Source: Neoroseomonas lacus
Lineage (GTDB): Bacteria > Pseudomonadota > Alphaproteobacteria > Acetobacterales > Acetobacteraceae
DNA length: 64,000 nt
Assembly (NCBI RefSeq): GCF_014644535.1
Contig: NZ_BMKW01000012.1
Location: 62,001 to 126,000 of the forward strand
Direction of reading: 5' to 3'
Positions within the stretch are counted from its first letter, which is position 1. Each line of letters begins with the position of its first letter. This document shows, one piece after another, positions 1 through 64,000 of this stretch. The position numbers and the translations under genes are program-made. The notes beneath the pieces were generated by a model. The model did no database searches, was not told the DNA's origin, and worked only from the letters and a program-made list of their open reading frames with translations.

Positions 1-249
1 GACGATCACCGCCGGCGTGCGGTGCCCTGACCGCGTCGGTCCACCCGCCACCAGACCCGCCATATAGGCGGCGAGCCCCGCCATATCGAAGGCGCCATGC
101 TCCATGCCGATATTGATGTAGTCCGCCCAGGTCGCGGCATCCGCGCGGCCCTGCGCCTCGGTCAGCACATGGCCGGTGTGGTGGCCCGTGTAGTAGATCG
201 CCTGCTCTTGCCCGAGCAGTTCGATCGCCCGGTTGATGCGTGCGCCCAT
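1..249 (-). CDS. HpcH/HpaI-family aldolase (N-terminal part, cut by window edge)
   Basis: About 83 codons are visible, reading leftwards from an ATG at 249 with a GGAGG-type ribosome binding site just upstream. The N-terminus (MGARINRAIELL, then YYTGHHTG) and the stretch TWADYINIGMEHGAFD look like class II aldolases of the HpcH/HpaI/citrate lyase beta family, which cleave 2-keto-3-deoxy or 4-hydroxy-2-oxo acids in a metal-dependent reaction. The metal-binding and catalytic residues lie beyond the window, so the substrate cannot be inferred. The gene is separated from the next one by about 60 bases on the same strand and could be co-transcribed with it. Confidence 0.72.
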   Translation of the reverse strand, partial: MGARINRAIELLGQEQAIYYTGHHTGHVLTEAQGRADAATWADYINIGMEHGAFDMAGLAAYMAGLVAGGPTRSGHRTPAVIV

Positions 250-308
250 CGCCGTCCTCCCGCCTCGCCGGCCCGGGCCGACGTTGACGGGGGAAGGCTA
301 CGCCGGAA

Positions 309-1352
309 TCACCCGGGAATGGAAAGCCGCGGCGCCTCCAGCAGCCCGAGCCGATGCGCCTCCTCGGCGATCTGCACGGCGTTCAGCGCTGCGCCCTTGC
401 GCAGATTGTCCGCCACGCACCAGAAGGCGAGCCCATGCGGCACCGTGGTGTCGCGCCGCAGGCGGGAGATGAACACCGAATCCTCGCCGGCGATCTCGAT
501 CGGCGTCGCATAGCCGCCATCGTCGCGGTGATCGAGCACGGTGATCCCCGGCGCCTCGCGCAGCGCCTCGCGCGCCTGGCGTTCGGTGATCGCGGTCTCG
601 AACTCCACATGCACCGCCTCGCTATGGCCGATCATCACCGGCACGCGCACGCAGGTGGCAACCACCTGGATGTCGGGGTCGAGGATCTTGCGCGTCTCCA
701 CCGCCATCTTCCATTCCTCCTTCGTCGCGCCATCGTCCATGAAGGCGTCGATATGCGGGATGACATTGAAGGCGATCGGCTTGGTGAATTGTTCGGCGAG
801 CGGCGGGTCGTTGACGAAGACGCCGCGGGTCTGCGACCACAGCTCGTCCATCGCCTCCTTCCCCGCGCCGGAGACGGACTGATACGTCGCCACCACCACG
901 CGCCTGACCTTCGCGATGTCATGCAGCGGCTTCAGCGCCATCACCATCTGGATGGTCGAGCCATCGGGGTTGGCGATGATCCCCTTCTTCGGCCGCTTCG
1001 CCATGGCGTGCGGGTTCACTTCCGGCACCACCAGCGGTACGCCCGGTTCCATGCTGAACTGCGAGGTGTTGTCGATGACCAGGCAGCCGGCCGCCGCCGC
1101 GCGCGGCGCATGCACCGCGGAAATCGCCGCGCTCGGCGAGAACAGCGCGAGATGCGTGCCGGCGAAATCATAGCGGTCGAGGTCGCGCACCTTCAGCACG
1201 GTCTTCTCGCCGAAGGAGATTTCCTGCCCGGCCGAACGCCCCGAGGCGAGAGCCACTGCCTCATCCACCGGGAAGCCCCGTTCGGCGAGGGTCTTGATGA
1301 TCTCGCGCCCCACCGCGCTGGTGGCACCGATGATCGCGACCTTGTAGCCCAT
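309..1352 (-). CDS. asd: Aspartate-semialdehyde dehydrogenase homologue lacking the catalytic Cys
   Basis: 347 aa, normal length for the family, which reduces aspartyl phosphate to aspartate semialdehyde in the lysine, threonine, methionine and diaminopimelate pathways. The start at 1352 is preceded by GCAGGAGG; an in-frame extension to 1463 looks like read-through. The NADP-binding start GATSAVGRE (residues 9-17) is intact. The glutamine of TYQSVSGAGKE, the arginine of CVRVPV and the histidine of IGHSEAVH are kept. The active-site motif is normally NPNCST; here residues 128-133 read NPDGST, so Gly131 (codon at 960-962) replaces the nucleophilic cysteine. Either this copy is inactive or altered, with another asd elsewhere, or it does something different. 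The family call is secure; activity is doubtful. Confidence 0.85.
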   Translation of the reverse strand: MGYKVAIIGATSAVGREIIKTLAERGFPVDEAVALASGRSAGQEISFGEKTVLKVRDLDRYDFAGTHLALFSPSAAISAVHAPRAAAAGCLVIDNTSQFSMEPGVPLVVPEVNPHAMAKRPKKGIIANPDGSTIQMVMALKPLHDIAKVRRVVVATYQSVSGAGKEAMDELWSQTRGVFVNDPPLAEQFTKPIAFNVIPHIDAFMDDGATKEEWKMAVETRKILDPDIQVVATCVRVPVMIGHSEAVHVEFETAITERQAREALREAPGITVLDHRDDGGYATPIEIAGEDSVFISRLRRDTTVPHGLAFWCVADNLRKGAALNAVQIAEEAHRLGLLEAPRLSIPG

Positions 1353-1534
1353 GGGTGCCTCCTGCTCTGCTGGGCCGCCATCTAGCAGGTTGGGGCGAAA
1401 GTCACACGAGCGGGAAGGACGGCGGGGGCACCAGCCCTCGTGCCGGTCGCGCGAGGCACGCACCCTGGCGCGATCGGTCTTCGGTCGACGGCGTGGCGGC
1501 GCAGGGCCGCCGCGCCAGGCTCAAGCAGCCGCCA

Positions 1535-3856
1535 TCAGGCCGCGCGCACGGCCCTGAGGAAGTTGTCGGCGCGTTCGCGCAGCGTTGCCGCATCGCCCGA
1601 CAGCGCGTTCGACGCCTGCAACACCGCGGCGGCCGACCCGCCGGTGGCGTCCGCTGCATTGCGGATGCCTTCGATCCGCTGCGCCACGGTGCCGGTCGCT
1701 TCGGCCACCTGGGCGGCGGAGCGCGCGATCTCGCGCGTCGTCGCCCCCTGCTGTTCGACCGCCGCGGCGATCGCGGTAGCGATGTCCGAGGTGCGGTCGA
1801 CCGTCGTGCCGATGGCGCGGATCGCCTCCACCGCGTGGGTCGTCGCTCCCTGCATTTCGCTGATCTGGCGGCCGATCTCCTCGGTCGCCTTGGCGGTCTG
1901 GCCGGCGAGGCTCTTTACCTCGGAGGCGACCACGGCGAAGCCCTTGCCGGCCTCCCCGGCGCGGGCCGCCTCGATCGTGGCGTTGAGGGCGAGCAGGTTG
2001 GTCTGCCCGGCGATCTCGCCGATCAGCCTCACCACATCACCGATGCGCGAGGCCGCTTCGGCGAGGCCGCGCACGGTCGAATCGGTCGCCTTGGCCTCGG
2101 CCACCGCGCGCCGGGCCACATCGGCCGCCTCGGCGACGCGGCGGGTGATCTCCTCGACCGAGGCCGCCATCTCCTCGGCCGCCGCGGCGACTGCCTGCAC
2201 ATCCGCATTGGCCTGCATGCCGGCCTCGGAGACGGTGACCGCCTCGCGCCCGGTCTCGGCCGCCGCGTCGGTGAGGGTGCGCGCGGCATCCTGCATCTGG
2301 CGGGCCGAGGTTGCGACGGAATCCACCACCGCGCCGACATCGCCCTCGAAGCTGTCGGCCAGCCGCGCCTGTTCGGTCACGCGCTGCCAGGCGAGCATGG
2401 CACCGACATACTGCCCCTGCGCGTCGCGCAGCGCCGACACGTTGAGTTCGAGCGTCTCCTCGCCCATCACGATGCGCGCCTTGTGCGGCAGGTTCGCCGG
2501 GTCGGCGAGCAGCCCCCGGATGCGCCCCGGATCCTGGTGGAAGATGTCGATGCTCTGCCCGACCATGCTGTCGACCTTGACGGCCAGATGGTCCTGTACG
2601 CTGCGGATCAGTTCCTGTGCATGGCCATTCGCATAGGTCATGCGGAACTCATTGGCCGGGTCGGCAACGGAAACGCCGATCGGCATCTGTTCGATCATCT
2701 GGCCACGGCTGAAGGCCTCGCGCACCATGACGCGCAACCCTTCCACGGCCTCGGCGATGCGGCCGATCTCGTCGCGGCGGCCGCGATCGGTGACGGTGAC
2801 GGCGGCCTCCCCGGCGGCGATCGCGCCGATCGTGCCGGCCATGCGGCGCAGCGGCGCGCCGACCGTGCGGGCCAGCGTCCAGGCCGAGAGCAGCAGCACC
2901 AGCGCGATCGCGCCCGCGGCGATGCCGACGAGCGTCGTCTGATGACGCAGCGCCGCCTTCACCGCCTCGCCCGCGTCGAGGTCGATCGCCCGCAGCCGGT
3001 CATTGGCGGCAGTGACGGCGGCGACCAGTGCCGCGCGTGCCGGCTCGGCGCGATCGGTCGTGTACTGCGCGAGGTCGTGGCCACGCTGTATGGTCGCCAT
3101 GGCGGCCTCGGAAGCCTGCTCGGCGATGCGGCCGATGCGCTCCAGTTCCTCCTTCACGCGCGGCTGGTTGGAGGCTGTCGACACCGCGCCGCGCAGATGC
3201 ACGCGCGACTGCGCCGCGGCCCGGCGCGCCCGCTGCGCCTGCGTGTCATCCCCCGTGGCGAGGAAGCGCAGCGTCGAGGCCCGCATGTTCGTGGACCCCT
3301 GGTGGAAGGCGATGAAGCGCGTGCGCGCGTCCTCCCGCGCTTCGCCCGACAGGTCGAATTCGATCGCCGCATTCGCCCCTTCGAAGGCCTGGTCGTATTC
3401 CGCACCGCGGGCGAGGAACCCCTCATCGCGTGACTGGATGATGCCCGTGCGCTGTTCCGCCTGGTTGCGGATCGCCGTGCCGTAGTCCGAGGCCGCGTCC
3501 ACCAGGCGCGTCAGCAGCGCGGTGACCGATGCGTCATTGGCAACGTCGGCGGCGCGGCGCGCCAGCATGGCCGTACCATCCAGCGCCGCGAGGGCACCGT
3601 CGCGCGCCGTCCCGACATCGTCCGCCTGGTTCGCCGTGAGCATGGTCTGGACCTGGGCGGGGGCGGCGGCGACGGTGCCCATCGCTTCGGTCAGCAGCGC
3701 CGAAGCCTGACTGAGCTGTTCCTGATGCGCCAGGGTTTCCGACAGCTGTCGTCCGGTCAGCATGACCGTGGCAGCGACGCCACCCAACATGAGCAGGGCG
3801 AGTAGACTGGTCGTGAGTAATTTCAGACCGACCGATAGATTGAGAAAGGCGCGCAT
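1535..3856 (-). CDS. Methyl-accepting chemotaxis protein with PAS-like domain
   Basis: 773 aa membrane chemoreceptor. Order: TM1 about residues 10-33; a helical periplasmic ligand domain to about 305; TM2 about 308-329; a HAMP segment about 330-383; a PAS-like segment about 393-490 ([13 protein letters not shown] onwards); then the methyl-accepting signalling domain to the C-terminus. The signalling hairpin tip is recognisable ([20 protein letters not shown], then [15 protein letters not shown]). A cytoplasmic PAS-like domain between HAMP and the signalling domain suggests dual sensing, periplasmic plus cytoplasmic. No che genes are adjacent; a CheZ-like gene lies far away at 52.7-53.3 kb. 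The ligand is unknown. Confidence 0.93.
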
Positions 3857-3901
3857 GGGGGCCTCATGGAGGTATGGGCCCTCATTGTGGTGCGCTGCGC
3901 C

Positions 3902-4567
3902 TTAAGCGGCGGTGAAGCGCGCTGTCGCGCGGGTCTCCCACGACCGCCCGAAGGCGAGGAACAGGCCGACCACGACGAGCGTCATGCCGACATGCCAGAC
4001 CAACGCCTCGGCCGCGCCGTCGAGTTCGTGGAACAGCCACAGCCCCGCTGCCGAGAGCGCGGCGCCGGCGAGCCCGCCCATCGCCGCCACCGGCAGGGGA
4101 CGGATGCCCGCCGCATAGCGCAGCAGCCAGACCAGGGAACCCGACAGCGGAATGCCAAGGCCCAGGATGAAGCCCATGCAGCCCCAGGACACCCCTGGCA
4201 CCAGCGCCTGCGGCCCAATCCGCAGCACGTCGGCCAGGCAACCGGCCCCGAGCGTGCCGACCCACAGCACCGCGGCGGGAACCGGCAGCAACACCCAGCG
4301 GGGTGAGCGATCGGGCAAGGCAAGCTGGAACGCGGCGATCGTCGCCAGCACCCCGGTCGCCGCCGAGGCAAGCCACTGGATCATTTCCTGTGCATCGGCC
4401 AGCCGATCGGCGAGGTCTGGTCGCGGGCCGTGCCAGGCAACCGCCGCCACAATGACCATCAAGGCGAAGGCAAGCCAGGCGGCCGCGCGACGCAGGGGCG
4501 GCGCGAGCCGGTGCACCGGGCGAAGATCGGCGGAGAGGCGAGCGATGAGTTCCTCGGTAGTGGTCAC
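3902..4567 (-). CDS. nrsF: NrsF-family (DUF1109) anti-sigma factor
   Basis: 221 aa, with about six membrane segments after a short soluble N-terminus (TTTEELIARLSADLRPVHRL) that would hold the sigma factor. It starts at a GTG overlapping the sigma stop by GTGA, so the two are translationally coupled. Two cysteines in the membrane part (GAGCLADVL and SWGCMGF) match the pair conserved in NrsF proteins; in Caulobacter such cysteines are needed for the sigmaF response to metal or oxidative stress. Expected role: inner-membrane sequestration of the upstream ECF sigma until stress. The family assignment rests on this topology, the cysteine pair and the sigma neighbour. Confidence 0.82.
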   Translation of the reverse strand: MTTTEELIARLSADLRPVHRLAPPLRRAAAWLAFALMVIVAAVAWHGPRPDLADRLADAQEMIQWLASAATGVLATIAAFQLALPDRSPRWVLLPVPAAVLWVGTLGAGCLADVLRIGPQALVPGVSWGCMGFILGLGIPLSGSLVWLLRYAAGIRPLPVAAMGGLAGAALSAAGLWLFHELDGAAEALVWHVGMTLVVVGLFLAFGRSWETRATARFTAA

Positions 4568-5217
4568 TGTTCGTCCTCCGCACCCAATCGCCGTCGCAGC
4601 GAGCGCAGGGCCCGGTGGGTCGCGACCTTCAATGCGCCAATCGACAGGCCGGAACGGCGTGACGCCTCGGCCAGCGGTAAGTCCTCAAGCTTCGCCAGGC
4701 GCAGCGCCGTGCGCTGGCTTTCCGGCAATTCGGCGACGGCCTCGCGCAGCTGGCGGCCGGCGATACGTTCCTCACCCGTCTCGCCAGCCGGGGCGGCGAG
4801 GGTCTCGGCATGGTCGTCGATCGGGGTTTCCCGTCCCGCCCCGCGGCCGCGCCGGCGCAACCGGTCGACGCAGCGGCGCTCGGCGATGGCGACGATCCAG
4901 GGGCGCAGCGGGCGGTCGGGGTCGTAGGTCGCGATCATGCGGTGGATGGTCAGCAGCGTGTCCTGCACCGCATCCTCGGCTTCGTGCGAATCGCGGATCC
5001 GGCGGCGCGCGATGGCGCGCAGCAGCGGCAGGCAGTCGCGCAGCAGACGGTCATAGGCGCGCGCATCCCCGGCCTGCGCGGCCACCATCCATGCCTCCCA
5101 CTGGCCGTCACTCTCGCCTGCCACGGCGCGCCCCTTATGCTGCGCGCGCACCATAGGACGAACGGGCCGAGCCAAGAAGCGCAGCGGCGGCGCGGGGTAG
5201 CCGAGGGCGGCGCTCAT
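4564..5217 (-). CDS. ECF RNA polymerase sigma factor (SigF-like)
   Basis: 217 aa with sigma region 2 (DRLLRDCLPLLRAIARRRI, then HEAEDAVQDTLLTIHR) and region 4 (LPESQRTALRLAKLEDLPLAEASRRSGLSIGALKV, given here only as its span 165-200). The start at 5217 is chosen because it overlaps the opgC stop by ATGA; an internal ATG at 5154 would give a more usual N-terminus (MVRAQHKG) and cannot be excluded. It is followed immediately by its NrsF-type anti-sigma factor, the arrangement of the stress-responsive sigmaF system of alphaproteobacteria. The coupling to opgC upstream is unusual. Confidence 0.88.
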   Translation of the reverse strand: MSAALGYPAPPLRFLARPVRPMVRAQHKGRAVAGESDGQWEAWMVAAQAGDARAYDRLLRDCLPLLRAIARRRIRDSHEAEDAVQDTLLTIHRMIATYDPDRPLRPWIVAIAERRCVDRLRRRGRGAGRETPIDDHAETLAAPAGETGEERIAGRQLREAVAELPESQRTALRLAKLEDLPLAEASRRSGLSIGALKVATHRALRSLRRRLGAEDEQ

Positions 5218-6332
5218 CGCGTCACCAGGACCGGCGTCATGCGCCGGCGATCCACCAGCAGGCCCTGGCCGAGCAGGATGCTGACGCCAAGCAGGGTCAG
5301 CACCGGGTCGACCCACCAGGCGCCCGGCATCAACCGATAGGCCACAGTAAAGCCCCAGGCCAGGAACAGCCCGGTGCGGAACACGTCGAGGCTGTGCCGC
5401 CCCGCCGCCGCCATGGCCTGCGCCAGCGGGTGGTGCATCCAGGCGGCATCCTTCGGCACCAGCACGGCAAATAGGTAGGCAAGGGCAAGCGCGTGCAGCA
5501 GCGCCACCGGACCCAGATGCGTCTTGCCCGCCAGCGTCCAGATCAGGCCGATGTCGAAGGCGGGCTCGATGCGGATGGCGATGCTAAGCGCCGCGCCGAA
5601 GGCGACCAGCGCGGCCGCCGCCACCACCACCCCGTTGACCCGCCCGATCGCCGCCCCGTTCAGCAGCGCACGCCGGCCGAACCAGGCGCCGATCATGAAG
5701 ACGAACTGCCAGGCCAGGGGTTCGAGCCCGGTGCCCATCCAGGCTGGCCAATGCCACAGGTCGAATTGCACCCCGCCCCAGACCGCCCCGGGGGCGAGCA
5801 GCGCCGCCGCCCCGAACCGCTGCACCAGCCACAGGAAGCCCGGCAACGCCAGCATCGACAGGACGAAGACCGGCAGGATGTCCATGTAGACCGGCATGTA
5901 GAGCAGCAGCATCGCCCCCGGCAGCGCCACCAGCGGCTGATGGGCGAGCGTCCCCCAGCCGAGCCGGTCGACCTCGCCGGGCAGGGGAATGCCCATTTCG
6001 GCCCAAAGGATCAGCGCCCCGGTCATCAGGAACAGCAGCAGATGCACCAGCCACAGACGGAAGGCGCGGCGCCAGATGTCGCGCGCCGCCGCCAGCGCGC
6101 CGTCCCGGCTGGCCTTGGCCGTATGCACTGAGGCGAGCACGAAGCCCGACAGGAACAGGAACTGCTCGGAACTGTCCGACAGGCCCCAGGCGGCATGGAT
6201 GCCATAGGCCCCGAACGACGAGCCCACCGCATGGGCCCCGAAGATCGACACCTGCAGCCACCCCCGGATGATGTCGAGGCGCAGGTCCCGCGGAGGGCGG
6301 GACAGCGGGCGTTGCGTGGCGGCACTTGCCAT
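5214..6332 (-). CDS. opgC: OpgC-type membrane acyltransferase
   Basis: 372 aa, about ten membrane helices, beginning PRDLRLDIIRGW after a short cytosolic tail. The pattern RLD..RG near the N-terminus, GLSDSSEQFLFLSGF and YMPVYMDILP match OpgC proteins, which transfer succinyl groups to osmoregulated periplasmic glucans in the inner membrane. The start at 6332 has GGAGAG about ten bases upstream; a longer open frame to 6623 has no support. It is the first gene of an overlapping trio with an ECF sigma factor and NrsF, so glucan modification may be tied to envelope stress control. No opgG/opgH lies in the window. Confidence 0.85.
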   Translation of the reverse strand: MASAATQRPLSRPPRDLRLDIIRGWLQVSIFGAHAVGSSFGAYGIHAAWGLSDSSEQFLFLSGFVLASVHTAKASRDGALAAARDIWRRAFRLWLVHLLLFLMTGALILWAEMGIPLPGEVDRLGWGTLAHQPLVALPGAMLLLYMPVYMDILPVFVLSMLALPGFLWLVQRFGAAALLAPGAVWGGVQFDLWHWPAWMGTGLEPLAWQFVFMIGAWFGRRALLNGAAIGRVNGVVVAAAALVAFGAALSIAIRIEPAFDIGLIWTLAGKTHLGPVALLHALALAYLFAVLVPKDAAWMHHPLAQAMAAAGRHSLDVFRTGLFLAWGFTVAYRLMPGAWWVDPVLTLLGVSILLGQGLLVDRRRMTPVLVTR

Positions 6333-6486
6333 GCGGGCATCTCTCCAGGGCGACCGAGATGGCTGCCTTGCAGGGGGCTTTTCGCCGCGGGCGCGAGCCC
6401 GGTTACGCTCTGTCACGCGGGAACTTGTCCGGCCTCGGCCACGAGGCCACTTGCCGACTCGACCGCCGAGGCGACATGGATAGGCC

Positions 6487-6912
6487 GTGCTGCACCTCAT
6501 CAAACTCTCGGTCGGGCCCAAGGATGTCGCCGCGCTGTCGGCGCTGCAAGCCGACCGCCTGCGCACCGACCCGCCGCTGCGCGCCTGGACCCGCATGTTC
6601 CCCAAGCGGATCGACGAGGTCACCGATGGTGGCTCGATTTACTGGGTGGTGGCCGGCTTCGTGCGGGTGCGCCAACGCATCCTCGGCCTGCGTGAGGAAC
6701 AATGGGACGACAACACCCCCTGCGCCGCGCTGCTGCTCGACCCCACGCTGGTCCCGGTCGAGGCGCGGCCGATGAAGGCCTTCCAGGGTTGGCGCTACCT
6801 GAAGCCGGAAGAAGCGCCGCCCGATGTGGCGACCGGCCGGCCGGCGCCACGCGGGCTCGACCGGCTGCCGCCGCAACTGCGGCGTGACCTGGCCGAACTC
6901 TGCCTAATCTGA
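6487..6912 (+). CDS. DUF1489 family protein
   Basis: 141 aa starting at a GTG (LHLIKLSVGPKDV). The pattern of an N-terminal LIKL.VG, a central RMFPKR and a C-terminal FQGWRYL (residues 98-104) followed by a prolyl stretch is that of DUF1489, a small soluble family spread through alphaproteobacteria with no established function. It is divergent from opgC and convergent with the hydrogenase-related operon. The protein has no signal peptide, membrane segment or recognisable catalytic motif. Confidence 0.82.
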   Translation: MLHLIKLSVGPKDVAALSALQADRLRTDPPLRAWTRMFPKRIDEVTDGGSIYWVVAGFVRVRQRILGLREEQWDDNTPCAALLLDPTLVPVEARPMKAFQGWRYLKPEEAPPDVATGRPAPRGLDRLPPQLRRDLAELCLI

Positions 6913-7086
6913 ACGGCCGTTCGCGACGGCGTCGCGAAGCCCATCCCGATCGGCGGCGCCGGCCCGGACCCGCACTCGATCATCCATCCGACCGAGAATG
7001 CCGGCGGCGTCGCGGCGCTGGACGCTGCCTTCGGCCGGGCGCCGGCGCCCGCCGCATGCCCCATCGTTGGGTTGCGTTGCCGATTT

Positions 7087-7103
7087 TCGTACAACCTGTA
7101 CGA
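7087..7103. promoter_or_regulatory. Perfect 7-bp inverted repeat, possible operator
   Basis: TCGTACA-ACC-TGTACGA is a perfect palindrome with a 3-base spacer inside an A/T-richer island (about 7080-7120) downstream of the DUF1489 gene and just before the structured stretch at 7140-7264. Its form fits a dimeric repressor site. Which transcript it would control is not clear, as no protein gene starts nearby on the plus strand. Confidence 0.35.
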
Positions 7104-7119
7104 GTTGCGGTTTATTAAG

Positions 7120-7264
7120 GTTCCTGCCACGCACTCGAGAGGCGTGACCTGCGATCCTCCGTTCTGTCGCGACGGCTTATTCCCGGCAGGTCGTCGCCTG
7201 ACTGACCCTTCCGCAAGGCGGGGTCTTTGGCCCGGCTGGAGCAATCCAGCCGGGCTAATTTTAT
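7120..7264 (+). ncRNA. Candidate structured small RNA ending in a terminator
   Basis: No gene fits 6913-7260 on either strand, yet 7140-7199 folds into a long hairpin: AGGCG (7140-7144) and GACCTGC (7146-7152) pair with GCAGGTC (7186-7192) and CGCCT (7195-7199), with an inner CCGT/ACGG stem (7159-7162 and 7172-7175) inside an asymmetric bulge. Two more hairpins follow, the last being the terminator at 7230-7264. This closing-stem, bubble, apical-hairpin layout would suit a small RNA. No clear -35/-10 pair is visible. The 5' end given is a guess. Confidence 0.35.
7230..7264 (+). terminator. Strong intrinsic terminator hairpin
   Basis: A perfect 10-bp G+C-rich stem, GCCCGGCTGG (7230-7239) with CCAGCCGGGC (7246-7255), loop AGCAAT, followed by TAATTTTAT. 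On the plus strand it would end the DUF1489 transcript or the candidate small RNA. It overlaps the stop codon of the convergent hyfI-like gene at 7261. Confidence 0.75.
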
Positions 7265-7800
7265 GGCGTGGCGCGCCGCGGCGGCGCCTCGGCCTCCAGT
7301 AGCGCCAGCAGCCCTTCCAGTAATTGCTCGGGCGAGGGCGGGCAGCCCGGAATGAGCAGGTCCACCGGCAACACCGCGCCGACGCCGCCATGCACGGCGT
7401 ACGATCCCTTGAACACGCCGCCATCGACCGCGCAGTCCCCGGCGGCGACGACCCAACGCGGTTCCGGCGTGCAGGCGAGGGCGCGCTCCATCGCCTCGGC
7501 CATGTTGCGGCAGGCCGGCCCGGTCACCAGCAGCACGTCGGCATGCTTGGGCGAGGCGACGAAGCGCAGCCCGAATCGCTCGAGGTCGTAGGCGACGTTC
7601 TGCAGCGCGTTCACCTCCAGCTCGCAGCCATTGCAGGAGCCACTGTCGATTTCGCGAATCGACAGGCTGCGGCCGAGCCGGGCGCGCGCCGTTGCCGCCA
7701 GCCGTTCGCCCAGCGCGGCGATGGTCGGCTGCGACAGCGCGGGCGCGGGATCGGTCAATGGCCGGCCGACCAGGGCGCGAGCGAGGCGAGGCCAGAGCAT
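7261..7800 (-). CDS. NuoB/HyfI-like iron-sulfur subunit of hydrogenase-related complex
   Basis: 179 aa small subunit carrying the proximal [4Fe-4S] cluster. Cluster ligands are visible as CNGC (Cys56, Cys59), GDCA (Cys123) and PGCPPSPEQ (Cys153), the pattern of group 4 hydrogenase small subunits and complex I NuoB. An extra cysteine sits at 97 (GPACRN). The ATG at 7800 overlaps the preceding large-subunit stop (TAATG). It is the last gene of the six-gene operon. With the cluster intact but the adjacent nickel site degraded, it probably passes electrons within a membrane oxidoreductase rather than to hydrogen. Confidence 0.9.
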   Translation of the reverse strand: MLWPRLARALVGRPLTDPAPALSQPTIAALGERLAATARARLGRSLSIREIDSGSCNGCELEVNALQNVAYDLERFGLRFVASPKHADVLLVTGPACRNMAEAMERALACTPEPRWVVAAGDCAVDGGVFKGSYAVHGGVGAVLPVDLLIPGCPPSPEQLLEGLLALLEAEAPPRRATP

Positions 7801-9311
7801 TACAGGTCCACCCCCGAATAGGAGCAGTTGAACGATTTGTTGCAGAGCGGGAAGTCCGCGACGATGTTGCCCGCGATCGCTGCTTCCAGCAGCGGCCATT
7901 GCAGCCAGGACGGGTCGCGCAGGAACAGCCCGCGGATCACCCCGCTCTCATCCAGCCGCAGCCAGGCGAAACACTCGCCGCGGAACCCCTCGATCAACGC
8001 ACTGCCTTCACCGGCCAGGGCGGGCAGGGGGGCGAGCGTCTCCCCCGCCGGCAGATCGGCCAGCAGCCGGCGCACTATGCCGATCGAGGCCGCCAGTTCG
8101 GCGACACGGACCCGCACCCGCGCATCGACATCACCGCCGGTCTCGACCGCGATGGTCGGCAACAACCAGTCATAGGGCGCATAGCCCGGCCGCAGCCGCG
8201 CATCGAAACCGCGCCCCGACCCACGCCCGACAAACCCGCCGGCGGCGAAGCGCGCGGCATGGTCGGGGTCGAGGAATCCAGTCCCCACCATCCGATCCTG
8301 CAGGCTGGAATGGCTGTCATAGATGCGCAGCAGCGCCGGCATCTCGGCCTCCACCGCATCGAGCGCGGCCAGGATCGCCGCCGCCCCGCCCGCCGCGATG
8401 TCGGGGGCCACGCCGCCCGGCAGCACGCGGTCCATCATCAGCCGATGCCCAAAGGCCGCCGCGCAGGCGCGCAGCACGCCCTCCCGCAGATACCCGCAGC
8501 GGGCATGCGGGAAGGCGAAGGCCGCATCGTTGCAGATGAAGCCCCAATCATTGAGGTGGTTATGGACGCGCTCCAGCTCCGCCATCACCCCGCGCAGCGC
8601 GACGGCCCGCGGCGGCACCGCCACGCCGAGCGCAGCCTCGACGGCGGCGGCGAAGGCCCAGCCATGCGCCACCGTGGAATCCCCCGACAGCCGCGCCGCG
8701 AAGGCCGCCGCCGCACGCGCCGGCTTGCCAAGCATCAGCGACAGCGTGCCCTTATGCGCATAGCCGAGCCGCGCCTCCAGCCGCACCACCACCTCGCCCT
8801 GGACATGGAAGCGGAAATGGCCGGGTTCGATGACGCCCGCATGGATCGGCCCGACCGGGATCTGGTGGATGCCCTCGCCCTCGACGGGCAGGAATGCCGG
8901 CTGCGGCGCCTCGGCACCGGGCAGCGCGGCGGGCTGGCCAGACATCGGCCCAGCGAGCTCCCACCGCCCATGGTCAAGCCAGGGGCGCAGGTCCACGGCG
9001 TCTTCGGCCGTGAGTCCCCACAGATCACGGATCATGCGCTCGAAACGGATGGCGCCGGGGCGGACAGGAGAGAGCGCGGCATACCGGCCGCCCTCCGCCG
9101 GGGCGGAGGCGAGCAGCACCGCCGCGCTTGCCTCCTCCAGGAAGGCCGCATGCACCATGCCGGGTTCGGCCCAGAGCGCGAGCAGCGCCAGCCCCGGCTC
9201 GGCCAGCAGCGCGGCGGGCAGGCGGGCCCAGGCTTCGGCCGCCAGCAGATAGCGCTCGGCCGGTTGCGCGCCTTGCGGGGCGCCGGCGCGGATGAGGGTG
9301 CTGGCGCTCAT
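7800..9311 (-). CDS. HyfG/NuoCD-like large subunit with degraded Ni-Fe site
   Basis: 503 aa: an N-terminal NuoC-like part (about 1-125) fused to a NuoD/HyfG-like part. In true group 4 hydrogenases the metal centre is held by two CxxC motifs. The first, RxCGxC, is here RLSGDS (Ser209, Ser212); the second, near the C-terminus, is CSYS (Cys496, Ser499). Three of four ligands are therefore serine. Neighbouring landmarks (ARLGYAHKG, ELERVHNHLND) are kept, so this is an intact gene of the Ehr (energy-converting hydrogenase-related) type, not a decaying hydrogenase. ATGA overlap with hyfF. Likely a proton-pumping or quinone-linked module with an unknown electron donor. Confidence 0.9.
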   Translation of the reverse strand: MSASTLIRAGAPQGAQPAERYLLAAEAWARLPAALLAEPGLALLALWAEPGMVHAAFLEEASAAVLLASAPAEGGRYAALSPVRPGAIRFERMIRDLWGLTAEDAVDLRPWLDHGRWELAGPMSGQPAALPGAEAPQPAFLPVEGEGIHQIPVGPIHAGVIEPGHFRFHVQGEVVVRLEARLGYAHKGTLSLMLGKPARAAAAFAARLSGDSTVAHGWAFAAAVEAALGVAVPPRAVALRGVMAELERVHNHLNDWGFICNDAAFAFPHARCGYLREGVLRACAAAFGHRLMMDRVLPGGVAPDIAAGGAAAILAALDAVEAEMPALLRIYDSHSSLQDRMVGTGFLDPDHAARFAAGGFVGRGSGRGFDARLRPGYAPYDWLLPTIAVETGGDVDARVRVRVAELAASIGIVRRLLADLPAGETLAPLPALAGEGSALIEGFRGECFAWLRLDESGVIRGLFLRDPSWLQWPLLEAAIAGNIVADFPLCNKSFNCSYSGVDL

Positions 9312-10744
9312 CCGATCACCTGCGCGGCGGTGGCCAACATGGTCGCCAACCCCAACGGCATGGCGATGCCCAACCCCACGGCGACCAGCAGATGCAGCCA
9401 GACCGGCACCGCCGAGGCTACCTCCCGCCAGCCATTCAGCGCACCGCCGCTGTCGGGTGTCGGTACCCCGAAGCACAGCGCCTGCAGCACGGTGATCAGC
9501 GCCGCCAGCGCCGTGACCATGCCGAGCGCGAGCGTGATGGCGAGCCAGGGCAGCTCCGCCGCCGCCACCGAGAACAGCCGGAATTCCGAGGCGAAGATCA
9601 CGAAGGGCGGCATGCCGGCGATGGCCAGGATGGCGACGGCCAGCCCCCAACCCAGCGCCGGGTGCGTCGCCACCAGCCCGCCGATATCGGCGATCTTCTG
9701 GCTGCCCTTGAGCTGCGCGGCGCGGCCGACGCCGAAGAACACCGCGCTCTTGACCAGCGCATGGCCGATCAGGTGCAGCAGCCCCGCCAGATTCGCCGCC
9801 GGCCCGCCCAGCCCGAAGGCGAAGGCGGCGATGCCCATATGCTCGATGCTCGACCAGGCAAAGAAGCGTCGCGCATCCCGGCGCCGCCACAAGGCCAAGG
9901 CGGCGAGCAGCACCGAAGCCAGGCCGAAGGCCAGCAGGAAGGGGCCCGGCGTGACGGCCTCGGGGTTGGCGCCGACGATCGACTTGGCGCGCAGCACCGC
10001 CAGCATCGCTGCGTTCAGCAACAATCCCGACAGCACGGCGGAGATCGGCACCGGCCCCTCGGCATGGGCATCCGGCAGCCAGGAATGCAGCGGCACCAGC
10101 CCCGCCTTGGTGCCATAGCCCAGCAGCAGGAAGGCGAAGGCGAGGTTCAGCGTCGCCGGGTCGCACCGCGCCGCGACCGCCATCAGCGCCGTCCAGGACA
10201 ACCCGGTCTCCTCGGTCAGCAGCGGCTGCGCGGCGAGGTACAGCACGATGGTCCCGAACAGCGCGAGCGCGATGCCCACCCCGCACAGGATGAAGAATTT
10301 CCACGCCGCCTCGAAGGCCGCCGGCGTGCGGTGCACGGCGACCATCGAGACGGTGGCGAGCGTCGCGATCTCGATCGCCACCCACATCACGCCGAGATTG
10401 TCGGCGAGCAGCGCCAGCGTCTGCGCCCCCATGAAGATCTGATAGGCGGCGTGGTAAGCGCGGCTGCGCCAATGGTCGAAGCCTTCCTGTTCCAGCGTCG
10501 CCGCCGAGAACACCGCCGTGGTCAGCCCGACAAAGGTCGAGACCAGCACGAAGGGCATGTTCAGCACGTCGGTGCGGGTCCAGCCATGCTGCTCGAAGGG
10601 CAGCGCCATCAGTGCCACCGCGAGCAGGAACATCCCCGCACTCACCGCCGCATTCACCACCGTCGCGTGGCGCTGGTTCGGCATCGCCGCCAGCACCACC
10701 GCGCCCGCCCAGGCGAAGAACACGATCACCCATTGCAGGGGCAT
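9308..10744 (-). CDS. hyfF: HyfF-like antiporter-type membrane subunit
   Basis: 478 aa, about fourteen membrane helices, homologous to NuoN/Mrp antiporter subunits that form proton channels. Conserved landmarks include the lysine region GYGTKAGLVPLHSWLPDAHAE (helix 7-8, about residues 210-230) and the later HLIGHALVKSAVFF, both typical of ion-translocating subunits. The ATG overlaps the hyfE stop as TGATG and the stop overlaps hyfG as ATGA. Its intact channel residues suggest the complex still couples to proton or cation movement even though the nickel site is lost. Confidence 0.92.
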   Translation of the reverse strand: MPLQWVIVFFAWAGAVVLAAMPNQRHATVVNAAVSAGMFLLAVALMALPFEQHGWTRTDVLNMPFVLVSTFVGLTTAVFSAATLEQEGFDHWRSRAYHAAYQIFMGAQTLALLADNLGVMWVAIEIATLATVSMVAVHRTPAAFEAAWKFFILCGVGIALALFGTIVLYLAAQPLLTEETGLSWTALMAVAARCDPATLNLAFAFLLLGYGTKAGLVPLHSWLPDAHAEGPVPISAVLSGLLLNAAMLAVLRAKSIVGANPEAVTPGPFLLAFGLASVLLAALALWRRRDARRFFAWSSIEHMGIAAFAFGLGGPAANLAGLLHLIGHALVKSAVFFGVGRAAQLKGSQKIADIGGLVATHPALGWGLAVAILAIAGMPPFVIFASEFRLFSVAAAELPWLAITLALGMVTALAALITVLQALCFGVPTPDSGGALNGWREVASAVPVWLHLLVAVGLGIAMPLGLATMLATAAQVIG

Positions 10745-11412
10745 CAACGACGCTCCCCGCGATGTTCTTCCAGGCTGCCGGTATCGACGGTGTCGAGCCG
10801 TTCGCGGATCTGGAAGGTGATGACGCCGGCGACCATGGCGACCATCAGCACCAGCGCCGCGGTGGACAGTTCCACGACCAGCGGCATGCCGGTGACGCCG
10901 ATGGCGGCGAGGATCAACCCGTTCTCCAGGGACAGCAGCCCGATCACCTGGCTGATCGCGTTGCGCCGCGTGATCATCATCAGCATGCCGAGCAGCACGA
11001 CCGACAGCGCGAGGGCGATGTCCTCGCGCGCCAGCGCCCGCACCCCCTCGGTCGCCGGCAGCACCGCGAGGATGGCGAGCCCGACCAGCCCGACGCCCGC
11101 GATCATCGACGGCCCGATGCCGAGCGCGGTCTCCACCGTGCGGTGCAGGTTCAATTCGCGCACCATCCGGTGCAGCGCGATCGGGATGAGAACGCCCTTG
11201 GCCCCGAAGGCCAGCAGCGCGGTCAGGTACAGCCCCGGCGCGTGCTGCGCATGGGCCTGCCAGGCAGCGGCGAGCGCCAGCAGCGTTCCCTGCATGGCGA
11301 AGGCGTTGATCACCGCCCCGATGCGCCGCTGATACAGCAGAACAAAGGACATCAGCAGCACCGCGCCGCCGAGCAGATGCGCCAGGTCGTAGGTGAGCTG
11401 CCCGAACCTCAC
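10744..11412 (-). CDS. hyfE: HyfE-like membrane subunit
   Basis: 222 aa, close to the usual 216 aa of HyfE, a NuoK-related membrane subunit. The start is a GTG at 11412 overlapping the hyfC stop (GTGA), giving RFGQLTYDLAHLLGG; a much longer open frame upstream is only read-through. Several membrane helices and LSLENGLILAAIGVTGMP (about residues 165-182), a NuoK/HyfE hallmark with a buried glutamate, are present. It lies between hyfC and hyfF in the coupled operon. Confidence 0.9.
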   Translation of the reverse strand: MRFGQLTYDLAHLLGGAVLLMSFVLLYQRRIGAVINAFAMQGTLLALAAAWQAHAQHAPGLYLTALLAFGAKGVLIPIALHRMVRELNLHRTVETALGIGPSMIAGVGLVGLAILAVLPATEGVRALAREDIALALSVVLLGMLMMITRRNAISQVIGLLSLENGLILAAIGVTGMPLVVELSTAALVLMVAMVAGVITFQIRERLDTVDTGSLEEHRGERR

Positions 11413-12368
11413 GTCAGCCCCGTCGAGACGAACAGCAGCACCGCGCCGAGCAGCCCGAGCAGCAAGGCAGCGCCGAGGAATTCCGGCACCCGGAACACCC
11501 GCATCTTGGCGATCGCGCTCTCGAAGGCGGCGAGGCCCAGCGCCAGCCCACCCATCTTCACCGCCCAGGCCGCCAGCCCGACCACCCACCACTGCGGCGC
11601 GGCACCGGCCGGCGCCTGGCCGAGCGGCAGGAATATCGCAGCCAGGAACGCCAGCCACAGCAGCAGCCGCAGGGACGCCGCGTATTCCCACAGCGCGAGG
11701 TGCCGGCCGGAGGCTTCGAGGATCATCGCCTCATGCACCATGGTCAGTTCCAGATGCGTCGAGGGATTGTCGACCGGGATGCGGGCATTCTCGGTCACCG
11801 CCACGGCGAACAGCGCCACCATAGCGAGGCCGAGCGACACGCGCAGCCCCAAGGCACTGTCGCGGAACGCCCCGGCGATGGCATCGAGATTCGTCGTCCC
11901 CGCCAGGATCGCCAGCGACAGCACCGCCACGATCAGCGCCGGTTCGGCGAGCGCGGCGAAGGACATCTCGCGCGACGCGCCAAGACCGCCGAAGGGCGTG
12001 CCGACATCCATCCCCGCCAGCGCCATCGCGACGCGCCCGAGCGCCAGCAGCCCCGCCACCAGGATCAGGTCCGACAGCGGGGCGAAGGCCATCCCCCGCG
12101 CGAAGGAGGGCACCAGCACCGCCGCCGCCATCGCCGCCCCGGCCGCCAGATACGGGGCGGCCAGCGACACCGCGGAGGCATTCTCCGCCATCACCGGCTT
12201 CTTGCGCAGCAGCTTCAGCAGGTCGCGCAGCGGCTGCAGCGGATGCGCCCCGCGCCGGCCCATCATCCGCGCCTTCAGCCAACGCACCACGCCGGTCAGA
12301 ACAGGTGCTGCGGCGAGCATCAGCGCGATGTGCAGCAGTTGCGCCAGGACGGACCAGACCACCGCCAT
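11409..12368 (-). CDS. hyfC: HyfC/NuoH-like membrane subunit
   Basis: 319 aa, about eight membrane helices, homologous to NuoH, HycD and HyfC, which anchor the soluble arm and form the quinone-chamber side of complex I. The cytosolic loop GRRGAHPLQPLRDLLKLLRK near the N-terminus and TENARIPVDNPSTHLELTM (about residues 205-223) are diagnostic, the latter carrying the conserved acidic residues. The start at 12368 follows the hyfB stop by two bases; an upstream overlapping ATG at 12383 is less likely. Confidence 0.92.
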   Translation of the reverse strand: MAVVWSVLAQLLHIALMLAAAPVLTGVVRWLKARMMGRRGAHPLQPLRDLLKLLRKKPVMAENASAVSLAAPYLAAGAAMAAAVLVPSFARGMAFAPLSDLILVAGLLALGRVAMALAGMDVGTPFGGLGASREMSFAALAEPALIVAVLSLAILAGTTNLDAIAGAFRDSALGLRVSLGLAMVALFAVAVTENARIPVDNPSTHLELTMVHEAMILEASGRHLALWEYAASLRLLLWLAFLAAIFLPLGQAPAGAAPQWWVVGLAAWAVKMGGLALGLAAFESAIAKMRVFRVPEFLGAALLLGLLGAVLLFVSTGLT

Positions 12369-12369
12369 G

Positions 12370-14385
12370 CTAATGTGCCCCAAGCCAGGCGAGCAGCGCG
12401 AGCATCAGCACCACCGCCCCGAAGGTCAGGCCGAGGCATTGGCGGATCGACAGCCCGCGCAGCCGCTCCGCCTGTGCCGCCACCGCGTCGCGCCAGCGCG
12501 GGACGGGCCCTTCAAGCGCACTCAGCACCGGGTCGGCGAAGCCGGCCTGCAACACCGCCGCCCGGGTCTCGCCCGGTGCCGGCATCGTCACCCGTTCATG
12601 CGCGCCCAGCAGGCCGGCCCCGAGCATCCGCCGCAGCGGTTGGCCGAAACCGGCGGCGCTCGGCTGGCCGGCGGGGTCGCCGAAGGGGAAATGCGGCGGC
12701 GCGGTGATGAAGCCGCAATCCCAGGCCGGGCCGACCACCACGCCCGCCGGTGCGCGCCGGCGCACGACCCAGACCGCGAGCCCGACCGCCCCGGCGACCA
12801 GCAGCGCGACCGGCACCGGCCAATACCGCGCGCCCCCCTCGGCCGCGCCGATCGCGAACCAGCCGGCCTGCGGTGCCGTGCTGCCCACCATCAGACGCAG
12901 CGCCGGTTCCGCTAGGTCGAGCATGACCCCCGGCAGCAGCCCTAGCAGCACGGTCAGCCCGGCCGGCAGCAACAGGGCATATTGCGCGGCGCCGGTGCTC
13001 TCCTCCGCCCCCGCCGCGCGTGGCGTGCGCGACCGGCCGAGAAACACCAGCCCCCAGAAGCGCACCATCGCCGCCGCCGCCAGCGCCGCCGCCAGTGCCG
13101 CCAGCGCGGTCGCCGCGGCGACCCCCATCTGGAAGGCGATGTCGCCGACCCGCCAGGCCGCGAGCAACGCCTGCAACAACAGCCATTCCGAGGCGAAGCC
13201 CGAGAGCGGTGGCAGCGAGGCGGCGGCCGCCACGCCGGCCAGCGCCGCCCAGGCGGTCACCGGCATGCGGTGGATCAGCCCGCCCAGCCGGTCGAGCCGA
13301 CGCGACAGCGCGCCATGCAGAACCTCGCCCGCCACCAGGAACAGCAGCGTCTTAAACACGGCGTGGTTCAGCGTGTGCAGCAGCGCCGCCGCCGCGGCCA
13401 GCGCCGCCAGCGCCGGCAGGTCCGCCCCGCGAAACGCCAGCGCCAGGCCGAGGCCCATGGCGATCAGCCCGATATTCTCGATGGTCGAACAGGCGAGCAG
13501 GACCTTGGTGTCCTCCTCAAGGTTCGCCCGCAGCGCGCCGATCACCGCCGAGGCCGCGCCGAGGGCGATCAGCGGCGCCCCCAGCCAGAAAGGCTGCGCC
13601 GGCCCCATCAGGTCGAAGGCGAAGCGCGCCAGCACATACAGCGCGACCTTGGTCATCGCCCCGGACATCACCGCCGAGACATGGCTCGGCGCCGCCGGAT
13701 GGGCGAGCGGCAGCCAGACATGCAGCGGCGCGATGCCAGCCTTCGACCCCGCCCCGGCCAGCACCAGGGCGAGCACGGCGGCGGCACGGGCGCCCTCGGG
13801 CGGGGTGTCGCGCAGCGCGGCGAAGGCGACATCCCCCGCGCCACCCGCCAGCACGCCGAAGGCCAGCACCAGGCACAGCCCGCCAAACCCCGCGAATCCT
13901 AGATACATCCGCGCCGCGCGGCGGTTCTCGGCCTGCGCATGGTCGTGCGCGACCAGCGCCCAGGAGGCGACGGACATCGCCTCGAACCCCAGCAGCAGGG
14001 TGAAGCCGTCCGCCGCGAGGATGGTCAGCACCATGCCGGCGACGAAGACCGGCCAGGGCGCCAGCTCGCGCGGCGCCACCGGCCCATGGGCGCCGCCGAA
14101 GGCGAACAGCCCGGCGCAGCCGACCGACAGCCCCAGCGGCAACAGGAACCAGGCCGAGAGCGGATCGAGCGCCAGCCGCGCCGGCCCCCAGGGCGGCCCG
14201 AAGGGCAGGTTCAGCGCCGAAGGCCCGTCCAGCAGCCCCGCCACCCCGCCGGCCACCAGCCCCAGGCCGGCCAGTGCCGTCGCGCCGAAGACCAGCCTTG
14301 CCCCCGATGGGCGGCCGGCCAGCGGCACAGCCACCGCGCCGAGGGCGGCCAGCAACCCGACCAGCAATGCCAGGGCCGTCAGCAT
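12370..14385 (-). CDS. hyfB: HyfB/NuoL-like antiporter-type membrane subunit
   Basis: 671 aa, the first gene of the operon and the largest membrane subunit, about sixteen helices, related to NuoL and MrpA. It keeps the channel motifs: the glutamate region LGFEAMSVASW, the lysines of GAGSKAGIAPLHVWLP and SGAMTKVALYVLAR, and the histidine/lysine of LLHTLNHAVFKTLLF. The start chosen (MLTALALLVGLL) removes a poorly conserved upstream extension to 14463; neither start has a strong ribosome binding site. There is no HyfA, HyfH (NuoI-like ferredoxin), HyfD or maturation protease gene, so the operon has the six-gene make-up of Ehr complexes. Confidence 0.9.
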   Translation of the reverse strand: MLTALALLVGLLAALGAVAVPLAGRPSGARLVFGATALAGLGLVAGGVAGLLDGPSALNLPFGPPWGPARLALDPLSAWFLLPLGLSVGCAGLFAFGGAHGPVAPRELAPWPVFVAGMVLTILAADGFTLLLGFEAMSVASWALVAHDHAQAENRRAARMYLGFAGFGGLCLVLAFGVLAGGAGDVAFAALRDTPPEGARAAAVLALVLAGAGSKAGIAPLHVWLPLAHPAAPSHVSAVMSGAMTKVALYVLARFAFDLMGPAQPFWLGAPLIALGAASAVIGALRANLEEDTKVLLACSTIENIGLIAMGLGLALAFRGADLPALAALAAAAALLHTLNHAVFKTLLFLVAGEVLHGALSRRLDRLGGLIHRMPVTAWAALAGVAAAASLPPLSGFASEWLLLQALLAAWRVGDIAFQMGVAAATALAALAAALAAAAMVRFWGLVFLGRSRTPRAAGAEESTGAAQYALLLPAGLTVLLGLLPGVMLDLAEPALRLMVGSTAPQAGWFAIGAAEGGARYWPVPVALLVAGAVGLAVWVVRRRAPAGVVVGPAWDCGFITAPPHFPFGDPAGQPSAAGFGQPLRRMLGAGLLGAHERVTMPAPGETRAAVLQAGFADPVLSALEGPVPRWRDAVAAQAERLRGLSIRQCLGLTFGAVVLMLALLAWLGAH

Positions 14386-14581
14386 GGACGGTAGAGGAAC
14401 TGCGTCACCGGGAAAGGATACCCCCCGCCGCCGCGCCGCCGCCAGCCCGAGACGGGTTTGCATCGGTGATGCGGCAGGGCTAAGGGGGGCGAATCGTTAA
14501 TCCGGACTGAACTTCACGCGGGGGGGCACAGCGCCATGTGTTGCCAGGGGGGGGCGGTAAGCGCCCCCGTCGCCTACTAGA

Positions 14582-15133
14582 ATGCGCGCATTGCTCGCCT
14601 TCAGCCGTGCCGTAGACGCGGTGAACGAACGCTTCGGCCGGGTCGCCGACTGGATGGTGCTGGGCGCCTGCGTCGTCAGCGCCGGCAATGCGCTGAGCCG
14701 CTATAGCCTGTCATGGTCCTCCAATGCCTGGCTCGAGGCGCAGTGGTACCTCTTCGCTGGCACGGTGATGCTCGGCGCCGCCTATACCCTCAATCGCAAC
14801 CAACATGTCCGGGTCGACCTGGTCTATGGCAGCGTCTCGCCGCGTGCCCGGCTGTGGATCGATGTCTTCGGCATCATCTTCTTCCTGCTGCCGGGCATGC
14901 TGCTGCTGGTCTGGATGACCTGGCCGTTCTTTTGGGAATCCTTCATCCGCGACGAAGGCTCGCCCAATGCCGGCGGGCTGATCCGCTGGCCGGTAAAGGT
15001 GCTGCTGCCGCTCGGCTTCGCGCTGGTCAGCATCCAGGGCCTGTCGGAACTCGTGAAACGTATCGCCGCGCTGCGCGGCATCGACGACCCGGCGACGGCG
15101 CATCTCGCCGAATACCACCGGCCGGAGCAGTAA
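14582..15133 (+). CDS. dctQ: TRAP transporter small permease (DctQ)
   Basis: 183 aa with four membrane helices. Landmarks are the N-terminal helix around WMVLGACVVSAGNALSRY, the LEAQWYLFAGTVMLGAAY segment and the following NQHVRVDLVY, all typical of DctQ, which stabilises the large permease in the inner membrane. It is divergent from the hydrogenase-related operon across about 195 bases and lies four bases before dctM. No extracytoplasmic binding-protein gene (dctP or TAXI type) accompanies it here, so the substrate is unknown, although carboxylates are usual. Confidence 0.9.
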   Translation: MRALLAFSRAVDAVNERFGRVADWMVLGACVVSAGNALSRYSLSWSSNAWLEAQWYLFAGTVMLGAAYTLNRNQHVRVDLVYGSVSPRARLWIDVFGIIFFLLPGMLLLVWMTWPFFWESFIRDEGSPNAGGLIRWPVKVLLPLGFALVSIQGLSELVKRIAALRGIDDPATAHLAEYHRPEQ

Positions 15134-15137
15134 GCCC

Positions 15138-16550
15138 ATGCTGAGTCTCGAGATCATGCCGCCGCTGATGTTCGGCGGGCTGGTCGTCTTCCTGCTGCTG
15201 GGCTTCCCGGTGGCGTTTTCGCTGTCGGCGGTCGGCCTGTTCTTCGGCTTCATCTCGATCGAGATGGGCTTTTTCACCACGGCTTATCTTGGCAACCTGC
15301 CGCTACGCGTCTTCGGCATCCTGTCAAATGAGGTGCTGCTGGCGATTCCGTTCTTCACCCTGATGGGCGCGGTGCTGGAACGATGCGGTCTCGCCGAGGA
15401 CCTGTTGGAAGGCACCGGCCAGCTGTTCGGCAAGATCCCGGGCGGGCTCGCCTATGCCGTGGTGCTGGTGGGCGCGGTGCTCGGCGCGATCACCGGCACG
15501 GTGGCCGCCTCGGTCATCGCCATGGGCATGATCTCCCTGCCGGTGATGATGCGCTACGGCTACGACATGCGCATCGCGACCGGCGTCATCGCGGCCTCGG
15601 GCACCATCGCGCAGCTGATCCCGCCCTCGCTGGTGCTGATCGTCCTCGGCGACCAGCTCGGCAAGTCGGTGGGCGACATGTATGCCGGCGCGATCGGCCC
15701 CTCGATCCTGCAGGTGTCGCTGTTCCTGGCCTTCATCGGCCTGGTCAGCCTGGTCTCGCCGCAGAAGGTGCCGCCGCTGCCGCCCGAGGCGCGGATGGTG
15801 CGCGGCTGGCCGCTGTACTGGAAGGTGCTGAAGGGCATGGTGCCCTCGCTGGTGCTGATGTTCCTCGTGCTCGGCACCATCTTCCTCGGCCTCGCCACGC
15901 CGACCGAGGCGGGCGCCATGGGCGCGATGGGCGCGATCCTGATCGCCATCGTCAATGGCCGCTTCACCTTCGCCCTGCTGCGCGAGGCGATGGCCAATAC
16001 AGGGCGCATCACCTCGATGGTGCTGTTCATCCTGATCGGCGCGACGGTGTTCTCTCTGGTGTTCCAGGGCGTCGACGGCAGCCGATGGATCGAACACCTG
16101 CTGTCGCACCTGCCCGGCGGTCAAACCGGCTTCCTCATCTTCGTCAACGTCTTCGTGTTCTTCCTGGCGTTCTTCCTCGACTTCTTCGAGATCGCCTTCA
16201 TCGTGGTGCCGCTGCTCGCCCCTGTGGCGGCGAAGCTCGACATCAACCTGGTGTGGTTCGGCGTGCTGTTGTGCGTGAACCTGCAGACCTCCTTCATGCA
16301 CCCGCCCTTTGGCTTCGCGCTGTTCTACCTGCGCGGCGTGGCACCCAAGGAAGTGCTGACCAAGGACATCTACTGGGGCGCGCTGCCCTGGCTGTGCCTG
16401 CAGCTGATCATCGTCGGCGTCGTCATCACCTTCCCGCAGACCGTGACCTACTGGATCGAGCGTGGCCCGGGGGTGGACCCGTCCACCGTGCACATCGAGG
16501 TCCCGATGCCGGACAATTCGGATGACGGCGCGGTGCCGGTGTTCCGATGA
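15138..16550 (+). CDS. dctM: TRAP transporter large permease (DctM)
   Basis: 470 aa, about twelve membrane helices, the ion-coupled channel of a TRAP carboxylate transporter. Typical segments are GAVLGAITGTVAASVIAMG, LIPPSLVLIVLGDQ and LGLATPTEAGAMGAMGA (the PTEAGA motif). The C-terminus, rich in charged residues (EVPMPDNSDDGAVPVFR), is a cytosolic or periplasmic tail. It is co-transcribed with dctQ. It is followed by about 420 bases without a protein gene that hold two repeat units. Confidence 0.93.
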   Translation: MLSLEIMPPLMFGGLVVFLLLGFPVAFSLSAVGLFFGFISIEMGFFTTAYLGNLPLRVFGILSNEVLLAIPFFTLMGAVLERCGLAEDLLEGTGQLFGKIPGGLAYAVVLVGAVLGAITGTVAASVIAMGMISLPVMMRYGYDMRIATGVIAASGTIAQLIPPSLVLIVLGDQLGKSVGDMYAGAIGPSILQVSLFLAFIGLVSLVSPQKVPPLPPEARMVRGWPLYWKVLKGMVPSLVLMFLVLGTIFLGLATPTEAGAMGAMGAILIAIVNGRFTFALLREAMANTGRITSMVLFILIGATVFSLVFQGVDGSRWIEHLLSHLPGGQTGFLIFVNVFVFFLAFFLDFFEIAFIVVPLLAPVAAKLDINLVWFGVLLCVNLQTSFMHPPFGFALFYLRGVAPKEVLTKDIYWGALPWLCLQLIIVGVVITFPQTVTYWIERGPGVDPSTVHIEVPMPDNSDDGAVPVFR

Positions 16551-16582
16551 GGCGGCGATAGCGCCGTACAGGGTCGCGATGG

Positions 16583-16641
16583 TTGGAGGGGCGCCGCTCC
16601 TCCAAGCCGCCCCGCCAACGTGCCGGGCGCTTTGGAATGCC
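16583..16641 (-). repeat. Double-hairpin intergenic repeat, copy E (degenerate)
   Basis: On the plus strand it begins with the outer hairpin TTGGAGGGGC / GCTCCTCCAA (16583-16605) and continues through a decayed version of the core palindrome to about 16641. It is in opposite orientation to copy A and retains the outer arm sequence seen in copies C and D. Confidence 0.5.
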
Positions 16642-16890
16642 GTCTTTTGGAATCGGGCGTCGTGGTCGGGATGAATGCCGCGATCCACGCCGGCGCCCGA
16701 CGATGTTCTGCCGCCGGGCCCACGCCGCAATGAAGGTTCCAAGGATCGCTTTGCCGGGAGGCCATTCCGGTGAATTGCCGGGAAGCTTCTCGGGAGGGCC
16801 GGCTCTTGGCGACGAGCAGCACAGGCCGACCGCCTCGATCAAGCATGCCCCGCGCACAGGATCTGGTTCTGGCACTGATCCGGCCCCTGG

Positions 16891-16973
16891 CGCCCGGTGC
16901 CAGATCGAGGTTTCCAAAGGCCCTTAGGCCTTTGGTGGGGTGAGATCTGGAGAGGGGCAAAGCCCCTCTCCAG
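16891..16973 (+). repeat. Double-hairpin intergenic repeat, copy A
   Basis: Order: CGCCCGGTGCCA (16891-16902), core palindrome CCAAAGGCC / GGCCTTTGG around CTTA (16914-16935), linker TGGGGTG, outer hairpin with perfect 12-base arms CTGGAGAGGGGC and GCCCCTCTCCAG around AAA (16947-16973). The core plus flanks (16911-16942) is identical over 32 bases to copies B and C. It abuts the stop codon of the minus-strand aldo/keto reductase and may also act as its terminator. Confidence 0.75.
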
Positions 16974-16974
16974 G

Positions 16975-17799
16975 TCACAACATCGCCAACCCCCGCTTGT
17001 GCCGCGGCGGCGCAAACCCCGCATCGAGCGTCGCAAGATCCTCCGCCGTCAACACGACCTCCCGCGCCGCCGCGTTCAGCCGCACATGCGCCGGGTCGGC
17101 CGCCTTCGGAATGCTGACCACATTGCCATCGCGCAGCGTCCAGGCGATCGCGACCTGCGCCGGCGTCGCGCCGTGGCGCCTCGCGACCTCGCCCAGCACG
17201 GCATGGCGCAGCATCCGCCCACCCTGGCCGACCGGCGAATAGGCCATCACTGGCATCCGCGCCCGCGCGCAGAAGGGCAGCAGGTCGTATTCCACGCCGC
17301 GATGCTCCAGGCTGTAGAGAACCTGGTCCGTCGCGCAATCCGCCAGCGCATCCCCGAGTTCCTCCAGGTCGTCAACATCGCAGTTGGACACGCCCCAATG
17401 GCGGATCTTGCCGGCGCGCTTCAGCGCATCGAAGGCCTCGACCGTATCGGCCAACGGCACCGACCCGCGCCAATGCAGCAGATACAGGTCGATCGTCTCG
17501 ACCTTCATCCGCTTCAAGCTCCGCTCGCAGGCAGCCACCGCGCCACGGCGCGACGCATTGTGCGGATAGACCTTGGAAACGAGGAACGCCTCGTCCCGCC
17601 GGCCGCCGATCGCCTCGCCCACCACCTCCTCGGCACCGCCTTCGGCATACATCTCGGCGGTGTCGATCAGCGTCATGCCGAGGTCGAGGCCGAGCCGCAG
17701 CGCATCGGCCTCGGCCGCGCGCGCGCCGGCACTCTCGCCCAGGTGCCAGGTGCCCTGGCCCAGGGCGGGGATCGGCGTGCCATCGGGAAGGCTCGGCAT
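16975..17799 (-). CDS. Aldo/keto reductase
   Basis: 274 aa, single-domain TIM-barrel NADPH-dependent oxidoreductase reducing aldehydes or ketones. The catalytic tetrad is visible: Asp and Tyr in LIDTAEMYAEGGAEE, Lys in LVSKVYPHN, His in YLLHWRG. The nucleotide-binding C-terminal part includes SIPKAADPAHV. Tandem ATGs occur at 17802 and 17799; the second is better spaced from AAGGAG. The substrate cannot be deduced. The 3' end abuts a hairpin repeat, and the next gene upstream is the Orn/Lys/Arg decarboxylase on the same strand, only about 30 bases away. Confidence 0.92.
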   Translation of the reverse strand: MPSLPDGTPIPALGQGTWHLGESAGARAAEADALRLGLDLGMTLIDTAEMYAEGGAEEVVGEAIGGRRDEAFLVSKVYPHNASRRGAVAACERSLKRMKVETIDLYLLHWRGSVPLADTVEAFDALKRAGKIRHWGVSNCDVDDLEELGDALADCATDQVLYSLEHRGVEYDLLPFCARARMPVMAYSPVGQGGRMLRHAVLGEVARRHGATPAQVAIAWTLRDGNVVSIPKAADPAHVRLNAAAREVVLTAEDLATLDAGFAPPRHKRGLAML

Positions 17800-17826
17800 C
17801 ATGGCTCCTTCGGTTGTCACCGAAGG

Positions 17827-20166
17827 CTACTCCTGCGTGACGTAGGTGTAGAAGCGCACAGTCCCGTCAGCCTGCGTCTCGCGATGCAGCCCCTGCACCT
17901 CGCTCTCGAAACCGGGGAAGGCATTGGCGGCGGCCTCGAAGGCGCGCAGGTAGTCAATCATCGGCCGCGCGCGGTCGCCGAGCCGTTCGCCTGGCACGAT
18001 GGTCGCGATCCCCGGCGGATAGACCACCCACAGCGTCGTCGCGATGCGGCCGTCGAGCTGGTCGAGCGGCAGGTAGTCCACCGTGTTGCGGGCGAGGGCG
18101 CGCACCGCGACATGCGGCGCCATGGCGATCTCGGGCAGATGCTCGGCGCGGAACTGCGCGCCCTGCAGCGCCGAGGTGCCGGCCTCGCGGTACAGCGCGT
18201 GCATCCCCGCACACAGGTCGCGCAGCCGCATCCCGGCATAGCGCGCCGGTCGGCGGGCAACGAAGTCTGGGATCACCTCCTCGAGCGGCGCGTTCTGGTC
18301 GTGCAGCTTCTTGAAGGTGACGAGGTGCGACAGCAGCGTGCCGGCCTTGCTGCTCTCGACACCGGGCGTCAGCAGGAACAGCAGCGAATTGAGGTCATTC
18401 TTCTCGCAGACGATCCGGTTCTGCCGCAGATACTCGGCCACCACCGGCGCCGGGATGCCGTGCTCGGCATAGCTGCCAGCGGCACGGTCGAAGCCCGGCG
18501 TCAGCACCGTCAGCTTGTTCGGGTCGGTGATCGCCCAGCCTGGTGCGACATGGCGGAAGCCGTGCCAGGCCTCGCCCTCGCGCAATTCCCACAGGCTCGG
18601 ATCGGTGGCAAGGAAATCTGTCGGCACCTCCTCCCAGGCGACGGCGCGGCCGTCGAGATGGACCGTGTCGGGCACGAAGGGGTCGAAGAACCACTGGCGC
18701 GCGGGGTTGGCTTCGGTGGCGGCGAAGTCGCGCGCCGTCATGCGCATTTTTTTCCGCAATTCGATGCCGAGACGGATGGTGTCGTCCCACAACACCTCGC
18801 CCGACCGCCCCTTCATCATCTGCGCGCCGACATCGAGGCTGGCGAACAGCGGATAGAACGGGCTGGTCGAGGCATGCAGCAGGAAGAATTCGTTGAAGCG
18901 GCGATGCTCGACGCGTCGGCGCTGATCGCCAAGATGGCTGTCCTTCACATGGATCTGCGAGGCCTGCGAGAAGCTCGCGAGCTGCTTGTGCGTGGATTGC
19001 GTGACGATGATGCCCGGGCTGTCGGGGCCGAGTTCCTTCAGCCCCATGCCGAAGCGCCCGCGGAACAGCGGGTGGAACTTCATGAAGCCGGCCCAGGCTT
19101 CGTCGAACAGGATGTAGTCGCAAAGATGCCCGATGCGGGCGATCACCTGCTCGGCCGAGAGGATGGTGCCATCATAGGTGCATTGTTCGATCACCGCTGC
19201 GCGGAACGGGCGCGGCGCATCGGCGCGGGACTTGTCGGTGACCAGCGGATTGTCGCGGATGGCCTGGCGGATCGCCGCCTCCTCCATCGCCTCGGGGCAG
19301 ATCGGCCCGATCAGGCCGAAGGCATTGCGATCGGTCTCGAGATAGACCGGGATGGCCTGGCCCAGGAACAGCGCGCCGTGATGCGCGGCCTTGTGGTTGT
19401 TGCGGTCGAACAGCACGAGGTCGTCCTCCGCCAGCAGGGCGGAGAGCACGACCTTGTTCGAGGTCGACGTACCATTGAGCACGAAATAGGTGCGCTCGGC
19501 CCCGAAGATCTCGGCGGCGGCGCGTTCGGCCGCCGCGGCGGGGCCTTCATGCGTCAGCAGGTCGCCCAGTTGCAGCACGGAGTTGTCGAGGTCGTCGCGG
19601 AACACCGCCTCGCCGAGATGCTCGACGAAAATCCGCCCGATCGGGGAGCGGCGATAGAAGGCGCCGCCATTATGCCCCGGGCAGGTCCACAGCATGTTGC
19701 CCTGTTCGGCATAATCGACCAGCGCGCCGAAGAAGGGCGTCTTCAGGCTCTCGGCATATTGGCGCAACCTGGAGACGAGATTCTTGGCGATGAAGTCCGG
19801 CGTCTCCTCCGCCAGGAAGACGAAGCCATCAACGTCGTCCAGCACCTCGACCGGAATGTCCTCCAGCCGGTGGCGGCGCACCAGCAGGATGACCGGCACA
19901 TCGAGACCGCGTTTGCGGGTCAGAGAAATCAGCTGCGCCGATTTGCCCTGCAACCCCTTCTTGCCCCAGTCGACGATCATGCACCCGATCGCGGCGTCGG
20001 TGCGCACCACGAGTTCCGCATCGTCATCGCGCCGCGCGCGCACCACCTGGTAGCCGTCCTGTTCGATCTCACGGACGATCTGGTGCAGGCGTTCGCCCTC
20101 CAGGTCGCCAGCCTCATCGAAGCCGGGGGCGCAGAGCAGGAACTTGAAGCGGCGCGAATATTCCAT
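17827..20166 (-). CDS. Orn/Lys/Arg decarboxylase (fold type I, PLP)
   Basis: 779 aa, the size of biodegradative ornithine, lysine and arginine decarboxylases, which release CO2 from a basic amino acid to give a diamine or agmatine. The N-terminal receiver-like wing domain (about 1-130) is present. The PLP lysine lies in STHKQLASFSQ (Lys394), preceded by FDEAWAGFMKFHP. The start at 20166 follows GGGGAAC; an upstream in-frame ATG at 20208 is less likely. Which of the three substrates it uses cannot be told from sequence by eye. No antiporter gene is adjacent, so a polyamine-synthesis role is as likely as acid resistance. Confidence 0.9.
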   Translation of the reverse strand: MEYSRRFKFLLCAPGFDEAGDLEGERLHQIVREIEQDGYQVVRARRDDDAELVVRTDAAIGCMIVDWGKKGLQGKSAQLISLTRKRGLDVPVILLVRRHRLEDIPVEVLDDVDGFVFLAEETPDFIAKNLVSRLRQYAESLKTPFFGALVDYAEQGNMLWTCPGHNGGAFYRRSPIGRIFVEHLGEAVFRDDLDNSVLQLGDLLTHEGPAAAAERAAAEIFGAERTYFVLNGTSTSNKVVLSALLAEDDLVLFDRNNHKAAHHGALFLGQAIPVYLETDRNAFGLIGPICPEAMEEAAIRQAIRDNPLVTDKSRADAPRPFRAAVIEQCTYDGTILSAEQVIARIGHLCDYILFDEAWAGFMKFHPLFRGRFGMGLKELGPDSPGIIVTQSTHKQLASFSQASQIHVKDSHLGDQRRRVEHRRFNEFFLLHASTSPFYPLFASLDVGAQMMKGRSGEVLWDDTIRLGIELRKKMRMTARDFAATEANPARQWFFDPFVPDTVHLDGRAVAWEEVPTDFLATDPSLWELREGEAWHGFRHVAPGWAITDPNKLTVLTPGFDRAAGSYAEHGIPAPVVAEYLRQNRIVCEKNDLNSLLFLLTPGVESSKAGTLLSHLVTFKKLHDQNAPLEEVIPDFVARRPARYAGMRLRDLCAGMHALYREAGTSALQGAQFRAEHLPEIAMAPHVAVRALARNTVDYLPLDQLDGRIATTLWVVYPPGIATIVPGERLGDRARPMIDYLRAFEAAANAFPGFESEVQGLHRETQADGTVRFYTYVTQE

Positions 20167-20263
20167 GCGGGTTCCCCAGGTCCCGGCGAGGCGCCGGGGG
20201 TGCAGCAATGCCGCGCCCGGCGGGCCGATTCAACGACAGGGATGTGACAGCGTGATAAACGCA

Positions 20264-20282
20264 ATTGCGAAGCATTCGCAAT
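20264..20282. promoter_or_regulatory. Candidate Fur-type operator
   Basis: ATTGCGAAGCATTCGCAAT is a 19-base near-perfect palindrome (8-base arms ATTGCGAA and TTCGCAAT around GCA), the size and symmetry of a Fur box, and it matches the G+C-rich variant form with ATTCGCAA half-sites. It lies in an A/T-richer island 44 bases before the start of the small gene at 20326, and about 100 bases upstream of the divergent decarboxylase. Iron control of either gene is an inference. Confidence 0.5.
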
Positions 20283-20325
20283 ATGCGCTAGACAGGCGGC
20301 CCCGATGCAATGAGGTCGTGCCGCG

Positions 20326-20823
20326 ATGGGTCACATCCTGCCCTTTCCCCGCCTGGCACCGCCCTGGCCGAGCTGGGTCGAGGGGCTGGACCCGGCCGCG
20401 ACGCTGGTGCTGACCGCCTGCATCCGCCCCTGGGTCGCCGCCGCGCGGCGCAAGGATGACCCGCTGCCGCTGGTGATGGCCGCGCTGGAGGAGGCGCCGG
20501 CCCCGAAGGCCGCCGGCCTGTCGGCCCATGCGCTGATGCACGGCATCGCGCTTCAGGCGAGCCGCATGGTCGAAATCGGCTGCCCGACCTGCCCGGCCAT
20601 CACGCCGGATGAGATGCTGCTGCTGCATGCGGTGGCCGAGGCTTCGCTTGGCGCCGACCACCCGGCACTGATCCTGGGCGGGATGGTGCATGGCTCCGCG
20701 CTGGTCTTCCTCGACCCGCCGCTGATTGGCCTGGCGCGACGGCTCGATGCGGAGGGCTGGCATTTCCGCCCGCGTCGCGTGCCGGTGGCGGTCCCGGCCG
20801 ACGCGGTCCCCTGGCGCCACTGA
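20326..20823 (+). CDS. Uncharacterised 165-aa protein
   Basis: I do not recognise this protein. It is soluble, with no signal peptide. It begins MGHILPFPRLAPPWPSW, is mostly alpha-helical by composition, and has one paired-cysteine motif GCPTCPAI (about residues 85-92) that could bind metal or form a disulfide. The C-terminal part ends in HFRPRRVPVAVPADAVPW. Codon use looks native. It is preceded by a possible Fur operator at 20264-20282, suggesting an iron-starvation function, and is followed by about 270 bases with nothing recognisable. No ribosome binding site is clear before the ATG. Confidence 0.6.
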   Translation: MGHILPFPRLAPPWPSWVEGLDPAATLVLTACIRPWVAAARRKDDPLPLVMAALEEAPAPKAAGLSAHALMHGIALQASRMVEIGCPTCPAITPDEMLLLHAVAEASLGADHPALILGGMVHGSALVFLDPPLIGLARRLDAEGWHFRPRRVPVAVPADAVPWRH

Positions 20824-21091
20824 CGTCGCCCGAACCACCGGCATGGCCGCAGACCGCGTGGCGATAGCCGACAATGCACGGGTCGGTGCCCGTTCCGCAC
20901 GCCAAGCTGACGTGTGGTCGAGCCTGGCCGTTGGTCGCGCGCACCTCATTGGGGGAGTGCTTCGTGCCGAGGCATGGCGGGGAACGACACAGCGCCGTGC
21001 AATTGTCGCCTGCAGCGGATCGCGCATGAATCGAATCATGCAGGCGCCAGGGTTCCGCAAGCAGCTCTGCGTACTCGCGCTGCCCGAGTGC

Positions 21092-21646
21092 CTACGTGTT
21101 GCGCCCGGTGATCCGTCGCAACTCGTTGTAGTGAACATTGCTGCCAAGTTGCTTCTTCGCCGCGTGATGGCGGCGATCATTGAGGCTTGGCGCGTCGGCC
21201 AGTATCCCCGCATGCCGCTCAAGCAGTGCGGCGAACGCCACCTCCGCATCGGGCTTCATGGCGCTTGCGCCTCGGCGAAACAGCCGCACCTCCGCCCGCA
21301 GCGCCGCCAACTTCTTTCCCGCCGCTTCGTGACGATCCCGTTGCCCCTTGGGGTCGAGGAAATTCAGCACGGTTGTGGCGATCGTCAGCAGCAGCGCGAG
21401 AAGGCCCGTGAGCGCGACCCGGCCCGCGTCGCCGACGCCAGGTATCTGCCTGGCCACTTCAAGCGCGCTGCCAGTCGTCAGTGCGCCAAGTACGGCGCTC
21501 GCCAGTCCCCAGAATTTGTAGCGTTGAAACGCCCAGTAGCCGGCGTCGAAATGGGCCCGCTCGGCCAACAGGCACTGATACTCAAGTTCCGCCGCCTCAA
21601 CCTCCATCGGCGCGAGGCGGCGGTCCGCAGTGTCGGCCACGTCCAT
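21092..21646 (-). CDS. SLATT-like two-helix membrane protein
   Basis: 184 aa. An N-terminal soluble helix (EAAELEYQCLLAERAHF) leads into two membrane helices at about 50-66 and 80-95, then a cytosolic helical region with RHEAAGKKLAALRAEVRLF and a terminal APSLNDRRHHAAKKQL. This order, with AP..(P/N)D and K..K at the end, is that of SLATT domains (DUF4231-type), predicted pore-forming effectors in nucleotide-conflict and anti-phage systems. No CD-NTase, SLOG, TIR or other sensor gene is adjacent, so it is an orphan here. The base composition is slightly less G+C-rich than its neighbours. Function unproven. Confidence 0.55.
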   Translation of the reverse strand: MDVADTADRRLAPMEVEAAELEYQCLLAERAHFDAGYWAFQRYKFWGLASAVLGALTTGSALEVARQIPGVGDAGRVALTGLLALLLTIATTVLNFLDPKGQRDRHEAAGKKLAALRAEVRLFRRGASAMKPDAEVAFAALLERHAGILADAPSLNDRRHHAAKKQLGSNVHYNELRRITGRNT

Positions 21647-21691
21647 GGATGGCAGCCTATCTCCGCAGAAATAGAACTGCCATCGGAATAA

Positions 21692-22402
21692 TCACTCCGC
21701 CGCGACCTCCACCATCACCAGCTCCGCATCCTCCGTCGCGGTGATGCTCACTTCCGCTTCGTCGCGGATGGCGATGCCGTCACGGGCGTTGGCGGCGGCA
21801 CCATTCACCGTCACCGCGCCCTTCGCCGGCACCAGATAGGCGGCGCGCCCCTCGGCGAGCTGCTGCACCAGCGTCTGGCCCTTCTTCAGCGTCGCGGCCA
21901 TCACCGCGCCATCCACGTTGATCGGCAGCGCGCCGACGTCCGCATCGCCGGGGCGGCCGGAGGCCAACACCTCGAACCCCGCCTCGCGCTTCTCCTTGGG
22001 GAACTGCTTCGCGCCCCAGGACGGCTTCACCCCGCGACGATCGGGGATGATCCAGATCTGGAACAGCGTCGTCTTGCCGGGTTCCTGATTGTATTCCGAA
22101 TGCACGACGCCGGTGCCGGCGCTCATCACCTGCACGTCGCCCGCTTCGGTGCGGCCTTCGTTCCCGAGGTTGTCGCGGTGGGTGATTGCACCCTCGCGGA
22201 CATAGGTGATGATTTCCATGTCGCGATGCGGGTGTGGGTCGAAGCCCTTGCCTGGCGCGATCTCGTCGTCGTTCCACACGCGCAGTCGGCCCCACTGGTC
22301 GCGGGACTCATCGCGGTAATGGCCGAAGGAGAAGTGATGGTTGGCGTTGAGCCAGCCGAAATTCGCCTTGCCCAAGCTGCTGAAGGGACGGATGTCGATC
22401 AT
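21692..22402 (-). CDS. Pirin family protein
   Basis: 236 aa bicupin. The N-terminal cupin carries the metal ligands in DPHPHRDMEIITYV (two histidines), the following THRDN histidine region and the HSEYN segment. The start MIDIRPFSSLGKANFGWLNA is typical. Pirins bind iron and some have quercetin 2,3-dioxygenase activity; bacterial ones are also linked to redox control. The stretch FQIWIIPDRRGVKPSWG (about residues 125-141) joins the two cupins. Single gene; the universal stress protein gene lies upstream on the same strand across a 174-base gap. Confidence 0.9.
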   Translation of the reverse strand: MIDIRPFSSLGKANFGWLNANHHFSFGHYRDESRDQWGRLRVWNDDEIAPGKGFDPHPHRDMEIITYVREGAITHRDNLGNEGRTEAGDVQVMSAGTGVVHSEYNQEPGKTTLFQIWIIPDRRGVKPSWGAKQFPKEKREAGFEVLASGRPGDADVGALPINVDGAVMAATLKKGQTLVQQLAEGRAAYLVPAKGAVTVNGAAANARDGIAIRDEAEVSITATEDAELVMVEVAAE

Positions 22403-22521
22403 GGGGTCTTCTCCATCTCGCTGCGCCCGCCGTGACGGGCTTCTGTTCGAGACGGAACATGGCCTTCCGCCGCGCCGTTCGCCACGGTCGAGGCGTGATG
22501 GCGGCCATTGGCGGCGATGAT

Positions 22522-22548
22522 CGCGGCGGCCCTTGCGGAACCGCCGCG
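22522..22548 (-). terminator. Hairpin downstream of the universal stress protein gene
   Basis: Perfect 8-base arms CGCGGCGG (22522-22529) and CCGCCGCG (22541-22548) around an 11-base loop, about 30 bases after the stop of the universal stress protein gene on the minus strand. No T-run follows, so it may stabilise the 3' end rather than act as an intrinsic terminator. Confidence 0.35.
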
Positions 22549-22576
22549 ACCGGTCAGCGAACGGTGGCGCGCCGCC

Positions 22577-23455
22577 TCAGCGGCACATCAGCACCGGGAT
22601 CTCGGCATTCTCCAGCACATGCCGCGTCACGCCGCCGAGGATCAGCTGGCGCAGCCGCGAATGCGAATAGGCCCCCATGGTCAGCAGGTCGGCGCCGAAA
22701 TCGCGCGCCGCGCCGAGCAGCCCGGCGCCCACTTCGCGCGTCTGCGGCTTGAAGACGACGACCTCGGCCGGGATCGAATGCCAGCGCAGATAGGCCTGCA
22801 GCCCTTCGGCCTTCGGCCCGCGCCGCTGATATTCCTCCGAGCACAGGATCTGCACCGCCGAGGCCTTGTGCAGCCAGGGCAGGGCGGCCGCGACCGCCGC
22901 CGCGCTCTCCGCCGTGCCGTTCCAGGCGACGCAGACGCGCGTGCCAATGTCGATCGGTGCCACGCGTGGCGCGATCAGCACTGGCCGGCCGGAATCGAAC
23001 AGGATGGCGTGCAGCGCATCCGAGGAGGAGACATCCTCGCCCGCCTCCGGATGCGGCACCACCGCCAGATCGTACAGCCGCGACTGCTGCGCGACGATGT
23101 CCTCCTCGCGCCCCGCGATGGATTCGAAGGACAGCGTCGGCCCCCCCGTCTTCGCCGCGGTGTCGGGATTGTCCGCCAGCGTCACGCCGCCGAGGCCGGA
23201 GGTGAACTTGTCGAATAGCGTCTTCACGCGATCGGCGCGCTCGCCGCTCTCGCGTTCGGTCGCGGCCATCATCTCCTCGATCATCGCGCCCGACAGGCCT
23301 TCGCCCGCCAACGGCGCGACATCGCGCGCATCGACGCGGACATGCAGGCAATGGACATGCGCGGACCAGACGCGCGCGGCGATCAGCGCGGTCGCCAGCG
23401 CGGCTTCCCCGGCGGCGGTCCCTGTCAGCGGCAGCAGCAGGCGGCGATAGGCCAT
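22577..23455 (-). CDS. Universal stress protein, tandem-domain type
   Basis: 292 aa, twice the size of a single UspA domain. The N-terminal half starts YRRLLLPLTGTAAGEAALATA; the second half includes TRVCVAWNGTAESAAAVAAA and ends with the nucleotide-loop-like DLLTMGAYSHSRLRQLILGGVTRHVLENA (summarised; residues about 255-283), where G-x2-G-x9-G(S/T) is only partly kept. Such proteins are induced by stress and some bind ATP. The start has GGGGAG upstream. It stands alone between pirin and the APH/AAA gene. Confidence 0.88.
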   Translation of the reverse strand: MAYRRLLLPLTGTAAGEAALATALIAARVWSAHVHCLHVRVDARDVAPLAGEGLSGAMIEEMMAATERESGERADRVKTLFDKFTSGLGGVTLADNPDTAAKTGGPTLSFESIAGREEDIVAQQSRLYDLAVVPHPEAGEDVSSSDALHAILFDSGRPVLIAPRVAPIDIGTRVCVAWNGTAESAAAVAAALPWLHKASAVQILCSEEYQRRGPKAEGLQAYLRWHSIPAEVVVFKPQTREVGAGLLGAARDFGADLLTMGAYSHSRLRQLILGGVTRHVLENAEIPVLMCR

Positions 23456-23506
23456 GATGTGAAGCTCCCCTTCCTCGCTGCGAACACAGCTTGTCGAGGG
23501 ACTACA

Positions 23507-24970
23507 CTAGCACACGGAACCGCCATCCATGCCAAGGCCTACGCGCGCGGCCATGACGGCGCCGTCATCCGCCGTCACGCGATGCCAGGTGATCGGCCCC
23601 GGATCGACCGCCGCCGCCCGCAGCAACACGGCTTCCGTCGCATCCGAGGCATCGCCGCGCCGGCCCGCGATGCGCGCGCGCAACACATCGAGCGGCGCCT
23701 CCAGCCAGATGCCGTCAAAGTCCTGCCCTGCCTCGCGCGCCACGGCTTCCGCCGCCGCCCGCTGCACCGGGTCGAGGAAGGCGGCATCGAGCACCGCCGC
23801 CTGGCCCGCCGAGAGCGCCACCGCCGCCATGGCGAAGACCTCGGCATGCACGTCCCGGCTGACCGATTCGTCATACGCCTCCGGCGGCAGCCGGTGTTCC
23901 GGGGCCACCCCGAAACGGCGCTTGCGCGCCTCATCCGTACGCAACACCAGGGCGCCGGGGCAGCGGCCGAGATCCGGCGCCAGCGCGCGCGCCAGCGTCG
24001 ACTTGCCCGTCCCCTGCAAGCCGCCGATCGCCACCAGCCGTGCGGGCGCCGGGCGCAGATGCGCCTCCGCCGCCGTCAACAGAACGCCCCAGTCACGCCC
24101 GCGCGCCGCCTCGACATGGGCGCGGATCATCGCCCGCATCGACAGCCAGAAAGGCAGCCCGGCGACGATCCCGGCATCGCCGGTCCGCGCGACATAGCGG
24201 TTCAGCACCCGGTTCGCCGCCGCGCGCCCGTGCCTCAGATCAAGGTCCATCAACAGGAAGGCGAGGTCGTATCCAACATCGATGCGCGCCAGCGTCTCGT
24301 CGAATTCGAGCGCGTCGAACAGCGTCGGCCGGCCCTCCCACAGGCACAGATTGCCCAGATGCAGGTCGCCATGGCAGCGCCGCACGAAGCCCCGCGCCCC
24401 CCGTCTCGCCAGCACCGGCGCGAGGCGCGCCAGTTCCACCCGCGCCGCCGTCGCCCAGGCCTCGACCCGCGCTTGCGGGATGCCGGCGTGCAGCGCCGAG
24501 GGCACATTGCCATCGAGGATCGCCCGCATCACCGCCGGCGTGTCGACTTCGGCGCGTTCTGCCGCCCCATGCATCACCGCCACCGCATCGGCCATGGCAT
24601 CGAGCAGCGCCGCATCGGGCGTCACCTGATCGAGGAACTGTCCGGCCGGGATGGGCGCCATGCGCAGCACCCATTCCACCGCCGGCCCGTCGCCCCCCTC
24701 GCGCAACGCGCCATCCGGCCCGCGCGTGATGGGCACCACATCGCGGTAGATCGCCGGCGCATGCGGACGGTTGAGGTCCAGTTCGCGCCGGCAGAAGCGC
24801 TCGCGATCCTCAAGCCTGGTGAAGTCGAGAAAGCCCAGCGCGACTGCCTTCTTCATCTTCCAGGCGGTGTCGCGGCCGACATAGACGGCGGAGATGTGCG
24901 TCTCGACCGGCGTCGCGCCGGAGAGGCGGGCGAGGAAGGCGGCCGCCTCGGCCTGAGGGGTAGGGATCAT
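23507..24970 (-). CDS. Fusion of aminoglycoside-phosphotransferase-like and P-loop kinase domains
   Basis: 487 aa. Residues about 20-300 form a kinase of the APH/choline kinase fold, with the catalytic loop HGDLHLGN (200-207) and the metal site FDALEFDE. Residues about 310-487 form a P-loop nucleotide kinase with GGLQGTGKST (316-325). This two-kinase architecture (COG2187 plus COG0645) is widespread but its substrate is unknown; antibiotic resistance should not be assumed. The ATG at 24970 lacks a clear ribosome binding site, and open frame upstream runs into a hairpin repeat. Probably cytosolic. Confidence 0.85.
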   Translation of the reverse strand: MIPTPQAEAAAFLARLSGATPVETHISAVYVGRDTAWKMKKAVALGFLDFTRLEDRERFCRRELDLNRPHAPAIYRDVVPITRGPDGALREGGDGPAVEWVLRMAPIPAGQFLDQVTPDAALLDAMADAVAVMHGAAERAEVDTPAVMRAILDGNVPSALHAGIPQARVEAWATAARVELARLAPVLARRGARGFVRRCHGDLHLGNLCLWEGRPTLFDALEFDETLARIDVGYDLAFLLMDLDLRHGRAAANRVLNRYVARTGDAGIVAGLPFWLSMRAMIRAHVEAARGRDWGVLLTAAEAHLRPAPARLVAIGGLQGTGKSTLARALAPDLGRCPGALVLRTDEARKRRFGVAPEHRLPPEAYDESVSRDVHAEVFAMAAVALSAGQAAVLDAAFLDPVQRAAAEAVAREAGQDFDGIWLEAPLDVLRARIAGRRGDASDATEAVLLRAAAVDPGPITWHRVTADDGAVMAARVGLGMDGGSVC

Positions 24971-24993
24971 GGGCGTGGCGCAGACAAGGAAGG

Positions 24994-25047
24994 TTGGAGG
25001 GGCGCGGCCCCTCCATGGCACCCCACCAAAGGCCAGCGGCCTTTGGG
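24994..25047 (-). repeat. Double-hairpin intergenic repeat, copy D
   Basis: Minus-orientation copy. On the plus strand: outer hairpin TTGGAGGGGC...GCCCCTCCA (24994-25015), linker CACCCCA, core arms CCAAAGGCC and GGCCTTTGG around AGC (25026-25046). It faces copy B about 115 bases away, making an inverted pair between the APH/AAA gene and pdxH. Confidence 0.7.
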
Positions 25048-25162
25048 ACGGCATCGTTTGGTACCGCGCTCGACGGCCGGGACCGGCGTCGAGACCCGCT
25101 TCTGTGCGCGTTGCACGCTGCGGCGATCCATTCCGGCCCTCATGCCCAACGCCAAAAGGAGG

Positions 25163-25218
25163 TTTCCAAAGGCCCTTAGGCCTTTGGTGGGGTGGTCAGG
25201 AGGCGCAAATCCCCTCCT
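25163..25218 (+). repeat. Double-hairpin intergenic repeat, copy B
   Basis: The core region 25163-25194 is identical over 32 bases to copies A and C (arms CCAAAGGCC / GGCCTTTGG around CTTA, then TGGGGTG). The outer hairpin is imperfect here (AGGAGGCGC and TCCCCTCCT, 25198-25218). It ends six bases before the pdxH stop on the minus strand and may serve as its terminator. Confidence 0.75.
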
Positions 25219-25224
25219 GCTTAA

Positions 25225-25818
25225 TCACGGATACAGCGTCTCGATCCGCCACCCATCGCCTACACGATGAAAGACGCGCCGCTCATGCAGCCGGAACGGC
25301 ATGTCCCGCCACAATTCGATCCGCCGTGGCAGCACGCGGAACCCCGACCAGAAGCCCGGCCGCGGGATCTCCCCGATCGCGTATTTCAGCCCGTATTCCG
25401 CCACCGCCTTCTCCAGCGCGAAGCGCGATTCGAGTGGCCGCGATTGCTTCGACGCCCAGGCCCCCAGCCGCGAGGTCCGCGCGCGCGAGGCATAATAGGC
25501 GTCCGCCTCGGCATCGCTCACCGCCTCGACCGCGCCCTCGACGCGCACCGACCGGGCCAGCGACTTCCAGTGGAAACACAGCGCCGCATTGGGGTTGGCG
25601 GCGAGTTCCCCACCCTTGCGGCTTTCGAGGTTGGTGTAAAACACGAAGCCCCGCGCATCGACGCCCTTGAGCAGCACCATGCGTGCCGAGGGCACGCCAT
25701 CCGGCGTGGCGGTGGCCAGGCACACCGCGTTGGGGTCGCTCGGCTCCGACACGGCGGCCTCGGCCATCCAGGCTTCGAACAGGGCGATCGGGTCGTCGGT
25801 GGTGGCGCTGCCGCTCAT
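25225..25818 (-). CDS. pdxH: Pyridoxamine 5'-phosphate oxidase
   Basis: 197 aa FMN-dependent enzyme oxidising pyridoxine and pyridoxamine 5'-phosphates to PLP. Conserved segments: [21 protein letters not shown] (FMN binding, about residues 43-63), [15 protein letters not shown], and the C-terminal [14 protein letters not shown] with RLHERRVF. The ATG at 25818 has AAGGAG eight bases upstream; the long frame further upstream is a shadow. It is divergent from fabI across 129 bases, an arrangement common in alphaproteobacteria. Confidence 0.96.
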
Positions 25819-25947
25819 CGGGGGTACTCCTTCACCTGCCTGTATCGGCCCGCGCGCCAGGGCCGCAAGGGGGTGGAAGCACTTGCTCCTGCCCCGAGGC
25901 CATGGCACCACCGATCCCTGCCAGCAACCAGACGGGCCCCAATTGTG

Positions 25948-26790
25948 ATGAATGACGCCACGCCAGAGCCCCGGATCGCCACCGGCACCCTGATGCAGGG
26001 CAAGCGGGGCGTGATCATGGGTGTGGCGAATGACCGCTCCATTGCCTGGGGCATCGCGCGAGCCATCGCGGCGCAGGGGGGCGAGATTGCCTTCACCTAC
26101 CAGGGCGAGGCGCTCGAGAAGCGCGTCCGGCCGCTGGCGGCCAGCATCGGCTCCACCCTCATGCTGCCCTGCGACGTGTCGGATGACGCGTCCATGGACG
26201 CGGCCTTCGAGACGATCGCCAAGGAATGGGGCAAGATCGACTTCCTGGTCCATGCCATCGGCTATGCCGACAAGCAGTTCCTGCGCGGACGGTATCTCGA
26301 CACGCCGCGCGCGGCCTTCCTGCAGGCGATGGATATCTCCTGCTTCTCCTTCGTCGCGGTGGGCCAGCGGGCGGCGGCGCTGATGTCCGAGGGCGCCTCG
26401 ATGCTGACGCTGTCCTATCTCGGGGCCGAACGTGTCACGCCGCATTATAACGTGATGGGTGTGGCCAAGGCGGCGCTGGAGGCTTCCGTCCGCTACATGG
26501 CGACCGACCTCGGCGAGCGCGGCATCCGGGTGAACGCGATCTCCGCCGGGCCGATCAAGACGCTGGCGGCGAGCGGCATCGGTGACTTCCGCTATATCCT
26601 GCGCTGGAACCAGTACAATTCCCCGCTGCGGCGCAACGTGACGATCGAGGAAGTCGGCGGCTCGGGCATGTACCTGCTCTCCGACCTCGCGGCCGGCGTG
26701 ACGGGCGAGGTCCACCACGTCGATTCCGGCTACCACATCGTGGGCATGAAAAACCCCGACGCGCCGGATATCACGGTCGAGAAGGGGTGA
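25948..26790 (+). CDS. fabI: Enoyl-ACP reductase [NADH]
   Basis: 280 aa short-chain reductase completing each cycle of fatty acid elongation. The NADH-binding start is [20 protein letters not shown]. The catalytic residues are in SYLGAERV (Tyr) and [13 protein letters not shown] (Tyr and Lys, Y-x6-K). The C-terminal SGYHIVGM is typical of FabI rather than FabL or FabV. The start ATG at 25948 is preceded by a weak purine-rich stretch. It is followed 18 bases later by a small exported protein gene. Confidence 0.96.
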
Positions 26791-26808
26791 GGCGGAGGTG
26801 GCGCCGCG

Positions 26809-27159
26809 TTGTTTGGCGCCACGCTGCTGGTGCCGGGCGCCGCTCGCGCCCAACTGACGTATGAAGGCCGCTGCTGGGTCGCCATCCGCACCACCGGCCC
26901 CGAGGCCGTGCGCGTCAGCGAGGAAGAGGCCGAACAGCGCCTGCGCATCCGCTGCCGGTGCGGCGATGCCATCGTGTACCGCACCGATGCCGGCCAACCG
27001 GTCAGCGCCCTGGCCGCGCGCTATTGCGACATGGCCCGCCCCATCATGGTTGAGCGCGTGATCGAGATGCGCCCCCCCGAACCCGGCCAGCCGCCGGGCG
27101 AGGTCACCACGGTCTTCGCCACCTGCACCTATCGCGGCGCGCCGCGGATGGACCGGTGA
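26809..27159 (+). CDS. Small probable exported cysteine-containing protein
   Basis: About 116 aa from a TTG at 26809, ten bases after GGAGG. The N-terminus ([13 protein letters not shown], then QLTYEGRC) looks like the hydrophobic and cleavage parts of a signal peptide without the usual positively charged start, so the true start may be missed or damaged. The mature part has about five cysteines ([25 protein letters not shown]), consistent with disulfides in the periplasm. I do not recognise the family. No earlier in-frame start exists before the fabI stop. It may be co-transcribed with fabI. Confidence 0.5.
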
Positions 27160-27187
27160 TGCCGCCGCGTGCGGCGCACCACCCCGG

Positions 27188-27943
27188 CTAAGTCGCTGCT
27201 GGCCTGGCCAGGCCAGCAACTGTGGCGGCGATGCGCCGCTCGTAATCATCGGCGAGGGCGCGCAGCGCCGACGCGCCGTCGCCCTCGAAGGCAGGGCCGT
27301 GCATCAGCGCCAGCCTGTCTGGCGCGAGCCCGGCCAGCCGGCGGATGGTGGCGCCCATGCCCGGATGCAGGCTGGAGAAATGGAACAGGTCCTCGGCCGC
27401 GATGGCCGGGCCGACGATATCACCGGTGGTCAGCGCCGCGCCGCCCCCGAGCTGGGTGAAAAGGTCACCGCAAAGCAAGGTCCCGGTGCCTTCCTCCATC
27501 AGCACGCCGGCATCCCAGCCATGCGGGATATGCGGCGTATCGACGTATCGCACAGACAGACCGCGCCCGAGGTCGATCCGCGCGCCGTCCTCGAGGACAC
27601 GCGGCGGGCGGTCGGCCATGTCGTTCAGCGACACCATGCATCCGGTCTGGCCGTGCGCCACCTGGGCCTGCGCCGCCACCGCCAGCCATTCGTTCATCGC
27701 GCCGCACTCGTCGGCTTCGTAATGGCCGAAGGCAATCCAGCGCAGCGTGTCCGGCGGGATCAGCCGCGCCACGGCGTCACGGACGATGGGGAACATCCGT
27801 CGCAGGCCGGTGTGGAACAGCAGCGGCTCCTCACCGCGCAGCAGGAAGTGATTGAATGTGAAACCGGTCGGCGGCGCGATGTCCGGCACATGGACTGACA
27901 GGCGATAGATGCCCTCCGCGATCTCGTCGATGTTGGCTTCCAT
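27188..27943 (-). CDS. MBL-fold hydrolase of the flavodiiron/ODP type
   Basis: 251 aa metallo-beta-lactamase fold protein. The ligand motif HYEADE (His74, Glu76, Asp78) has the HxExD form of flavodiiron proteins rather than the HxHxDH of most MBL hydrolases. Later ligands are in [12 protein letters not shown] (His), LLCGDLFT (Asp) and LMHGPAF (His). No flavodoxin domain follows, so it resembles stand-alone oxygen-binding di-iron proteins. A TetR-type regulator is divergent from it across about 125 bases. Possible role in oxygen, nitric oxide or redox sensing; this is inference from the ligand pattern. Confidence 0.8.
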
Positions 27944-28004
27944 GATGTCCTCCCTGGGTTCTGGCGAGGCATGCCGGCAGGCACTATTGATTTGACTGCA
28001 CGAT

Positions 28005-28037
28005 AATGTTCCCTAAAAATGTTCCGCGATCAACATT
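28005..28037. promoter_or_regulatory. Direct and inverted repeats between MBL gene and tetR
   Basis: AATGTTCC occurs at 28005-28012 and again at 28018-28025, followed by AACATT at 28032-28037. The three half-sites sit in an A/T-rich stretch between the divergent MBL hydrolase and TetR-family genes, 31 bases before the TetR start. They are good candidates for the regulator's own operator. Confidence 0.45.
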
Positions 28038-28067
28038 GAATGCACTGTTCTGTGTAACGAAAATCAC

Positions 28068-28684
28068 ATGCCCCGAACCTACACCCTGAAGCGCCGCGCG
28101 GAACGCCAGGCTGAAACCCGCCTGCGTATCGTCGAGGCCGCCGTCGCCCTGCATGGCAGCCTCGGCCCGGCACGAACGCCGCTCAGCCTGGTCGCCGAGC
28201 GCGCGGGCGTTCAACGCCACACGCTCTATGCCCATTTCCCCGATGAACGGAGCCTTCTGCTGGCCTGCTCGGGCCTCGCCACGGAACGCGATCCGCCCCC
28301 GGAACCTGTCGCCTGGCCCGAAGGTCCGGATCGCCTTCGGGCCGGCCTTGGCGCGATCTATGGCTGGTACCGGCGCAACGAGCAGCTCGCCGCCTGCGTG
28401 CTGCGCGACGCCGAGGTCCACGCTCCGACCCGGGAGGTCACCGAGCTCAGGCTCGGCCCGACGATGCGGCGTTGGGAGGAGACGCTCGGGGCGCCGTTCG
28501 GCCCCCTGCCGCGCGCGGTGCTTCGTGTGATGCTGGGCTTTGCCGCCTGGCGCAGCCTGTCCCGCGACAGCGCGCTCGGACCCGGGCAGGTGGTCGAGGC
28601 AGCGATCCGGGCGATCCAGGCTTCGGCCGGGTCCGACACGCAGGGCAGGTGTGGCCCCCTCCCGCCACCGCGCGAACTGCTCTA

Positions 28685-28685
<1 letters not shown>
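28068..28685 (+). CDS. TetR family transcriptional regulator
   Basis: 205 aa. The N-terminal DNA-binding domain spans about residues 12-65, with recognition helix region LVAERAGVQRHTLYAHFPDERSL (given as 41-63). The C-terminal ligand domain is not recognisable. It is divergent from the MBL-fold gene and probably controls it and itself; repeats in the shared intergenic region support this. The stop overlaps a possible small reading frame (TAATG). Confidence 0.9.
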
Positions 28686-28840
<155 letters not shown>

Positions 28841-28847
28841 GCCCCCC

Positions 28848-29954
28848 ATGTCCCACAACACCATCGGCCACCTCTTCCGCGTCACCACCTGGGGTGAATC
28901 CCACGGCCCGGCCATTGGCTGCGTGGTCGATGGCGTCCCGCCGCGCCTGGCCCTGACCGAGGCCGACATCCAGCCCTTCCTCGACCGCCGCCGCCCCGGC
29001 CAGTCGAAATTCGTGACGCAGCGCCAGGAAGCCGACCAGGTCCGCATCCTCTCGGGCGTCTTCGACGGCCTGACCACCGGCACCCCGATCGCCCTGCACA
29101 TCGAGAATACCGACCAGCGGTCGAAGGATTACTCGGAGATCGCCGAACGCTACCGCCCCGGCCATGCCGACATTACCTACGACCTGAAATACGGCATCCG
29201 CGACTATCGCGGCGGCGGGCGGTCGAGCGCGCGGGAGACGGCGATGCGCGTCGCCGCCGGCGCCGTGGCGCGCCGCGTCCTCGGTCCGGACGTCCGCATC
29301 CGCGCCGCGCTGGTGCAGGTCGGCGAGGACCAGGTGGATCGCGCCGCCTGGGACTGGTCGGCCGTCGATGAGAACGCCTTCTTCTGTCCCGACCGCGCCG
29401 CCGCCGCGCGCTGGGAACAGCGCCTGCTGGAACTCCGCAAATCCGGCAATTCCGTCGGCGCCGTCATCGAAGTCGTCGCCGAAGGGCTGCCGCCGGGCCT
29501 CGGCGCGCCGATCTACGGCAAGCTCGACGCCGAGATCGCCGCCGCGCTGATGTCCATCAACGCCGTGAAGGGCGTCGAGATCGGCGATGGTTTCGCCGCC
29601 GCCGCCCTGACCGGCGAGGGCAATGCCGACGAGATGCGCATGAACCCCGACGGCACGGTGGCCTTCCAGTCCAACCATGCCGGCGGCATCCTCGGCGGCA
29701 TCAGCACCGGCCAGCCAGTGGTCGCCCGTTTCGCGGTGAAGCCGACCAGTTCCATCCTGACGCCGCGCGCCTCGGTGGATCGCCAGGGGCGGGAGGTCGA
29801 GGTGCAGACCAAGGGCCGCCACGACCCCTGCGTCGGCATCCGCGCGGTGCCGGTGGGCGAGGCCATGCTGGCCATCGTGCTGGCCGACCAACTGCTGCGC
29901 CACCGGGCGCAGAACCCCGATGCGCCCTCCGTGGCGCGGCTGCCGCGGAACTGA
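28848..29954 (+). CDS. aroC: Chorismate synthase
   Basis: 368 aa FMN-dependent enzyme forming chorismate, the last shared step of aromatic amino acid synthesis. Conserved signatures: [16 protein letters not shown] near the N-terminus, the Arg-rich [19 protein letters not shown] (residues about 122-140) and the C-terminal KPTSSI and [14 protein letters not shown]. The ATG at 28848 ([16 protein letters not shown]) matches family N-termini; the frame upstream reads through the GCC tract as polyproline and is not used. The ribosome binding site is poor. Confidence 0.97.
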
Positions 29955-30023
29955 GAGGGCGGGGCGAGGGCATGCAGGCGACCGGCAGCGACCTGCCCAA
30001 CAGCGCTTTGGCCCGAGGCATGG

Positions 30024-31205
30024 ATGTCTGATCGCGCCGAACGCATCGAGCTTCCGGGCTATACGATTGACCTCTTTGTCCCTCAGGGCAGTTCCCGTCT
30101 CGTCCTGCTTTTTCCACCGATGGGCATCCGCCCGGGCCACCCCGATTCTGCCTGGGGTGCGCGCTTCGTCCGGAGCCTGGGCATGGGTGCGCTGTGTGTC
30201 ACCCCGCGACGGAATGACTGGTATCGCGGCGCCGACCTGCTCGATTGGTTCGGTGCCGGCGGCTTTGCCGCAATCTCCCGCGAATTCGATGCGCACAGCT
30301 TCTATGGCGTCTCCATGGGTGGCTACGCTGCCTGCGCATTTTCCGCGATCGTACCTGGCAGCACTGTCCTGGCCTATGCGCCACAATCGACGCTATCGCC
30401 TGAGCTGGTGCCGTGGGATCGGCGCTATCCCGAAGGCTCGCGGCAAGATTGGAGCGGGCCGTGGGGTGATGCAGCAACGTCGATCGTGGACGCCGGGCAG
30501 GCCATCCTGGTCTTCGATCCCTTCGCGCGAAACGACCAACGACATGCGCTGCGGCTCGCGAGCCCGCGGACCCGAATGGTGCTTGCCCCCTTTCTTGGCC
30601 ATCACGCCGCGGAAAGGCTGGCGCGCCTTGGCGCGGTGAAGACGATATTCCGGGCGGTCCACGCTCAGCCGCCGGCTTTGCATGAACTCGCGCCGCTGAT
30701 GCGATGTCGGAAGGACGATCCGGGCTATCTCACTGCCGTCGCGCGGGCGCCCCGGACGCCCTGGCGGATTGGTCTTGCGGCAGTGACGAAGGCGTCGAGC
30801 TTCGCGCCGGACACCGTCGAGGTCGTCATGGCTGAAGCGGAGGTCCGCTTTCGGGCCGGCGACTTCGACAGGGCGGCACGCCTTGCCCGGTCGATCACCG
30901 ATCGGAAGGATGAGAAGCAGCGAAACCGCCATGATGCAGAGATCATGATGGCACGTTGCACGGACGCCATGGGCGATACCAAGGCCGCGATAGCGACGTT
31001 GCGCGCGCTGCTGGCCAGGCAGGAGGATTATCGCGCGCGGATGGCGTTGCGTCGGTTGATTGCTTCGGCGCGGGGAAGGGTCTTGCCAGCGCAGGTCTCC
31101 GACAGTCAGCGCGGCGCTCTGGCGAATGCGGCGCCCTCGGTGAGTGAGACCCTTGAGCCTGTTGGCAAGGAGGCATCGGGACTGGCGTCGGATTCCGGTT
31201 TATGA
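30024..31205 (+). CDS. Alpha/beta-hydrolase-like protein with C-terminal TPR-like helices
   Basis: 393 aa. Residues about 1-200 look like an alpha/beta hydrolase: strands around SRLVLLFPPMG and the nucleophile elbow YGVSMGGYAA (Ser97). Around 160-180 lies an acidic-loop candidate, FDPFARNDQ, and GHHAAERL could supply histidine. Residues about 265-350 are helical with repeating AEVRFRAGDFDRAARLA and MGDTKAAIATLRALL units, like tetratricopeptide repeats. There is no signal peptide. I do not know its substrate. It follows aroC by 70 bases and precedes an A/T-rich gap with a tandem repeat. Confidence 0.6.
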   Translation: MSDRAERIELPGYTIDLFVPQGSSRLVLLFPPMGIRPGHPDSAWGARFVRSLGMGALCVTPRRNDWYRGADLLDWFGAGGFAAISREFDAHSFYGVSMGGYAACAFSAIVPGSTVLAYAPQSTLSPELVPWDRRYPEGSRQDWSGPWGDAATSIVDAGQAILVFDPFARNDQRHALRLASPRTRMVLAPFLGHHAAERLARLGAVKTIFRAVHAQPPALHELAPLMRCRKDDPGYLTAVARAPRTPWRIGLAAVTKASSFAPDTVEVVMAEAEVRFRAGDFDRAARLARSITDRKDEKQRNRHDAEIMMARCTDAMGDTKAAIATLRALLARQEDYRARMALRRLIASARGRVLPAQVSDSQRGALANAAPSVSETLEPVGKEASGLASDSGL

Positions 31206-31221
31206 TAGGTATATAAGCATA

Positions 31222-31251
31222 GAACGAGACGCCAGCGAACGAGACGCCAGC
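31222..31251 (+). repeat. Tandem 15-bp direct repeat (two copies)
   Basis: GAACGAGACGCCAGC occurs twice head to tail (31222-31236, 31237-31251) in the A/T-rich gap after the hydrolase-like gene. It looks like a recent local duplication. Confidence 0.9.
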
Positions 31252-31279
31252 TTCTCAAGCCTGTTCGTACCTAAAATCG

Positions 31280-31337
31280 TAAAGTAACAGACCCGCCCGG
31301 TTCAGCGCCGTTTTGGCGACCGGCCGGCGGGGCGGGT
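31280..31337 (-). terminator. Terminator-like hairpin for the EF-hand gene
   Basis: ACCCGCC (31291-31297) pairs with GGCGGGT (31331-31337), with an inner CGCC/GGCG stem (31306-31318). On the minus strand it directly follows the EF-hand stop codon and is followed by a T-rich run (CTGTTACTTTACGATTTT), as expected for intrinsic termination. Confidence 0.5.
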
Positions 31338-31837
31338 CAGGCGGAGACGTTGGTGGCGGTCGATTGGCCGCTGTTCTGGCTGCTATAGGCTTCGACCAGC
31401 TTGCGGATCATCTGGTCGATCGCCTGGCCGAGGTCGCTGCCGTTGCGCTCGGTCGTATCGGTGCTGGACTCTTCCTGCGCCGAGAGCAGCGCCGGCATAC
31501 CGTCGCTGCTGACCGCGCCATGGCCGCCTTGGCTCTCGCGCGCCGACAACTCGGCCTGGCTGACGGTGCCATCGCCATCCGTGTCGAGCGCGTTGAACAC
31601 CGAATCCAAGGCGGAGCTTGCCACGGTGCCGGCAGCATTGGCCGACCCCTGGGCAGATCCTGCCGCCCCGCCTGGTGGGGGCCCACCAGGTGGCGGGCCG
31701 CCCTGTTTCGCCGCCGCCTTGAACTCATCGAGGGAGAGTCCGCCGCTTTGGTCGGAATCAGCCTGCGTGAACATGCGTTCGCGCATCTGTTGCATCATGC
31801 TGGCGGCATTGCTGCGGCCGATGGAGGAGATCGACAT
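31337..31837 (-). CDS. EF-hand calcium-binding protein
   Basis: 166 aa, low in hydrophobic segments. Two canonical EF loops are visible: DSDQSGGLSLDE (27-38) and DTDGDGTVSQAE (85-96), separated by a Gly/Pro-rich linker with GGPPPGGPPPGG (46-57). The start at 31837 has GAGGAT upstream. No Sec or lipoprotein signal is seen, so it is cytosolic or exported by another route. Similar two-EF-hand proteins are common in alphaproteobacteria, with unknown partners. The gene lies about 110 bases downstream of the large ferredoxin gene on the same strand. Confidence 0.85.
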   Translation of the reverse strand: MSISSIGRSNAASMMQQMRERMFTQADSDQSGGLSLDEFKAAAKQGGPPPGGPPPGGAAGSAQGSANAAGTVASSALDSVFNALDTDGDGTVSQAELSARESQGGHGAVSSDGMPALLSAQEESSTDTTERNGSDLGQAIDQMIRKLVEAYSSQNSGQSTATNVSA

Positions 31838-31948
31838 GGGATCCTCGCTGCGGTTCGCCAGGGGCGGGATGCCGATGACGGCCCGCATCGGGCGCGATGC
31901 CCGGCGAGGCGGTCGGCGGCTGCGCAGGAAGCATGCCAACGCCTGGGG

Positions 31949-33994
31949 CTACGGCTCCTTCGGCTTCGCCCGCTCGGCCTCGCGCAGGTAGTCCTCGGTT
32001 GTCCTGGTCGCCGGCCGTGCCGGCCCGGCATAGGGGTCGATGCGCCCGCTGGTCGCCTCGGCGACGCGGCAATCCTCGCAGAGTTCCAGGATCGCCATCC
32101 GCGCCGGGTCGGTGAACATCCAATGCGCGGCGAGCTTCGCCTTGACCCGCGCGATCGAGGCCTTGGTGCCGAACAGCTTGCCGCATTGCGCGCAGGCGGC
32201 CGGTTCCTCCTGCTTGACCACCTGCGGCGCGGCGGCGGCCTCGCTGAAGTTCAGCCGGGGTTCGAGGGTGATCACCTTCTCCGGGCAGGTCGCCGCACAC
32301 AGCCCGCATTGCACGCAGGCATCCTCGAGGAAGCGCAGTTGCGGCGTCTCGGGATTGGCGCTGAAGGCCGAGGTCGGGCAGACCGAGGTGCAGGCCAGGC
32401 ACAGCGTGCAGCCCGCCGTCGCGACCCGCGCCAGGCCGAACGGCGCGAGCGCCGGCATCGCCACAGTCTCGACCGGCGCGGCGGCGGCGGCGCGCAGGCC
32501 GCGGAGGGCCTGCAACGCCATCTCGCGCGGCGTGCCGGCCGCCTGGTGGCTGGAAGGCGCGAAGCCGAAGGCCGCGTGGGGCAGGGCGGCCAGCGCGTCG
32601 CCAAGGCTGAAGGGGTCGTCGGTCTCGATCGCTCGCGCGCGGAGCGTGGCGTGGCCAAGCCCCATCCCGTCCAGCGCAGCATTGGCGTAGTCGAGGTTCC
32701 GCCGCAGCCCCTCGGCGCCATGCCCGGGCCGGCCCGGCAGCAGTACGCGCAGGGCACTCGCCCCCCAGGCGAAGGCGCCGGCGATCAGCGAGAGGTCGAG
32801 CGCGGTCGGCTCGTTCACCGCGATCGGCAGCACGCGTGCCGGCAACCCGTCGCCATGCCGGGCCAGCGCGTCGAGCAAGGGGTCGCCCTGCGCCGCGTCA
32901 TGGAACAGCACGACCGGCGCCTCGCCGCCCGCCTCGCGATAGGCGAGCAGCAGACGCCGCAGCCGTCGCGCCAGGGCAGCGGGCGGCGGCAGGGTGTAGG
33001 TCGCCGCCCCGGTCGGGCAGACCGCGGCGCAGGCGCCGCAGCCGGCGCAGATCTCGGCGCTGATGACGACCTGATCCTTGAGCGGCCCGGTCCCCGAGGT
33101 GATCGCCTCGGTCGGACACAAATCAATGCAGCGCGTGCAGCCGTTCCGCTTGTTGCGCGCATGGGCGCACAGCGCGCCGTCGAAGGCGATGAAGCGCGGC
33201 TTGTCGAAGGTGCCGACCAGCTCTGCGGCCTTGGCGATGGCGCGTTCGACCGCGGCGGCATCCGCCGGGTCGGCGCGCAGATAGCCCTGGCGCACCTCAT
33301 GCGCCGGGAACAGCGGCGGGTTGCCGGTCAGGTCGAGCACGATGTCCGCGCGGCTGGTCGCGCCATTCTTGCCCGGCGCCCATTCATACCGGGCGCGTGA
33401 GGAGGGGCGCGGCAGCGCGGCGCCATCGACCGTGACCTCGAAGGCACCGAGCCAGCCTGTGGCGGCGCGCGCCCGCCCCTTCATCACCGGGAAGGGCGCG
33501 GTGGCGGCCGGGGTGACGTCCTCCGCCCCGGTCAGCAGCACGGTCAGGTCGAGTCGGTCCTGCAGCCGCGCCGCGGCGTCCAGCGCCACGCCGTCGCGGC
33601 CAAGCAGCAGCGTCACGCCCCGGCTTTCCAGCGTCACCAGCGGCGTCGCAGGCATCGGTTCGGCGGCAGCGGCGAGCAGCGCGGCCATCTTCGCCCCGGC
33701 GGCGCGGCCTTCGGCGGCCCAGCCGGCCTGTTCGCGGATGTTGACGAAGGTCGGTGCCGGCGCGCCGGCCTGCTCGGCCTCCTGGGCGAACAGCGGCGCC
33801 TGGGCGGTGCAGGCGACGGTCAGCGGCCTGCCGGTGCCGAGCGCCGCCATGAAGCGGTCGAGCTGCGCCATGCAAAGCTGCTCGGCAGTGCGCAATTCGG
33901 CCCCACAGCCGCGCGCGATGGCCTTCTCGTCGAGGCGCATGCTGTCTTCGCAACTGCACACCAGCGCGATCCGCTCGTCGGTCTTGCGCGTCAA
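31949..33994 (-). CDS. Large multi-cluster 4Fe-4S protein of the formate dehydrogenase island
   Basis: 681 aa from a TTG at 33994, six bases after AAGGGAG; a longer frame to 34123 would cross the divergent gene. Four ferredoxin-type motifs are seen: CTRCIDLCP and CAGCGACAAVCPTGA in the middle, CTLCLACTSVCPTSAF and CVQCGLCAATCPEKV near the C-terminus, plus CAQCGKLF with a later CEDCR. The N-terminus is also cysteine-rich (LVCSCEDSMRLDEKAIARGC), resembling a heterodisulfide-reductase/HdrA-like section. This family is found next to FDH clusters of many proteobacteria and is thought to help assembly or electron transfer. Its exact role is unknown. Cytosolic. Confidence 0.85.
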   Translation of the reverse strand: MTRKTDERIALVCSCEDSMRLDEKAIARGCGAELRTAEQLCMAQLDRFMAALGTGRPLTVACTAQAPLFAQEAEQAGAPAPTFVNIREQAGWAAEGRAAGAKMAALLAAAAEPMPATPLVTLESRGVTLLLGRDGVALDAAARLQDRLDLTVLLTGAEDVTPAATAPFPVMKGRARAATGWLGAFEVTVDGAALPRPSSRARYEWAPGKNGATSRADIVLDLTGNPPLFPAHEVRQGYLRADPADAAAVERAIAKAAELVGTFDKPRFIAFDGALCAHARNKRNGCTRCIDLCPTEAITSGTGPLKDQVVISAEICAGCGACAAVCPTGAATYTLPPPAALARRLRRLLLAYREAGGEAPVVLFHDAAQGDPLLDALARHGDGLPARVLPIAVNEPTALDLSLIAGAFAWGASALRVLLPGRPGHGAEGLRRNLDYANAALDGMGLGHATLRARAIETDDPFSLGDALAALPHAAFGFAPSSHQAAGTPREMALQALRGLRAAAAAPVETVAMPALAPFGLARVATAGCTLCLACTSVCPTSAFSANPETPQLRFLEDACVQCGLCAATCPEKVITLEPRLNFSEAAAAPQVVKQEEPAACAQCGKLFGTKASIARVKAKLAAHWMFTDPARMAILELCEDCRVAEATSGRIDPYAGPARPATRTTEDYLREAERAKPKEP

Positions 33995-34079
33995 TTGACA
34001 CTCCCTTGCGCGTGCCCCTGCTGGACCGGAGCAGCCCTGCGCATATATGCCCAGGGTAACCATGTTGCGAGGGAGCGCG

Positions 34080-34775
34080 GTGTCCGAGGCCTTGCCAGAC
34101 CTGCCGAGCGTCTTCACCCCCATCCTCGCGCTGCGCGAGGGCGGCGACGCGATGACGCGCGCCGTGGCGATGGCGCCTGAGCATGGCGCCGGCGCGCTGG
34201 CCTGGGTGCGCTCCTGGGCGCGGGTCGAGGCGGCGGTGGTGCTCGAACCCGAGCAGACGCTGGCCGCCGCGCGCCCGGCATTGCTGGCGGCGGCGACGGC
34301 GGCGGTCGATGCGATCGGCGCCTATGGCCCGCCCGAGCAGGCGATGACCTTCGACTGGCCGGCGACCATCCGGCTGAATGGCGGTGTGGTCGGCCTCGCG
34401 CGCATTGCCGCCCCGCCCGGTTGTGCCGAGGATGCCGTGCCGGACTGGCTGGTGGTGGGCATCGAACTCGCTTTCGCCGCCGGCGCGAGGGTGGAGCAGG
34501 GGCTCGACCCGGACCGCACCACCCTCCTGGAGGAAGGCTATGACGACACCACCCCGGCCGAACTGACCGCAAGCTGGGCACGGCATCTCATGGCGACGCT
34601 GGCGGATTGGCAGGCGGGCGGCTTCCGGCTGGTGGCGGAACGCTACCTGGCGCGGCTTGACCCGACACTGGCGCAGGGTGCGGTGCGCGGCATCGACCCG
34701 ACGACCGGCGATTTGCTGATCCAGCGCGACGGCGCCCGGGAACGCATCGCGCTGGCGCAGGCGGTGGCGGCATGA
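34080..34775 (+). CDS. Biotin/lipoate-ligase-like protein lacking catalytic motifs
   Basis: 231 aa from a GTG at 34080 with GAGGGAG five to six bases upstream. It resembles the BPL/LplA fold family associated with FDH clusters. In active biotin ligases the signatures are GRGRxGR and KWPND; here the second reads FDWPATIRLNGGVVGLARI (residues about 90-108), with Asp in place of the catalytic Lys, and no GRGRxGR is present. It is probably a non-catalytic binding protein. ATGA-type overlap with the next gene and the shared operon point to an FDH maturation job. The family resemblance is moderate. Confidence 0.65.
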   Translation: MSEALPDLPSVFTPILALREGGDAMTRAVAMAPEHGAGALAWVRSWARVEAAVVLEPEQTLAAARPALLAAATAAVDAIGAYGPPEQAMTFDWPATIRLNGGVVGLARIAAPPGCAEDAVPDWLVVGIELAFAAGARVEQGLDPDRTTLLEEGYDDTTPAELTASWARHLMATLADWQAGGFRLVAERYLARLDPTLAQGAVRGIDPTTGDLLIQRDGARERIALAQAVAA

Positions 34776-35461
34776 CGCGACTGCCGCGCACCATCCGGCT
34801 CGACCCCTCTGACGCCGTGGTGTTCCCGCGCGCCGCCGAGCCTGGCGAATGGGCGGTGCCCGGCGGGTTCTGTTTCTGGCACGACGATGTCATGGCGATG
34901 GACGGCCATCGGCGCCAGGCCTTCCGCGCCGGCTTCCTGGGGCTTTCCTCCTTCGGCTGGTCCACCCTGGTCGAGGTGGTGGAGGCCAGCGCGGCGCAGC
35001 GCGAGGCGGCCGTCGCGGCGTTGGCGGCGCATCTGTGCGGCGCCTTTGGCGCGCCCGACGATGCCACGGCGCGGGCGGCGGCCGAGGAGGAGATCGCCTT
35101 CGCCGAGACGCTGTGCGAGCATCCGCCCGGCACGCTGCTTGCCCTCACGCGCAGCGTCGAGGGCGGCGACGTGCGCGAGCGGTTCCGCACCCTGCATGAA
35201 CGTGCGCCGCATCAGCGCAGCCTGGAGACGATGCCGGTCTTCGCCGCCGTCTCCGTCGAGGGCGAGGAGGAGGAACCGATCCGTCCCGATCTCGCGCGCA
35301 TGGCCCGCGCATCCGATGCTTCCGGGGCGCAGGCCCCGGGCACCGGAGAGATGAATCGGATGCGCCGTTCCGAAGCTGCCGATGGTCGGAGGGCGGAGGC
35401 GCCGCAGGCCCCGGGCACCGGAGAGTTGAATCGGATGCACGAGCCCAAAGGTGCCGAATGA
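34772..35461 (+). CDS. DUF6505-like FDH-cluster protein with duplicated tail
   Basis: 229 aa, uncharacterised. The N-terminal 165 residues (TRLPRTIRLDPSD, then FCFWHDD and AGFLGLSSFGW) form the conserved part seen in FDH clusters. The tail from about 180 is low-complexity and contains a near repeat, QAPGTGEMNRM and QAPGTGELNRM, encoded by a 75-base tandem duplication. No cofactor motif is evident. The start overlaps the ligase-like gene and the stop overlaps the DUF6352-like start. Presumed role in FDH assembly from context only. Confidence 0.7.
   Translation: MTRLPRTIRLDPSDAVVFPRAAEPGEWAVPGGFCFWHDDVMAMDGHRRQAFRAGFLGLSSFGWSTLVEVVEASAAQREAAVAALAAHLCGAFGAPDDATARAAAEEEIAFAETLCEHPPGTLLALTRSVEGGDVRERFRTLHERAPHQRSLETMPVFAAVSVEGEEEEPIRPDLARMARASDASGAQAPGTGEMNRMRRSEAADGRRAEAPQAPGTGELNRMHEPKGAE
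35329..35461 (+). repeat. Decayed 75-bp tandem duplication at a gene boundary
   Basis: 35329-35363 and 35404-35438 match over 35 bases with one difference, 75 bases apart. Weaker similarity continues to the end of each unit, where GCCGATGG in the first aligns with GCCGAATGA, the stop/start overlap, in the second. The duplication extends the upstream protein by about 25 residues. Confidence 0.8.
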
Positions 35462-36498
35462 ACGGCCTGCTTTCTCCCGGCGATTTCTGGGTCGCCTCCG
35501 GCCATCATCTGTGTGACCTGGTCGAGCACGGCCGCCTGGCGGCGACGGCGGATCTGTGGCGCGCCTTCCTCGCCCGGCCGGAACTCATCCCGCCCGAGGA
35601 GGCCTGCGACGCCGAGCGCGCCCTGCATGCCGCGTTGATGGACGATCCCGTCCAGGCGGTCGCGGCCGCACGGGTGGCGGCCCTGGCCGATGCCGATGCG
35701 CGGGAGAATGTCGGCCAGTTCCTCGCCTTCCGCGACCGCGTCATCGCCGAACCCTCGCTCGAGGGCGCCTGGATCGCGCTGTATCGCGAGGGTGTGTCGG
35801 GCATCCCGCCGATCCTGTTGCAGATGCTCACCCACCTCGTCGCCCGCGCCGCGCTGGAAGGCGAGGGCGACCCCTATGCGCTGCGCGCCGGCGAGTTGCT
35901 CTACCGCCCGCAGCGCGTCGCCATCCACCAGGGCGCGATGCTGCTGGCGGATGAGGAGGTCGTCGAGATGCGGGGCCGCGACGGCGGTTTCGGCACGCTC
36001 GGGCAATTGCTGACCGAGGCTGGCGCGCCGCCGCGCGAGGTCGAACTGGACGTGTTGGGCGAGACCAACGCGCATCTCTATCGCGGACGGTCGGATGCGC
36101 ATGATCTCGCCCTCGACATCGCCGAGGGGCGCGACGGGCAGCGCGGCATCGCCCGCGCACTGGAGCGCTTCATCCGCCACCTGTTCGGCGAGGTGGTGAC
36201 GATCCGTGCCGTGCCGGTCATCGAGGATGCCAACTGGACCTGGCATGTCGGCCTCGATGCCGAGGCGAGCGCGATCGCCAACGACCTCTGGCTCGGCAAG
36301 AAGGTGCGGCAGGAGAGGCTGGCGCGCATCATCTGGCTCGGCGTGCTGGACTTCGCCGATACGTCGCGCGTGCTGCCGCGCGTTGCCGGGCGGCCGGTGT
36401 ACCTGGCGCTGGCGATGGATGCGGCGAAGCGGTTGCGCATGAAGCCGCAGAACCTGGTCGCCGGCCTGCCGCTGCGAGCGCGGGAGGATGCGGCATGA
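35458..36498 (+). CDS. DUF6352-like FDH-cluster protein
   Basis: 346 aa, uncharacterised, with no membrane segment or signal peptide. Landmarks: GDFWVASGHHLCDL at the start, a helical middle, and ANWTWHVGLDAEASAIANDLWLG (about residues 257-279) near the end. It occurs in the same operon context in other alphaproteobacteria next to DUF3305 and DUF3306. ATGA overlaps on both sides indicate strict co-translation with the cluster. Its role is unknown; assembly or maturation of formate dehydrogenase is the contextual inference. Confidence 0.72.
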   Translation: MNGLLSPGDFWVASGHHLCDLVEHGRLAATADLWRAFLARPELIPPEEACDAERALHAALMDDPVQAVAAARVAALADADARENVGQFLAFRDRVIAEPSLEGAWIALYREGVSGIPPILLQMLTHLVARAALEGEGDPYALRAGELLYRPQRVAIHQGAMLLADEEVVEMRGRDGGFGTLGQLLTEAGAPPREVELDVLGETNAHLYRGRSDAHDLALDIAEGRDGQRGIARALERFIRHLFGEVVTIRAVPVIEDANWTWHVGLDAEASAIANDLWLGKKVRQERLARIIWLGVLDFADTSRVLPRVAGRPVYLALAMDAAKRLRMKPQNLVAGLPLRAREDAA

Positions 36499-37007
36499 TG
36501 CTGGAAGTGCCAGGCACCATCCGCATCCCCGTCGGCGTGGTGGCGGAACGCCGTCCCGGCGTGACGGCCTGGGCGGATCATGCCTGGTTGGCGCGGGAGG
36601 TGCTGGAGGAGGCGCCGGACCTCCCGCCCTGGACCGTGCTGCGCGAGGAATCCGGCCGCACGCTGTTCTTCGCCGGCAGCGCCGATCTCGCGCTGCACCC
36701 GACCGATACCGATAACTACATCCACAACCTGCAGCAGGCTTCACCCTGCGTTTGGGTCGTGTTGCGGCCGGTCGATGACGCGCCGGGTTTCCGCCTGCAG
36801 ACGGTCACGGTCGATGCGGGGGAGGCGCAGCTCTACGCCGAATCCGGCAGCGACCTGCTGGAAGCCTTGCCGCTCTCGCCTCGGTTGCGGCTGGTCGTCG
36901 AACGCTTCGTCGCCGAACACCACAAGCAACGTGAATTCCACAAGCGCAAGCGCGACCGTGCGGATACCGATTCACTCGGCCGCCGATCGCGGCTGGAGGA
37001 AGGATGA
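36495..37007 (+). CDS. DUF3305 family protein
   Basis: 170 aa soluble protein. The N-terminal IRIPVGVVAERRPGVTAWADHAW and the central TDNYIHNLQQASPCVWVVLR are typical of DUF3305, which is confined to FDH gene clusters. The tail is very basic (HHKQREFHKRKRDRAD) and could contact nucleic acid or an acidic protein. It overlaps both neighbours by four bases. No catalytic residue set is recognisable. Confidence 0.85.
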   Translation: MMLEVPGTIRIPVGVVAERRPGVTAWADHAWLAREVLEEAPDLPPWTVLREESGRTLFFAGSADLALHPTDTDNYIHNLQQASPCVWVVLRPVDDAPGFRLQTVTVDAGEAQLYAESGSDLLEALPLSPRLRLVVERFVAEHHKQREFHKRKRDRADTDSLGRRSRLEEG

Positions 37008-37588
37008 GCGAGGAAGGCTTCTTCTCCCGCTGGTCACGCCGCAAGCGCGCGGTTGAGGCCGGGCTGCCCGCCGAGGAACCGGCCGCGCCGGAAGCGGTGC
37101 CGGCCGTCCCCGCCGCGGTGCCGGTGGCCGAGGAACTGCCGCTCGACCTCGCGACCCTGCCGCCGATCGAGAGCCTGACGCTCGAGAGCGACATCACCGC
37201 CTTCCTGCGCAAGGGCGTGCCGGCGGTGCTGCAACGCGCGGCGCTGCGGCGCGCCTGGACGCTCGACCCCGCCATTCGCGACTTCGTCGGGCCGGCCGAT
37301 TACGCCTGGGACTACAATGCCGTGGATGGCGTGCCGGGGGCGTCGCTGAACCTGACCGGCAATCTTCGGGAGATGCTTGCCCAGGCCTTTGGGCCGGCGC
37401 CGGAGGAGGCGGTCGCGACCCGGCCGATGGCCGAGGCTGCCGCGCCCGAGGCCGAGCAGCCGTGCGTATCGGCACCGGAGGAGGCGGCGGTTCCGCCAGC
37501 ACCCGTCGTGGCGGCCGAGAGGCCCTTGGCGGAGGACGTCATGGCGATGCCGGCCACGCGCCGGCATGGATCGGCCCTGCCAAGTTAA
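37004..37588 (+). CDS. DUF3306 family protein
   Basis: 194 aa. It begins EGFFSRWSRRKRAVE, the conserved start of DUF3306, followed by an Ala/Pro/Glu-rich linker and a helical core (LPPIESLTLESDITAFLRKG, then LRRAWTLDPAIRDFVGPADYAWDYN). The C-terminal 70 residues are low-complexity, Ala/Glu/Pro-rich. Always found with DUF3305 in FDH clusters. Last gene of the overlapping block; an A/T-rich 103-base gap follows before the TorD-like gene. Confidence 0.85.
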   Translation: MSEEGFFSRWSRRKRAVEAGLPAEEPAAPEAVPAVPAAVPVAEELPLDLATLPPIESLTLESDITAFLRKGVPAVLQRAALRRAWTLDPAIRDFVGPADYAWDYNAVDGVPGASLNLTGNLREMLAQAFGPAPEEAVATRPMAEAAAPEAEQPCVSAPEEAAVPPAPVVAAERPLAEDVMAMPATRRHGSALPS

Positions 37589-37691
37589 GAGAAATTCGCA
37601 ACAACTCGCAATGATTTCAAAGTGTTGTTTTGCAACCCATTTTCAGAGTATTCTAGTCGGAAATCATGTGACCGGGGAGTTGAAGGTCAGC
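37589..37691 (+). promoter_or_regulatory. A/T-rich promoter-like gap before the FDH structural genes
   Basis: A sharp drop in G+C between DUF3306 and the TorD-like gene. It holds an inverted repeat AACAAC (37600-37605) / GTTGTT (37624-37629) and several T-runs. This is the only sizeable gap in the cluster upstream of fdhA and is a reasonable place for an independent promoter and its operator. No clear -35/-10 consensus could be fixed by eye. Confidence 0.4.
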
Positions 37692-38294
37692 ATGTCCGTC
37701 CAGGGCATCCGTGACGCCGATGAGCAGGCCATGACGACGGAGCGTGCGCGCCTTTTCGCGCTGCTCGGGCGCCTCCTGGTCGCTGCGCCAGACGCCCTGC
37801 TGATTGATGCCCTGGCGGGCCTGCAGGGCGGCCGCACCGCGCTTGGCGAGGCCTATGGCGGGCTCGCCGCCGCCGCCACGGTGGCCGACAGCGTCTCGAC
37901 GGAGCGCGAATTCCACAACCTGTTCATCGGGCTCGGCGGTGGCGAATTGCTGCCCTACGCGTCCTACTACCTCACCGGATTCCTGCATGAGCGGCCGCTC
38001 GCGGAGTTGCGTGGCGAGTTGGCGCGGCTCGGGCTGGAACGCGCCGCGGGGACTTCCGACCCGGAAGACCACATTGCCTCGGTGTGCGAGGTCTATGCCG
38101 GGCTGCTGGCGGGCAGTTTCGCCGGCGGCGCGCCGGCCGCCGAGGGCTTCTTCGACAAGCATATCCGGCCATGGGCCGGGCGATTCTTCACCGATCTCGA
38201 AAAGGCGGAGGTGGCGCGATTCTACCGCGCGGTCGGGCGGCTCGGCCGCACCGCCATCGAGATCGAGCAGGCGGCCATCGAGCTGCCCGCATGA
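37692..38294 (+). CDS. TorD/DmsD-family molybdoenzyme chaperone
   Basis: 200 aa all-helical protein. The sequence EREFHNLFIGLGGGELLPYASYYLTGFLHERPLAEL (given as residues 76-111) has the TorD-family YxSxYL-type signature, and a later FFDKHIRPWAGRFFTDLE matches the second conserved helix. Such chaperones bind Tat signal peptides of molybdoenzymes and hold the apoenzyme until the cofactor is in. It overlaps or abuts the Tat protein gene and fdhA, its likely clients. The start at 37692 follows GAAGGT; a GTG upstream is possible. Confidence 0.85.
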   Translation: MSVQGIRDADEQAMTTERARLFALLGRLLVAAPDALLIDALAGLQGGRTALGEAYGGLAAAATVADSVSTEREFHNLFIGLGGGELLPYASYYLTGFLHERPLAELRGELARLGLERAAGTSDPEDHIASVCEVYAGLLAGSFAGGAPAAEGFFDKHIRPWAGRFFTDLEKAEVARFYRAVGRLGRTAIEIEQAAIELPA

Positions 38295-38314
38295 CATTCT
38301 GGGAGCAGGGTGAG

Positions 38315-38563
38315 ATGAGCACGAAGGACAAGGACGTCGCCGAACGGCGCGGTTTCCTGAAGGCGCTGGGCCTGGGCGGCGCAGCCGTAGCGGCGACCGC
38401 CGGCATTGCCGAGGCGGCCGGCACCTACGACCCGCAGCGGGCCGATTCCGTCCCGACCGGCATCGCGCGCAAGGAGGACCAAGCCGAACGCGTGAAGGCG
38501 CGCTACCAGGCCAACAGCGCGGATGTGCAGGCCTTCTATCGCACCAACCGCTACGGCGGCTGA
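38315..38563 (+). CDS. Small twin-arginine protein of the FDH region
   Basis: 82 aa. The Tat signal ERRGFLKALGLGGAAVAAT lies at about residues 9-27, followed by a short hydrophilic mature part ending QAFYRTNRYGG. This matches the small FDH-region Tat-target family located directly upstream of FDH catalytic subunit genes. An upstream ATG at 38291 overlaps the TorD-like stop, but the ATG at 38315 has a better purine-rich leader. It may be an exported accessory subunit. Function unproven. Confidence 0.8.
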   Translation: MSTKDKDVAERRGFLKALGLGGAAVAATAGIAEAAGTYDPQRADSVPTGIARKEDQAERVKARYQANSADVQAFYRTNRYGG

Positions 38564-38586
38564 ATCAGGCCAGGGAGCGAAGCGTC

Positions 38587-41523
38587 ATGCTGATCAAGCG
38601 TTCCGAAGCGCGCGCCGGGCGGCAGCGCCTCGCGGCGGCCTATGCCGGGCTGTCCTCTGGTGGGCTCGATCGCCGCGCCTTCCTCAAGCAGGCGGGCGTG
38701 ACCGGCGTCGGGCTTTCCGCGCTCGGCGCGATACCGCTGACCACGATGCGCCCGGCCGCCGCCGGGCCGGTCAACCATGCCGAGCCGGTGACGCGGGTGA
38801 AGAACATCTGCACCCATTGCTCGGTGGGCTGCACGGTGACGGCCGAAGTGCAGAACGGCGTCTGGGTCGGCCAGGAACCGAGTTGGGACAGCCCGATCAA
38901 CCGCGGCACGCATTGCGCCAAGGGCGCTTCGGTGCGCGAGATCGTGCACGGCCAGCGGCGCACGAAATATCCGATGAAGCTGGTGGGCGGGCAGTGGCAG
39001 CGGATGTCGTGGGACGCCGCGCTCACCGAGATCGCCGACAAGCTGATGGCGGTGCGCCAGGCCTCGGGCCCCGATAGCGTGTTCTGGCTGGGCAGCGCGA
39101 AATTCTCGAACGAGGGGTCCTACCTCTATCGCAAGATGGCTGCCTTCTGGGGCACCAACAGCGTCGATCACCAGGCGCGCATCTGTCATTCCACCACCGT
39201 CGCCGGCGTCGCCAATACCTGGGGCTACGGCGCGATGACGAACAGCTACAACGACATCCGCAACGCCAAGACCATGATCATCATGGGCGGCAACCCGGCG
39301 GAGGCGCATCCGGTCAGCCTGCAGCATGTGCTGTCGGGCAAGGAACAGAACCGCGCCAACCTGATCGTCATCGACCCGCGCTTCACGCGCACGGCGGCGC
39401 ATGCGACCGAATATGTGCGCATCCGCCCGGGCACCGACATCCCGATCATCTGGGGCCTGCTGTGGCACATCTTCCAGAACAACTGGGAGGACAAGGACTT
39501 CATCCGCCAGCGCGTCTACGGCATGGACGAGGTCCGCGCCGAGGTGGCGAAGTGGACGCCGGCCGAGGTCGAGCGCGTCGCCGGCGTGCCCGAGGCGCAG
39601 ATGCGCAAGGTCGCCGAGTTGTTCGCTACGCAGAAGCCCTCGACACTGATCTGGTGCATGGGGGCGACGCAGAAGACCGTCGGCACCGCCAATGTGCGCG
39701 CCTATTCGATCCTGCTGTTGGCGACTGGCAATGTCGGCAGCGCCGGGGCCGGGGCGAACATCTTCCGCGGCCACTGCAACGTGCAGGGGGCGACGGATTT
39801 CGGCCTCGATGTGACGTCGCTGCCGGCCTATTACGGCCTCGATGCCAATGCGTGGCGGCACTGGTCGCGCGTGTGGGGCGTGTCCTACGAAAGCATGGTC
39901 GCGCGCTTCGACAGCCAGACTATGATGGAGACGCCCGGCATCCCCACCACGCGGTATTTCGACGCGGTGACGATGCCGGTGAATGCGCAGACCGGCCTCG
40001 CCCAGCGCGACAACCTGAAGGCGATGGTGGTGTTCGGCCATGGCGGCAACACCGTCACCCGCATGCCGGAAGCGGTGAAGGGGTTGGAGAAGCTCGATCT
40101 GCTGGTGGTTGCGGATCCGCATCCGACCAGCTTCGCGGTGATGTCGGAACGCAAGGACAACACGTACCTGCTTCCCATCTGTTCGCAGTTCGAGACCGAG
40201 GGCACCCGAACTTCATCAAACCGGTCGATCCAGTGGGGCTTCAAGGTCGTCAACCCGATCTTCGAGAGCAAGGATGACTACGAGGCGATGTATCGCCTGT
40301 GCGGGGCGATCGACGCGGCGGCGGCGAAGCGGAACATGACCTTCCGCATGCAGGCCGAAATCTTCGCGCCCCTTGAGGTCATCGACAACCGGCCGACGCC
40401 CGAGAGCATCCTGCGCGAGATCAACCGCGGCGCCATCTCGACCGGCTATACTGGCCAATCGCCGGAACGGATGAAGCTGCACATGCAGCACCAGGACAAG
40501 TTCGACCTGGTGACGCTGCGCGCCAGGGACGACGCGCCGGAGAGCATCCGCGGTGACTTCTACGGTCTGCCCTGGCCCTGTTGGGGCAAGCCGGAATGGC
40601 GGCATCCGGGGACCCACATCCTGTACAATACGAACCTGCATGTGAAGCAGGGTGGCGGCACCTTCCGCGCGCGCTTCGGCGTCGAGCGCAACGGCGTGTC
40701 GCTGCTGGCCGACGGGTCCTATTCGCAGGGCTCGGAACTGACGGACGGCTATCCGGAATTCACCACGGCGGTGATGGCGCGGCTCGGTTGGGATGCCGAA
40801 CTCACCGCGGCGGAGAAGGCCTCCATCCAGGCGCAGGGCGGGTCCGCCTCCTGGGCGACCGACCTGTCCATGGGCATCATCCGGGTGACGATGGACCATG
40901 GCGTGATGGCCTATGGCAACGCCAAGGCGCGCGCCAATGCGTGGAACCTGCCCGACCCGATCCCGGTGCATCGCGAACCGATCTACACGCCGCGCACCGA
41001 CCTGATCGCACAGTATCCGACGCTGCCGGACCGGCGCGCCTTCCGCCTGCCGCATCTGGGGCAGTCGGTGCAGAACCGGGCGAAGGACCTAGCGCCGAAC
41101 TTCCCGATCATCCTCACCTCCGGCCGCCTCGTCGAATACGAGGGCGGCGGCGAGGAGACGCGGTCGAACCCATGGCTCGCCGAACTGCAGCAGGACATGT
41201 TCGTCGAGATCAACCCGCGCGACGCCTCGGCCCGCAACATCCGGGACGGTTCCTGGGTGCTGGTGAACGGGCCGGAGATGCCGCAGGGCAAGGCGACGAG
41301 GATGAAGGCGCTGGTGACCGAACGCGTCGGCCCCGGTGTCGCCTTCATGCCCTTCCACTTCGCCGGCTGGTTCATGCAGGAGGACCAGCGCAGCAAGTAT
41401 CCGCAGGGGGCGGACCCGATCGTGCTTGGTGAATCGGTGAATGCGATCACGACCTATGGCTATGACCCGGTGACCTTCATGCAGGAAGCCAAGGTCACCC
41501 TCTGTCAGATCCGCGCGGCGTAA
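38587..41523 (+). CDS. fdhA: Formate dehydrogenase catalytic subunit (Mo-bisMGD, Cys type)
   Basis: 978 aa molybdopterin oxidoreductase oxidising formate to CO2. A Tat signal LDRRAFLKQAG (28-38) shows export to the periplasm. The [4Fe-4S] site is Cys75, Cys78, Cys82 and Cys110. The active-site motif is RICHSTTVAG: Cys200 (TGT at 39184-39186) takes the place of selenocysteine found in E. coli FdnG, next to the essential histidine. The C-terminal pterin-binding domain includes ILTSGRLVEYEGGGEETRSN (about 838-857). Followed by the beta and gamma subunit genes, as in membrane-bound FDH-N/FDH3 enzymes. FdhD, MobA, MobB and MoeA nearby supply sulfur and cofactor. Confidence 0.96.
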   Translation: MLIKRSEARAGRQRLAAAYAGLSSGGLDRRAFLKQAGVTGVGLSALGAIPLTTMRPAAAGPVNHAEPVTRVKNICTHCSVGCTVTAEVQNGVWVGQEPSWDSPINRGTHCAKGASVREIVHGQRRTKYPMKLVGGQWQRMSWDAALTEIADKLMAVRQASGPDSVFWLGSAKFSNEGSYLYRKMAAFWGTNSVDHQARICHSTTVAGVANTWGYGAMTNSYNDIRNAKTMIIMGGNPAEAHPVSLQHVLSGKEQNRANLIVIDPRFTRTAAHATEYVRIRPGTDIPIIWGLLWHIFQNNWEDKDFIRQRVYGMDEVRAEVAKWTPAEVERVAGVPEAQMRKVAELFATQKPSTLIWCMGATQKTVGTANVRAYSILLLATGNVGSAGAGANIFRGHCNVQGATDFGLDVTSLPAYYGLDANAWRHWSRVWGVSYESMVARFDSQTMMETPGIPTTRYFDAVTMPVNAQTGLAQRDNLKAMVVFGHGGNTVTRMPEAVKGLEKLDLLVVADPHPTSFAVMSERKDNTYLLPICSQFETEGTRTSSNRSIQWGFKVVNPIFESKDDYEAMYRLCGAIDAAAAKRNMTFRMQAEIFAPLEVIDNRPTPESILREINRGAISTGYTGQSPERMKLHMQHQDKFDLVTLRARDDAPESIRGDFYGLPWPCWGKPEWRHPGTHILYNTNLHVKQGGGTFRARFGVERNGVSLLADGSYSQGSELTDGYPEFTTAVMARLGWDAELTAAEKASIQAQGGSASWATDLSMGIIRVTMDHGVMAYGNAKARANAWNLPDPIPVHREPIYTPRTDLIAQYPTLPDRRAFRLPHLGQSVQNRAKDLAPNFPIILTSGRLVEYEGGGEETRSNPWLAELQQDMFVEINPRDASARNIRDGSWVLVNGPEMPQGKATRMKALVTERVGPGVAFMPFHFAGWFMQEDQRSKYPQGADPIVLGESVNAITTYGYDPVTFMQEAKVTLCQIRAA

Positions 41524-41538
41524 GGGAGGAGCATCACC

Positions 41539-42135
41539 ATGGCTCGCATGAAGTTCCTGCTCGACTCCGACCGCTGCATCGAATGCAACGCCTGCGTCAC
41601 CGCCTGCAAGAACGAGAACGAGGTGCCCTGGGGCATTAACCGCCGCCGCGTCGTCACGCTGAATGACGGCAAGGCCGGGGAGCGCTCGGTCTCGATGGCC
41701 TGCATGCACTGCACGGATGCGCCCTGCGCGGCGGTCTGTCCGGTCTCGTGCTTCTACACCACCGCCGATGCGGTGGTGCTGCACGACAAGGATCTGTGCA
41801 TCGGCTGCGGCTATTGCTTCTACGCCTGCCCCTTCGCGGCGCCGCAATATCCGCGCCTCGGCAATTTCGGCAGCCGCGGCAAGATGGACAAATGCACCTT
41901 CTGCGCCGGCGGCCCGCAGGAGGATCTCAGCGAGGCGGAATACATCCAGTACGGGGCGAACCGCCTCGCGGAAGGCAAGCTGCCGCTCTGCGCCGAGATG
42001 TGCTCGACCAAGGCGCTGCTCGCCGGGGATGGCGAGGTGATCGCGCAGATCTACCGTGAGCGCGTGCAGAAGCGCGGCTACGGCTCGGGTGCCTGGGGCT
42101 GGCTGACCGCCTACCGCGAATCCGTCGCGATCTGA
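41539..42135 (+). CDS. fdh3B: Formate dehydrogenase FDH3 iron-sulfur (beta) subunit
   Basis: 198 aa with sixteen cysteines in four ferredoxin-type groups: CIECNACVTACK, CMHCTDAPCAAVCPVSC, CIGCGYCFYACPF, and CTFC with a later LCAEMC. It relays electrons from the catalytic subunit to cytochrome b. It is shorter than E. coli FdnH and lacks the C-terminal membrane helix, as in FDH3-type beta subunits. Being Tat-less, it would be carried out with the folded alpha subunit. A good ribosome binding site (GGGAGGAG) precedes the ATG. Confidence 0.95.
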   Translation: MARMKFLLDSDRCIECNACVTACKNENEVPWGINRRRVVTLNDGKAGERSVSMACMHCTDAPCAAVCPVSCFYTTADAVVLHDKDLCIGCGYCFYACPFAAPQYPRLGNFGSRGKMDKCTFCAGGPQEDLSEAEYIQYGANRLAEGKLPLCAEMCSTKALLAGDGEVIAQIYRERVQKRGYGSGAWGWLTAYRESVAI

Positions 42136-42146
42136 GGAGTGTTGAG

Positions 42147-43139
42147 ATGATGATCCGCATCCTCGCCTTGCTGGCCATCCTCGTGCTCGGCCTCGGCGCC
42201 GTGCCGGCGATGGCGCAGGGTACGACGGCATCGCCGTCGCTCGCCGACGAACGCGCCGTGCAGGCGCTGCTGCGCGGCGAGACCGTGCATGGCCGCATCA
42301 CTATCCCCGACCAGCGCGCCGCCAACCTGATCCAGCCGGAGGGGCGCAAATGGCGCGAATTCCACAATGTGACGCTGGCCTGGGTGGGCGGGATCGCGGT
42401 GCTGGGCATGCTGGCGCTGCTGTCCGTGTTCTTCCTGGTGCGCGGGCGCATCCCGATCGAGGGCGGGCGTTCCGGCCGCACGATCCTGCGCTTCAACGCC
42501 TTCGAGCGTGCCAATCACTGGATGGTGGCGTCCTGCTTCATCGTGCTGGCGCTGTCGGGTCTCAACCTCACCTTCGGCCGGCATGTCCTCCTGCCGCTGA
42601 TGGGGCCGGAAGCCTTCACAGAGGTCAGCCACTGGGGCAAGTACGCGCACAACTTCCTCGCCTTTCCGTTCACGCTCGGCCTGGTGCTGATGCTGCTGAT
42701 CTGGGTGAAGGACAACATCCCGAACGGCACCGACATCCGCTGGCTGAAGGCCGGCGGTGGCCTCGTTGGTCATGGCGAACCTGACAGCGGCCGCTTCAAT
42801 GCCGGGCAGAAGGGAATCTTCTGGATCACCGTGCTCGGCGGCGCGGCGGTGGCGGTCACCGGCTACATGCTGATCTTCCCCTTCGTCTTCACCGATGTGA
42901 CCGGCATGCAGCTCAGCCACATGATCCACAGCATCACCGCGGTGCTGCTGATCGCGGTCATGTTGGCGCATATCTACATCGGCACGCTCGGCATGGATGG
43001 TGCGGTCGAGGCGATGACGACTGGCCAGGTGGACCTCAATTGGGCGAAGCAGCACCACAACCTCTGGGTCGCGGAGGAACTGGCCAAGGGGCGCGCCGCC
43101 ACCCCGCCGGACACCGCCAAGGCGGCCGGCGCCGATTGA
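42147..43139 (+). CDS. Formate dehydrogenase gamma subunit (cytochrome b556)
   Basis: 330 aa. An N-terminal signal or anchor helix (about 1-25) ends AVPAMAQG, followed by a periplasmic segment and then four or five membrane helices. Haem-ligand histidines are expected in RANHWMVASCFIVLALSG and AHIYIGTLGMDGAVEAMTTG, with another in HWGKYAHNFLAF. This subunit anchors the enzyme and passes electrons to quinone. The C-terminal tail is soluble. It ends the FDH structural operon and is followed by a perfect hairpin. Confidence 0.93.
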   Translation: MMIRILALLAILVLGLGAVPAMAQGTTASPSLADERAVQALLRGETVHGRITIPDQRAANLIQPEGRKWREFHNVTLAWVGGIAVLGMLALLSVFFLVRGRIPIEGGRSGRTILRFNAFERANHWMVASCFIVLALSGLNLTFGRHVLLPLMGPEAFTEVSHWGKYAHNFLAFPFTLGLVLMLLIWVKDNIPNGTDIRWLKAGGGLVGHGEPDSGRFNAGQKGIFWITVLGGAAVAVTGYMLIFPFVFTDVTGMQLSHMIHSITAVLLIAVMLAHIYIGTLGMDGAVEAMTTGQVDLNWAKQHHNLWVAEELAKGRAATPPDTAKAAGAD

Positions 43140-43165
43140 CCGCGCGCCGCCGGGGACGCACATGG

Positions 43166-43197
43166 GACGGGCGCATGGCGATAGTCATGCGCCCGTC
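43166..43197 (+). terminator. Intercistronic hairpin between FDH operon and mobB
   Basis: Perfect 12-base arms GACGGGCGCATG (43166-43177) and CATGCGCCCGTC (43186-43197) around GCGATAGT, followed by GCATTT and then the ribosome binding site of mobB. It may end part of the FDH transcript or attenuate or stabilise expression of the cofactor genes. The T-run is short, so full termination is uncertain. Confidence 0.5.
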
Positions 43198-43215
43198 GCA
43201 TTTCGGGGAGCGGAC

Positions 43216-43746
43216 GTGACACGCATCATCGGCCTCGCCGGCTGGAGCGGGGCGGGCAAGACGACCTTGATGGTGAAGCTGCTGCCCTGCCTGATCGGGC
43301 GCGGGCTCGCCGTCTCCACGCTCAAGCACGCGCATCACCGCTTCGATGTGGATGTGCCGGGCAAGGATTCCTGGGAACACCGAAAGGCTGGCGCGCAGCA
43401 GGTGATGGTCGCCTCCGGCGCGCGCTGGGCGCTGATGACGGAACTGCGCACCGCGCGCGAGCCGACGCTGCCGGAACTGGTCGCGCGGATGGACCCGGCC
43501 GACCTCATCATCGTCGAAGGCTTCAAGCGCGACGCGCATCCGAAGATCGAGGTGCATCGCGCCGCCAACGCCAAGCCCTGGATGCGGCCGGAGATGCCGG
43601 GGATCGTCGCCGTCGCTGCCGATGTCGCCGCACCCTACGACCTGCCCTGCGCGCATCTGGACGACATCGAGGCGATCGCCGCGCTGGTGCTCGCCCATGC
43701 GCAGCCGGTCGACGCCGTCGCTTGGACGCAGCGGCAGGAGGCCTGA
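43216..43746 (+). CDS. mobB: Molybdopterin-guanine dinucleotide biosynthesis protein MobB
   Basis: 176 aa P-loop GTPase-like protein. The GTG at 43216, five bases after GGGGAG, begins TRIIGLAGWSGAGKTTLM, with the P-loop GWSGAGKTT. The rest (LKHAHHRFDVD, ELVARMDPADLIIVEGFKRD) is typical of MobB, which aids MobA in making Mo-bisMGD. An upstream ATG at 43162 falls in the hairpin and is rejected. The stop is directly followed by the moeA GTG. Confidence 0.94.
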   Translation: MTRIIGLAGWSGAGKTTLMVKLLPCLIGRGLAVSTLKHAHHRFDVDVPGKDSWEHRKAGAQQVMVASGARWALMTELRTAREPTLPELVARMDPADLIIVEGFKRDAHPKIEVHRAANAKPWMRPEMPGIVAVAADVAAPYDLPCAHLDDIEAIAALVLAHAQPVDAVAWTQRQEA

Positions 43747-44997
43747 GTGGCGCAGCTCAGTGACGACTGCTTCGCCTTTGGCGGCGCACTGATGTCGGTG
43801 GAACAGGCGCAGGCGCTGATCGCCGAGCGCATCCCGCCGGCCGAGGGCGAGGCGATGGTGGCGCTGACCGCCGCCCGTGGCCGGGTGCTGGCGCGCGACC
43901 TCGTCGCCGAGACCCCGCTGCCGCCCTTCACCAATGCCGCTGTGGATGGCTGGGCGTTTCGCCATGCCGATCTGCGGCCGGGCGCACCGACGCGGCTGCT
44001 CGAGGCCGGCCGGGTGGCCGCCGGGCATCTTGCCGCGCGTCCGGTGGCGGCGGGGGAGGCGATGCGCGTCTTCACCGGCGCGCCCATGCCGCCCGGCGCC
44101 GATAGCTGCGTGATGCAGGAAGACGTGACGCGCGATGGCCCCGCCATCCTGGTGCCGCCCGGCCTCAAGCCGGGGGCCAATGCGCGGCCGGCCGGCGAGG
44201 ACGTCCCGCGTGGCACGGTGGCATTGCCCGCCGGACGGCTCATCGGCCCGGCCGAGGCGGGGCTCGCCGCGGCGCTCGGCCAGGCGGTGGTGGCGGTGCG
44301 GCGACTGCCGCGCGTCGGCGTGTTCTCGACCGGCGACGAATTGGCCGAACCCGGCGGCGCCTTGGGCCCGGCGCAGACCTTCGACAGCAATCGCTTCACG
44401 CTGCTGGCGCTGCTTGGCGGGCTGCCCTGCGTGGCGAGCGATCTCGGCATCCTGCCGGATGATCCGGCGCGCACCGCCGCGGCGCTGGCCGAGGCCGCGA
44501 AGAGCCACGACCTGCTGCTCACCAGCGGCGGCGTCTCGACGGGCGAGGAGGACCATGTCCGTGCCGCCATCGAGGCCAGCGGTCGCCTCGTGTTCTGGCG
44601 CCTGGCGGTGAAGCCGGGGCGGCCGGCGGCGATGGGGGTGGTCGCCGGCACACCGGTCATTGGCCTGCCCGGCAACCCGGTGGCGGCGGTGGTGTGCTTC
44701 CTGCACCTCGCGCGGCCGCTGCTGCTGCGCCTGGCGGGCGCGGAGGACCGGCCGATGCCGCGCTTCGCGGTGACGGCCGATTTCGCCTATCGCAAGAAGG
44801 CCGGGCGGCGGGAATATGTGCGCGTCACGCTGGCCACCGAGGCCGGTGAGACGATCGCGCGCAATTTCCCGCGCGAGGGGGCCGGGTTGCTTTCCTCGCT
44901 GACGCAGTCGGACGGCTTTGCCGAATTGCCCGAGGAAGTGATCGCCGTCGCCCCCGGCGACCGCCTGCTGGTGATGCCCTTCGCCGGGATGCTGTAG
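43747..44997 (+). CDS. moeA: Molybdopterin molybdenumtransferase MoeA
   Basis: 416 aa enzyme inserting molybdate into adenylated molybdopterin. It starts with GTG right after the mobB stop. Conserved parts: PPFTNAAVDGWAFRHAD (the substrate loop), RVFTGAPMPPGADSCVMQED and the MoCF-like SGGVSTGEEDHVRAAIE (about residues 258-274). Complete length. Clustered with mobB, mobA and fdhD, so cofactor supply is matched to the FDH island. The stop overlaps the next gene's GTG by one base. Confidence 0.96.
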   Translation: MAQLSDDCFAFGGALMSVEQAQALIAERIPPAEGEAMVALTAARGRVLARDLVAETPLPPFTNAAVDGWAFRHADLRPGAPTRLLEAGRVAAGHLAARPVAAGEAMRVFTGAPMPPGADSCVMQEDVTRDGPAILVPPGLKPGANARPAGEDVPRGTVALPAGRLIGPAEAGLAAALGQAVVAVRRLPRVGVFSTGDELAEPGGALGPAQTFDSNRFTLLALLGGLPCVASDLGILPDDPARTAAALAEAAKSHDLLLTSGGVSTGEEDHVRAAIEASGRLVFWRLAVKPGRPAAMGVVAGTPVIGLPGNPVAAVVCFLHLARPLLLRLAGAEDRPMPRFAVTADFAYRKKAGRREYVRVTLATEAGETIARNFPREGAGLLSSLTQSDGFAELPEEVIAVAPGDRLLVMPFAGML

Positions 44998-45353
44998 TGG
45001 ATGCGGCGACGTCGGGGCTTCTGCTGTGGGTTCTCGCGGCGGTGCTGCTGCGGCGCGATCTGCGTGGGGTTTACCGACGGCTGCGCTGGCGACGTGCCGT
45101 CGCGCGGATCACCTTCCTGCCAACGGAGACAGGACCTTCCTGGCGGATCGACTTCACGCTGCCGGACGGCGCGCCGGTCAGTGTCGTGACCCGGGACCTG
45201 CGCATGATCGCGCGACGCGAGCAGCCGGGACCGGTCAGGTTGCTCTACGATCCTGCCGCGCCAAGCCGCATGGAAATGCCGGGCCGGCCTGGCCTTGGCA
45301 GCGTGGTCGGTGTGGCGCTGGCTGTGCTCGGCATCGCGCAGGTGCTGCGCTGA
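44997..45353 (+). CDS. Small DUF3592-like membrane protein
   Basis: 118 aa from a GTG overlapping the moeA stop (TAGTG). An N-terminal hydrophobic helix (SGLLLWVLAAVLLRR) precedes a beta-rich periplasmic or cytosolic section (RIDFTLPDGAPVSVVTRDL, VRLLYDPAAPSRMEM) and a C-terminal helix (GSVVGVALAVLGIAQVL). This helix-beta-helix layout is like DUF3592 proteins. The reason for its coupling to moeA is unknown. Moderate confidence in the family, good confidence that it is a gene. Confidence 0.65.
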   Translation: MDAATSGLLLWVLAAVLLRRDLRGVYRRLRWRRAVARITFLPTETGPSWRIDFTLPDGAPVSVVTRDLRMIARREQPGPVRLLYDPAAPSRMEMPGRPGLGSVVGVALAVLGIAQVLR

Positions 45354-45363
45354 CGCCCGGGCG

Positions 45364-45489
45364 TCAGATGCGCGCGCCGGTGGTCGTGAAGGCGACCGCG
45401 GCAGTGCGCTGGAATTCGGTGTCGAGGACATAGGCGGCGCCGATCGCGACGATGATGGCGACGACGATGCCCGACAGCATGGCTTTCAT
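45364..45489 (-). CDS. 41-aa single-helix membrane peptide
   Basis: ATG at 45489, stop at 45364. The peptide has an N-terminal membrane helix (KAMLSGIVVAIIVAIGAAYV) and a short polar tail (LDTEFQRTAAVAFTTTGARI). Codon use is native and the pattern (helix, LD, F/Q, C-terminal TTGARI) resembles very small proteins I associate with FDH neighbourhoods in other alphaproteobacteria. It lies 24 bases after the mobA stop on the same strand and may be the last gene of that operon. No strong ribosome binding site. Confidence 0.55.
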   Translation of the reverse strand: MKAMLSGIVVAIIVAIGAAYVLDTEFQRTAAVAFTTTGARI

Positions 45490-45513
45490 GGAGGCGTTTC
45501 CTTCAACGGCCGC

Positions 45514-46158
45514 TCATCTGTCTATGGTGGGCCGGTCCGCCGAAAGCAACAGCGGCAGCAGGCGTTCCGCCTCGGCAAGGTCCTCGGGCGCATTGGCGTT
45601 GAAGAAGGGGTCGATCGGCGTGGTCGGCCAGTCGGCATGGGTGCAGCCGTAGCGGGCGGTCCAGCGGTCGATCCTGCGCTCCCCGGCGAGGAGTGCCGCG
45701 CGCAGTTCCATATGCAGCGCGACGGGCCACAGCCCGACCGGCGGGTGTGTCTGGCCGTCCGATCGCGCGCAGGCCAGTGGCACGCCGGCAGCGGCGCGCA
45801 CGGCATGCAGCCGCGCCACCAGGTCATGCGGGATGAAGGGGGCATCGCCGGGGGTGGACACGACCCAGTCGAGCTCCGGTCGATGCGTCACGCACCATTC
45901 CAGAGCGGCGAGGATGCCCGCCAGCGGCCCCGGATGATCTGGCAGCCCATCCGCCACCACCGGCAGGCCATAGGCGTCGAAGCGCGCCGCGTTGCCATTG
46001 GCGTTCAGCACCGTCGCGGCAACCTGCGGGGCGAGCCGGCCAAGCGCGTGGTCGAGCATCGGCCGGCCGCCGAGCATGCGCAGTGGCTTGTCGCCGCCGC
46101 CCATTCGTCGTGCCAGCCCGCCGGCGAGGATGCAGCCCAGCGTGTCACGACGCATCAT
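45514..46158 (-). CDS. mobA: Molybdenum cofactor guanylyltransferase MobA
   Basis: 214 aa nucleotidyltransferase attaching GMP to Mo-molybdopterin. The GTP-binding start GCILAGGLARRMGGGDKPL is diagnostic, with a later STPGDAPFIP metal site and the C-terminal PFFNANAPEDLAEAE. Tandem ATGs at 46158 and 46155 overlap the fdhD stop by about ten bases, indicating coupled translation. It works with MobB across the convergent junction. Confidence 0.95.
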   Translation of the reverse strand: MMRRDTLGCILAGGLARRMGGGDKPLRMLGGRPMLDHALGRLAPQVAATVLNANGNAARFDAYGLPVVADGLPDHPGPLAGILAALEWCVTHRPELDWVVSTPGDAPFIPHDLVARLHAVRAAAGVPLACARSDGQTHPPVGLWPVALHMELRAALLAGERRIDRWTARYGCTHADWPTTPIDPFFNANAPEDLAEAERLLPLLLSADRPTIDR

Positions 46159-47041
46159 CGCCGGCCGCCATCGCTTCGGCGCTGTTCTTGCGCCAGTGTT
46201 TCGCGGATTCCTCTTCGACGTAGGCTAGGTCGGCATCGAAGACGATGCGCTCGGTGCCGGCCAGGGCGACGAAGCGACGACCCTTGCAGCGGCCAATCAG
46301 GGTGAGGCCGGCTTCCTTCGCCAGCTCCACGCCCCAGGCGGTGAAGCCTGACCGCGAGACCAGGATCGGGATGCCCATGCGCACGGTCTTGATGACCATC
46401 TCCGAGGTCAGCCGGCCGGTCGTGTAGAAGATCTTGTCGTCCGGCGTTTCGCGCTCGCGGAACATCCAGCCGGCGATCTTGTCCACCGCATTGTGGCGGC
46501 CGACATCTTCCATGTAGACGACCGGCTGGTCGCGCAGGCACAGCGCGCAGCCATGGATGGCGCCGGCTTCGAGATACAGCGTCGGCAGCGTGTTGATCCG
46601 GTGCAGCAGGCGATACAGCCAGGAGGTGCGCAGCTCGGCCTTGGGCAGCGACACCTGCGCGAAGCCTTCCATCAGGTCGCCGAAGGCGGTGCCCTGGGCG
46701 CAGCCGGAGGTCAGCGTCTTCTTGCGCAGCTTCTCCTCGAAATCGGTGCGTTCCGGCGTTCGGACGATGACCACGCCGAGGTCGTCGTCGTAGTCGACGC
46801 CTGTCACCACCGCATCGGGCTTCAGCATGCCCTGGTTCAGCAGGTAGCCGAGGGCGAGATCCTCCGGCCGGTCGCCGATCGTCATCATGGTGACGATCTC
46901 CTGCCCGTTGAGGAACAGCGTCATCGGCCGTTCGACGGTGACGGCGGTCTCGATCGGCGCGCCGGTGTGGTCGATGCCGGTGACGCGGCGCGTCAGGCGC
47001 GGGTCAGCGGGATTCGGCTTGACGCGGAGAAGGTCAGACAT
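46145..47041 (-). CDS. fdhD: Formate dehydrogenase accessory sulfurtransferase FdhD
   Basis: 298 aa protein moving sulfur from a cysteine desulfurase to the Mo-bisMGD of formate dehydrogenase, needed for activity. Conserved segments: LFLNGQEIVTMMTIGDRPEDLALGYL (summarised; residues 43-68), the cysteine motif SGCAQG (the family usually has a CxxC loop here) with a nearby HGCALC, MEDVGRHNAVDKIAGWM and SRSGFTAWGVELAKEAGLTLIG. The HGCALC pair is probably the sulfur relay. ATG at 47041. It overlaps mobA downstream. Confidence 0.94.
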   Translation of the reverse strand: MSDLLRVKPNPADPRLTRRVTGIDHTGAPIETAVTVERPMTLFLNGQEIVTMMTIGDRPEDLALGYLLNQGMLKPDAVVTGVDYDDDLGVVIVRTPERTDFEEKLRKKTLTSGCAQGTAFGDLMEGFAQVSLPKAELRTSWLYRLLHRINTLPTLYLEAGAIHGCALCLRDQPVVYMEDVGRHNAVDKIAGWMFRERETPDDKIFYTTGRLTSEMVIKTVRMGIPILVSRSGFTAWGVELAKEAGLTLIGRCKGRRFVALAGTERIVFDADLAYVEEESAKHWRKNSAEAMAAGDDAS

Positions 47042-47093
47042 GGGGTGGAGATGGGCCGCCGCGGCGAGGGCCGCAAGTTCGGTGCGTCGCCAC

Positions 47094-47696
47094 TCACTCT
47101 GCCAGGGCGATGCCCCGGCCGGCGAAGAACCGCGCGAAATCGGCCACCGGCAGCCGCGCGTCGGCTTGCGAGGCAGGCGTGTCGCCTGACGGATTGTTGA
47201 AGCGCAGCGTGCCGCCCTCGGCACCGAAGACCAGCACCAGGTGGCCGCCCCGCGACGGCGCTTCCGCCCCCGCGCGGCGGATCGCCGGATGCACCGAGGC
47301 GATGAACATCCCGCCGCCCTGGAGCATCGCAGGGATGGCCTCGGCGGGCACATCGACGCGCACCGTGGCAGGCAGGCGCGCCACCTCTCGCAACCAGGCT
47401 GCGGCCGGCGCGTAGATCAGGCCGCGGATATCGCCATCCGGCTGCAGGACATAGCCGCCGCGATGCGTCAGCTCGCGCGCAAGGTCGATCGCGCGCGGCG
47501 GCGCGATGCCCCGCGCGGCGAGTGCCATGCGCAGGCAGGCGACGCCGCACAGATGCTCGGCCCAGCGTTGGTAATCCGCCGCCCCCGCCGCGCCAGAACG
47601 CGGCCAGAGTGGGTCATCCGCCGCGCGCAGCGTGCCGGCGATGATTTCGGCGATGCGCCCGACGGATTCCCATTGCCCGAAGAAGGGTGGGATCAC
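47094..47696 (-). CDS. C39/papain-like cysteine peptidase family protein
   Basis: 200 aa. It starts at a GTG overlapping the creatininase stop (GTGA); the longer frame upstream is a shadow of that gene. The candidate nucleophile is Cys50 in EHLCGVACLRMAL; the catalytic His would be in RGGHLVLVFGAEGG, followed by the Asn-containing RFNNPSGD. This Cys-His-Asn order is that of C39-like peptidase folds. No signal peptide or membrane helix is present, so it is cytosolic. Its place between creatininase and fdhD is unexplained. Confidence 0.65.
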   Translation of the reverse strand: MIPPFFGQWESVGRIAEIIAGTLRAADDPLWPRSGAAGAADYQRWAEHLCGVACLRMALAARGIAPPRAIDLARELTHRGGYVLQPDGDIRGLIYAPAAAWLREVARLPATVRVDVPAEAIPAMLQGGGMFIASVHPAIRRAGAEAPSRGGHLVLVFGAEGGTLRFNNPSGDTPASQADARLPVADFARFFAGRGIALAE

Positions 47697-48487
47697 CGCG
47701 GGCCCTGCGCGCGCCCGCGCCTCCAGACATCGTCGGGAACCGTCCAGTTCGCCGCGTTGCGCAGCTCCTTCGCCAGGCCGGCGGCCATCCCCTCGAAGAT
47801 TGCCTTGCCCTTTTCCGCGGTCGCCGCACGCGGGTCGCCACGCACGCCGGTGACCGGCGCGCGCTCGGAGAAGGACCAGAAGCGCGACGACACAGGATTG
47901 CCGGCCGGTGCATCTGAGGAGACGGTGTTGGCGATCTCCTCCATGCGAACCTGGGCGGGGTCGAGATGCAGCCACAGGCTCGTCTCGCCCTCACAGGCAT
48001 GCTGGATGCCCGTCTGCGCGGTCAGCGCGGCGGTGATCTCGCCGGGCGCGACCTTGGTGATCGTCGTCGTCAGCACGGGGATGCCGAATTCATGGGCGAG
48101 TTCGCGCGCCGAGACGGCGAGCGCGTCGATATTCCCGCCATGGCTGTTGAACAGCATGACGCGGGAAAAGCCGTCGGCCAACAGCGACTTCACGATGCCG
48201 CGCAGCACCGCGGCGAAGGTCGCGTAGTCGAGGCTGATGGTGCCGCCGAACGGGAAGTGATGTTCCGACATCCCCAGCCACATCGGCGGCAGCACCACCG
48301 CCGGCAGGTCGGCGCAGAGTTCGGCGGCACGCACCGAGACGGCGTGGCCGATGAAGCTGTCAGTCCAGACCGGCAGATGCGGGCCGTGCTGTTCGAGGGC
48401 TGCGACCGGCACGATGACGACGGCATCGCGTGCGGCGAGCGCGCGGAGTTCGGGCGCGGTCAGGCGCTCCCAGCGGTGCTCGGCCAT
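47693..48487 (-). CDS. Creatininase family amidohydrolase
   Basis: 264 aa. The metal ligands are visible: Glu and His in ALEQHGPHLPVWTDSF (with the Asp), His in FNSHGGNIDALAV and Glu in HACEGETSLWLHLD. Members cleave cyclic amides (creatinine) or act in cofactor peptide processing (MftE, formamide hydrolases of riboflavin/F420 routes), so the substrate is open. ATG at 48487 lies one base after the AhpD-like stop. Its tight linkage to an AhpD-like protein, a peptidase and FdhD suggests a shared, undefined pathway. Confidence 0.88.
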   Translation of the reverse strand: MAEHRWERLTAPELRALAARDAVVIVPVAALEQHGPHLPVWTDSFIGHAVSVRAAELCADLPAVVLPPMWLGMSEHHFPFGGTISLDYATFAAVLRGIVKSLLADGFSRVMLFNSHGGNIDALAVSARELAHEFGIPVLTTTITKVAPGEITAALTAQTGIQHACEGETSLWLHLDPAQVRMEEIANTVSSDAPAGNPVSSRFWSFSERAPVTGVRGDPRAATAEKGKAIFEGMAAGLAKELRNAANWTVPDDVWRRGRAQGPR

Positions 48488-48488
48488 C

Positions 48489-49061
48489 TCAGCCCCTTCC
48501 CATGGCGTAGAATTCGGCATTGGGGCGCAGGTTGGTGACATTCGCCAGGCGGTTCGACATGCCGAAGAAGGCGGCGATGGCGGCGATATCCCAGATCGCC
48601 TCGTCATCGAAGCCGGCCTGGCGCAGCGCCTCGTGGTCCGCGTCGTTCACCTCATTGGCGCGCAGCGTCACCTTGATGGCGAAGTCGAGCATCGCCTTCT
48701 GCTTGTCCGTGATGTCGGCCTTGCGCCAATTGGCGGCGATCTGGTCGGCGATCAGCGTGTTCTTCGCGCGGATGCGCAGAATGGCGCCATGCGCGACGAC
48801 GCAATACTGGCACTGGTTCAGCGATGAGACGGCGACGACGATCATCTCGCGTTCCGCCTTGGTGACACCCTCGGCCTTGTCCATCAGCGTATCGTGATAG
48901 GCCATGAAGGCGCGGAACTCGGCCGGCCGATGCGCGAGCATCAGGAAGACATTGGGGATGAAGCCCGACTTCTCCTGCACCGTCAGGACGCGGCTGCGGA
49001 TGTCTTCCGGCAGGTCGTTGATGTCGGGGATCGGGGTGCGTGCGATGGGCTTGTTCGTCAT
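48489..49061 (-). CDS. AhpD-like peroxidase-related protein
   Basis: 190 aa carboxymuconolactone decarboxylase/AhpD fold. The redox motif is QCQYCVVAHG (Cys84, Cys87, His91). The N-terminal DINDLPEDIRSRVLTVQEKSG and the C-terminal FFGMSNRLANVTNLRPNAEFY are typical of the peroxidase-related subfamily. It probably reduces peroxides or disulfides. First gene of a minus-strand run with creatininase, peptidase, fdhD and mobA. Cytosolic. Confidence 0.9.
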   Translation of the reverse strand: MTNKPIARTPIPDINDLPEDIRSRVLTVQEKSGFIPNVFLMLAHRPAEFRAFMAYHDTLMDKAEGVTKAEREMIVVAVSSLNQCQYCVVAHGAILRIRAKNTLIADQIAANWRKADITDKQKAMLDFAIKVTLRANEVNDADHEALRQAGFDDEAIWDIAAIAAFFGMSNRLANVTNLRPNAEFYAMGRG

Positions 49062-49090
49062 GGGGCGGACGATGCCGCCAGCCGGTGGCC

Positions 49091-50317
49091 TCAGTCCAGC
49101 CCCAGCAGGCCCCGCGCGTAATCGTGTGCCGCGAAGGGGCGCAGATCCTCCGCCTTTTCGCCGACGCCCACGACGTGCACCGGCAGGCCGAATTCCTGTG
49201 CCAGCGCGACGACGACGCCGCCCTTGGCCGAGCCGTCAAGCTTGGTGACGGCGAGGCCGGTGACGTCCACCATATCGCCGAACACCTTCACCTGCTGCAC
49301 CGCGTTCTGGCCGGTGGTGGCGTCGAGCACCAGCAGCACGGAATGCGGCGCCGTCTCATCGACGCGGCGGATGATGCGGATCACCTTGCGCAGTTCTTCC
49401 ATCAGCGCGGTCTTGTTGTGCAGCCGCCCGGCGGTATCGACGAGCAGCACGTCGAGCCCTTCGGCCCGCGCCGTCGTCAGCGCGTCGAAGGCGAGGCCGG
49501 CCGCATCGGCGCCGGGCTTGGCAGGCGGGAAGAAGCGCGCGCCGGTGCGTTCGGCCCAGACCTGGAGCTGTTCGACCGCGGCGGCACGGAAGGTGTCGCC
49601 GGCGACGAAGCCGGCCTTCAGCCCGTCATCGCGATACTGCTTGCCGAGCTTGGCGATCGTCGTCGTCTTGCCGGTGCCGTTGACGCCGACCACGAGCACG
49701 ACATGCGGCGCACGGGCGGGCTCGATCACCAGCGGCCGGGCGACGGGGCCGAGGATGGCAGCGATCTCGTCGGCCAGCGTCGCCTTCACCTCCTCGTCGG
49801 TGACTTCCTTGCCGAAGCGGGTCTTGCGGAAGCCCTCGACGATGCGGCGCGAGGCGGCGACGCCAAGATCGGCGGCGATCAGGGTTTCCTCAAGTTCCTC
49901 CAGCGCCGCCTCATCCAGCTTCCGCTTGGTGAAGATGCCGGTGACGCTGTCGGTGAGCTTCGCGGTGGAGCGCGCCAGGCCGGCCTTGAGGCGGGAGAAC
50001 CAGCCGCCCTTCGCGGCCGGTTCCCTGGCTTGCGGGGGTGGCGCCTCGGCGGGCGGCAATGGCGATGGCGGCGGCAGTTCGACCGGCGGCGCTTCTACCG
50101 GGGGTTCGCGGAAGGGCGGGGGCGTCTCCGCCGGGGCATCGGGGACCGGGTCCTCGACCGGGGACGGCGGTGCGGCGGGAGGCTCTGGCGGGCGCGGCGG
50201 TGCCTCGGGTGGCGGGGCCGGCTGGGGCGGGTTGTCGCGCTCCGGCGGTTCGGGTGGCTCGCTGGGCTGGGTCGGATCGCTGCCGCGCAGGCGCGTCCAG
50301 AGGTCGCGCAGCGCCAT
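49091..50317 (-). CDS. ftsY: Signal recognition particle receptor FtsY
   Basis: 408 aa GTPase that docks SRP-ribosome complexes at the membrane. The N-terminal 100 residues are very rich in proline and glutamate (residues about 15-100), a long acidic A domain. The NG domain carries GVNGTGKTTTIAKLG (G1), DTAGRLHNK (G3) and TKLDGSAKGG (G4). The ATG overlaps the mtaB stop (TGATG), the usual order in this class. Essential gene. Confidence 0.96.
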   Translation of the reverse strand: MALRDLWTRLRGSDPTQPSEPPEPPERDNPPQPAPPPEAPPRPPEPPAAPPSPVEDPVPDAPAETPPPFREPPVEAPPVELPPPSPLPPAEAPPPQAREPAAKGGWFSRLKAGLARSTAKLTDSVTGIFTKRKLDEAALEELEETLIAADLGVAASRRIVEGFRKTRFGKEVTDEEVKATLADEIAAILGPVARPLVIEPARAPHVVLVVGVNGTGKTTTIAKLGKQYRDDGLKAGFVAGDTFRAAAVEQLQVWAERTGARFFPPAKPGADAAGLAFDALTTARAEGLDVLLVDTAGRLHNKTALMEELRKVIRIIRRVDETAPHSVLLVLDATTGQNAVQQVKVFGDMVDVTGLAVTKLDGSAKGGVVVALAQEFGLPVHVVGVGEKAEDLRPFAAHDYARGLLGLD

Positions 50318-51648
50318 CAGGCGGCCTCCGCCAGCAGGGCGTCGGCGGTGGCGCCGGAGACGCGCAGGCGGCGGATCTCGCCGGGCTGGGCGATGCCGCG
50401 TGACAGACGCAGCGGAGCGAAATGTTCCGTGTGGCCACGGTCGGCATGTTCGAAGAGCACGGCTTCCTCCTGTCCGATGCGCGCGGTGAACAGCCGCACG
50501 GCTGCCCGGGCCCCGGCCTCCCGCAGCCGAGCGGCGCGTTCGCGACGCAGCGGCACCGGCAGTTGCGGCATGCGCGCAGCGGGGGTGTCGGGACGTTCGG
50601 AATAGGGAAACACATGCAGGAAGGAGAGGTTGCAGGCCTCGACGAGGGACAGGGTCTCGGCGAAATGCGCCTCGGTCTCGGTGGGGAAGCCGGCGATCAG
50701 GTCGGCGCCGAACACCATGTCGGGGCGCAGACGGCGGGCGCGCTCGGCCATGGCGATGGCATCGGCGCGCAGATGCCGCCGCTTCATGCGCTTGAGGATG
50801 AGGTCGGCGCCATGCTGCAGCGAGAGATGCAGATGCGGCATCAGCCGCGGTTCCTCGGCGATCAGGCGCCAGAGGTCGTCATCGACCTCCACCGGGTCCA
50901 GCGAGGAGAGCCGCAGGCGCGGCAGGTCCGGCACCAGGGCGAGCAGGCGGCGGACCATCTGCCCGAGGCTCGGCCGGCCCGGCAGGTCGGGGCCGTAGGA
51001 GGTGATGTCGACGCCGGTCAGCACCACCTCGCGATAGCCGGCGGCGACCAGGGCGCGCACCTGTTCGACGATCACGCCGATCGGCACCGAGCGCGACGGC
51101 CCGCGCCCGAAGGGGATGACGCAGAAGGTGCAGCGATGGTCGCAGCCCTGCTGCACCTGCACGAAGGCGCGGGCGCGGCCGGCGAATTCGGTGACGAGAT
51201 GCGCGGCGGTCTCGGTCGCCGCCATGATGTCGCTGACCGGGGCAGGGGGGGCGTCGAGGGCCGCCCAGGTCTCGGGCTTCAGCTTGTCGGCATTGCCGAT
51301 GACGCGCTCGACGCCGGGGATGGCGGCCCACTTCTCGGGGGCGATCTGCGCGGCGCAGCCGGTGACGATGATGCGCGCGCCGGGATTGTCCCGATGGGCA
51401 CGGCGGATCGCCTGGCGGGCCTGGCGTTCGGCCTCGGCGGTGACGGCGCAGGTGTTCACCACGATGGCGCCGGAATGGCCGGCCTTCGCTGCGTCGCCCG
51501 CCAGGGCGCGGGACGCCAGGTCGCGCATCGCCTCGGATTCATAGGTGTTGAGGCGGCAGCCGAAGGTCAGCACGCTGACGGCTTCGGCCGTCCGATCCCC
51601 GCTGCCGCTGCCCAGGGGAGCTGCCTGGTCGTCGGGCGTCGGGGTCAT
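50317..51648 (-). CDS. mtaB: tRNA t6A37 methylthiotransferase MtaB
   Basis: 443 aa radical-SAM enzyme converting t6A to ms2t6A at position 37 of ANN-decoding tRNAs. The N-terminal cluster cysteines are in TFGCRLNTYE, NTCAVTAEAE and TGCAAQ; the SAM-cluster motif is QGCDHRCTFCVIPFGRG. The C-terminal TRAM-like part is short. ATG at 51648 overlaps the dapF stop by ATGA; the frame upstream is a shadow. Together dapF-mtaB-ftsY form one coupled operon. Confidence 0.95.
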   Translation of the reverse strand: MTPTPDDQAAPLGSGSGDRTAEAVSVLTFGCRLNTYESEAMRDLASRALAGDAAKAGHSGAIVVNTCAVTAEAERQARQAIRRAHRDNPGARIIVTGCAAQIAPEKWAAIPGVERVIGNADKLKPETWAALDAPPAPVSDIMAATETAAHLVTEFAGRARAFVQVQQGCDHRCTFCVIPFGRGPSRSVPIGVIVEQVRALVAAGYREVVLTGVDITSYGPDLPGRPSLGQMVRRLLALVPDLPRLRLSSLDPVEVDDDLWRLIAEEPRLMPHLHLSLQHGADLILKRMKRRHLRADAIAMAERARRLRPDMVFGADLIAGFPTETEAHFAETLSLVEACNLSFLHVFPYSERPDTPAARMPQLPVPLRRERAARLREAGARAAVRLFTARIGQEEAVLFEHADRGHTEHFAPLRLSRGIAQPGEIRRLRVSGATADALLAEAA

Positions 51649-52475
51649 GACGCGTAGGCGCCGAGGTCGAGCGTGCCGGAGAAGGCAGTGGCGACCGGGC
51701 CGGTCATCAGCACATGGCCGTCCGATTCCCGCCATTCCATGATGAGGTCGCCGCCCGGCATGGTGACGGTGGCGCGTCGTCCGGTCAGGCCACGACGGAC
51801 GGCGTTCACGATGCCGGCGCAGGCGCCCGAGCCGCAGGCCAAGGTCAGCCCCGCGCCGCGTTCCCAGATAACGAGCCGCATGCGGTCCGGGGCGAGGATC
51901 TGCGCGAAGCCGATATTGGCGCGTTCCGGGAAGATCGGGTCGTGTTCGAGCCTGGGGCCGATCTCGCTCAGCGGGATGGCGTCGAGGTCATCGACGAAGA
52001 ATGTCGCATGCGGGTTGCCCATGGAGCAGGCCGCCGGGTCGGCGACCGGGCCGAGGGCGAGCGGTACATGCAGCGTGTCCACTGCCCGGGCCAGCGGGAC
52101 CTCCTGCCAGCCGAGCCGGGCCGGGCCCATATCCGCCCGCCACAGCCCGCCGGGCAGACGTTCGACCGGCAATGCACCGGCGATGGTGCGTACCACCACG
52201 CGGTCGGCGCCGCGCTCATCGGCGACCAGCGAGGCGATGCAGCGCGTCGCATTGCCGCAGGCCTCGGCCTCCGAGCCATCCGGGTTGCGGATGCGCATGA
52301 AGACATCCGCGCCGGGCGGCGGCGGCTCCAGCACGATGAACTGGTCGCAGCCGATGCCGAAATGCCGGTCGGCGATGGCGGCGGCGCGGGCCGGGGTGAC
52401 CGGCAGCGCGGCGGCGCGCGCATCCACCACGACGAAGTCGTTGCCGAGGCCGTGCATCTTGCGGAAGGGAACCAT
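51645..52475 (-). CDS. dapF: Diaminopimelate epimerase
   Basis: 276 aa, cofactor-independent epimerase of LL- to meso-diaminopimelate for lysine and peptidoglycan. The two catalytic cysteines are Cys73 in EACGNATRC and Cys214 in LACGSGACAG. The start MVPFRKMHGLGNDF at 52475 matches the family. It shares the diaminopimelate pathway with the asd homologue at the start of the window. Overlaps mtaB. Confidence 0.97.
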   Translation of the reverse strand: MVPFRKMHGLGNDFVVVDARAAALPVTPARAAAIADRHFGIGCDQFIVLEPPPPGADVFMRIRNPDGSEAEACGNATRCIASLVADERGADRVVVRTIAGALPVERLPGGLWRADMGPARLGWQEVPLARAVDTLHVPLALGPVADPAACSMGNPHATFFVDDLDAIPLSEIGPRLEHDPIFPERANIGFAQILAPDRMRLVIWERGAGLTLACGSGACAGIVNAVRRGLTGRRATVTMPGGDLIMEWRESDGHVLMTGPVATAFSGTLDLGAYAS

Positions 52476-52659
52476 GATGGCCCCGATATAGGCCGTGCCG
52501 CCGCCGCCGGGTACCCGCCCTCGCAACAAGGCTGCCCATCTTCCTGACGCCGCCTGCCCGCCCCGTACGGCGCCGTCGTCCGGGTGGGCGTGCTTCGATA
52601 CCGCGTGTGCGCCGGGCCTCCACCCCCACGGAACATCCCCGCGCGGCATGCCGGCCTGG

Positions 52660-53274
52660 TCAGCCGTTCAGCAGCCGGTCGATCTCCGCCTGGGCGAGGT
52701 CGGGGCCGGCGGCGGCCGCCTCGTCCACCGTCTGCTCGTGGCCCAGGATTTCGAGCTTGGCGACGGGTGCTTCGCCCTCGGCGGGGCTGGCGCCGCCCGG
52801 CATCAGACCTTCCAGCATCGTTTCGACATGCTGGAGCTGCTTGATGGCGCGGCGGATGCGCTGCCCGGTCAGGTCCTGGAACGAGCAGGCCTGAAAAATG
52901 TCGTTCACCCGCTGTGTCAGGGCGGCGATCGATTCCGTATCCTGCGCCCCACCATCGAGCCAGGTCTGGATGGCTTCGGCCGCTTCGAGGATGGTGTCGG
53001 CGGCCGATTCCGTGGCTTGCACCACAGCTTCCAGTTCCAGCCCTGAATTGCGGGCGCCGGAGGCCGGGATGGCGATCAGCCTGGCGACCTGGGCGTGGAC
53101 CTCGCTCAGCCGGGCGGTGATCGCCTCCTCGCTCATGCCCATGAGTTGGACGGAGGCGGAGACCTCCGCGCTCAATTCGGCGATGCGGCGGTCCATGAAG
53201 GCGCGCAGCGAGGCGAAATGCGGGGCGAGTGCCTCATCGAGGGCCGCTGGCGGCAAGGCGGTGGCGATGTCCAA
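52660..53274 (-). CDS. CheZ-like protein phosphatase
   Basis: About 204 aa from a TTG at 53274, nine bases after GGAAGG; no in-frame ATG lies at a suitable place, so the start is tentative. The protein is helical, and FQDLTGQRIRRAIKQLQHVE (about residues 140-159) is the CheZ signature with the catalytic Gln of QDLTGQR. The C-terminus has an acidic tail ending in QAEIDRLLNG, like the CheY-binding C-terminal helix of CheZ. It would dephosphorylate CheY-type regulators. No other chemotaxis gene is adjacent. Confidence 0.8.
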   Translation of the reverse strand: MDIATALPPAALDEALAPHFASLRAFMDRRIAELSAEVSASVQLMGMSEEAITARLSEVHAQVARLIAIPASGARNSGLELEAVVQATESAADTILEAAEAIQTWLDGGAQDTESIAALTQRVNDIFQACSFQDLTGQRIRRAIKQLQHVETMLEGLMPGGASPAEGEAPVAKLEILGHEQTVDEAAAAGPDLAQAEIDRLLNG

Positions 53275-53356
53275 GGGCGTGGGCCTTCCGTCACGGCATC
53301 GGAAAGCCCCTAGGAAACACCACAACCATGAAGGTCTCGTTGCCGTGACGGAGGGG

Positions 53357-53385
53357 TTGCGGTGGCCGGGGGCTCGGCGTATACG
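53357..53385 (+). promoter_or_regulatory. Candidate sigma70-type promoter for rpmI-rplT
   Basis: TTGCGG (53357-53362), a 17-base spacer, and TATACG (53380-53385). It gives a leader of about 100 bases before rpmI. The spacing and position are good; the hexamers are moderate. Confidence 0.5.
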
Positions 53386-53490
53386 CCCGCCTCCCGCGTC
53401 GTGGCCCGATGGACATGCCCGGCCGGGAACACGCGTCCCCGTCGCATGGTGCGGCGGAGCAGGGCGCGCCGACCCCGACAGGAGGGCCAA

Positions 53491-53697
53491 ATGTCCAAGA
53501 TGAAGACGAAGTCGAGCGTTAAGAAGCGCTTCCGACTGACCGCCACCGGCAAGGTCAAGGCCGGCGCCGGCAACAAGCGCCACATGCTGACCGCCAAGAC
53601 CACCACCATGAAGCGCCAGAACCGCGGCATGTTCGTCCTTGCGAAGCAGGACGGCGATACCGTGAAGCAGTGGCTGCCCTATGGGCTGGACCGGTAA
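53491..53697 (+). CDS. rpmI: 50S ribosomal protein L35
   Basis: 68 aa very basic protein of the large subunit. The sequence [20 protein letters not shown] and [20 protein letters not shown] are typical of L35. ATG at 53491 follows AGGAGGG. It is followed by rplT after 15 bases. infC, the usual upstream neighbour, is absent; a CheZ-like gene lies divergent instead. Confidence 0.98.
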
Positions 53698-53712
53698 GGA
53701 AGGGGCGCAGCA

Positions 53713-54069
53713 ATGGCTCGTGTAAAGCGGGGCGTAACGAAGCACGCCCGTCACAAGAAGGTCCTCAAGCTCGCCGAGGGCTATGTTGGCCGTTCCTCCA
53801 CCGCCTATCGCCCCGCGCTCGAGCGGGTCGAGAAGGCGCTGCAGTATGCGTACCGCGACCGTCGCAACAAGAAGCGCGAGTTCCGCGGTCTATGGATCCA
53901 GCGCATCAATGCCGCGGTCCGTGAGCATGACCTGACCTATTCCCGCTTCATGGCCGGCATCAAGGCCGCGGGGATCGAGATCGACCGCAAGGTGATGGCG
54001 GCGCTCGCCTTCGACGAACCGGCGGCCTTCGCGGCGCTGGTCGAGCAGGCGAAGGCGAAGCTCGCCTGA
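53713..54069 (+). CDS. rplT: 50S ribosomal protein L20
   Basis: 118 aa RNA-binding protein needed early in large-subunit assembly. [26 protein letters not shown] at the start (residues 2-27) and the C-terminal [19 protein letters not shown] are typical. A GGAAGGGG ribosome binding site precedes it. Two hairpins separate it from pheS. No L20-binding leader pseudoknot was identified. Confidence 0.98.
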
Positions 54070-54076
54070 TTGCCTT

Positions 54077-54099
54077 GGCTCGGGGGGTTCCCCCGGGCC
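54077..54099 (+). terminator. First hairpin after rplT
   Basis: Arms GGCTCGGGGG (54077-54086) and CCCCCGGGCC (54090-54099) around GTT, with one G-T wobble, eight bases after the rplT stop. No T-run follows, so it could be a stabiliser or part of an attenuator with the next hairpin. Confidence 0.4.
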
Positions 54100-54116
54100 A
54101 CTTCAGCGTTTAGCAG

Positions 54117-54158
54117 AGGGCCGCTTCCCGGCGACGGGATGCGGCCCTTCGTGCTTTC
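54117..54158 (+). terminator. Intrinsic terminator or attenuator before pheS
   Basis: AGGGCCGC (54117-54124) pairs with GCGGCCCT (54141-54148), with an inner CCCG/CGGG stem (54127-54138) around GCGA, followed by TTCGTGCTTTCT. It lies 15 bases before the pheS start. No phenylalanine-rich leader peptide is seen. Confidence 0.6.
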
Positions 54159-54172
54159 TGGACATGGTGCCA

Positions 54173-55252
54173 ATGACTGACGACCTCGCTTCCCTGCAGG
54201 CCGAGACCGAAGCCGCCCTGGCCGCCGCCATTGACCTGCGAGCGCTCGACGCCGTGCGCGTCGGCGTCATGGGCAAGTCCGGCAGCCTGTCCGGGCTGCT
54301 CAAGGGGCTCGGCGCCGTGCCCGCCGAGCAGCGCAAGGAGCGCGGCGCCGCACTCAACCGCCTGAAGGGCAGCATCGAGGCCGCCATCGAGGCGCGCCGC
54401 GTGGTGCTCGACGCCGCAGCGCTGGATGCCCGCCTCGCTGCCGAGCGGCTCGACATCACCCTGCCGCCGCGCCCCTTCGCCCCCGGCACAGCCGCCGAGG
54501 GCGGCATCCATCCCATCGCCCGCACCATGGAGGAACTGACCGCCTTATTCGGCGCGATGGGCTTCAAGGTCGCCGAAGGGCCGGACATCGAGGGCGACTG
54601 GTTCAATTTCGGCGCGCTCAACATCCCCGACCACCATCCGGCGCGGCAGGATCACGACACCTTCTACCTGCCCGAGGTGAACGGCCGCCGTCCCGTGCTG
54701 CGCACCCATACGAGCCCCGTGCAGATCCGCACGATGATCGCGCAGGAGCCGCCGATCCGCGTCATCGTCCCCGGCCGCACCTATCGCGCCGACCACGACG
54801 CGACGCATTCGCCGATGTTCCACCAGGTCGAAGGCCTGGTGATCGACCGCGGCATCACCCTCGGCCACCTCAAGGGCTGCCTGATCGACTTCCTGCGCGC
54901 CTTCTTCGGCATCAGTGACCTGCCGGTGCGCTTCCGGTCGTCCTACTTCCCCTTCACAGAGCCGAGCATGGAAGTCGACATCGGCTGGTCGCGGAAGACC
55001 GGCGAACTCGGCAAGGGCGGGGATTGGCTGGAAATCCTCGGCTCCGGCATGGTGCACCCGAAGGTGCTGGCCAATTGCGGCATCGACCCGCGCGAGTGGC
55101 AGGGCTTCGCCTTCGGCATGGGGATCGAGCGCATCACCATGCTCAAGCACGGCATCCCGGACCTGCGGCCGTTCTACGAGGCGGATGTGCGCTGGCTGCG
55201 TCATTACGCGGCCGATCCGCTGGCGCCGGCGACGTTGCATGAAGGCGTCTGA
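54173..55252 (+). CDS. pheS: Phenylalanyl-tRNA synthetase alpha subunit
   Basis: 359 aa class II synthetase subunit. N-terminal coiled coil, then the catalytic domain: motif 2 around [11 protein letters not shown] and [25 protein letters not shown] (residues about 197-221), motif 3 in [21 protein letters not shown]. An upstream ATG at 54164 is equally possible; [12 protein letters not shown] fits family starts better. It is followed by its own terminator-like hairpin and a repeat before pheT, so the two subunits may be differently expressed. Confidence 0.96.
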
Positions 55253-55257
55253 CGGGT

Positions 55258-55290
55258 CGGGGGAAAGTATTCCCCCGAACCCCCCTTCTA
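55258..55290 (+). terminator. Terminator-like hairpin after pheS
   Basis: GGGGGAA (55259-55265) pairs with TTCCCCC (55270-55276) around AGTA, with a further C-G pair outside, only five bases after the pheS stop. A pyrimidine-rich tail with TATTTTTG follows. It would reduce read-through to pheT. Confidence 0.6.
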
Positions 55291-55349
55291 TTTTTGTCTG
55301 TTGGACTGGTGCGCCGGGCCATGCGCGATTGAACGATCGCCGCATGCTG

Positions 55350-55426
55350 CGCCCGGCGCCAAGTATTGGTTTCCAAAGGCCCTTAGGCCTTTGGTGGGGT
55401 GGCTTGGAGGGGCAAGGCCCCTCCAA
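55350..55426 (+). repeat. Double-hairpin intergenic repeat, copy C
   Basis: CGCCCGGCGCCA (55350-55361) as in copy A, then the 32-base core identical to copies A and B (55370-55401), then the outer hairpin TTGGAGGGGC / GCCCCTCCAA around AAG (55404-55426). It sits between pheS and pheT in the direction of transcription, 31 bases before the pheT start. Confidence 0.75.
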
Positions 55427-55456
55427 CCTTCAACTCTCACGAATGAGCCCGCCGCG

Positions 55457-57952
55457 ATGAAGTTCACCCTGTCCTGGCTGCGCGACCATCTCGACACCGA
55501 GGCCGGCGTCGATGAGATCGCCCGCACCCTCAACGCCATCGGCCTCGAAGTCGAAGGCATCGAGGATCGCGGTGCCGCGCTTGCCACCTTCCGCATCGCC
55601 CGCGTCATCGAGGCCACCCAGCACCCGAACGCCGACCGCCTGCGCCAGCTGCGCGTCGATATCGGTGATGGCGTCGAACGCTCCGTCGTCTGCGGCGCGC
55701 CCAATGCGCGCACCGGGCTGGTGGGCGTCGCCGCTTTGCCGGGCGAGTTCGTCCCCGGCACCGGCGTCACGCTCAAGGTCGGCGAGATCCGCGGCGTGAA
55801 GTCCGAGGCGATGATGCTCTCGGCGCGCGAGATGGGCCTGGGCGACGACCATTCGGGCATCGTGGACCTGCCGGCGGATGCGCCGATCGGCGCATCCTAC
55901 GTGAAGTGGGCCGGCCTCGACGACCCGATCATCGAGATCAGCGTCACGCCGAACCGTGGCGATGCGCTCTCGGTGCGCGGCATCGCGCGGGACCTGGCGG
56001 CGGCGGGGCTCGGCACGCTGAAGCCGTGGTCCGCACCGCCGGTGCCGGCGACGTACGAGGCGCCGCTGAACTGGAAGATCGAGGACCCGCGCGCCTGTCT
56101 CCATGTACTGGGGCGCGCTGTGCGTGGCGTGAAGAACGGGCCGTCCCCGCAATGGCTGCAGGACCGGCTGACGGCGATCGGCTTGCGGCCGATCAGCGCG
56201 CTGGTGGACATCACCAACCTCTTCACCTTCGACCTCGGCCGCCCGCTGCATGTCTTCGACGTGGCGAAGGTGAAGGGCACGAACCTCACCATGCGCATGG
56301 CGCGCGAGGGCGAGACGCTCGTCGCGCTGAACGGCAAGGATTACGTGCTGACCGCCGAGGATGGTGTGATCGCGGATGAGGCCGGGGCGGAGGCGCTCGG
56401 CGGCGTCATCGGCGGCATGCCATCGGGTTGTGACGAGGCGACGACCGAATGCTTCATCGAATGCGCGCTGTTCGACCCGGTGCGCATCGCGCTGTCGGGT
56501 CGGCGGCATGATGTGCGCACCGATGCGCGGTCGCGCTTCGAACGTGGCGTCGATCCGGCCTTCCTGCGCGACGGGCTGGAAGCGGCGACGCGGCTGATCA
56601 TCGAACTGTGCGGCGGCGAGGCCAGCGAGATCAGCGAAGCCGGCGCCGAACCCGCCTGGAAGCGCAGCGCCACGCTGCGGTTTGAACGCGTCGCGACCTA
56701 TGGCGGGCTCGACCTGCCGACGGATGAGGCGATGGGGCGGCTGGAACGCCTTGGCTTCGCGGTGCAAGCGCGCGATGCGGCGAGCGTCACGGTCGCCGTC
56801 CCGTCCTGGCGCAATGACGTGGCGTCGGATCTGTCCGCGTATCACGCGGGTGGTGGTGCGCTGACGCAGTATGAGGGGCTGGACCGCGCCCGGGCGGCCA
56901 AGGCCGCCGAGGGCTGCGCCGCCATCGAGCCCGAGGCGGACCTGGTCGAGGAAGTGCTGCGCCTGGGCGGACTGGATGCGGTGCCGGCGGTGTCGCTGCC
57001 GGCGCTGGCCGTCATTCCGCCGCCGGCCTTCACCGCGAAGCAGTCGCGCGCGGCGTTGACGAGGCGTGTGCTCGCGGCGCGCGGCATGCTCGAGGGCGTA
57101 ACCTTCGCTTTCATGGAAGCGAAGACCGCGGCGATGTTCGGTGCCACGCCCGATGCGCTGCGCCTGGTCAACCCGATCGCCGCCGATCTCGACCAGATGC
57201 GCCCGACGCCGGTCGCCTCGCTGCTGCTGGCAGCCTCGCGCAATGCGGCGCGCGGCTTCGGCGATGTGGCTTTGTGCGAACTCGGCGCCGCCTACCGCGA
57301 CGTGACGCCGGAAGGCCAGGCGGCCGTTGCCGCCGGCGTGCGGCACGGGTCCACGCCGCGCATGTGGAACACCCCCGCGCGCGGCGTCGATGCGATGGAT
57401 GCGAAGGGCGACGCCATCGCGGTGCTCGCTGCGCTCGGCGTGCCGATGGCGGCGTTGCAGGTGACGGCGGATGCGCCGGGCTTCTACCACCCCGGCCGTT
57501 CGGGCGTGGTGCGGCAGGGGCCGAAGGTGGTGCTCGCCACCTTCGGCGAAGTGCATCCGACGGTGCTGGCGGCACTCGACCTGCCGGGGCCAGCGGTGGC
57601 GTTCGAGGTGCTTCTCGACGCCGTGCCGGAACCCAAGCGCCGCAAGAAGGGCGCGCCGGACCTGCCGGCATTCCAGCCGCTGCGCCGCGACTTCGCCTTC
57701 CTGGTGGATGACACCGTTGCCGCCGAGGCGCTGCTGCGTGCCGCGCGCGGCGCGGACAAGGCGCTGATCAGCGATGTCTCGCTGTTCGACCGCTACCAGG
57801 GCAAGGGCGTGCCGGACGGCCAGGTCAGCCTGGCCATCCAGGTCACCATCCAGCCGCGCGAGGCTACGCTGACGGACGTGCAGATCGAGGCCGTGGCCGA
57901 TCGCGTCGTCGCCGCCGTCGCCAAGGCGACCGGGGCGGTATTGCGGGCATGA
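55457..57952 (+). CDS. pheT: Phenylalanyl-tRNA synthetase beta subunit
   Basis: 831 aa. Domains in order: N-terminal KFTLSWLRDHL, tRNA-binding (OB-fold) domain about 40-150, B3/4 editing domain about 210-390 (including DITNLFTFDLGRPLHVFDV), B5 domain, catalytic-like core and the C-terminal FDX-ACB anticodon-binding domain. In the B5 domain, between PSWRNDV and EADLVEEV, lies an unusual insertion of about 35 residues (56822-56932) absent from E. coli PheT. The ATG at 55457 is supported by the family N-terminus; the frame upstream runs through a repeat. Confidence 0.95.
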   Translation: MKFTLSWLRDHLDTEAGVDEIARTLNAIGLEVEGIEDRGAALATFRIARVIEATQHPNADRLRQLRVDIGDGVERSVVCGAPNARTGLVGVAALPGEFVPGTGVTLKVGEIRGVKSEAMMLSAREMGLGDDHSGIVDLPADAPIGASYVKWAGLDDPIIEISVTPNRGDALSVRGIARDLAAAGLGTLKPWSAPPVPATYEAPLNWKIEDPRACLHVLGRAVRGVKNGPSPQWLQDRLTAIGLRPISALVDITNLFTFDLGRPLHVFDVAKVKGTNLTMRMAREGETLVALNGKDYVLTAEDGVIADEAGAEALGGVIGGMPSGCDEATTECFIECALFDPVRIALSGRRHDVRTDARSRFERGVDPAFLRDGLEAATRLIIELCGGEASEISEAGAEPAWKRSATLRFERVATYGGLDLPTDEAMGRLERLGFAVQARDAASVTVAVPSWRNDVASDLSAYHAGGGALTQYEGLDRARAAKAAEGCAAIEPEADLVEEVLRLGGLDAVPAVSLPALAVIPPPAFTAKQSRAALTRRVLAARGMLEGVTFAFMEAKTAAMFGATPDALRLVNPIAADLDQMRPTPVASLLLAASRNAARGFGDVALCELGAAYRDVTPEGQAAVAAGVRHGSTPRMWNTPARGVDAMDAKGDAIAVLAALGVPMAALQVTADAPGFYHPGRSGVVRQGPKVVLATFGEVHPTVLAALDLPGPAVAFEVLLDAVPEPKRRKKGAPDLPAFQPLRRDFAFLVDDTVAAEALLRAARGADKALISDVSLFDRYQGKGVPDGQVSLAIQVTIQPREATLTDVQIEAVADRVVAAVAKATGAVLRA

Positions 57953-59133
57953 CCGCCCTCGCCGCCGCCAAGCGCCTGCATATGGCGTTGCTGGCGGTGG
58001 CGATCGTGCTGGTGCTGTCGGTGTGGTTCGCGGGAACGGTCGCGGTGCCGGGGCTGATCGCGCAGGGGATCATCACACCCGGGCATGCGGCCTGGCTGAC
58101 CGCCTGCGTGCAACTAGGCTTCGTGGTGGGGACGCTGGTCAGCGCGCTGCTGTCGCTGGCCGACCGCATCGAGCCGCGCCGGCTGTTCCTCTCCTGCGCG
58201 CTGCTGGCCGCTGCGGCGACGCTGGCGCAGACGCAGGTGGCGCCGGCGGGGACGGCCGCGCTGGCGTTGCGGGTGGTCGCCGGGGCGGCGATGGCGGGCG
58301 TCTATCCCGTTGGGATGAAGCTGGCTGCCTCCTGGGCGAAGGGCGATCTCGGCTTGCTGATTGGGTTGGTGGTGGGGGCGCTGACCCTGGGCTCGGCGCT
58401 GCCGCACCTGCTGCCGGCGATCGTGGATTCGCTGGACTGGCGCGGCGCCTATGCCGGGGCAGGGGGGCTGGCGGTGCTGGGCGCGTTGCTGATCCTGCCG
58501 TTCCGGCCAGGGCCGCTGCTCGGTGCACGGCCGCCTTTTCACCCGGGACAGGCGCTGGAGGCGTGGCGGAACCGCGGGCTGCGCCTCGCCAATCTCGGTT
58601 ATCTCGGCCACATGTGGGAGCTCTATGCCATGTGGGCCTGGATCGGGGTGTTCCTGGCCGGGGTGCTGGGGCGGCCGCAGGTTGGCGCCTGGGTGTTCGG
58701 CGTGGTGGCGGCCGGGGCGGCCGGCTGCGTGCTGGCGGGTTGGGCGGCGGACCGGTGGAACCGCGCGAAGGTCGCGGCCGCCTGCATGGTGGTCTCCGGC
58801 GCCTGCGCGCTGCTGATCGGGCCGGCCTCGGCCTGGCCGGCGCTGGGGCTGGGGCTCGCCTTCCTGTGGGGCTTCTCGGTGGTGGCGGATTCGGCGCAGT
58901 TCTCGGCCTGCGTCGTCAGTCTCTCGCCGCCCGACTATGTCGGGACCATGCTGACGGTGCAGACCTCGCTGGGCTTCCTGCTGACGGCAGTGGTGATCGG
59001 CGTGCTGCCCCATGCCATGGCGGCGCTGGGGGTGGGCGGGGCTTTCGCGCTGCTCGGCATCGGGCCGCTGCTGGGTGCGGTCGCCATGTGGCGGTTGGCG
59101 CCGCTGCTGCCTCACTCGCCCTCGCCGGGATAG
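57949..59133 (+). CDS. MFS transporter
   Basis: 394 aa, about twelve membrane helices, overlapping pheT by ATGA. Typical MFS loop features are ADRIEPRRLFLSCALL between helices 2 and 3 and AADRWNRAKVAAACMV in the second half. The subgroup resembles small nitrate/cyanate-type or sugar-efflux-like permeases, but the substrate cannot be assigned. Linkage to pheT is probably only positional. Confidence 0.88.
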   Translation: MTALAAAKRLHMALLAVAIVLVLSVWFAGTVAVPGLIAQGIITPGHAAWLTACVQLGFVVGTLVSALLSLADRIEPRRLFLSCALLAAAATLAQTQVAPAGTAALALRVVAGAAMAGVYPVGMKLAASWAKGDLGLLIGLVVGALTLGSALPHLLPAIVDSLDWRGAYAGAGGLAVLGALLILPFRPGPLLGARPPFHPGQALEAWRNRGLRLANLGYLGHMWELYAMWAWIGVFLAGVLGRPQVGAWVFGVVAAGAAGCVLAGWAADRWNRAKVAAACMVVSGACALLIGPASAWPALGLGLAFLWGFSVVADSAQFSACVVSLSPPDYVGTMLTVQTSLGFLLTAVVIGVLPHAMAALGVGGAFALLGIGPLLGAVAMWRLAPLLPHSPSPG

Positions 59134-59184
59134 GTCCGGCCGTGCCGGCCGCCGCCCGCTCACCCTGGCGGGAGATGCCGGAGA

Positions 59185-60645
59185 TCAGCGTCGTGCGGGT
59201 TGGGCGCGCGGGGCCGCAGGCGCCAGGAAGGCGGCGATCGGGCCATTGCCGCGGATCACCGTCTCCCCCGCCGCGACGAGCAGGTCCACCTCCTCCCGCG
59301 ACAGGCCGAGGCTGGTCGGGATCGACCGCAGCCTCTCTCTCGTGTGGGCGTCCGGTACGTCCGCCAGCGACACATGCGCCAGTAGGCCCTGCACGTCGTC
59401 ACAGGCATGGCCTTCGATGACCGCACCCTGCTGACAGCGCCGTTCGCGTTGGCGGCTCACCAGGCGGTCCACCTCGAAGGCGGCGACGGTGAGTGTTTCG
59501 AGGTTGTAGTTGTCGATCTGCGCGCCGGAGACGGCGTCGAAGACCTGGATCACCCCGTTCACCATGCGTTGCCGCGACAGCGCCGGATCGGTGGCGGATT
59601 GACCGTCCACACTGATCATCAGGAACCGCCGCAATGGCATCGTGCGAGCGGTGAATTCGGGCGTGTCCGTGCCGCCGAGCGCGGCGAAGTTCAGCGTCGC
59701 CCGCAAAGCGAGATTGTCGGAGATGCCGCCGTCGAGAAGGTGGACCCAAGGCGTGCGTTCTGGGTCCGCCGCGCGGGCGACGATCTCGAGCAGCCGCCGC
59801 CGGTTGAATTCCGCCAGCATGGGCATCATCGAGAGGTTCACCGGCAGCGGCGCATCGCAGTTTGGCCCGCGATGGTTGGTCAGGGTGATGGGCGTGAACA
59901 GCAGCGGGAAGCCATTGGACGCCGCGACCGCCCGTGCCACCGAGAAGCGGGCGAGGTCGGAGCAGATCACGTCGAACGTATGGGGCAGGAAAGGAAAGGC
60001 GAAGCCGGTCGCGAGGTCCGTCGCGTTGATCGACAAGCGCGGTCGGCCGCGGGCGATCAGGTCCCGGAAGGTGGCGCCGTGGAACATCAGCCGGTCATAG
60101 ACCCCGGTCATGCGGTCGTTGGTGCCGACATAGGGGTCGATCAGCCAGCCCCATTGCCAGGGCAGGAAGTAGGTGCCCCAGACATAGTCGAAGAAGTTGC
60201 GGTAGAGGAATGCCTCGGGGAAGGTCTCGAAAGACTGTTTGCCATACAGCGCGTAATGCGCCGCGGTGAAGCTGCCACCCGAGACGCCGGCCAGTTGGTC
60301 GACCTCCTCCAACAGGTTGGAGGGCGGGCCGCCGAGGCTGACCGGCACATCCCGCATCGCGCGCAATGCGCCATGCGCGAAGGCCGCCGAACGCTTGCCG
60401 CCACCGGAGAAAGCCACCAGCACAAGCAGGTCCGCCCGGCCGGAACTCGCATTGATCTCCGCCAGCCCATACCCGTCATTGCGGGCGCCGCGGGGCAGAG
60501 GTGGATTGATGCCGCGGTCGGGGTTGACGCAGCCCAGCAGGGCGAGCAGCGCCAGCAGCGCGCCGAGACCCTTCACCCGCGACGATGTCCGCCCGTGACA
60601 GGTCGGCGCCAGGCTGCCGCCAGCCTGCCGATGTCGGTCCGCCAT
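59185..60645 (-). CDS. Patatin-like phospholipase lipoprotein
   Basis: 486 aa. A long N-region is followed by LGALLALLALLGC, a lipobox with the lipidated cysteine at about residue 39. The patatin catalytic features are present: the oxyanion GGGK in FSGGGKRSAAFAHG, the nucleophile GVSGG in LAGVSGGSFTAAHYAL, and the Asp of the DGG in LLDGGISDNLAL. It would be a membrane-anchored lipid acyl hydrolase facing the periplasm. The second of two nearby ATGs (60645) is better spaced from AAGGGG. Single gene. Confidence 0.88.
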   Translation of the reverse strand: MADRHRQAGGSLAPTCHGRTSSRVKGLGALLALLALLGCVNPDRGINPPLPRGARNDGYGLAEINASSGRADLLVLVAFSGGGKRSAAFAHGALRAMRDVPVSLGGPPSNLLEEVDQLAGVSGGSFTAAHYALYGKQSFETFPEAFLYRNFFDYVWGTYFLPWQWGWLIDPYVGTNDRMTGVYDRLMFHGATFRDLIARGRPRLSINATDLATGFAFPFLPHTFDVICSDLARFSVARAVAASNGFPLLFTPITLTNHRGPNCDAPLPVNLSMMPMLAEFNRRRLLEIVARAADPERTPWVHLLDGGISDNLALRATLNFAALGGTDTPEFTARTMPLRRFLMISVDGQSATDPALSRQRMVNGVIQVFDAVSGAQIDNYNLETLTVAAFEVDRLVSRQRERRCQQGAVIEGHACDDVQGLLAHVSLADVPDAHTRERLRSIPTSLGLSREEVDLLVAAGETVIRGNGPIAAFLAPAAPRAQPARR

Positions 60646-60763
60646 GAACATCCCCTTGCGTCGAACCGCTATCGTCTTGGTGTCCGGCGCGGATGTCTAC
60701 CGGAAGTCGGGGAAGATGATTGGCCTGTATCCACGATCCCAGCGCCCGGTCTGCCGCTGACGG

Positions 60764-61813
60764 TCACACGAAGGTCAGCAGCCGGCGCGGATTGCCGATC
60801 ACGATCGCCTCGACCTCCGCCTCGGTGAAGCCTCGCTCGCGCATCAGCGGCACCACATTGTCGAAGATGTGGCCGTAGCCATGGCCACCCCAGCGCGACA
60901 GCCGCGTGCGGTAACAGATGTCGTGGCTGATCACGACGCGATCGAGGTGCCCCCGCTCGATCAGGGCGCGGATTAGCCGCAGCCGGATGGCGTCGTTCGG
61001 CATGTCGATGGCGCCGAGTGCGTAGTAGCTCTGTTCCTGGCCGAACAGGTCGAATTCGATGACCACGCCGCTGTCGGCCAGGCGGAGGATGCGGGCCTCA
61101 TCGAAGATCGTGCGGTCGATGTGGCTGATGATGATGCGCGACGGGTCGGCCCCGGCCGCGGTCACGAAATCGGCGATCTCCTGCGGCTGGTCCTGGTGCC
61201 GGCCGGGATGGACGTTCACCGCGGCGCCGGTCTCGGCCATGGCCAGCAGGGCGCCGCGCATGACGCGCTGTTCCTGCGCGGTCCAGGGGGCCTGGCAGCC
61301 GATTTCGCCAATGATGCCGGCGCGCACATCCGTGCCCCAGGCGCCGAGCTGCACCTGGTCGATGATCTCGCGGGCGAAATCATCCGGCCCGCGGGTGGCG
61401 TTGGCCGGGTCCTGGTACTCATGGACGTAGTGGCCGCAGCCCATGACGATGTTGAGGTTGGATTCGGCCGCCAGCCTGGCCAGCGCGCCGGGGTCGGGGT
61501 CGAGCCCGCCGCAGGTGAGTTCCACCATGGTTCGCCCACCGGCCTGCCGCATCAGGGCCAGTTCGGCAAGCGCGGTCGGTTCGCAGCGGAAGCGCAGGTT
61601 GCCCGGGACCTTGCGCTTGCGGCCGTAATTGATGGCGAAGCAGTTGCAGAGCGTGATCTCCGGCCCCTGGTCGGGGTCGGCGCGCATGGTGGGGGTGCGG
61701 ATGTCCCAGATCAGATGCTCATGCATCAGCGTCGGGCCGAGTTCGGCGGGGTCGATGATGCCAAGCACGGTCTGCGCCCGCCCGCGCAGCGCTTCGCGCG
61801 TCAGGCGGGTCAT
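60764..61813 (-). CDS. Phosphotriesterase-family amidohydrolase
   Basis: 349 aa TIM-barrel metal hydrolase. The ligands are recognisable: HEHL (His-x-His), the bridging residue in IGEIGCQ (Glu where classical phosphotriesterase has a carbamylated Lys), His in NVHPGR, His in SHIDRT and Asp in SHDICYR. Members with this make-up include lactonases and esterases of unknown substrate, so organophosphate hydrolysis should not be assumed. The ATG at 61813 follows GGTGAG; longer frames upstream are not supported. Opposite in direction to lepA. Confidence 0.9.
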   Translation of the reverse strand: MTRLTREALRGRAQTVLGIIDPAELGPTLMHEHLIWDIRTPTMRADPDQGPEITLCNCFAINYGRKRKVPGNLRFRCEPTALAELALMRQAGGRTMVELTCGGLDPDPGALARLAAESNLNIVMGCGHYVHEYQDPANATRGPDDFAREIIDQVQLGAWGTDVRAGIIGEIGCQAPWTAQEQRVMRGALLAMAETGAAVNVHPGRHQDQPQEIADFVTAAGADPSRIIISHIDRTIFDEARILRLADSGVVIEFDLFGQEQSYYALGAIDMPNDAIRLRLIRALIERGHLDRVVISHDICYRTRLSRWGGHGYGHIFDNVVPLMRERGFTEAEVEAIVIGNPRRLLTFV

Positions 61814-62019
61814 GCGGCGCTCACCGGGGTGGGGCGGTGCTTGGCCGGCGCTGCGTCGGCGAGGGCGTTGTTGGGCCATTGGAACATGCCGGGGGACTCC
61901 GCGCTCTGATCCTGGTATCCGGTCCCTGCGCCGGCCCAGGCCGCCGCGAAGACTGGACCAGGCTGGCCGCGCCGTCGATGCCGCGGCAGCAAGGCCGTCC
62001 GCCCGCACGCCAAGTCGCT

Positions 62020-62047
62020 TTGACTTGGGGGCCGACTGCCCTATGTC
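62020..62047 (+). promoter_or_regulatory. Candidate sigma70-type promoter for lepA
   Basis: TTGACT (62020-62025), a 16-base spacer, and TATGTC (62042-62047), giving a leader of about 45 bases to the lepA start. The -35 box is near consensus. Confidence 0.55.
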
Positions 62048-62100
62048 CCCCCTTATGACAGGCGGGTGCGCCCTTGCGCCCGTCCCGACGCCGGATTCCC

Positions 62101-63906
62101 ATGACCGACACGCCGCTTGAACTGATCCGCAACTTCTCCATCGTCGCGCATATCGACCATGGGAAGTCCACGCTCGCCGATCGCCTGATCCAGACGACCG
62201 GGACGGTGGCCGCGCGCGACATGAAGGAACAGCTGCTCGACAGCATGGATATCGAGCGCGAGCGCGGCATCACCATCAAGGCGCAGACCGTCCGCATCAG
62301 CTACCCGGCGAAGGACGGCAAGACCTACGTCCTGAACCTGATGGACACGCCGGGCCATGTCGACTTCGCCTATGAGGTCAGCCGGTCGCTCGCCGCCTGC
62401 GAGGGGTCGCTGCTGGTGGTCGATGCCTCCCAGGGGGTCGAGGCGCAGACGCTGGCCAATGTGTACCAGGCACTGGATGCCGGGCATGAGATTGTGCCGG
62501 TGCTCAACAAGATCGACCTGCCGGCGGCCGAACCCGACCGCGTGAAGCAGCAGATCGAGGATGTCATTGGCCTTGATGCCTCCGACGCGGTGATGATCAG
62601 CGCCAAGACCGGGCTGAACATCGAGGGCGTGCTGGAGGCGATCGTCACCCGGCTGCCGCCGCCCAAGGGCGATCCGTCCAAGACGCTGACCGCGCTGCTG
62701 GTCGACAGTTGGTACGACGCCTATCTGGGCGTGGTGGTGCTGGTGCGGGTGCGCGATGGGCATCTGCGCAAGGGCCAGCGCATCCGGATGATGTCGAACG
62801 GCGCCGTTCATACGGTGGAGCAGGTTGGTGTCTTCACGCCGAAGATGGTCGCCTGCGAGAGCCTCGGGCCGGGCGAGATGGGCTTCGTCACGGCCGCCAT
62901 CAAGACCGTGGCCGACACCAATGTGGGCGACACCATCACCGATGACCGCAACCCGGCGACCGAGGCACTGCCGGGCTTCAAGCCGTCCATCCCGGTGGTG
63001 TGGTGCGGGCTGTATCCCGTCGATGCCGATGATTTCGAGAAGCTGCGCGAGAGCGTGGCCAAGCTGCGGCTGAACGACAGCAGCTTCCATTATGAGATGG
63101 AGACCTCGGCGGCGCTTGGCCTCGGCTATCGCTGCGGCTTCCTTGGGCTGCTGCATCTGGAGATCGTGCAGGAGCGGCTGTCGCGCGAATTCGACCTTGA
63201 CCTGATCGCGACCGCGCCCTCCGTCGTCTACAAGCTGAAGCGGACGAATGGCGAGGAGTTCGATCTGCACAACCCGGCCGACATGCCGGACCCGAGCGTC
63301 ATTGCCGAGATCCAGGAGCCGTGGATCAAGGCGACGATCATGGTGCCGGACGAATACCTCGGCCCGGTGCTGACGCTGTGCAACGAGCGCCGCGGGCGGC
63401 AGGTGGAACTGACCTATGTCGGCAGCCGTGCGATGGCGGTCTACATGCTGCCGCTGAACGAGGTGGTGTTCGACTTTTATGACCGCCTGAAATCCATCAG
63501 CCGCGGCTATGCGAGCTTCGACTATGCGATGGAGGGCTACGAGGCCGGCGACCTGGTGAAGATCTCGATCCTGGTGAATGCCGAGCCGGTGGATGCGCTG
63601 TCCTTCATGGCGCACCGCACCCAGGCGGACCGTCGTGGCCGGCAGATTTGCGAGAAGCTGAAGGAGCTGATCCCGCGCCAGCTGTTCAAGATCCCGATCC
63701 AGGCGGCGATCGGCGGGCGCGTGATCGCGCGCGAGACCATTTCCGCAATGTCCAAGGACGTGACGGCGAAGTGCTATGGCGGCGACATCAGCCGCAAGCG
63801 CAAGCTTCTGGACAAGCAGAAGGAAGGCAAGAAGCGCATGCGGCAATTCGGCAAGGTCGAGATTCCGCAAAGCGCCTTCATTGCCGCTCTGAAGATGGAT
63901 GCGTGA
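62101..63906 (+). CDS. lepA: Elongation factor 4 (LepA)
   Basis: 601 aa translational GTPase that back-translocates or remodels ribosomes, the normal length. G-domain motifs: [14 protein letters not shown] (G1), ERGITIKAQ (G2), DTPGHVDF (G3), NKIDLP (G4). EF4-specific C-terminal parts are present ([20 protein letters not shown] region and [17 protein letters not shown]). The ATG at 62101 ([18 protein letters not shown]) matches family starts; an extension to 62074 is unlikely. Confidence 0.97.
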
Positions 63907-64000
63907 CAACACTGTAGCGGGCGGAGGCTGGCCGGGCGCAGCCTTCGGCTTCATGACCCGGAACTGCCCTTGACTTGCATTGGCGTTCGCCCAATTGCCT
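63907..64000. other. Window-end intergenic stretch
   Basis: No gene is recognisable in these 94 bases. A weak GGCTG/CAGCC stem occurs near 63925-63945 and a TTGACT at about 63971 could be a -35 box of a gene beyond the window. Confidence 0.3.

Follow-up and report, generated by a model that had tools for sequence, protein, structure and literature searches.

What does a membrane complex built like a group 4 hydrogenase do once its large subunit has lost every residue that would hold the NiFe centre? The question is raised by six overlapping genes, hyfB-C-E-F-G-I, on the minus strand (14385-7261) of the window, the 64,000-nucleotide stretch of the Neoroseomonas lacus genome analysed here; the nearest named relatives belong to Neoroseomonas/Roseomonas. 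Pfam and NCBIfam profiles match all six genes as expected, several scores falling below the NCBIfam cut-offs. The NuoL/M-like antiporter subunit hyqB/hyfB (12370..14385) has 671 amino acids (Pfam Proton_antipo_M, 3.6e-42; NCBIfam hydrogenase 4 subunit B, 7.5e-173, under the cut-off of that profile), and the second antiporter-like subunit, hyqF/hyfF (9308..10747), has 479 (Pfam, 3.8e-45; NCBIfam hydrogenase 4 subunit F, 3.7e-164, over the cut-off). The NuoH-like hyqC/hyfC (11409..12383; up to 324 amino acids; Pfam NADHdh, 1.5e-31) finds HycD of FHL as its best solved relative (8.3e-32), followed by MBH subunit 6cfw_M (2.5e-12). The small membrane subunit hyqE/hyfE (10744..11412; 222 amino acids, GTG start) is NuoK-like in its C-terminal half (NCBIfam hydrogenase 4 membrane subunit, 3.6e-17; Pfam Oxidored_q2, 1.5e-4; both below cut-off). 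The peripheral part consists of hyqG/hyfG (7800..9311), a NuoC-NuoD-like or hydrogenase large-subunit-like protein of 503 amino acids without nickel ligands, and hyqI/hyfI (7261..7800), a NuoB/MbhJ-like protein of 179 amino acids with one predicted [4Fe-4S] cluster (Pfam Oxidored_q6, 1.3e-32; MbhJ, 6.8e-35). As given, hyqC and hyqF both start with TTG, an ATG lying five codons further in for hyqC and at the very next codon for hyqF. Each start overlaps or touches the stop of the previous gene, as expected from the translational coupling proposed in the first-pass annotation. The overlaps leave no space between the genes, which bears out its statement that HyfH is missing from the set; the NADH module genes NuoE/F/G are also absent among the six abutting genes.

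The anomaly lies in HyqG. Its first former ligand motif, at codons 209-212 (8676..8687, minus strand), reads Ser-Gly-Asp-Ser where profile alignment places CGIC of HycE. The second, at codons 496-500 (7812..7826, minus strand), reads Cys-Ser-Tyr-Ser-Gly, facing P-C-Y-S-C of HycE in HMM-HMM comparison. HMM-HMM alignments of HyqG with HycE/HyfG and with NuoD are gap-free across the C terminus, where KSFNCSYSGVDL pairs with GSLDPCYSCTDR, so that Cys531 and Cys534 of HycE correspond to Ser497 and Gly500, and Cys496 to the proline of DPC. A separate alignment gave this register too. The four ligand positions are therefore Ser209, Ser212, Ser497 and Gly500, with no cysteine left at any of them. The first-pass annotation had placed Ser209 and Ser212 properly, letters and alignment agreeing; it had also read the letters Cys496 and Ser499 correctly, but one residue out of register with the ligand positions. 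Misalignment of the motifs, a weakness it had itself anticipated, thus affects the second motif and leaves the first standing. Its argument from one retained cysteine and an ordered Cys-to-Ser change in the second motif fails, since Cys496 occupies a proline position of the hydrogenases.

This state of the site is a family trait. Among 81 sequences (counted without exact duplicates, the fragments L080 and L082, the divergent L091-L094, 8 hydrogenase rows and 2 NuoD rows), none has a CxxC pair at either motif and one (L100) has a single cysteine; the C-terminal extension for the maturation protease is missing from all 81. Serine is found at position 209 in 79 sequences, at 212 in 67 and at 497 in 76, while Gly500, Asp211 and Asn495 are each invariant (81/81). 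Position 496 is more variable (C 63, G 8, L 7, A 2, P 1), and even one member of the same genus (L015) has glycine there. Loss of all four ligands could also mark a decaying hydrogenase operon without function, but that reading has almost nothing left to it: it is contradicted by six open frames, dN/dS values of 0.10-0.30 (six genes, five relatives), HyqG in 35/35 genomes of the genus and new residues invariant in 81/81 sequences. The earlier conclusion that the site was refitted rather than decayed is hence kept on other grounds than those first given, namely the invariant Asp211, Asn495 and Gly500, the retained proton-path residues (see below), purifying selection and the presence in 35/35 genomes.

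The gene set itself is known. Hyq of Azorhizobium caulinodans (hyqRBCEFGI; PMC2650096, PMC3357923) shares all six structural subunits, arranged in identical order, and its HyqG has 504 amino acids against 503 here. Both complexes have the NuoC-NuoD fusion, no CxxC pair in the large subunit, and a CxxC plus two further cysteines in the small one. The order B, C, E, F, G, I is the same in the loci of relatives that hold all six genes (e.g. L068, L072 and L104-L109). Azorhizobium has in addition hyqR, whereas the next gene upstream here is a divergent dctQ, and nif regulon membership, a Hyq trait, does not apply, nifD being above cut-off in 0/35 genomes of the genus. Weak sub-cut-off matches to TIGR01282 occur in 28 of these 35 and do not qualify as nifD by that cut-off.

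Azorhizobium Hyq was described as an 'endo-hydrogenase', and the corresponding reading of the present complex is a true H2:quinone oxidoreductase, whose NiFe site would have other ligands. Besides the shared six genes, this reading draws on phenotypes: deletion of hyq raised H2 release ~15-fold at 20 uM O2, under microaerobic conditions in a hupSL deletion background it lowered H2 output from 61,000 to 14,000, and high output was still present in a nifK hupSL strain (PMC3357923). These are in vivo effects, with no cell-free assay or activity for Azorhizobium Hyq, and 'uncertain, if not unlikely' is the authors' own verdict on a NiFe site (PMC3357923). Azorhizobium Hyq thus approaches, without being one, the close homologue of proven NiFe activity that the first-pass annotation had named as evidence against its own view. 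Nor do the cysteines proposed as conserved look like a family-wide feature. In the alignment A. caulinodans HyqG is represented by L072, a relative at 54% identity from Rhodopseudomonas palustris, which is listed as hyq-positive in the Hyq paper on A. caulinodans. Cys 258, 491 and 497 of A. caulinodans correspond, by spacing only, to C260, C490 and C496; these are cysteine in 71, 61 and 63 of the 81 sequences, and both C490 and C496 are missing in 14.

The distribution of HypD, a maturation protein required for assembly of the NiFe centre, bears on the same issue. As the first pass had stated for the Hyp genes in general, HypD is missing: it has 0 matches genome-wide in the N. lacus assembly (97% complete), and none in 34 of the 35 genomes of the genus, 7 of the 35 being <90% complete; single absences are weak, since several sampled genomes are incomplete. 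The one HypD-positive genome of the genus (G011) has a canonical NiFe hydrogenase ~3 kb from HypD, and no other NiFe hydrogenase was found in 19 of 20 genomes of the genus searched. A sample of 398 genomes of the phylum contains 63 Hyq carriers (match at E 2.5e-50 or better), 22 with HypD and 41 without, HypD being counted when above cut-off (93 of 94 matched genomes). Left out of the carriers were four genomes lacking the family motifs, G401 (4.9e-48), G096 (3.8e-58, 30%), G351 (1.0e-54) and G419 (3.2e-54), as well as hydrogenase matches at 28-31%. All 22 HypD-positive carriers hold a separate, stronger PF00374 match, and 39 of the 41 HypD-negative ones are without a separate NiFe hydrogenase, the line being PF00374 E <1e-12, chosen after the values were known (weakest above, 8.7e-16; strongest below, 6.9e-10). 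The CxxC letters were read for 4 of the 22, each with a second locus bearing both motifs; the other 18 are counted on the PF00374 match. Letters were also read for G106 and G251, HypD-negative carriers that have a canonical hydrogenase, contrary to the pattern. HypD and nifD are somewhat commoner in Hyq carriers than in non-carriers (22/63 against 71/335, Fisher p 0.023, and 11/63 against 29/335, p 0.041), in favour of H2 chemistry, but most carriers lack HypD and those that have it also possess a separate hydrogenase. An H2:quinone oxidoreductase with a NiFe site is accordingly considered improbable.

What does the fold suggest instead? HycE is the best PDB sequence match of HyqG (8.5e-44) and ranks first in a Foldseek search with its AlphaFold model (7z0s_E, TMq 0.79). 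The pocket (residues 135-187 and 479-503) has pLDDT <50, so no pocket geometry is claimed. In a tree made by a quick method, Hyq-type sequences stand apart from hydrogenase and NuoD rows with an SH-aLRT of 100, long branches meeting at the split; the divergent L091-L094 are placed within the Hyq-type part via very long branches. Overall fold, subunit homology, the beta1-beta2 Glu and the canopy Arg are shared with HycE/HyfG of E. coli FHL-1/FHL-2. Compared with FHL, however, the four cysteine ligands and the C-terminal extension are absent, the canopy Asp is Asn, HyfA, HyfD and HyfH are not in the operon, and the genome has no HypD. The polar pocket residues D211, N495, K492 and E162 are near-invariant in the 81-sequence set, and the canopy and proton-path residues R444, N251, H252, E405, R363 and the beta1-beta2 Glu162 are kept, these positions having been transferred to HyqG from PMC9474812.

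Complex I shares a homologous core (NuoB, C, D, H, L and M), and Asp262 of HyqG is common to NuoD rows and not to hydrogenase rows. A complex I-type NuoD is encoded elsewhere in the same genome. Unlike complex I, the operon has no NADH module or NuoI, and judged against just two NuoD rows the quinone-binding residues of HyqG are replaced: the beta1-beta2 His (His38) by Ile161, Tyr87 by Gly210 and the canopy Asp by Asn495, the last in 81/81 sequences. We take Gly210 to be the position of Thermus Tyr87. His186 was rejected as the quinone His, the FHL paper placing that His on the beta1-beta2 loop, where HyqG has Ile161. The canopy Asp has been described as strictly conserved, and its mutation impairs quinone reduction in complex I (PMC9474812). 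These replacements leave a canonical quinone site unsupported.

In the membrane arm, Glu(TM5), Lys(TM7), another Lys and Glu(TM12), presumably the ion-channel residues, are retained in both of the antiporter-like subunits. The earlier claim that the channel residues are retained therefore holds for HyqB and HyqF and only in part for HyqC, in which the chamber-facing NuoH loop PEAEQEL is swapped for PSTHLELTMV. A complex I-like quinone reducer fed by ferredoxin or flavodoxin, with a different quinone-binding geometry, would agree with these ion-path residues and with the alignment of HyqG to NuoD, and of HyqC to NuoH, across a large part of each protein; the replaced HyqG residues and the HyqC loop speak against it, and it is retained as a tentative possibility, being one form of the explanation preferred below.

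On the HyqI side the cluster ligands are intact, as first noted: C56, C59, C123 and C153 are present in 78/78 aligned sequences, with a CxxC at C56/C59 in place of the tandem Cys of NuoB. HyqI is closer to MbhJ and HycG than to NuoB. For Pyrococcus Mbs, direct substrate reduction at the small-subunit cluster has been proposed; Mbs/Mbx complexes reduce sulfane sulfur and have an extra two-cluster ferredoxin-like subunit. No gene for such a subunit is present among the six abutting genes. By analogy, a small substrate could be reduced directly at the HyqI cluster, HyqG forming its pocket. A metal-free large subunit next to a hydrogenase-type cluster fits this reading, as do the near-invariant polar pocket residues, but MbsL and MbsJ (6u8y) are distant matches only (1.8e-10 and 1.1e-18) and neither a substrate gene nor a partner gene was found linked at the 19 loci outside the Roseomonas-type group; direct reduction at HyqI is regarded as unlikely. 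When flanking frames of at least 100 amino acids at these 19 loci, some with short flanks, were clustered, none was common to most loci, for which reason no electron donor is supported. Only three clusters, named by eye, occurred at three or more loci: an ABC ATPase and an XRE-type regulator at six each, and a flavoprotein dehydrogenase at three. A formate dehydrogenase gene was not seen adjoining the operon among the neighbouring genes scanned.

The features of the complex agree with the Ehr group, defined in passages of PMC6349859, PMC10284858 and PMC10432482 by group-4-hydrogenase-like subunits with Mrp-like antiporters and missing Ni/Fe-binding residues. HyqG is a ligand-free group-4-like large subunit, HyqB and HyqF resemble Mrp/Nuo antiporters, and the Ehr assignment made at first pass holds. 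The Ehr examples given in these passages belong to other phyla, some with proposed formate dehydrogenase partners, and the function of Ehr complexes is stated there as unknown (PMC10284858, PMC10432482).

Most likely, the HyqG complex does a redox job other than H2 chemistry at a NiFe centre, given the loss of all NiFe-holding residues and the failure to find HypD in the genome. The reading we favour, and hold to be rather probable, is a Hyq-type Ehr complex acting as a redox-coupled ion pump without NiFe, a stripped group-4-hydrogenase build with a metal-free polar pocket. Electrons would go via the one [4Fe-4S] cluster in HyqI, its face probably exposed because the operon has no HyfH/NuoI gene; the donor might be a soluble low-potential carrier such as a ferredoxin, which is a guess, and the acceptor in the HyqG pocket a membrane quinone or another small molecule. 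Within this pump, pairing ferredoxin with quinone is conceivable without being favoured. Proton movement, assumed here from homology, would be linked to this reaction by way of HyqC, HyqE and both antiporter-like subunits, and could run either way. The Azorhizobium deletion data (PMC3357923) point to H2 and are counted against a pump without NiFe.

The Hyq 'endo-hydrogenase' gene set is a published one and fits the Ehr group; the hydrogenase claim and the missing ligands are not reconciled in PMC2650096 or PMC3357923. What is new is the occurrence of the complex in 35/35 genomes of a genus with HypD in one and nifD above cut-off in none, which makes the genus a clean case for deciding whether Hyq is a hydrogenase. 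With no HypD found in 34/35 genomes and no other NiFe hydrogenase in 19 of 20 searched, a standard NiFe enzyme could not be the source of any H2 chemistry there. Ni-free H2 exchange would follow from the Azorhizobium deletion data, were these accepted as they stand and the same activity present in HypD-less genomes. We hold it to be very improbable that H2 exchange, or another low-potential reaction, proceeds without nickel, the Hyp pathway or a large-subunit cysteine ligand, at the near-invariant Glu162, Asp211, Lys492, Asn495 and Arg444 by the [4Fe-4S] cluster. Mutation can be aimed directly at the invariant pocket residues, and a site of this kind, if real, would be a new class of catalytic site within the complex I superfamily.

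On the minus strand lie hyfB/hyqB (14385-12370) and hyfF/hyqF (10747-9308), both encoding Proton_antipo_M proteins by Pfam and NCBIfam, as well as genes for NuoH-like (hyfC/hyqC, 12383-11409), HyfE-like (hyfE/hyqE, 11412-10744), NuoD/hydrogenase-large-like (hyfG/hyqG, 9311-7800) and NuoB-like (hyfI/hyqI, 7800-7261) proteins. Successive ends overlap or touch, and the order is B-C-E-F-G-I, which bears out the six-gene hyf set of the first-pass annotation. The window operon matches the gene set of Azorhizobium caulinodans Hyq, and the annotation's assignment to the energy-converting hydrogenase-related (Ehr) complexes agrees with their definition in the available parts of PMC6349859, PMC10284858 and PMC10432482. 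Among genomes with a name, those of Neoroseomonas, Falsiroseomonas and Roseomonas come closest; Roseomonas is not mentioned among the literature matches listed when it was combined with hydrogenase-4 terms.

The TRAP-transporter genes dctQ and dctM (14582-16550) diverge from hyqB, starting at 14582; the far side of the operon is bordered by a DUF1489 gene and an OpgC-like one. Comparison of the flanks of 19 relatives' loci outside the Roseomonas-type group revealed no conserved adjoining gene that would indicate a donor. A sigma-70-type (ECF-like) sigma factor gene adjoins an NrsF anti-sigma gene at 3902-5217. In six relatives (L073, L074, L078, L083, L086 and L104), the neighbourhood of the operon includes a short gene identified by eye as an XRE-type regulator; that of L074 (4515-4838) ends 12 bases ahead of the hyqB match.

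The large subunit HyqG has serine at both positions of the first CxxC (Ser209 and Ser212; RLSGDS versus RVCGIC in HycE), as originally read. The second motif, read as Cys496/Ser499, was misplaced: in MAFFT and family HMM-HMM alignments, the C terminus aligns without a gap with HycE/HyfG and NuoD (KSFNCSYSGVD, GSLDPCYSCTD and GSIDFVMSDVD, respectively), so that the nickel-ligand positions are Ser497 and Gly500. Cys496 falls on the Pro of the hydrogenase DPC, and Ser499 on the Ser that the two cysteines enclose. Among 81 family sequences including that of the window (74 at 90% and 45 at 70% redundancy), position 209 is S in 79, position 212 is S in 67 (T in 9, M in 3, A in 2), position 497 is S in 76 and position 500 is G in all, while Cys496 is C in only 63. 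None of the 81 has a CxxC pair at the ligand positions, and all lack a C-terminal extension for a protease, since HyqG ends at position 503. Locus L100 (7926-9381; RSCGDS) is the sole one with Cys at any ligand position, namely 209. A hydrogenase-like large subunit that diverges further is encoded in four more genomes of the same taxonomic family, three of them 2-2.5 Mb in size (L091 6955-8347, L092 7104-8544, L093, L094 7168-8098, minus strand), with RINAVDS or RINALDS and SFGxLxTGVDL at the ligand positions, or RIDATRC in L094; HypD, the NiFe-site maturation protein, has no match in them.

The first-pass view that the site is not decaying is supported by dN/dS of 0.10-0.30 (six genes against five relatives), by HyqG in 35/35 genus genomes examined (split between contigs in two) and by invariant residues. 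Asp211, Asn495, Gly500, Asp502, His252, His289, Asp294, Arg363, Glu405 and Arg444 are found in 81/81 HyqG, and Lys492 and Glu162 each in 80/81. Where HyqG has Asp211, 8/8 hydrogenase rows have Ile and the two NuoD rows have Leu or Val; where it has Asn495, all 10 have Asp.

In whole-protein fold matches of HyqG, HycE comes first and NuoCD next. Gly210 aligns with NuoD Tyr87, the quinone-site Tyr. The small subunit HyqI has a hydrogenase-type CxxC, and its matches to MbhJ and HycG rank ahead of NuoB. Residues named in the available part of the FHL structure paper (PMC9474812) were mapped onto HyqG. Kept are beta1-beta2 Glu193 (Glu162), canopy Arg478 (Arg444) and the path His284/Glu437/Arg395 (His252/Glu405/Arg363). 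Changed are Asp192 (Ile161), where complex I has its quinone His; canopy Asp529, described there as strictly conserved (Asn495 in all 81 sequences); and Ser283 (Asn251), with Asn also reported for complex I. With part of the HycE residues kept, part changed and the quinone residues of complex I replaced, the HyqG site is, as judged from sequence, a third state, related to hydrogenase and complex I but equal to neither. Tested as a NiFe hydrogenase and as complex I, the window complex fails as both. In HyqC (11409-12383), the NuoH loop PEAEQEL becomes PSTHLELTMV, with a three-residue insertion, and differs from E. coli HyfC and HycD. Cys97 and Cys110 of HyqI (7261-7800) are not conserved (C in 18/78 and 27/78).

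The same operon in A. caulinodans was published as the Hyq endo-hydrogenase; according to the accessible text (PMC2650096, PMC3357923), it depends on NifA, its deletion altered H2 release in both directions, its HyqG lacks both CxxC, and the carriers named are nitrogen fixers only. In the part of PMC3357923 available, its authors had no cell-free assay to draw on, emphasize three conserved cysteines and describe the presence of a NiFe site as 'uncertain, if not unlikely'; matched to the published numbering by spacing, these cysteines are not family-wide in the 81 sequences. In favour of the claim that Hyq-type complexes are hydrogenases speaks the somewhat higher frequency of HypD (22/63 carriers versus 71/335 non-carriers, p 0.023) and nifD (11/63 versus 29/335, p 0.041; kinship ignored in both) in a phylum sample of 398 genomes, 63 of them with a Hyq-type large subunit. 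However, in all 22 HypD-positive carriers a NiFe hydrogenase match was found that is separate from Hyq and stronger (both CxxC motifs present in the 4/4 inspected), and 39 of the 41 HypD-negative carriers have none; HypD thus follows the canonical enzymes. It has no match in the window genome nor in 34/35 genus genomes, the sole positive one having HypD and a canonical NiFe hydrogenase ~3 kb apart on one contig, and 19/20 genus genomes searched lack any PF00374 match besides the weak one to HyqG. Against the published list of nitrogen fixers alone, nifD is above the cut-off in only those 11 carriers and in 0/35 genus genomes.

At the level of sequence, the anatomy supports an ion pump driven by redox chemistry. 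HyqI has a single predicted [4Fe-4S] cluster, with the HyqG pocket beside it; the membrane part comprises a NuoH-like subunit and two that resemble antiporters, which keep the channel residues singled out in the first-pass annotation. In the favoured scheme, HyqI would receive a soluble low-potential carrier at its open face, and an acceptor would bind in the HyqG pocket. Quinone is a possible acceptor, against which speak the usual quinone residues missing from HyqG and the HyqC loop unlike that of NuoH. The Hyq/Ehr kind is already known; it is the genomic setting of the window operon that makes the question of function testable.
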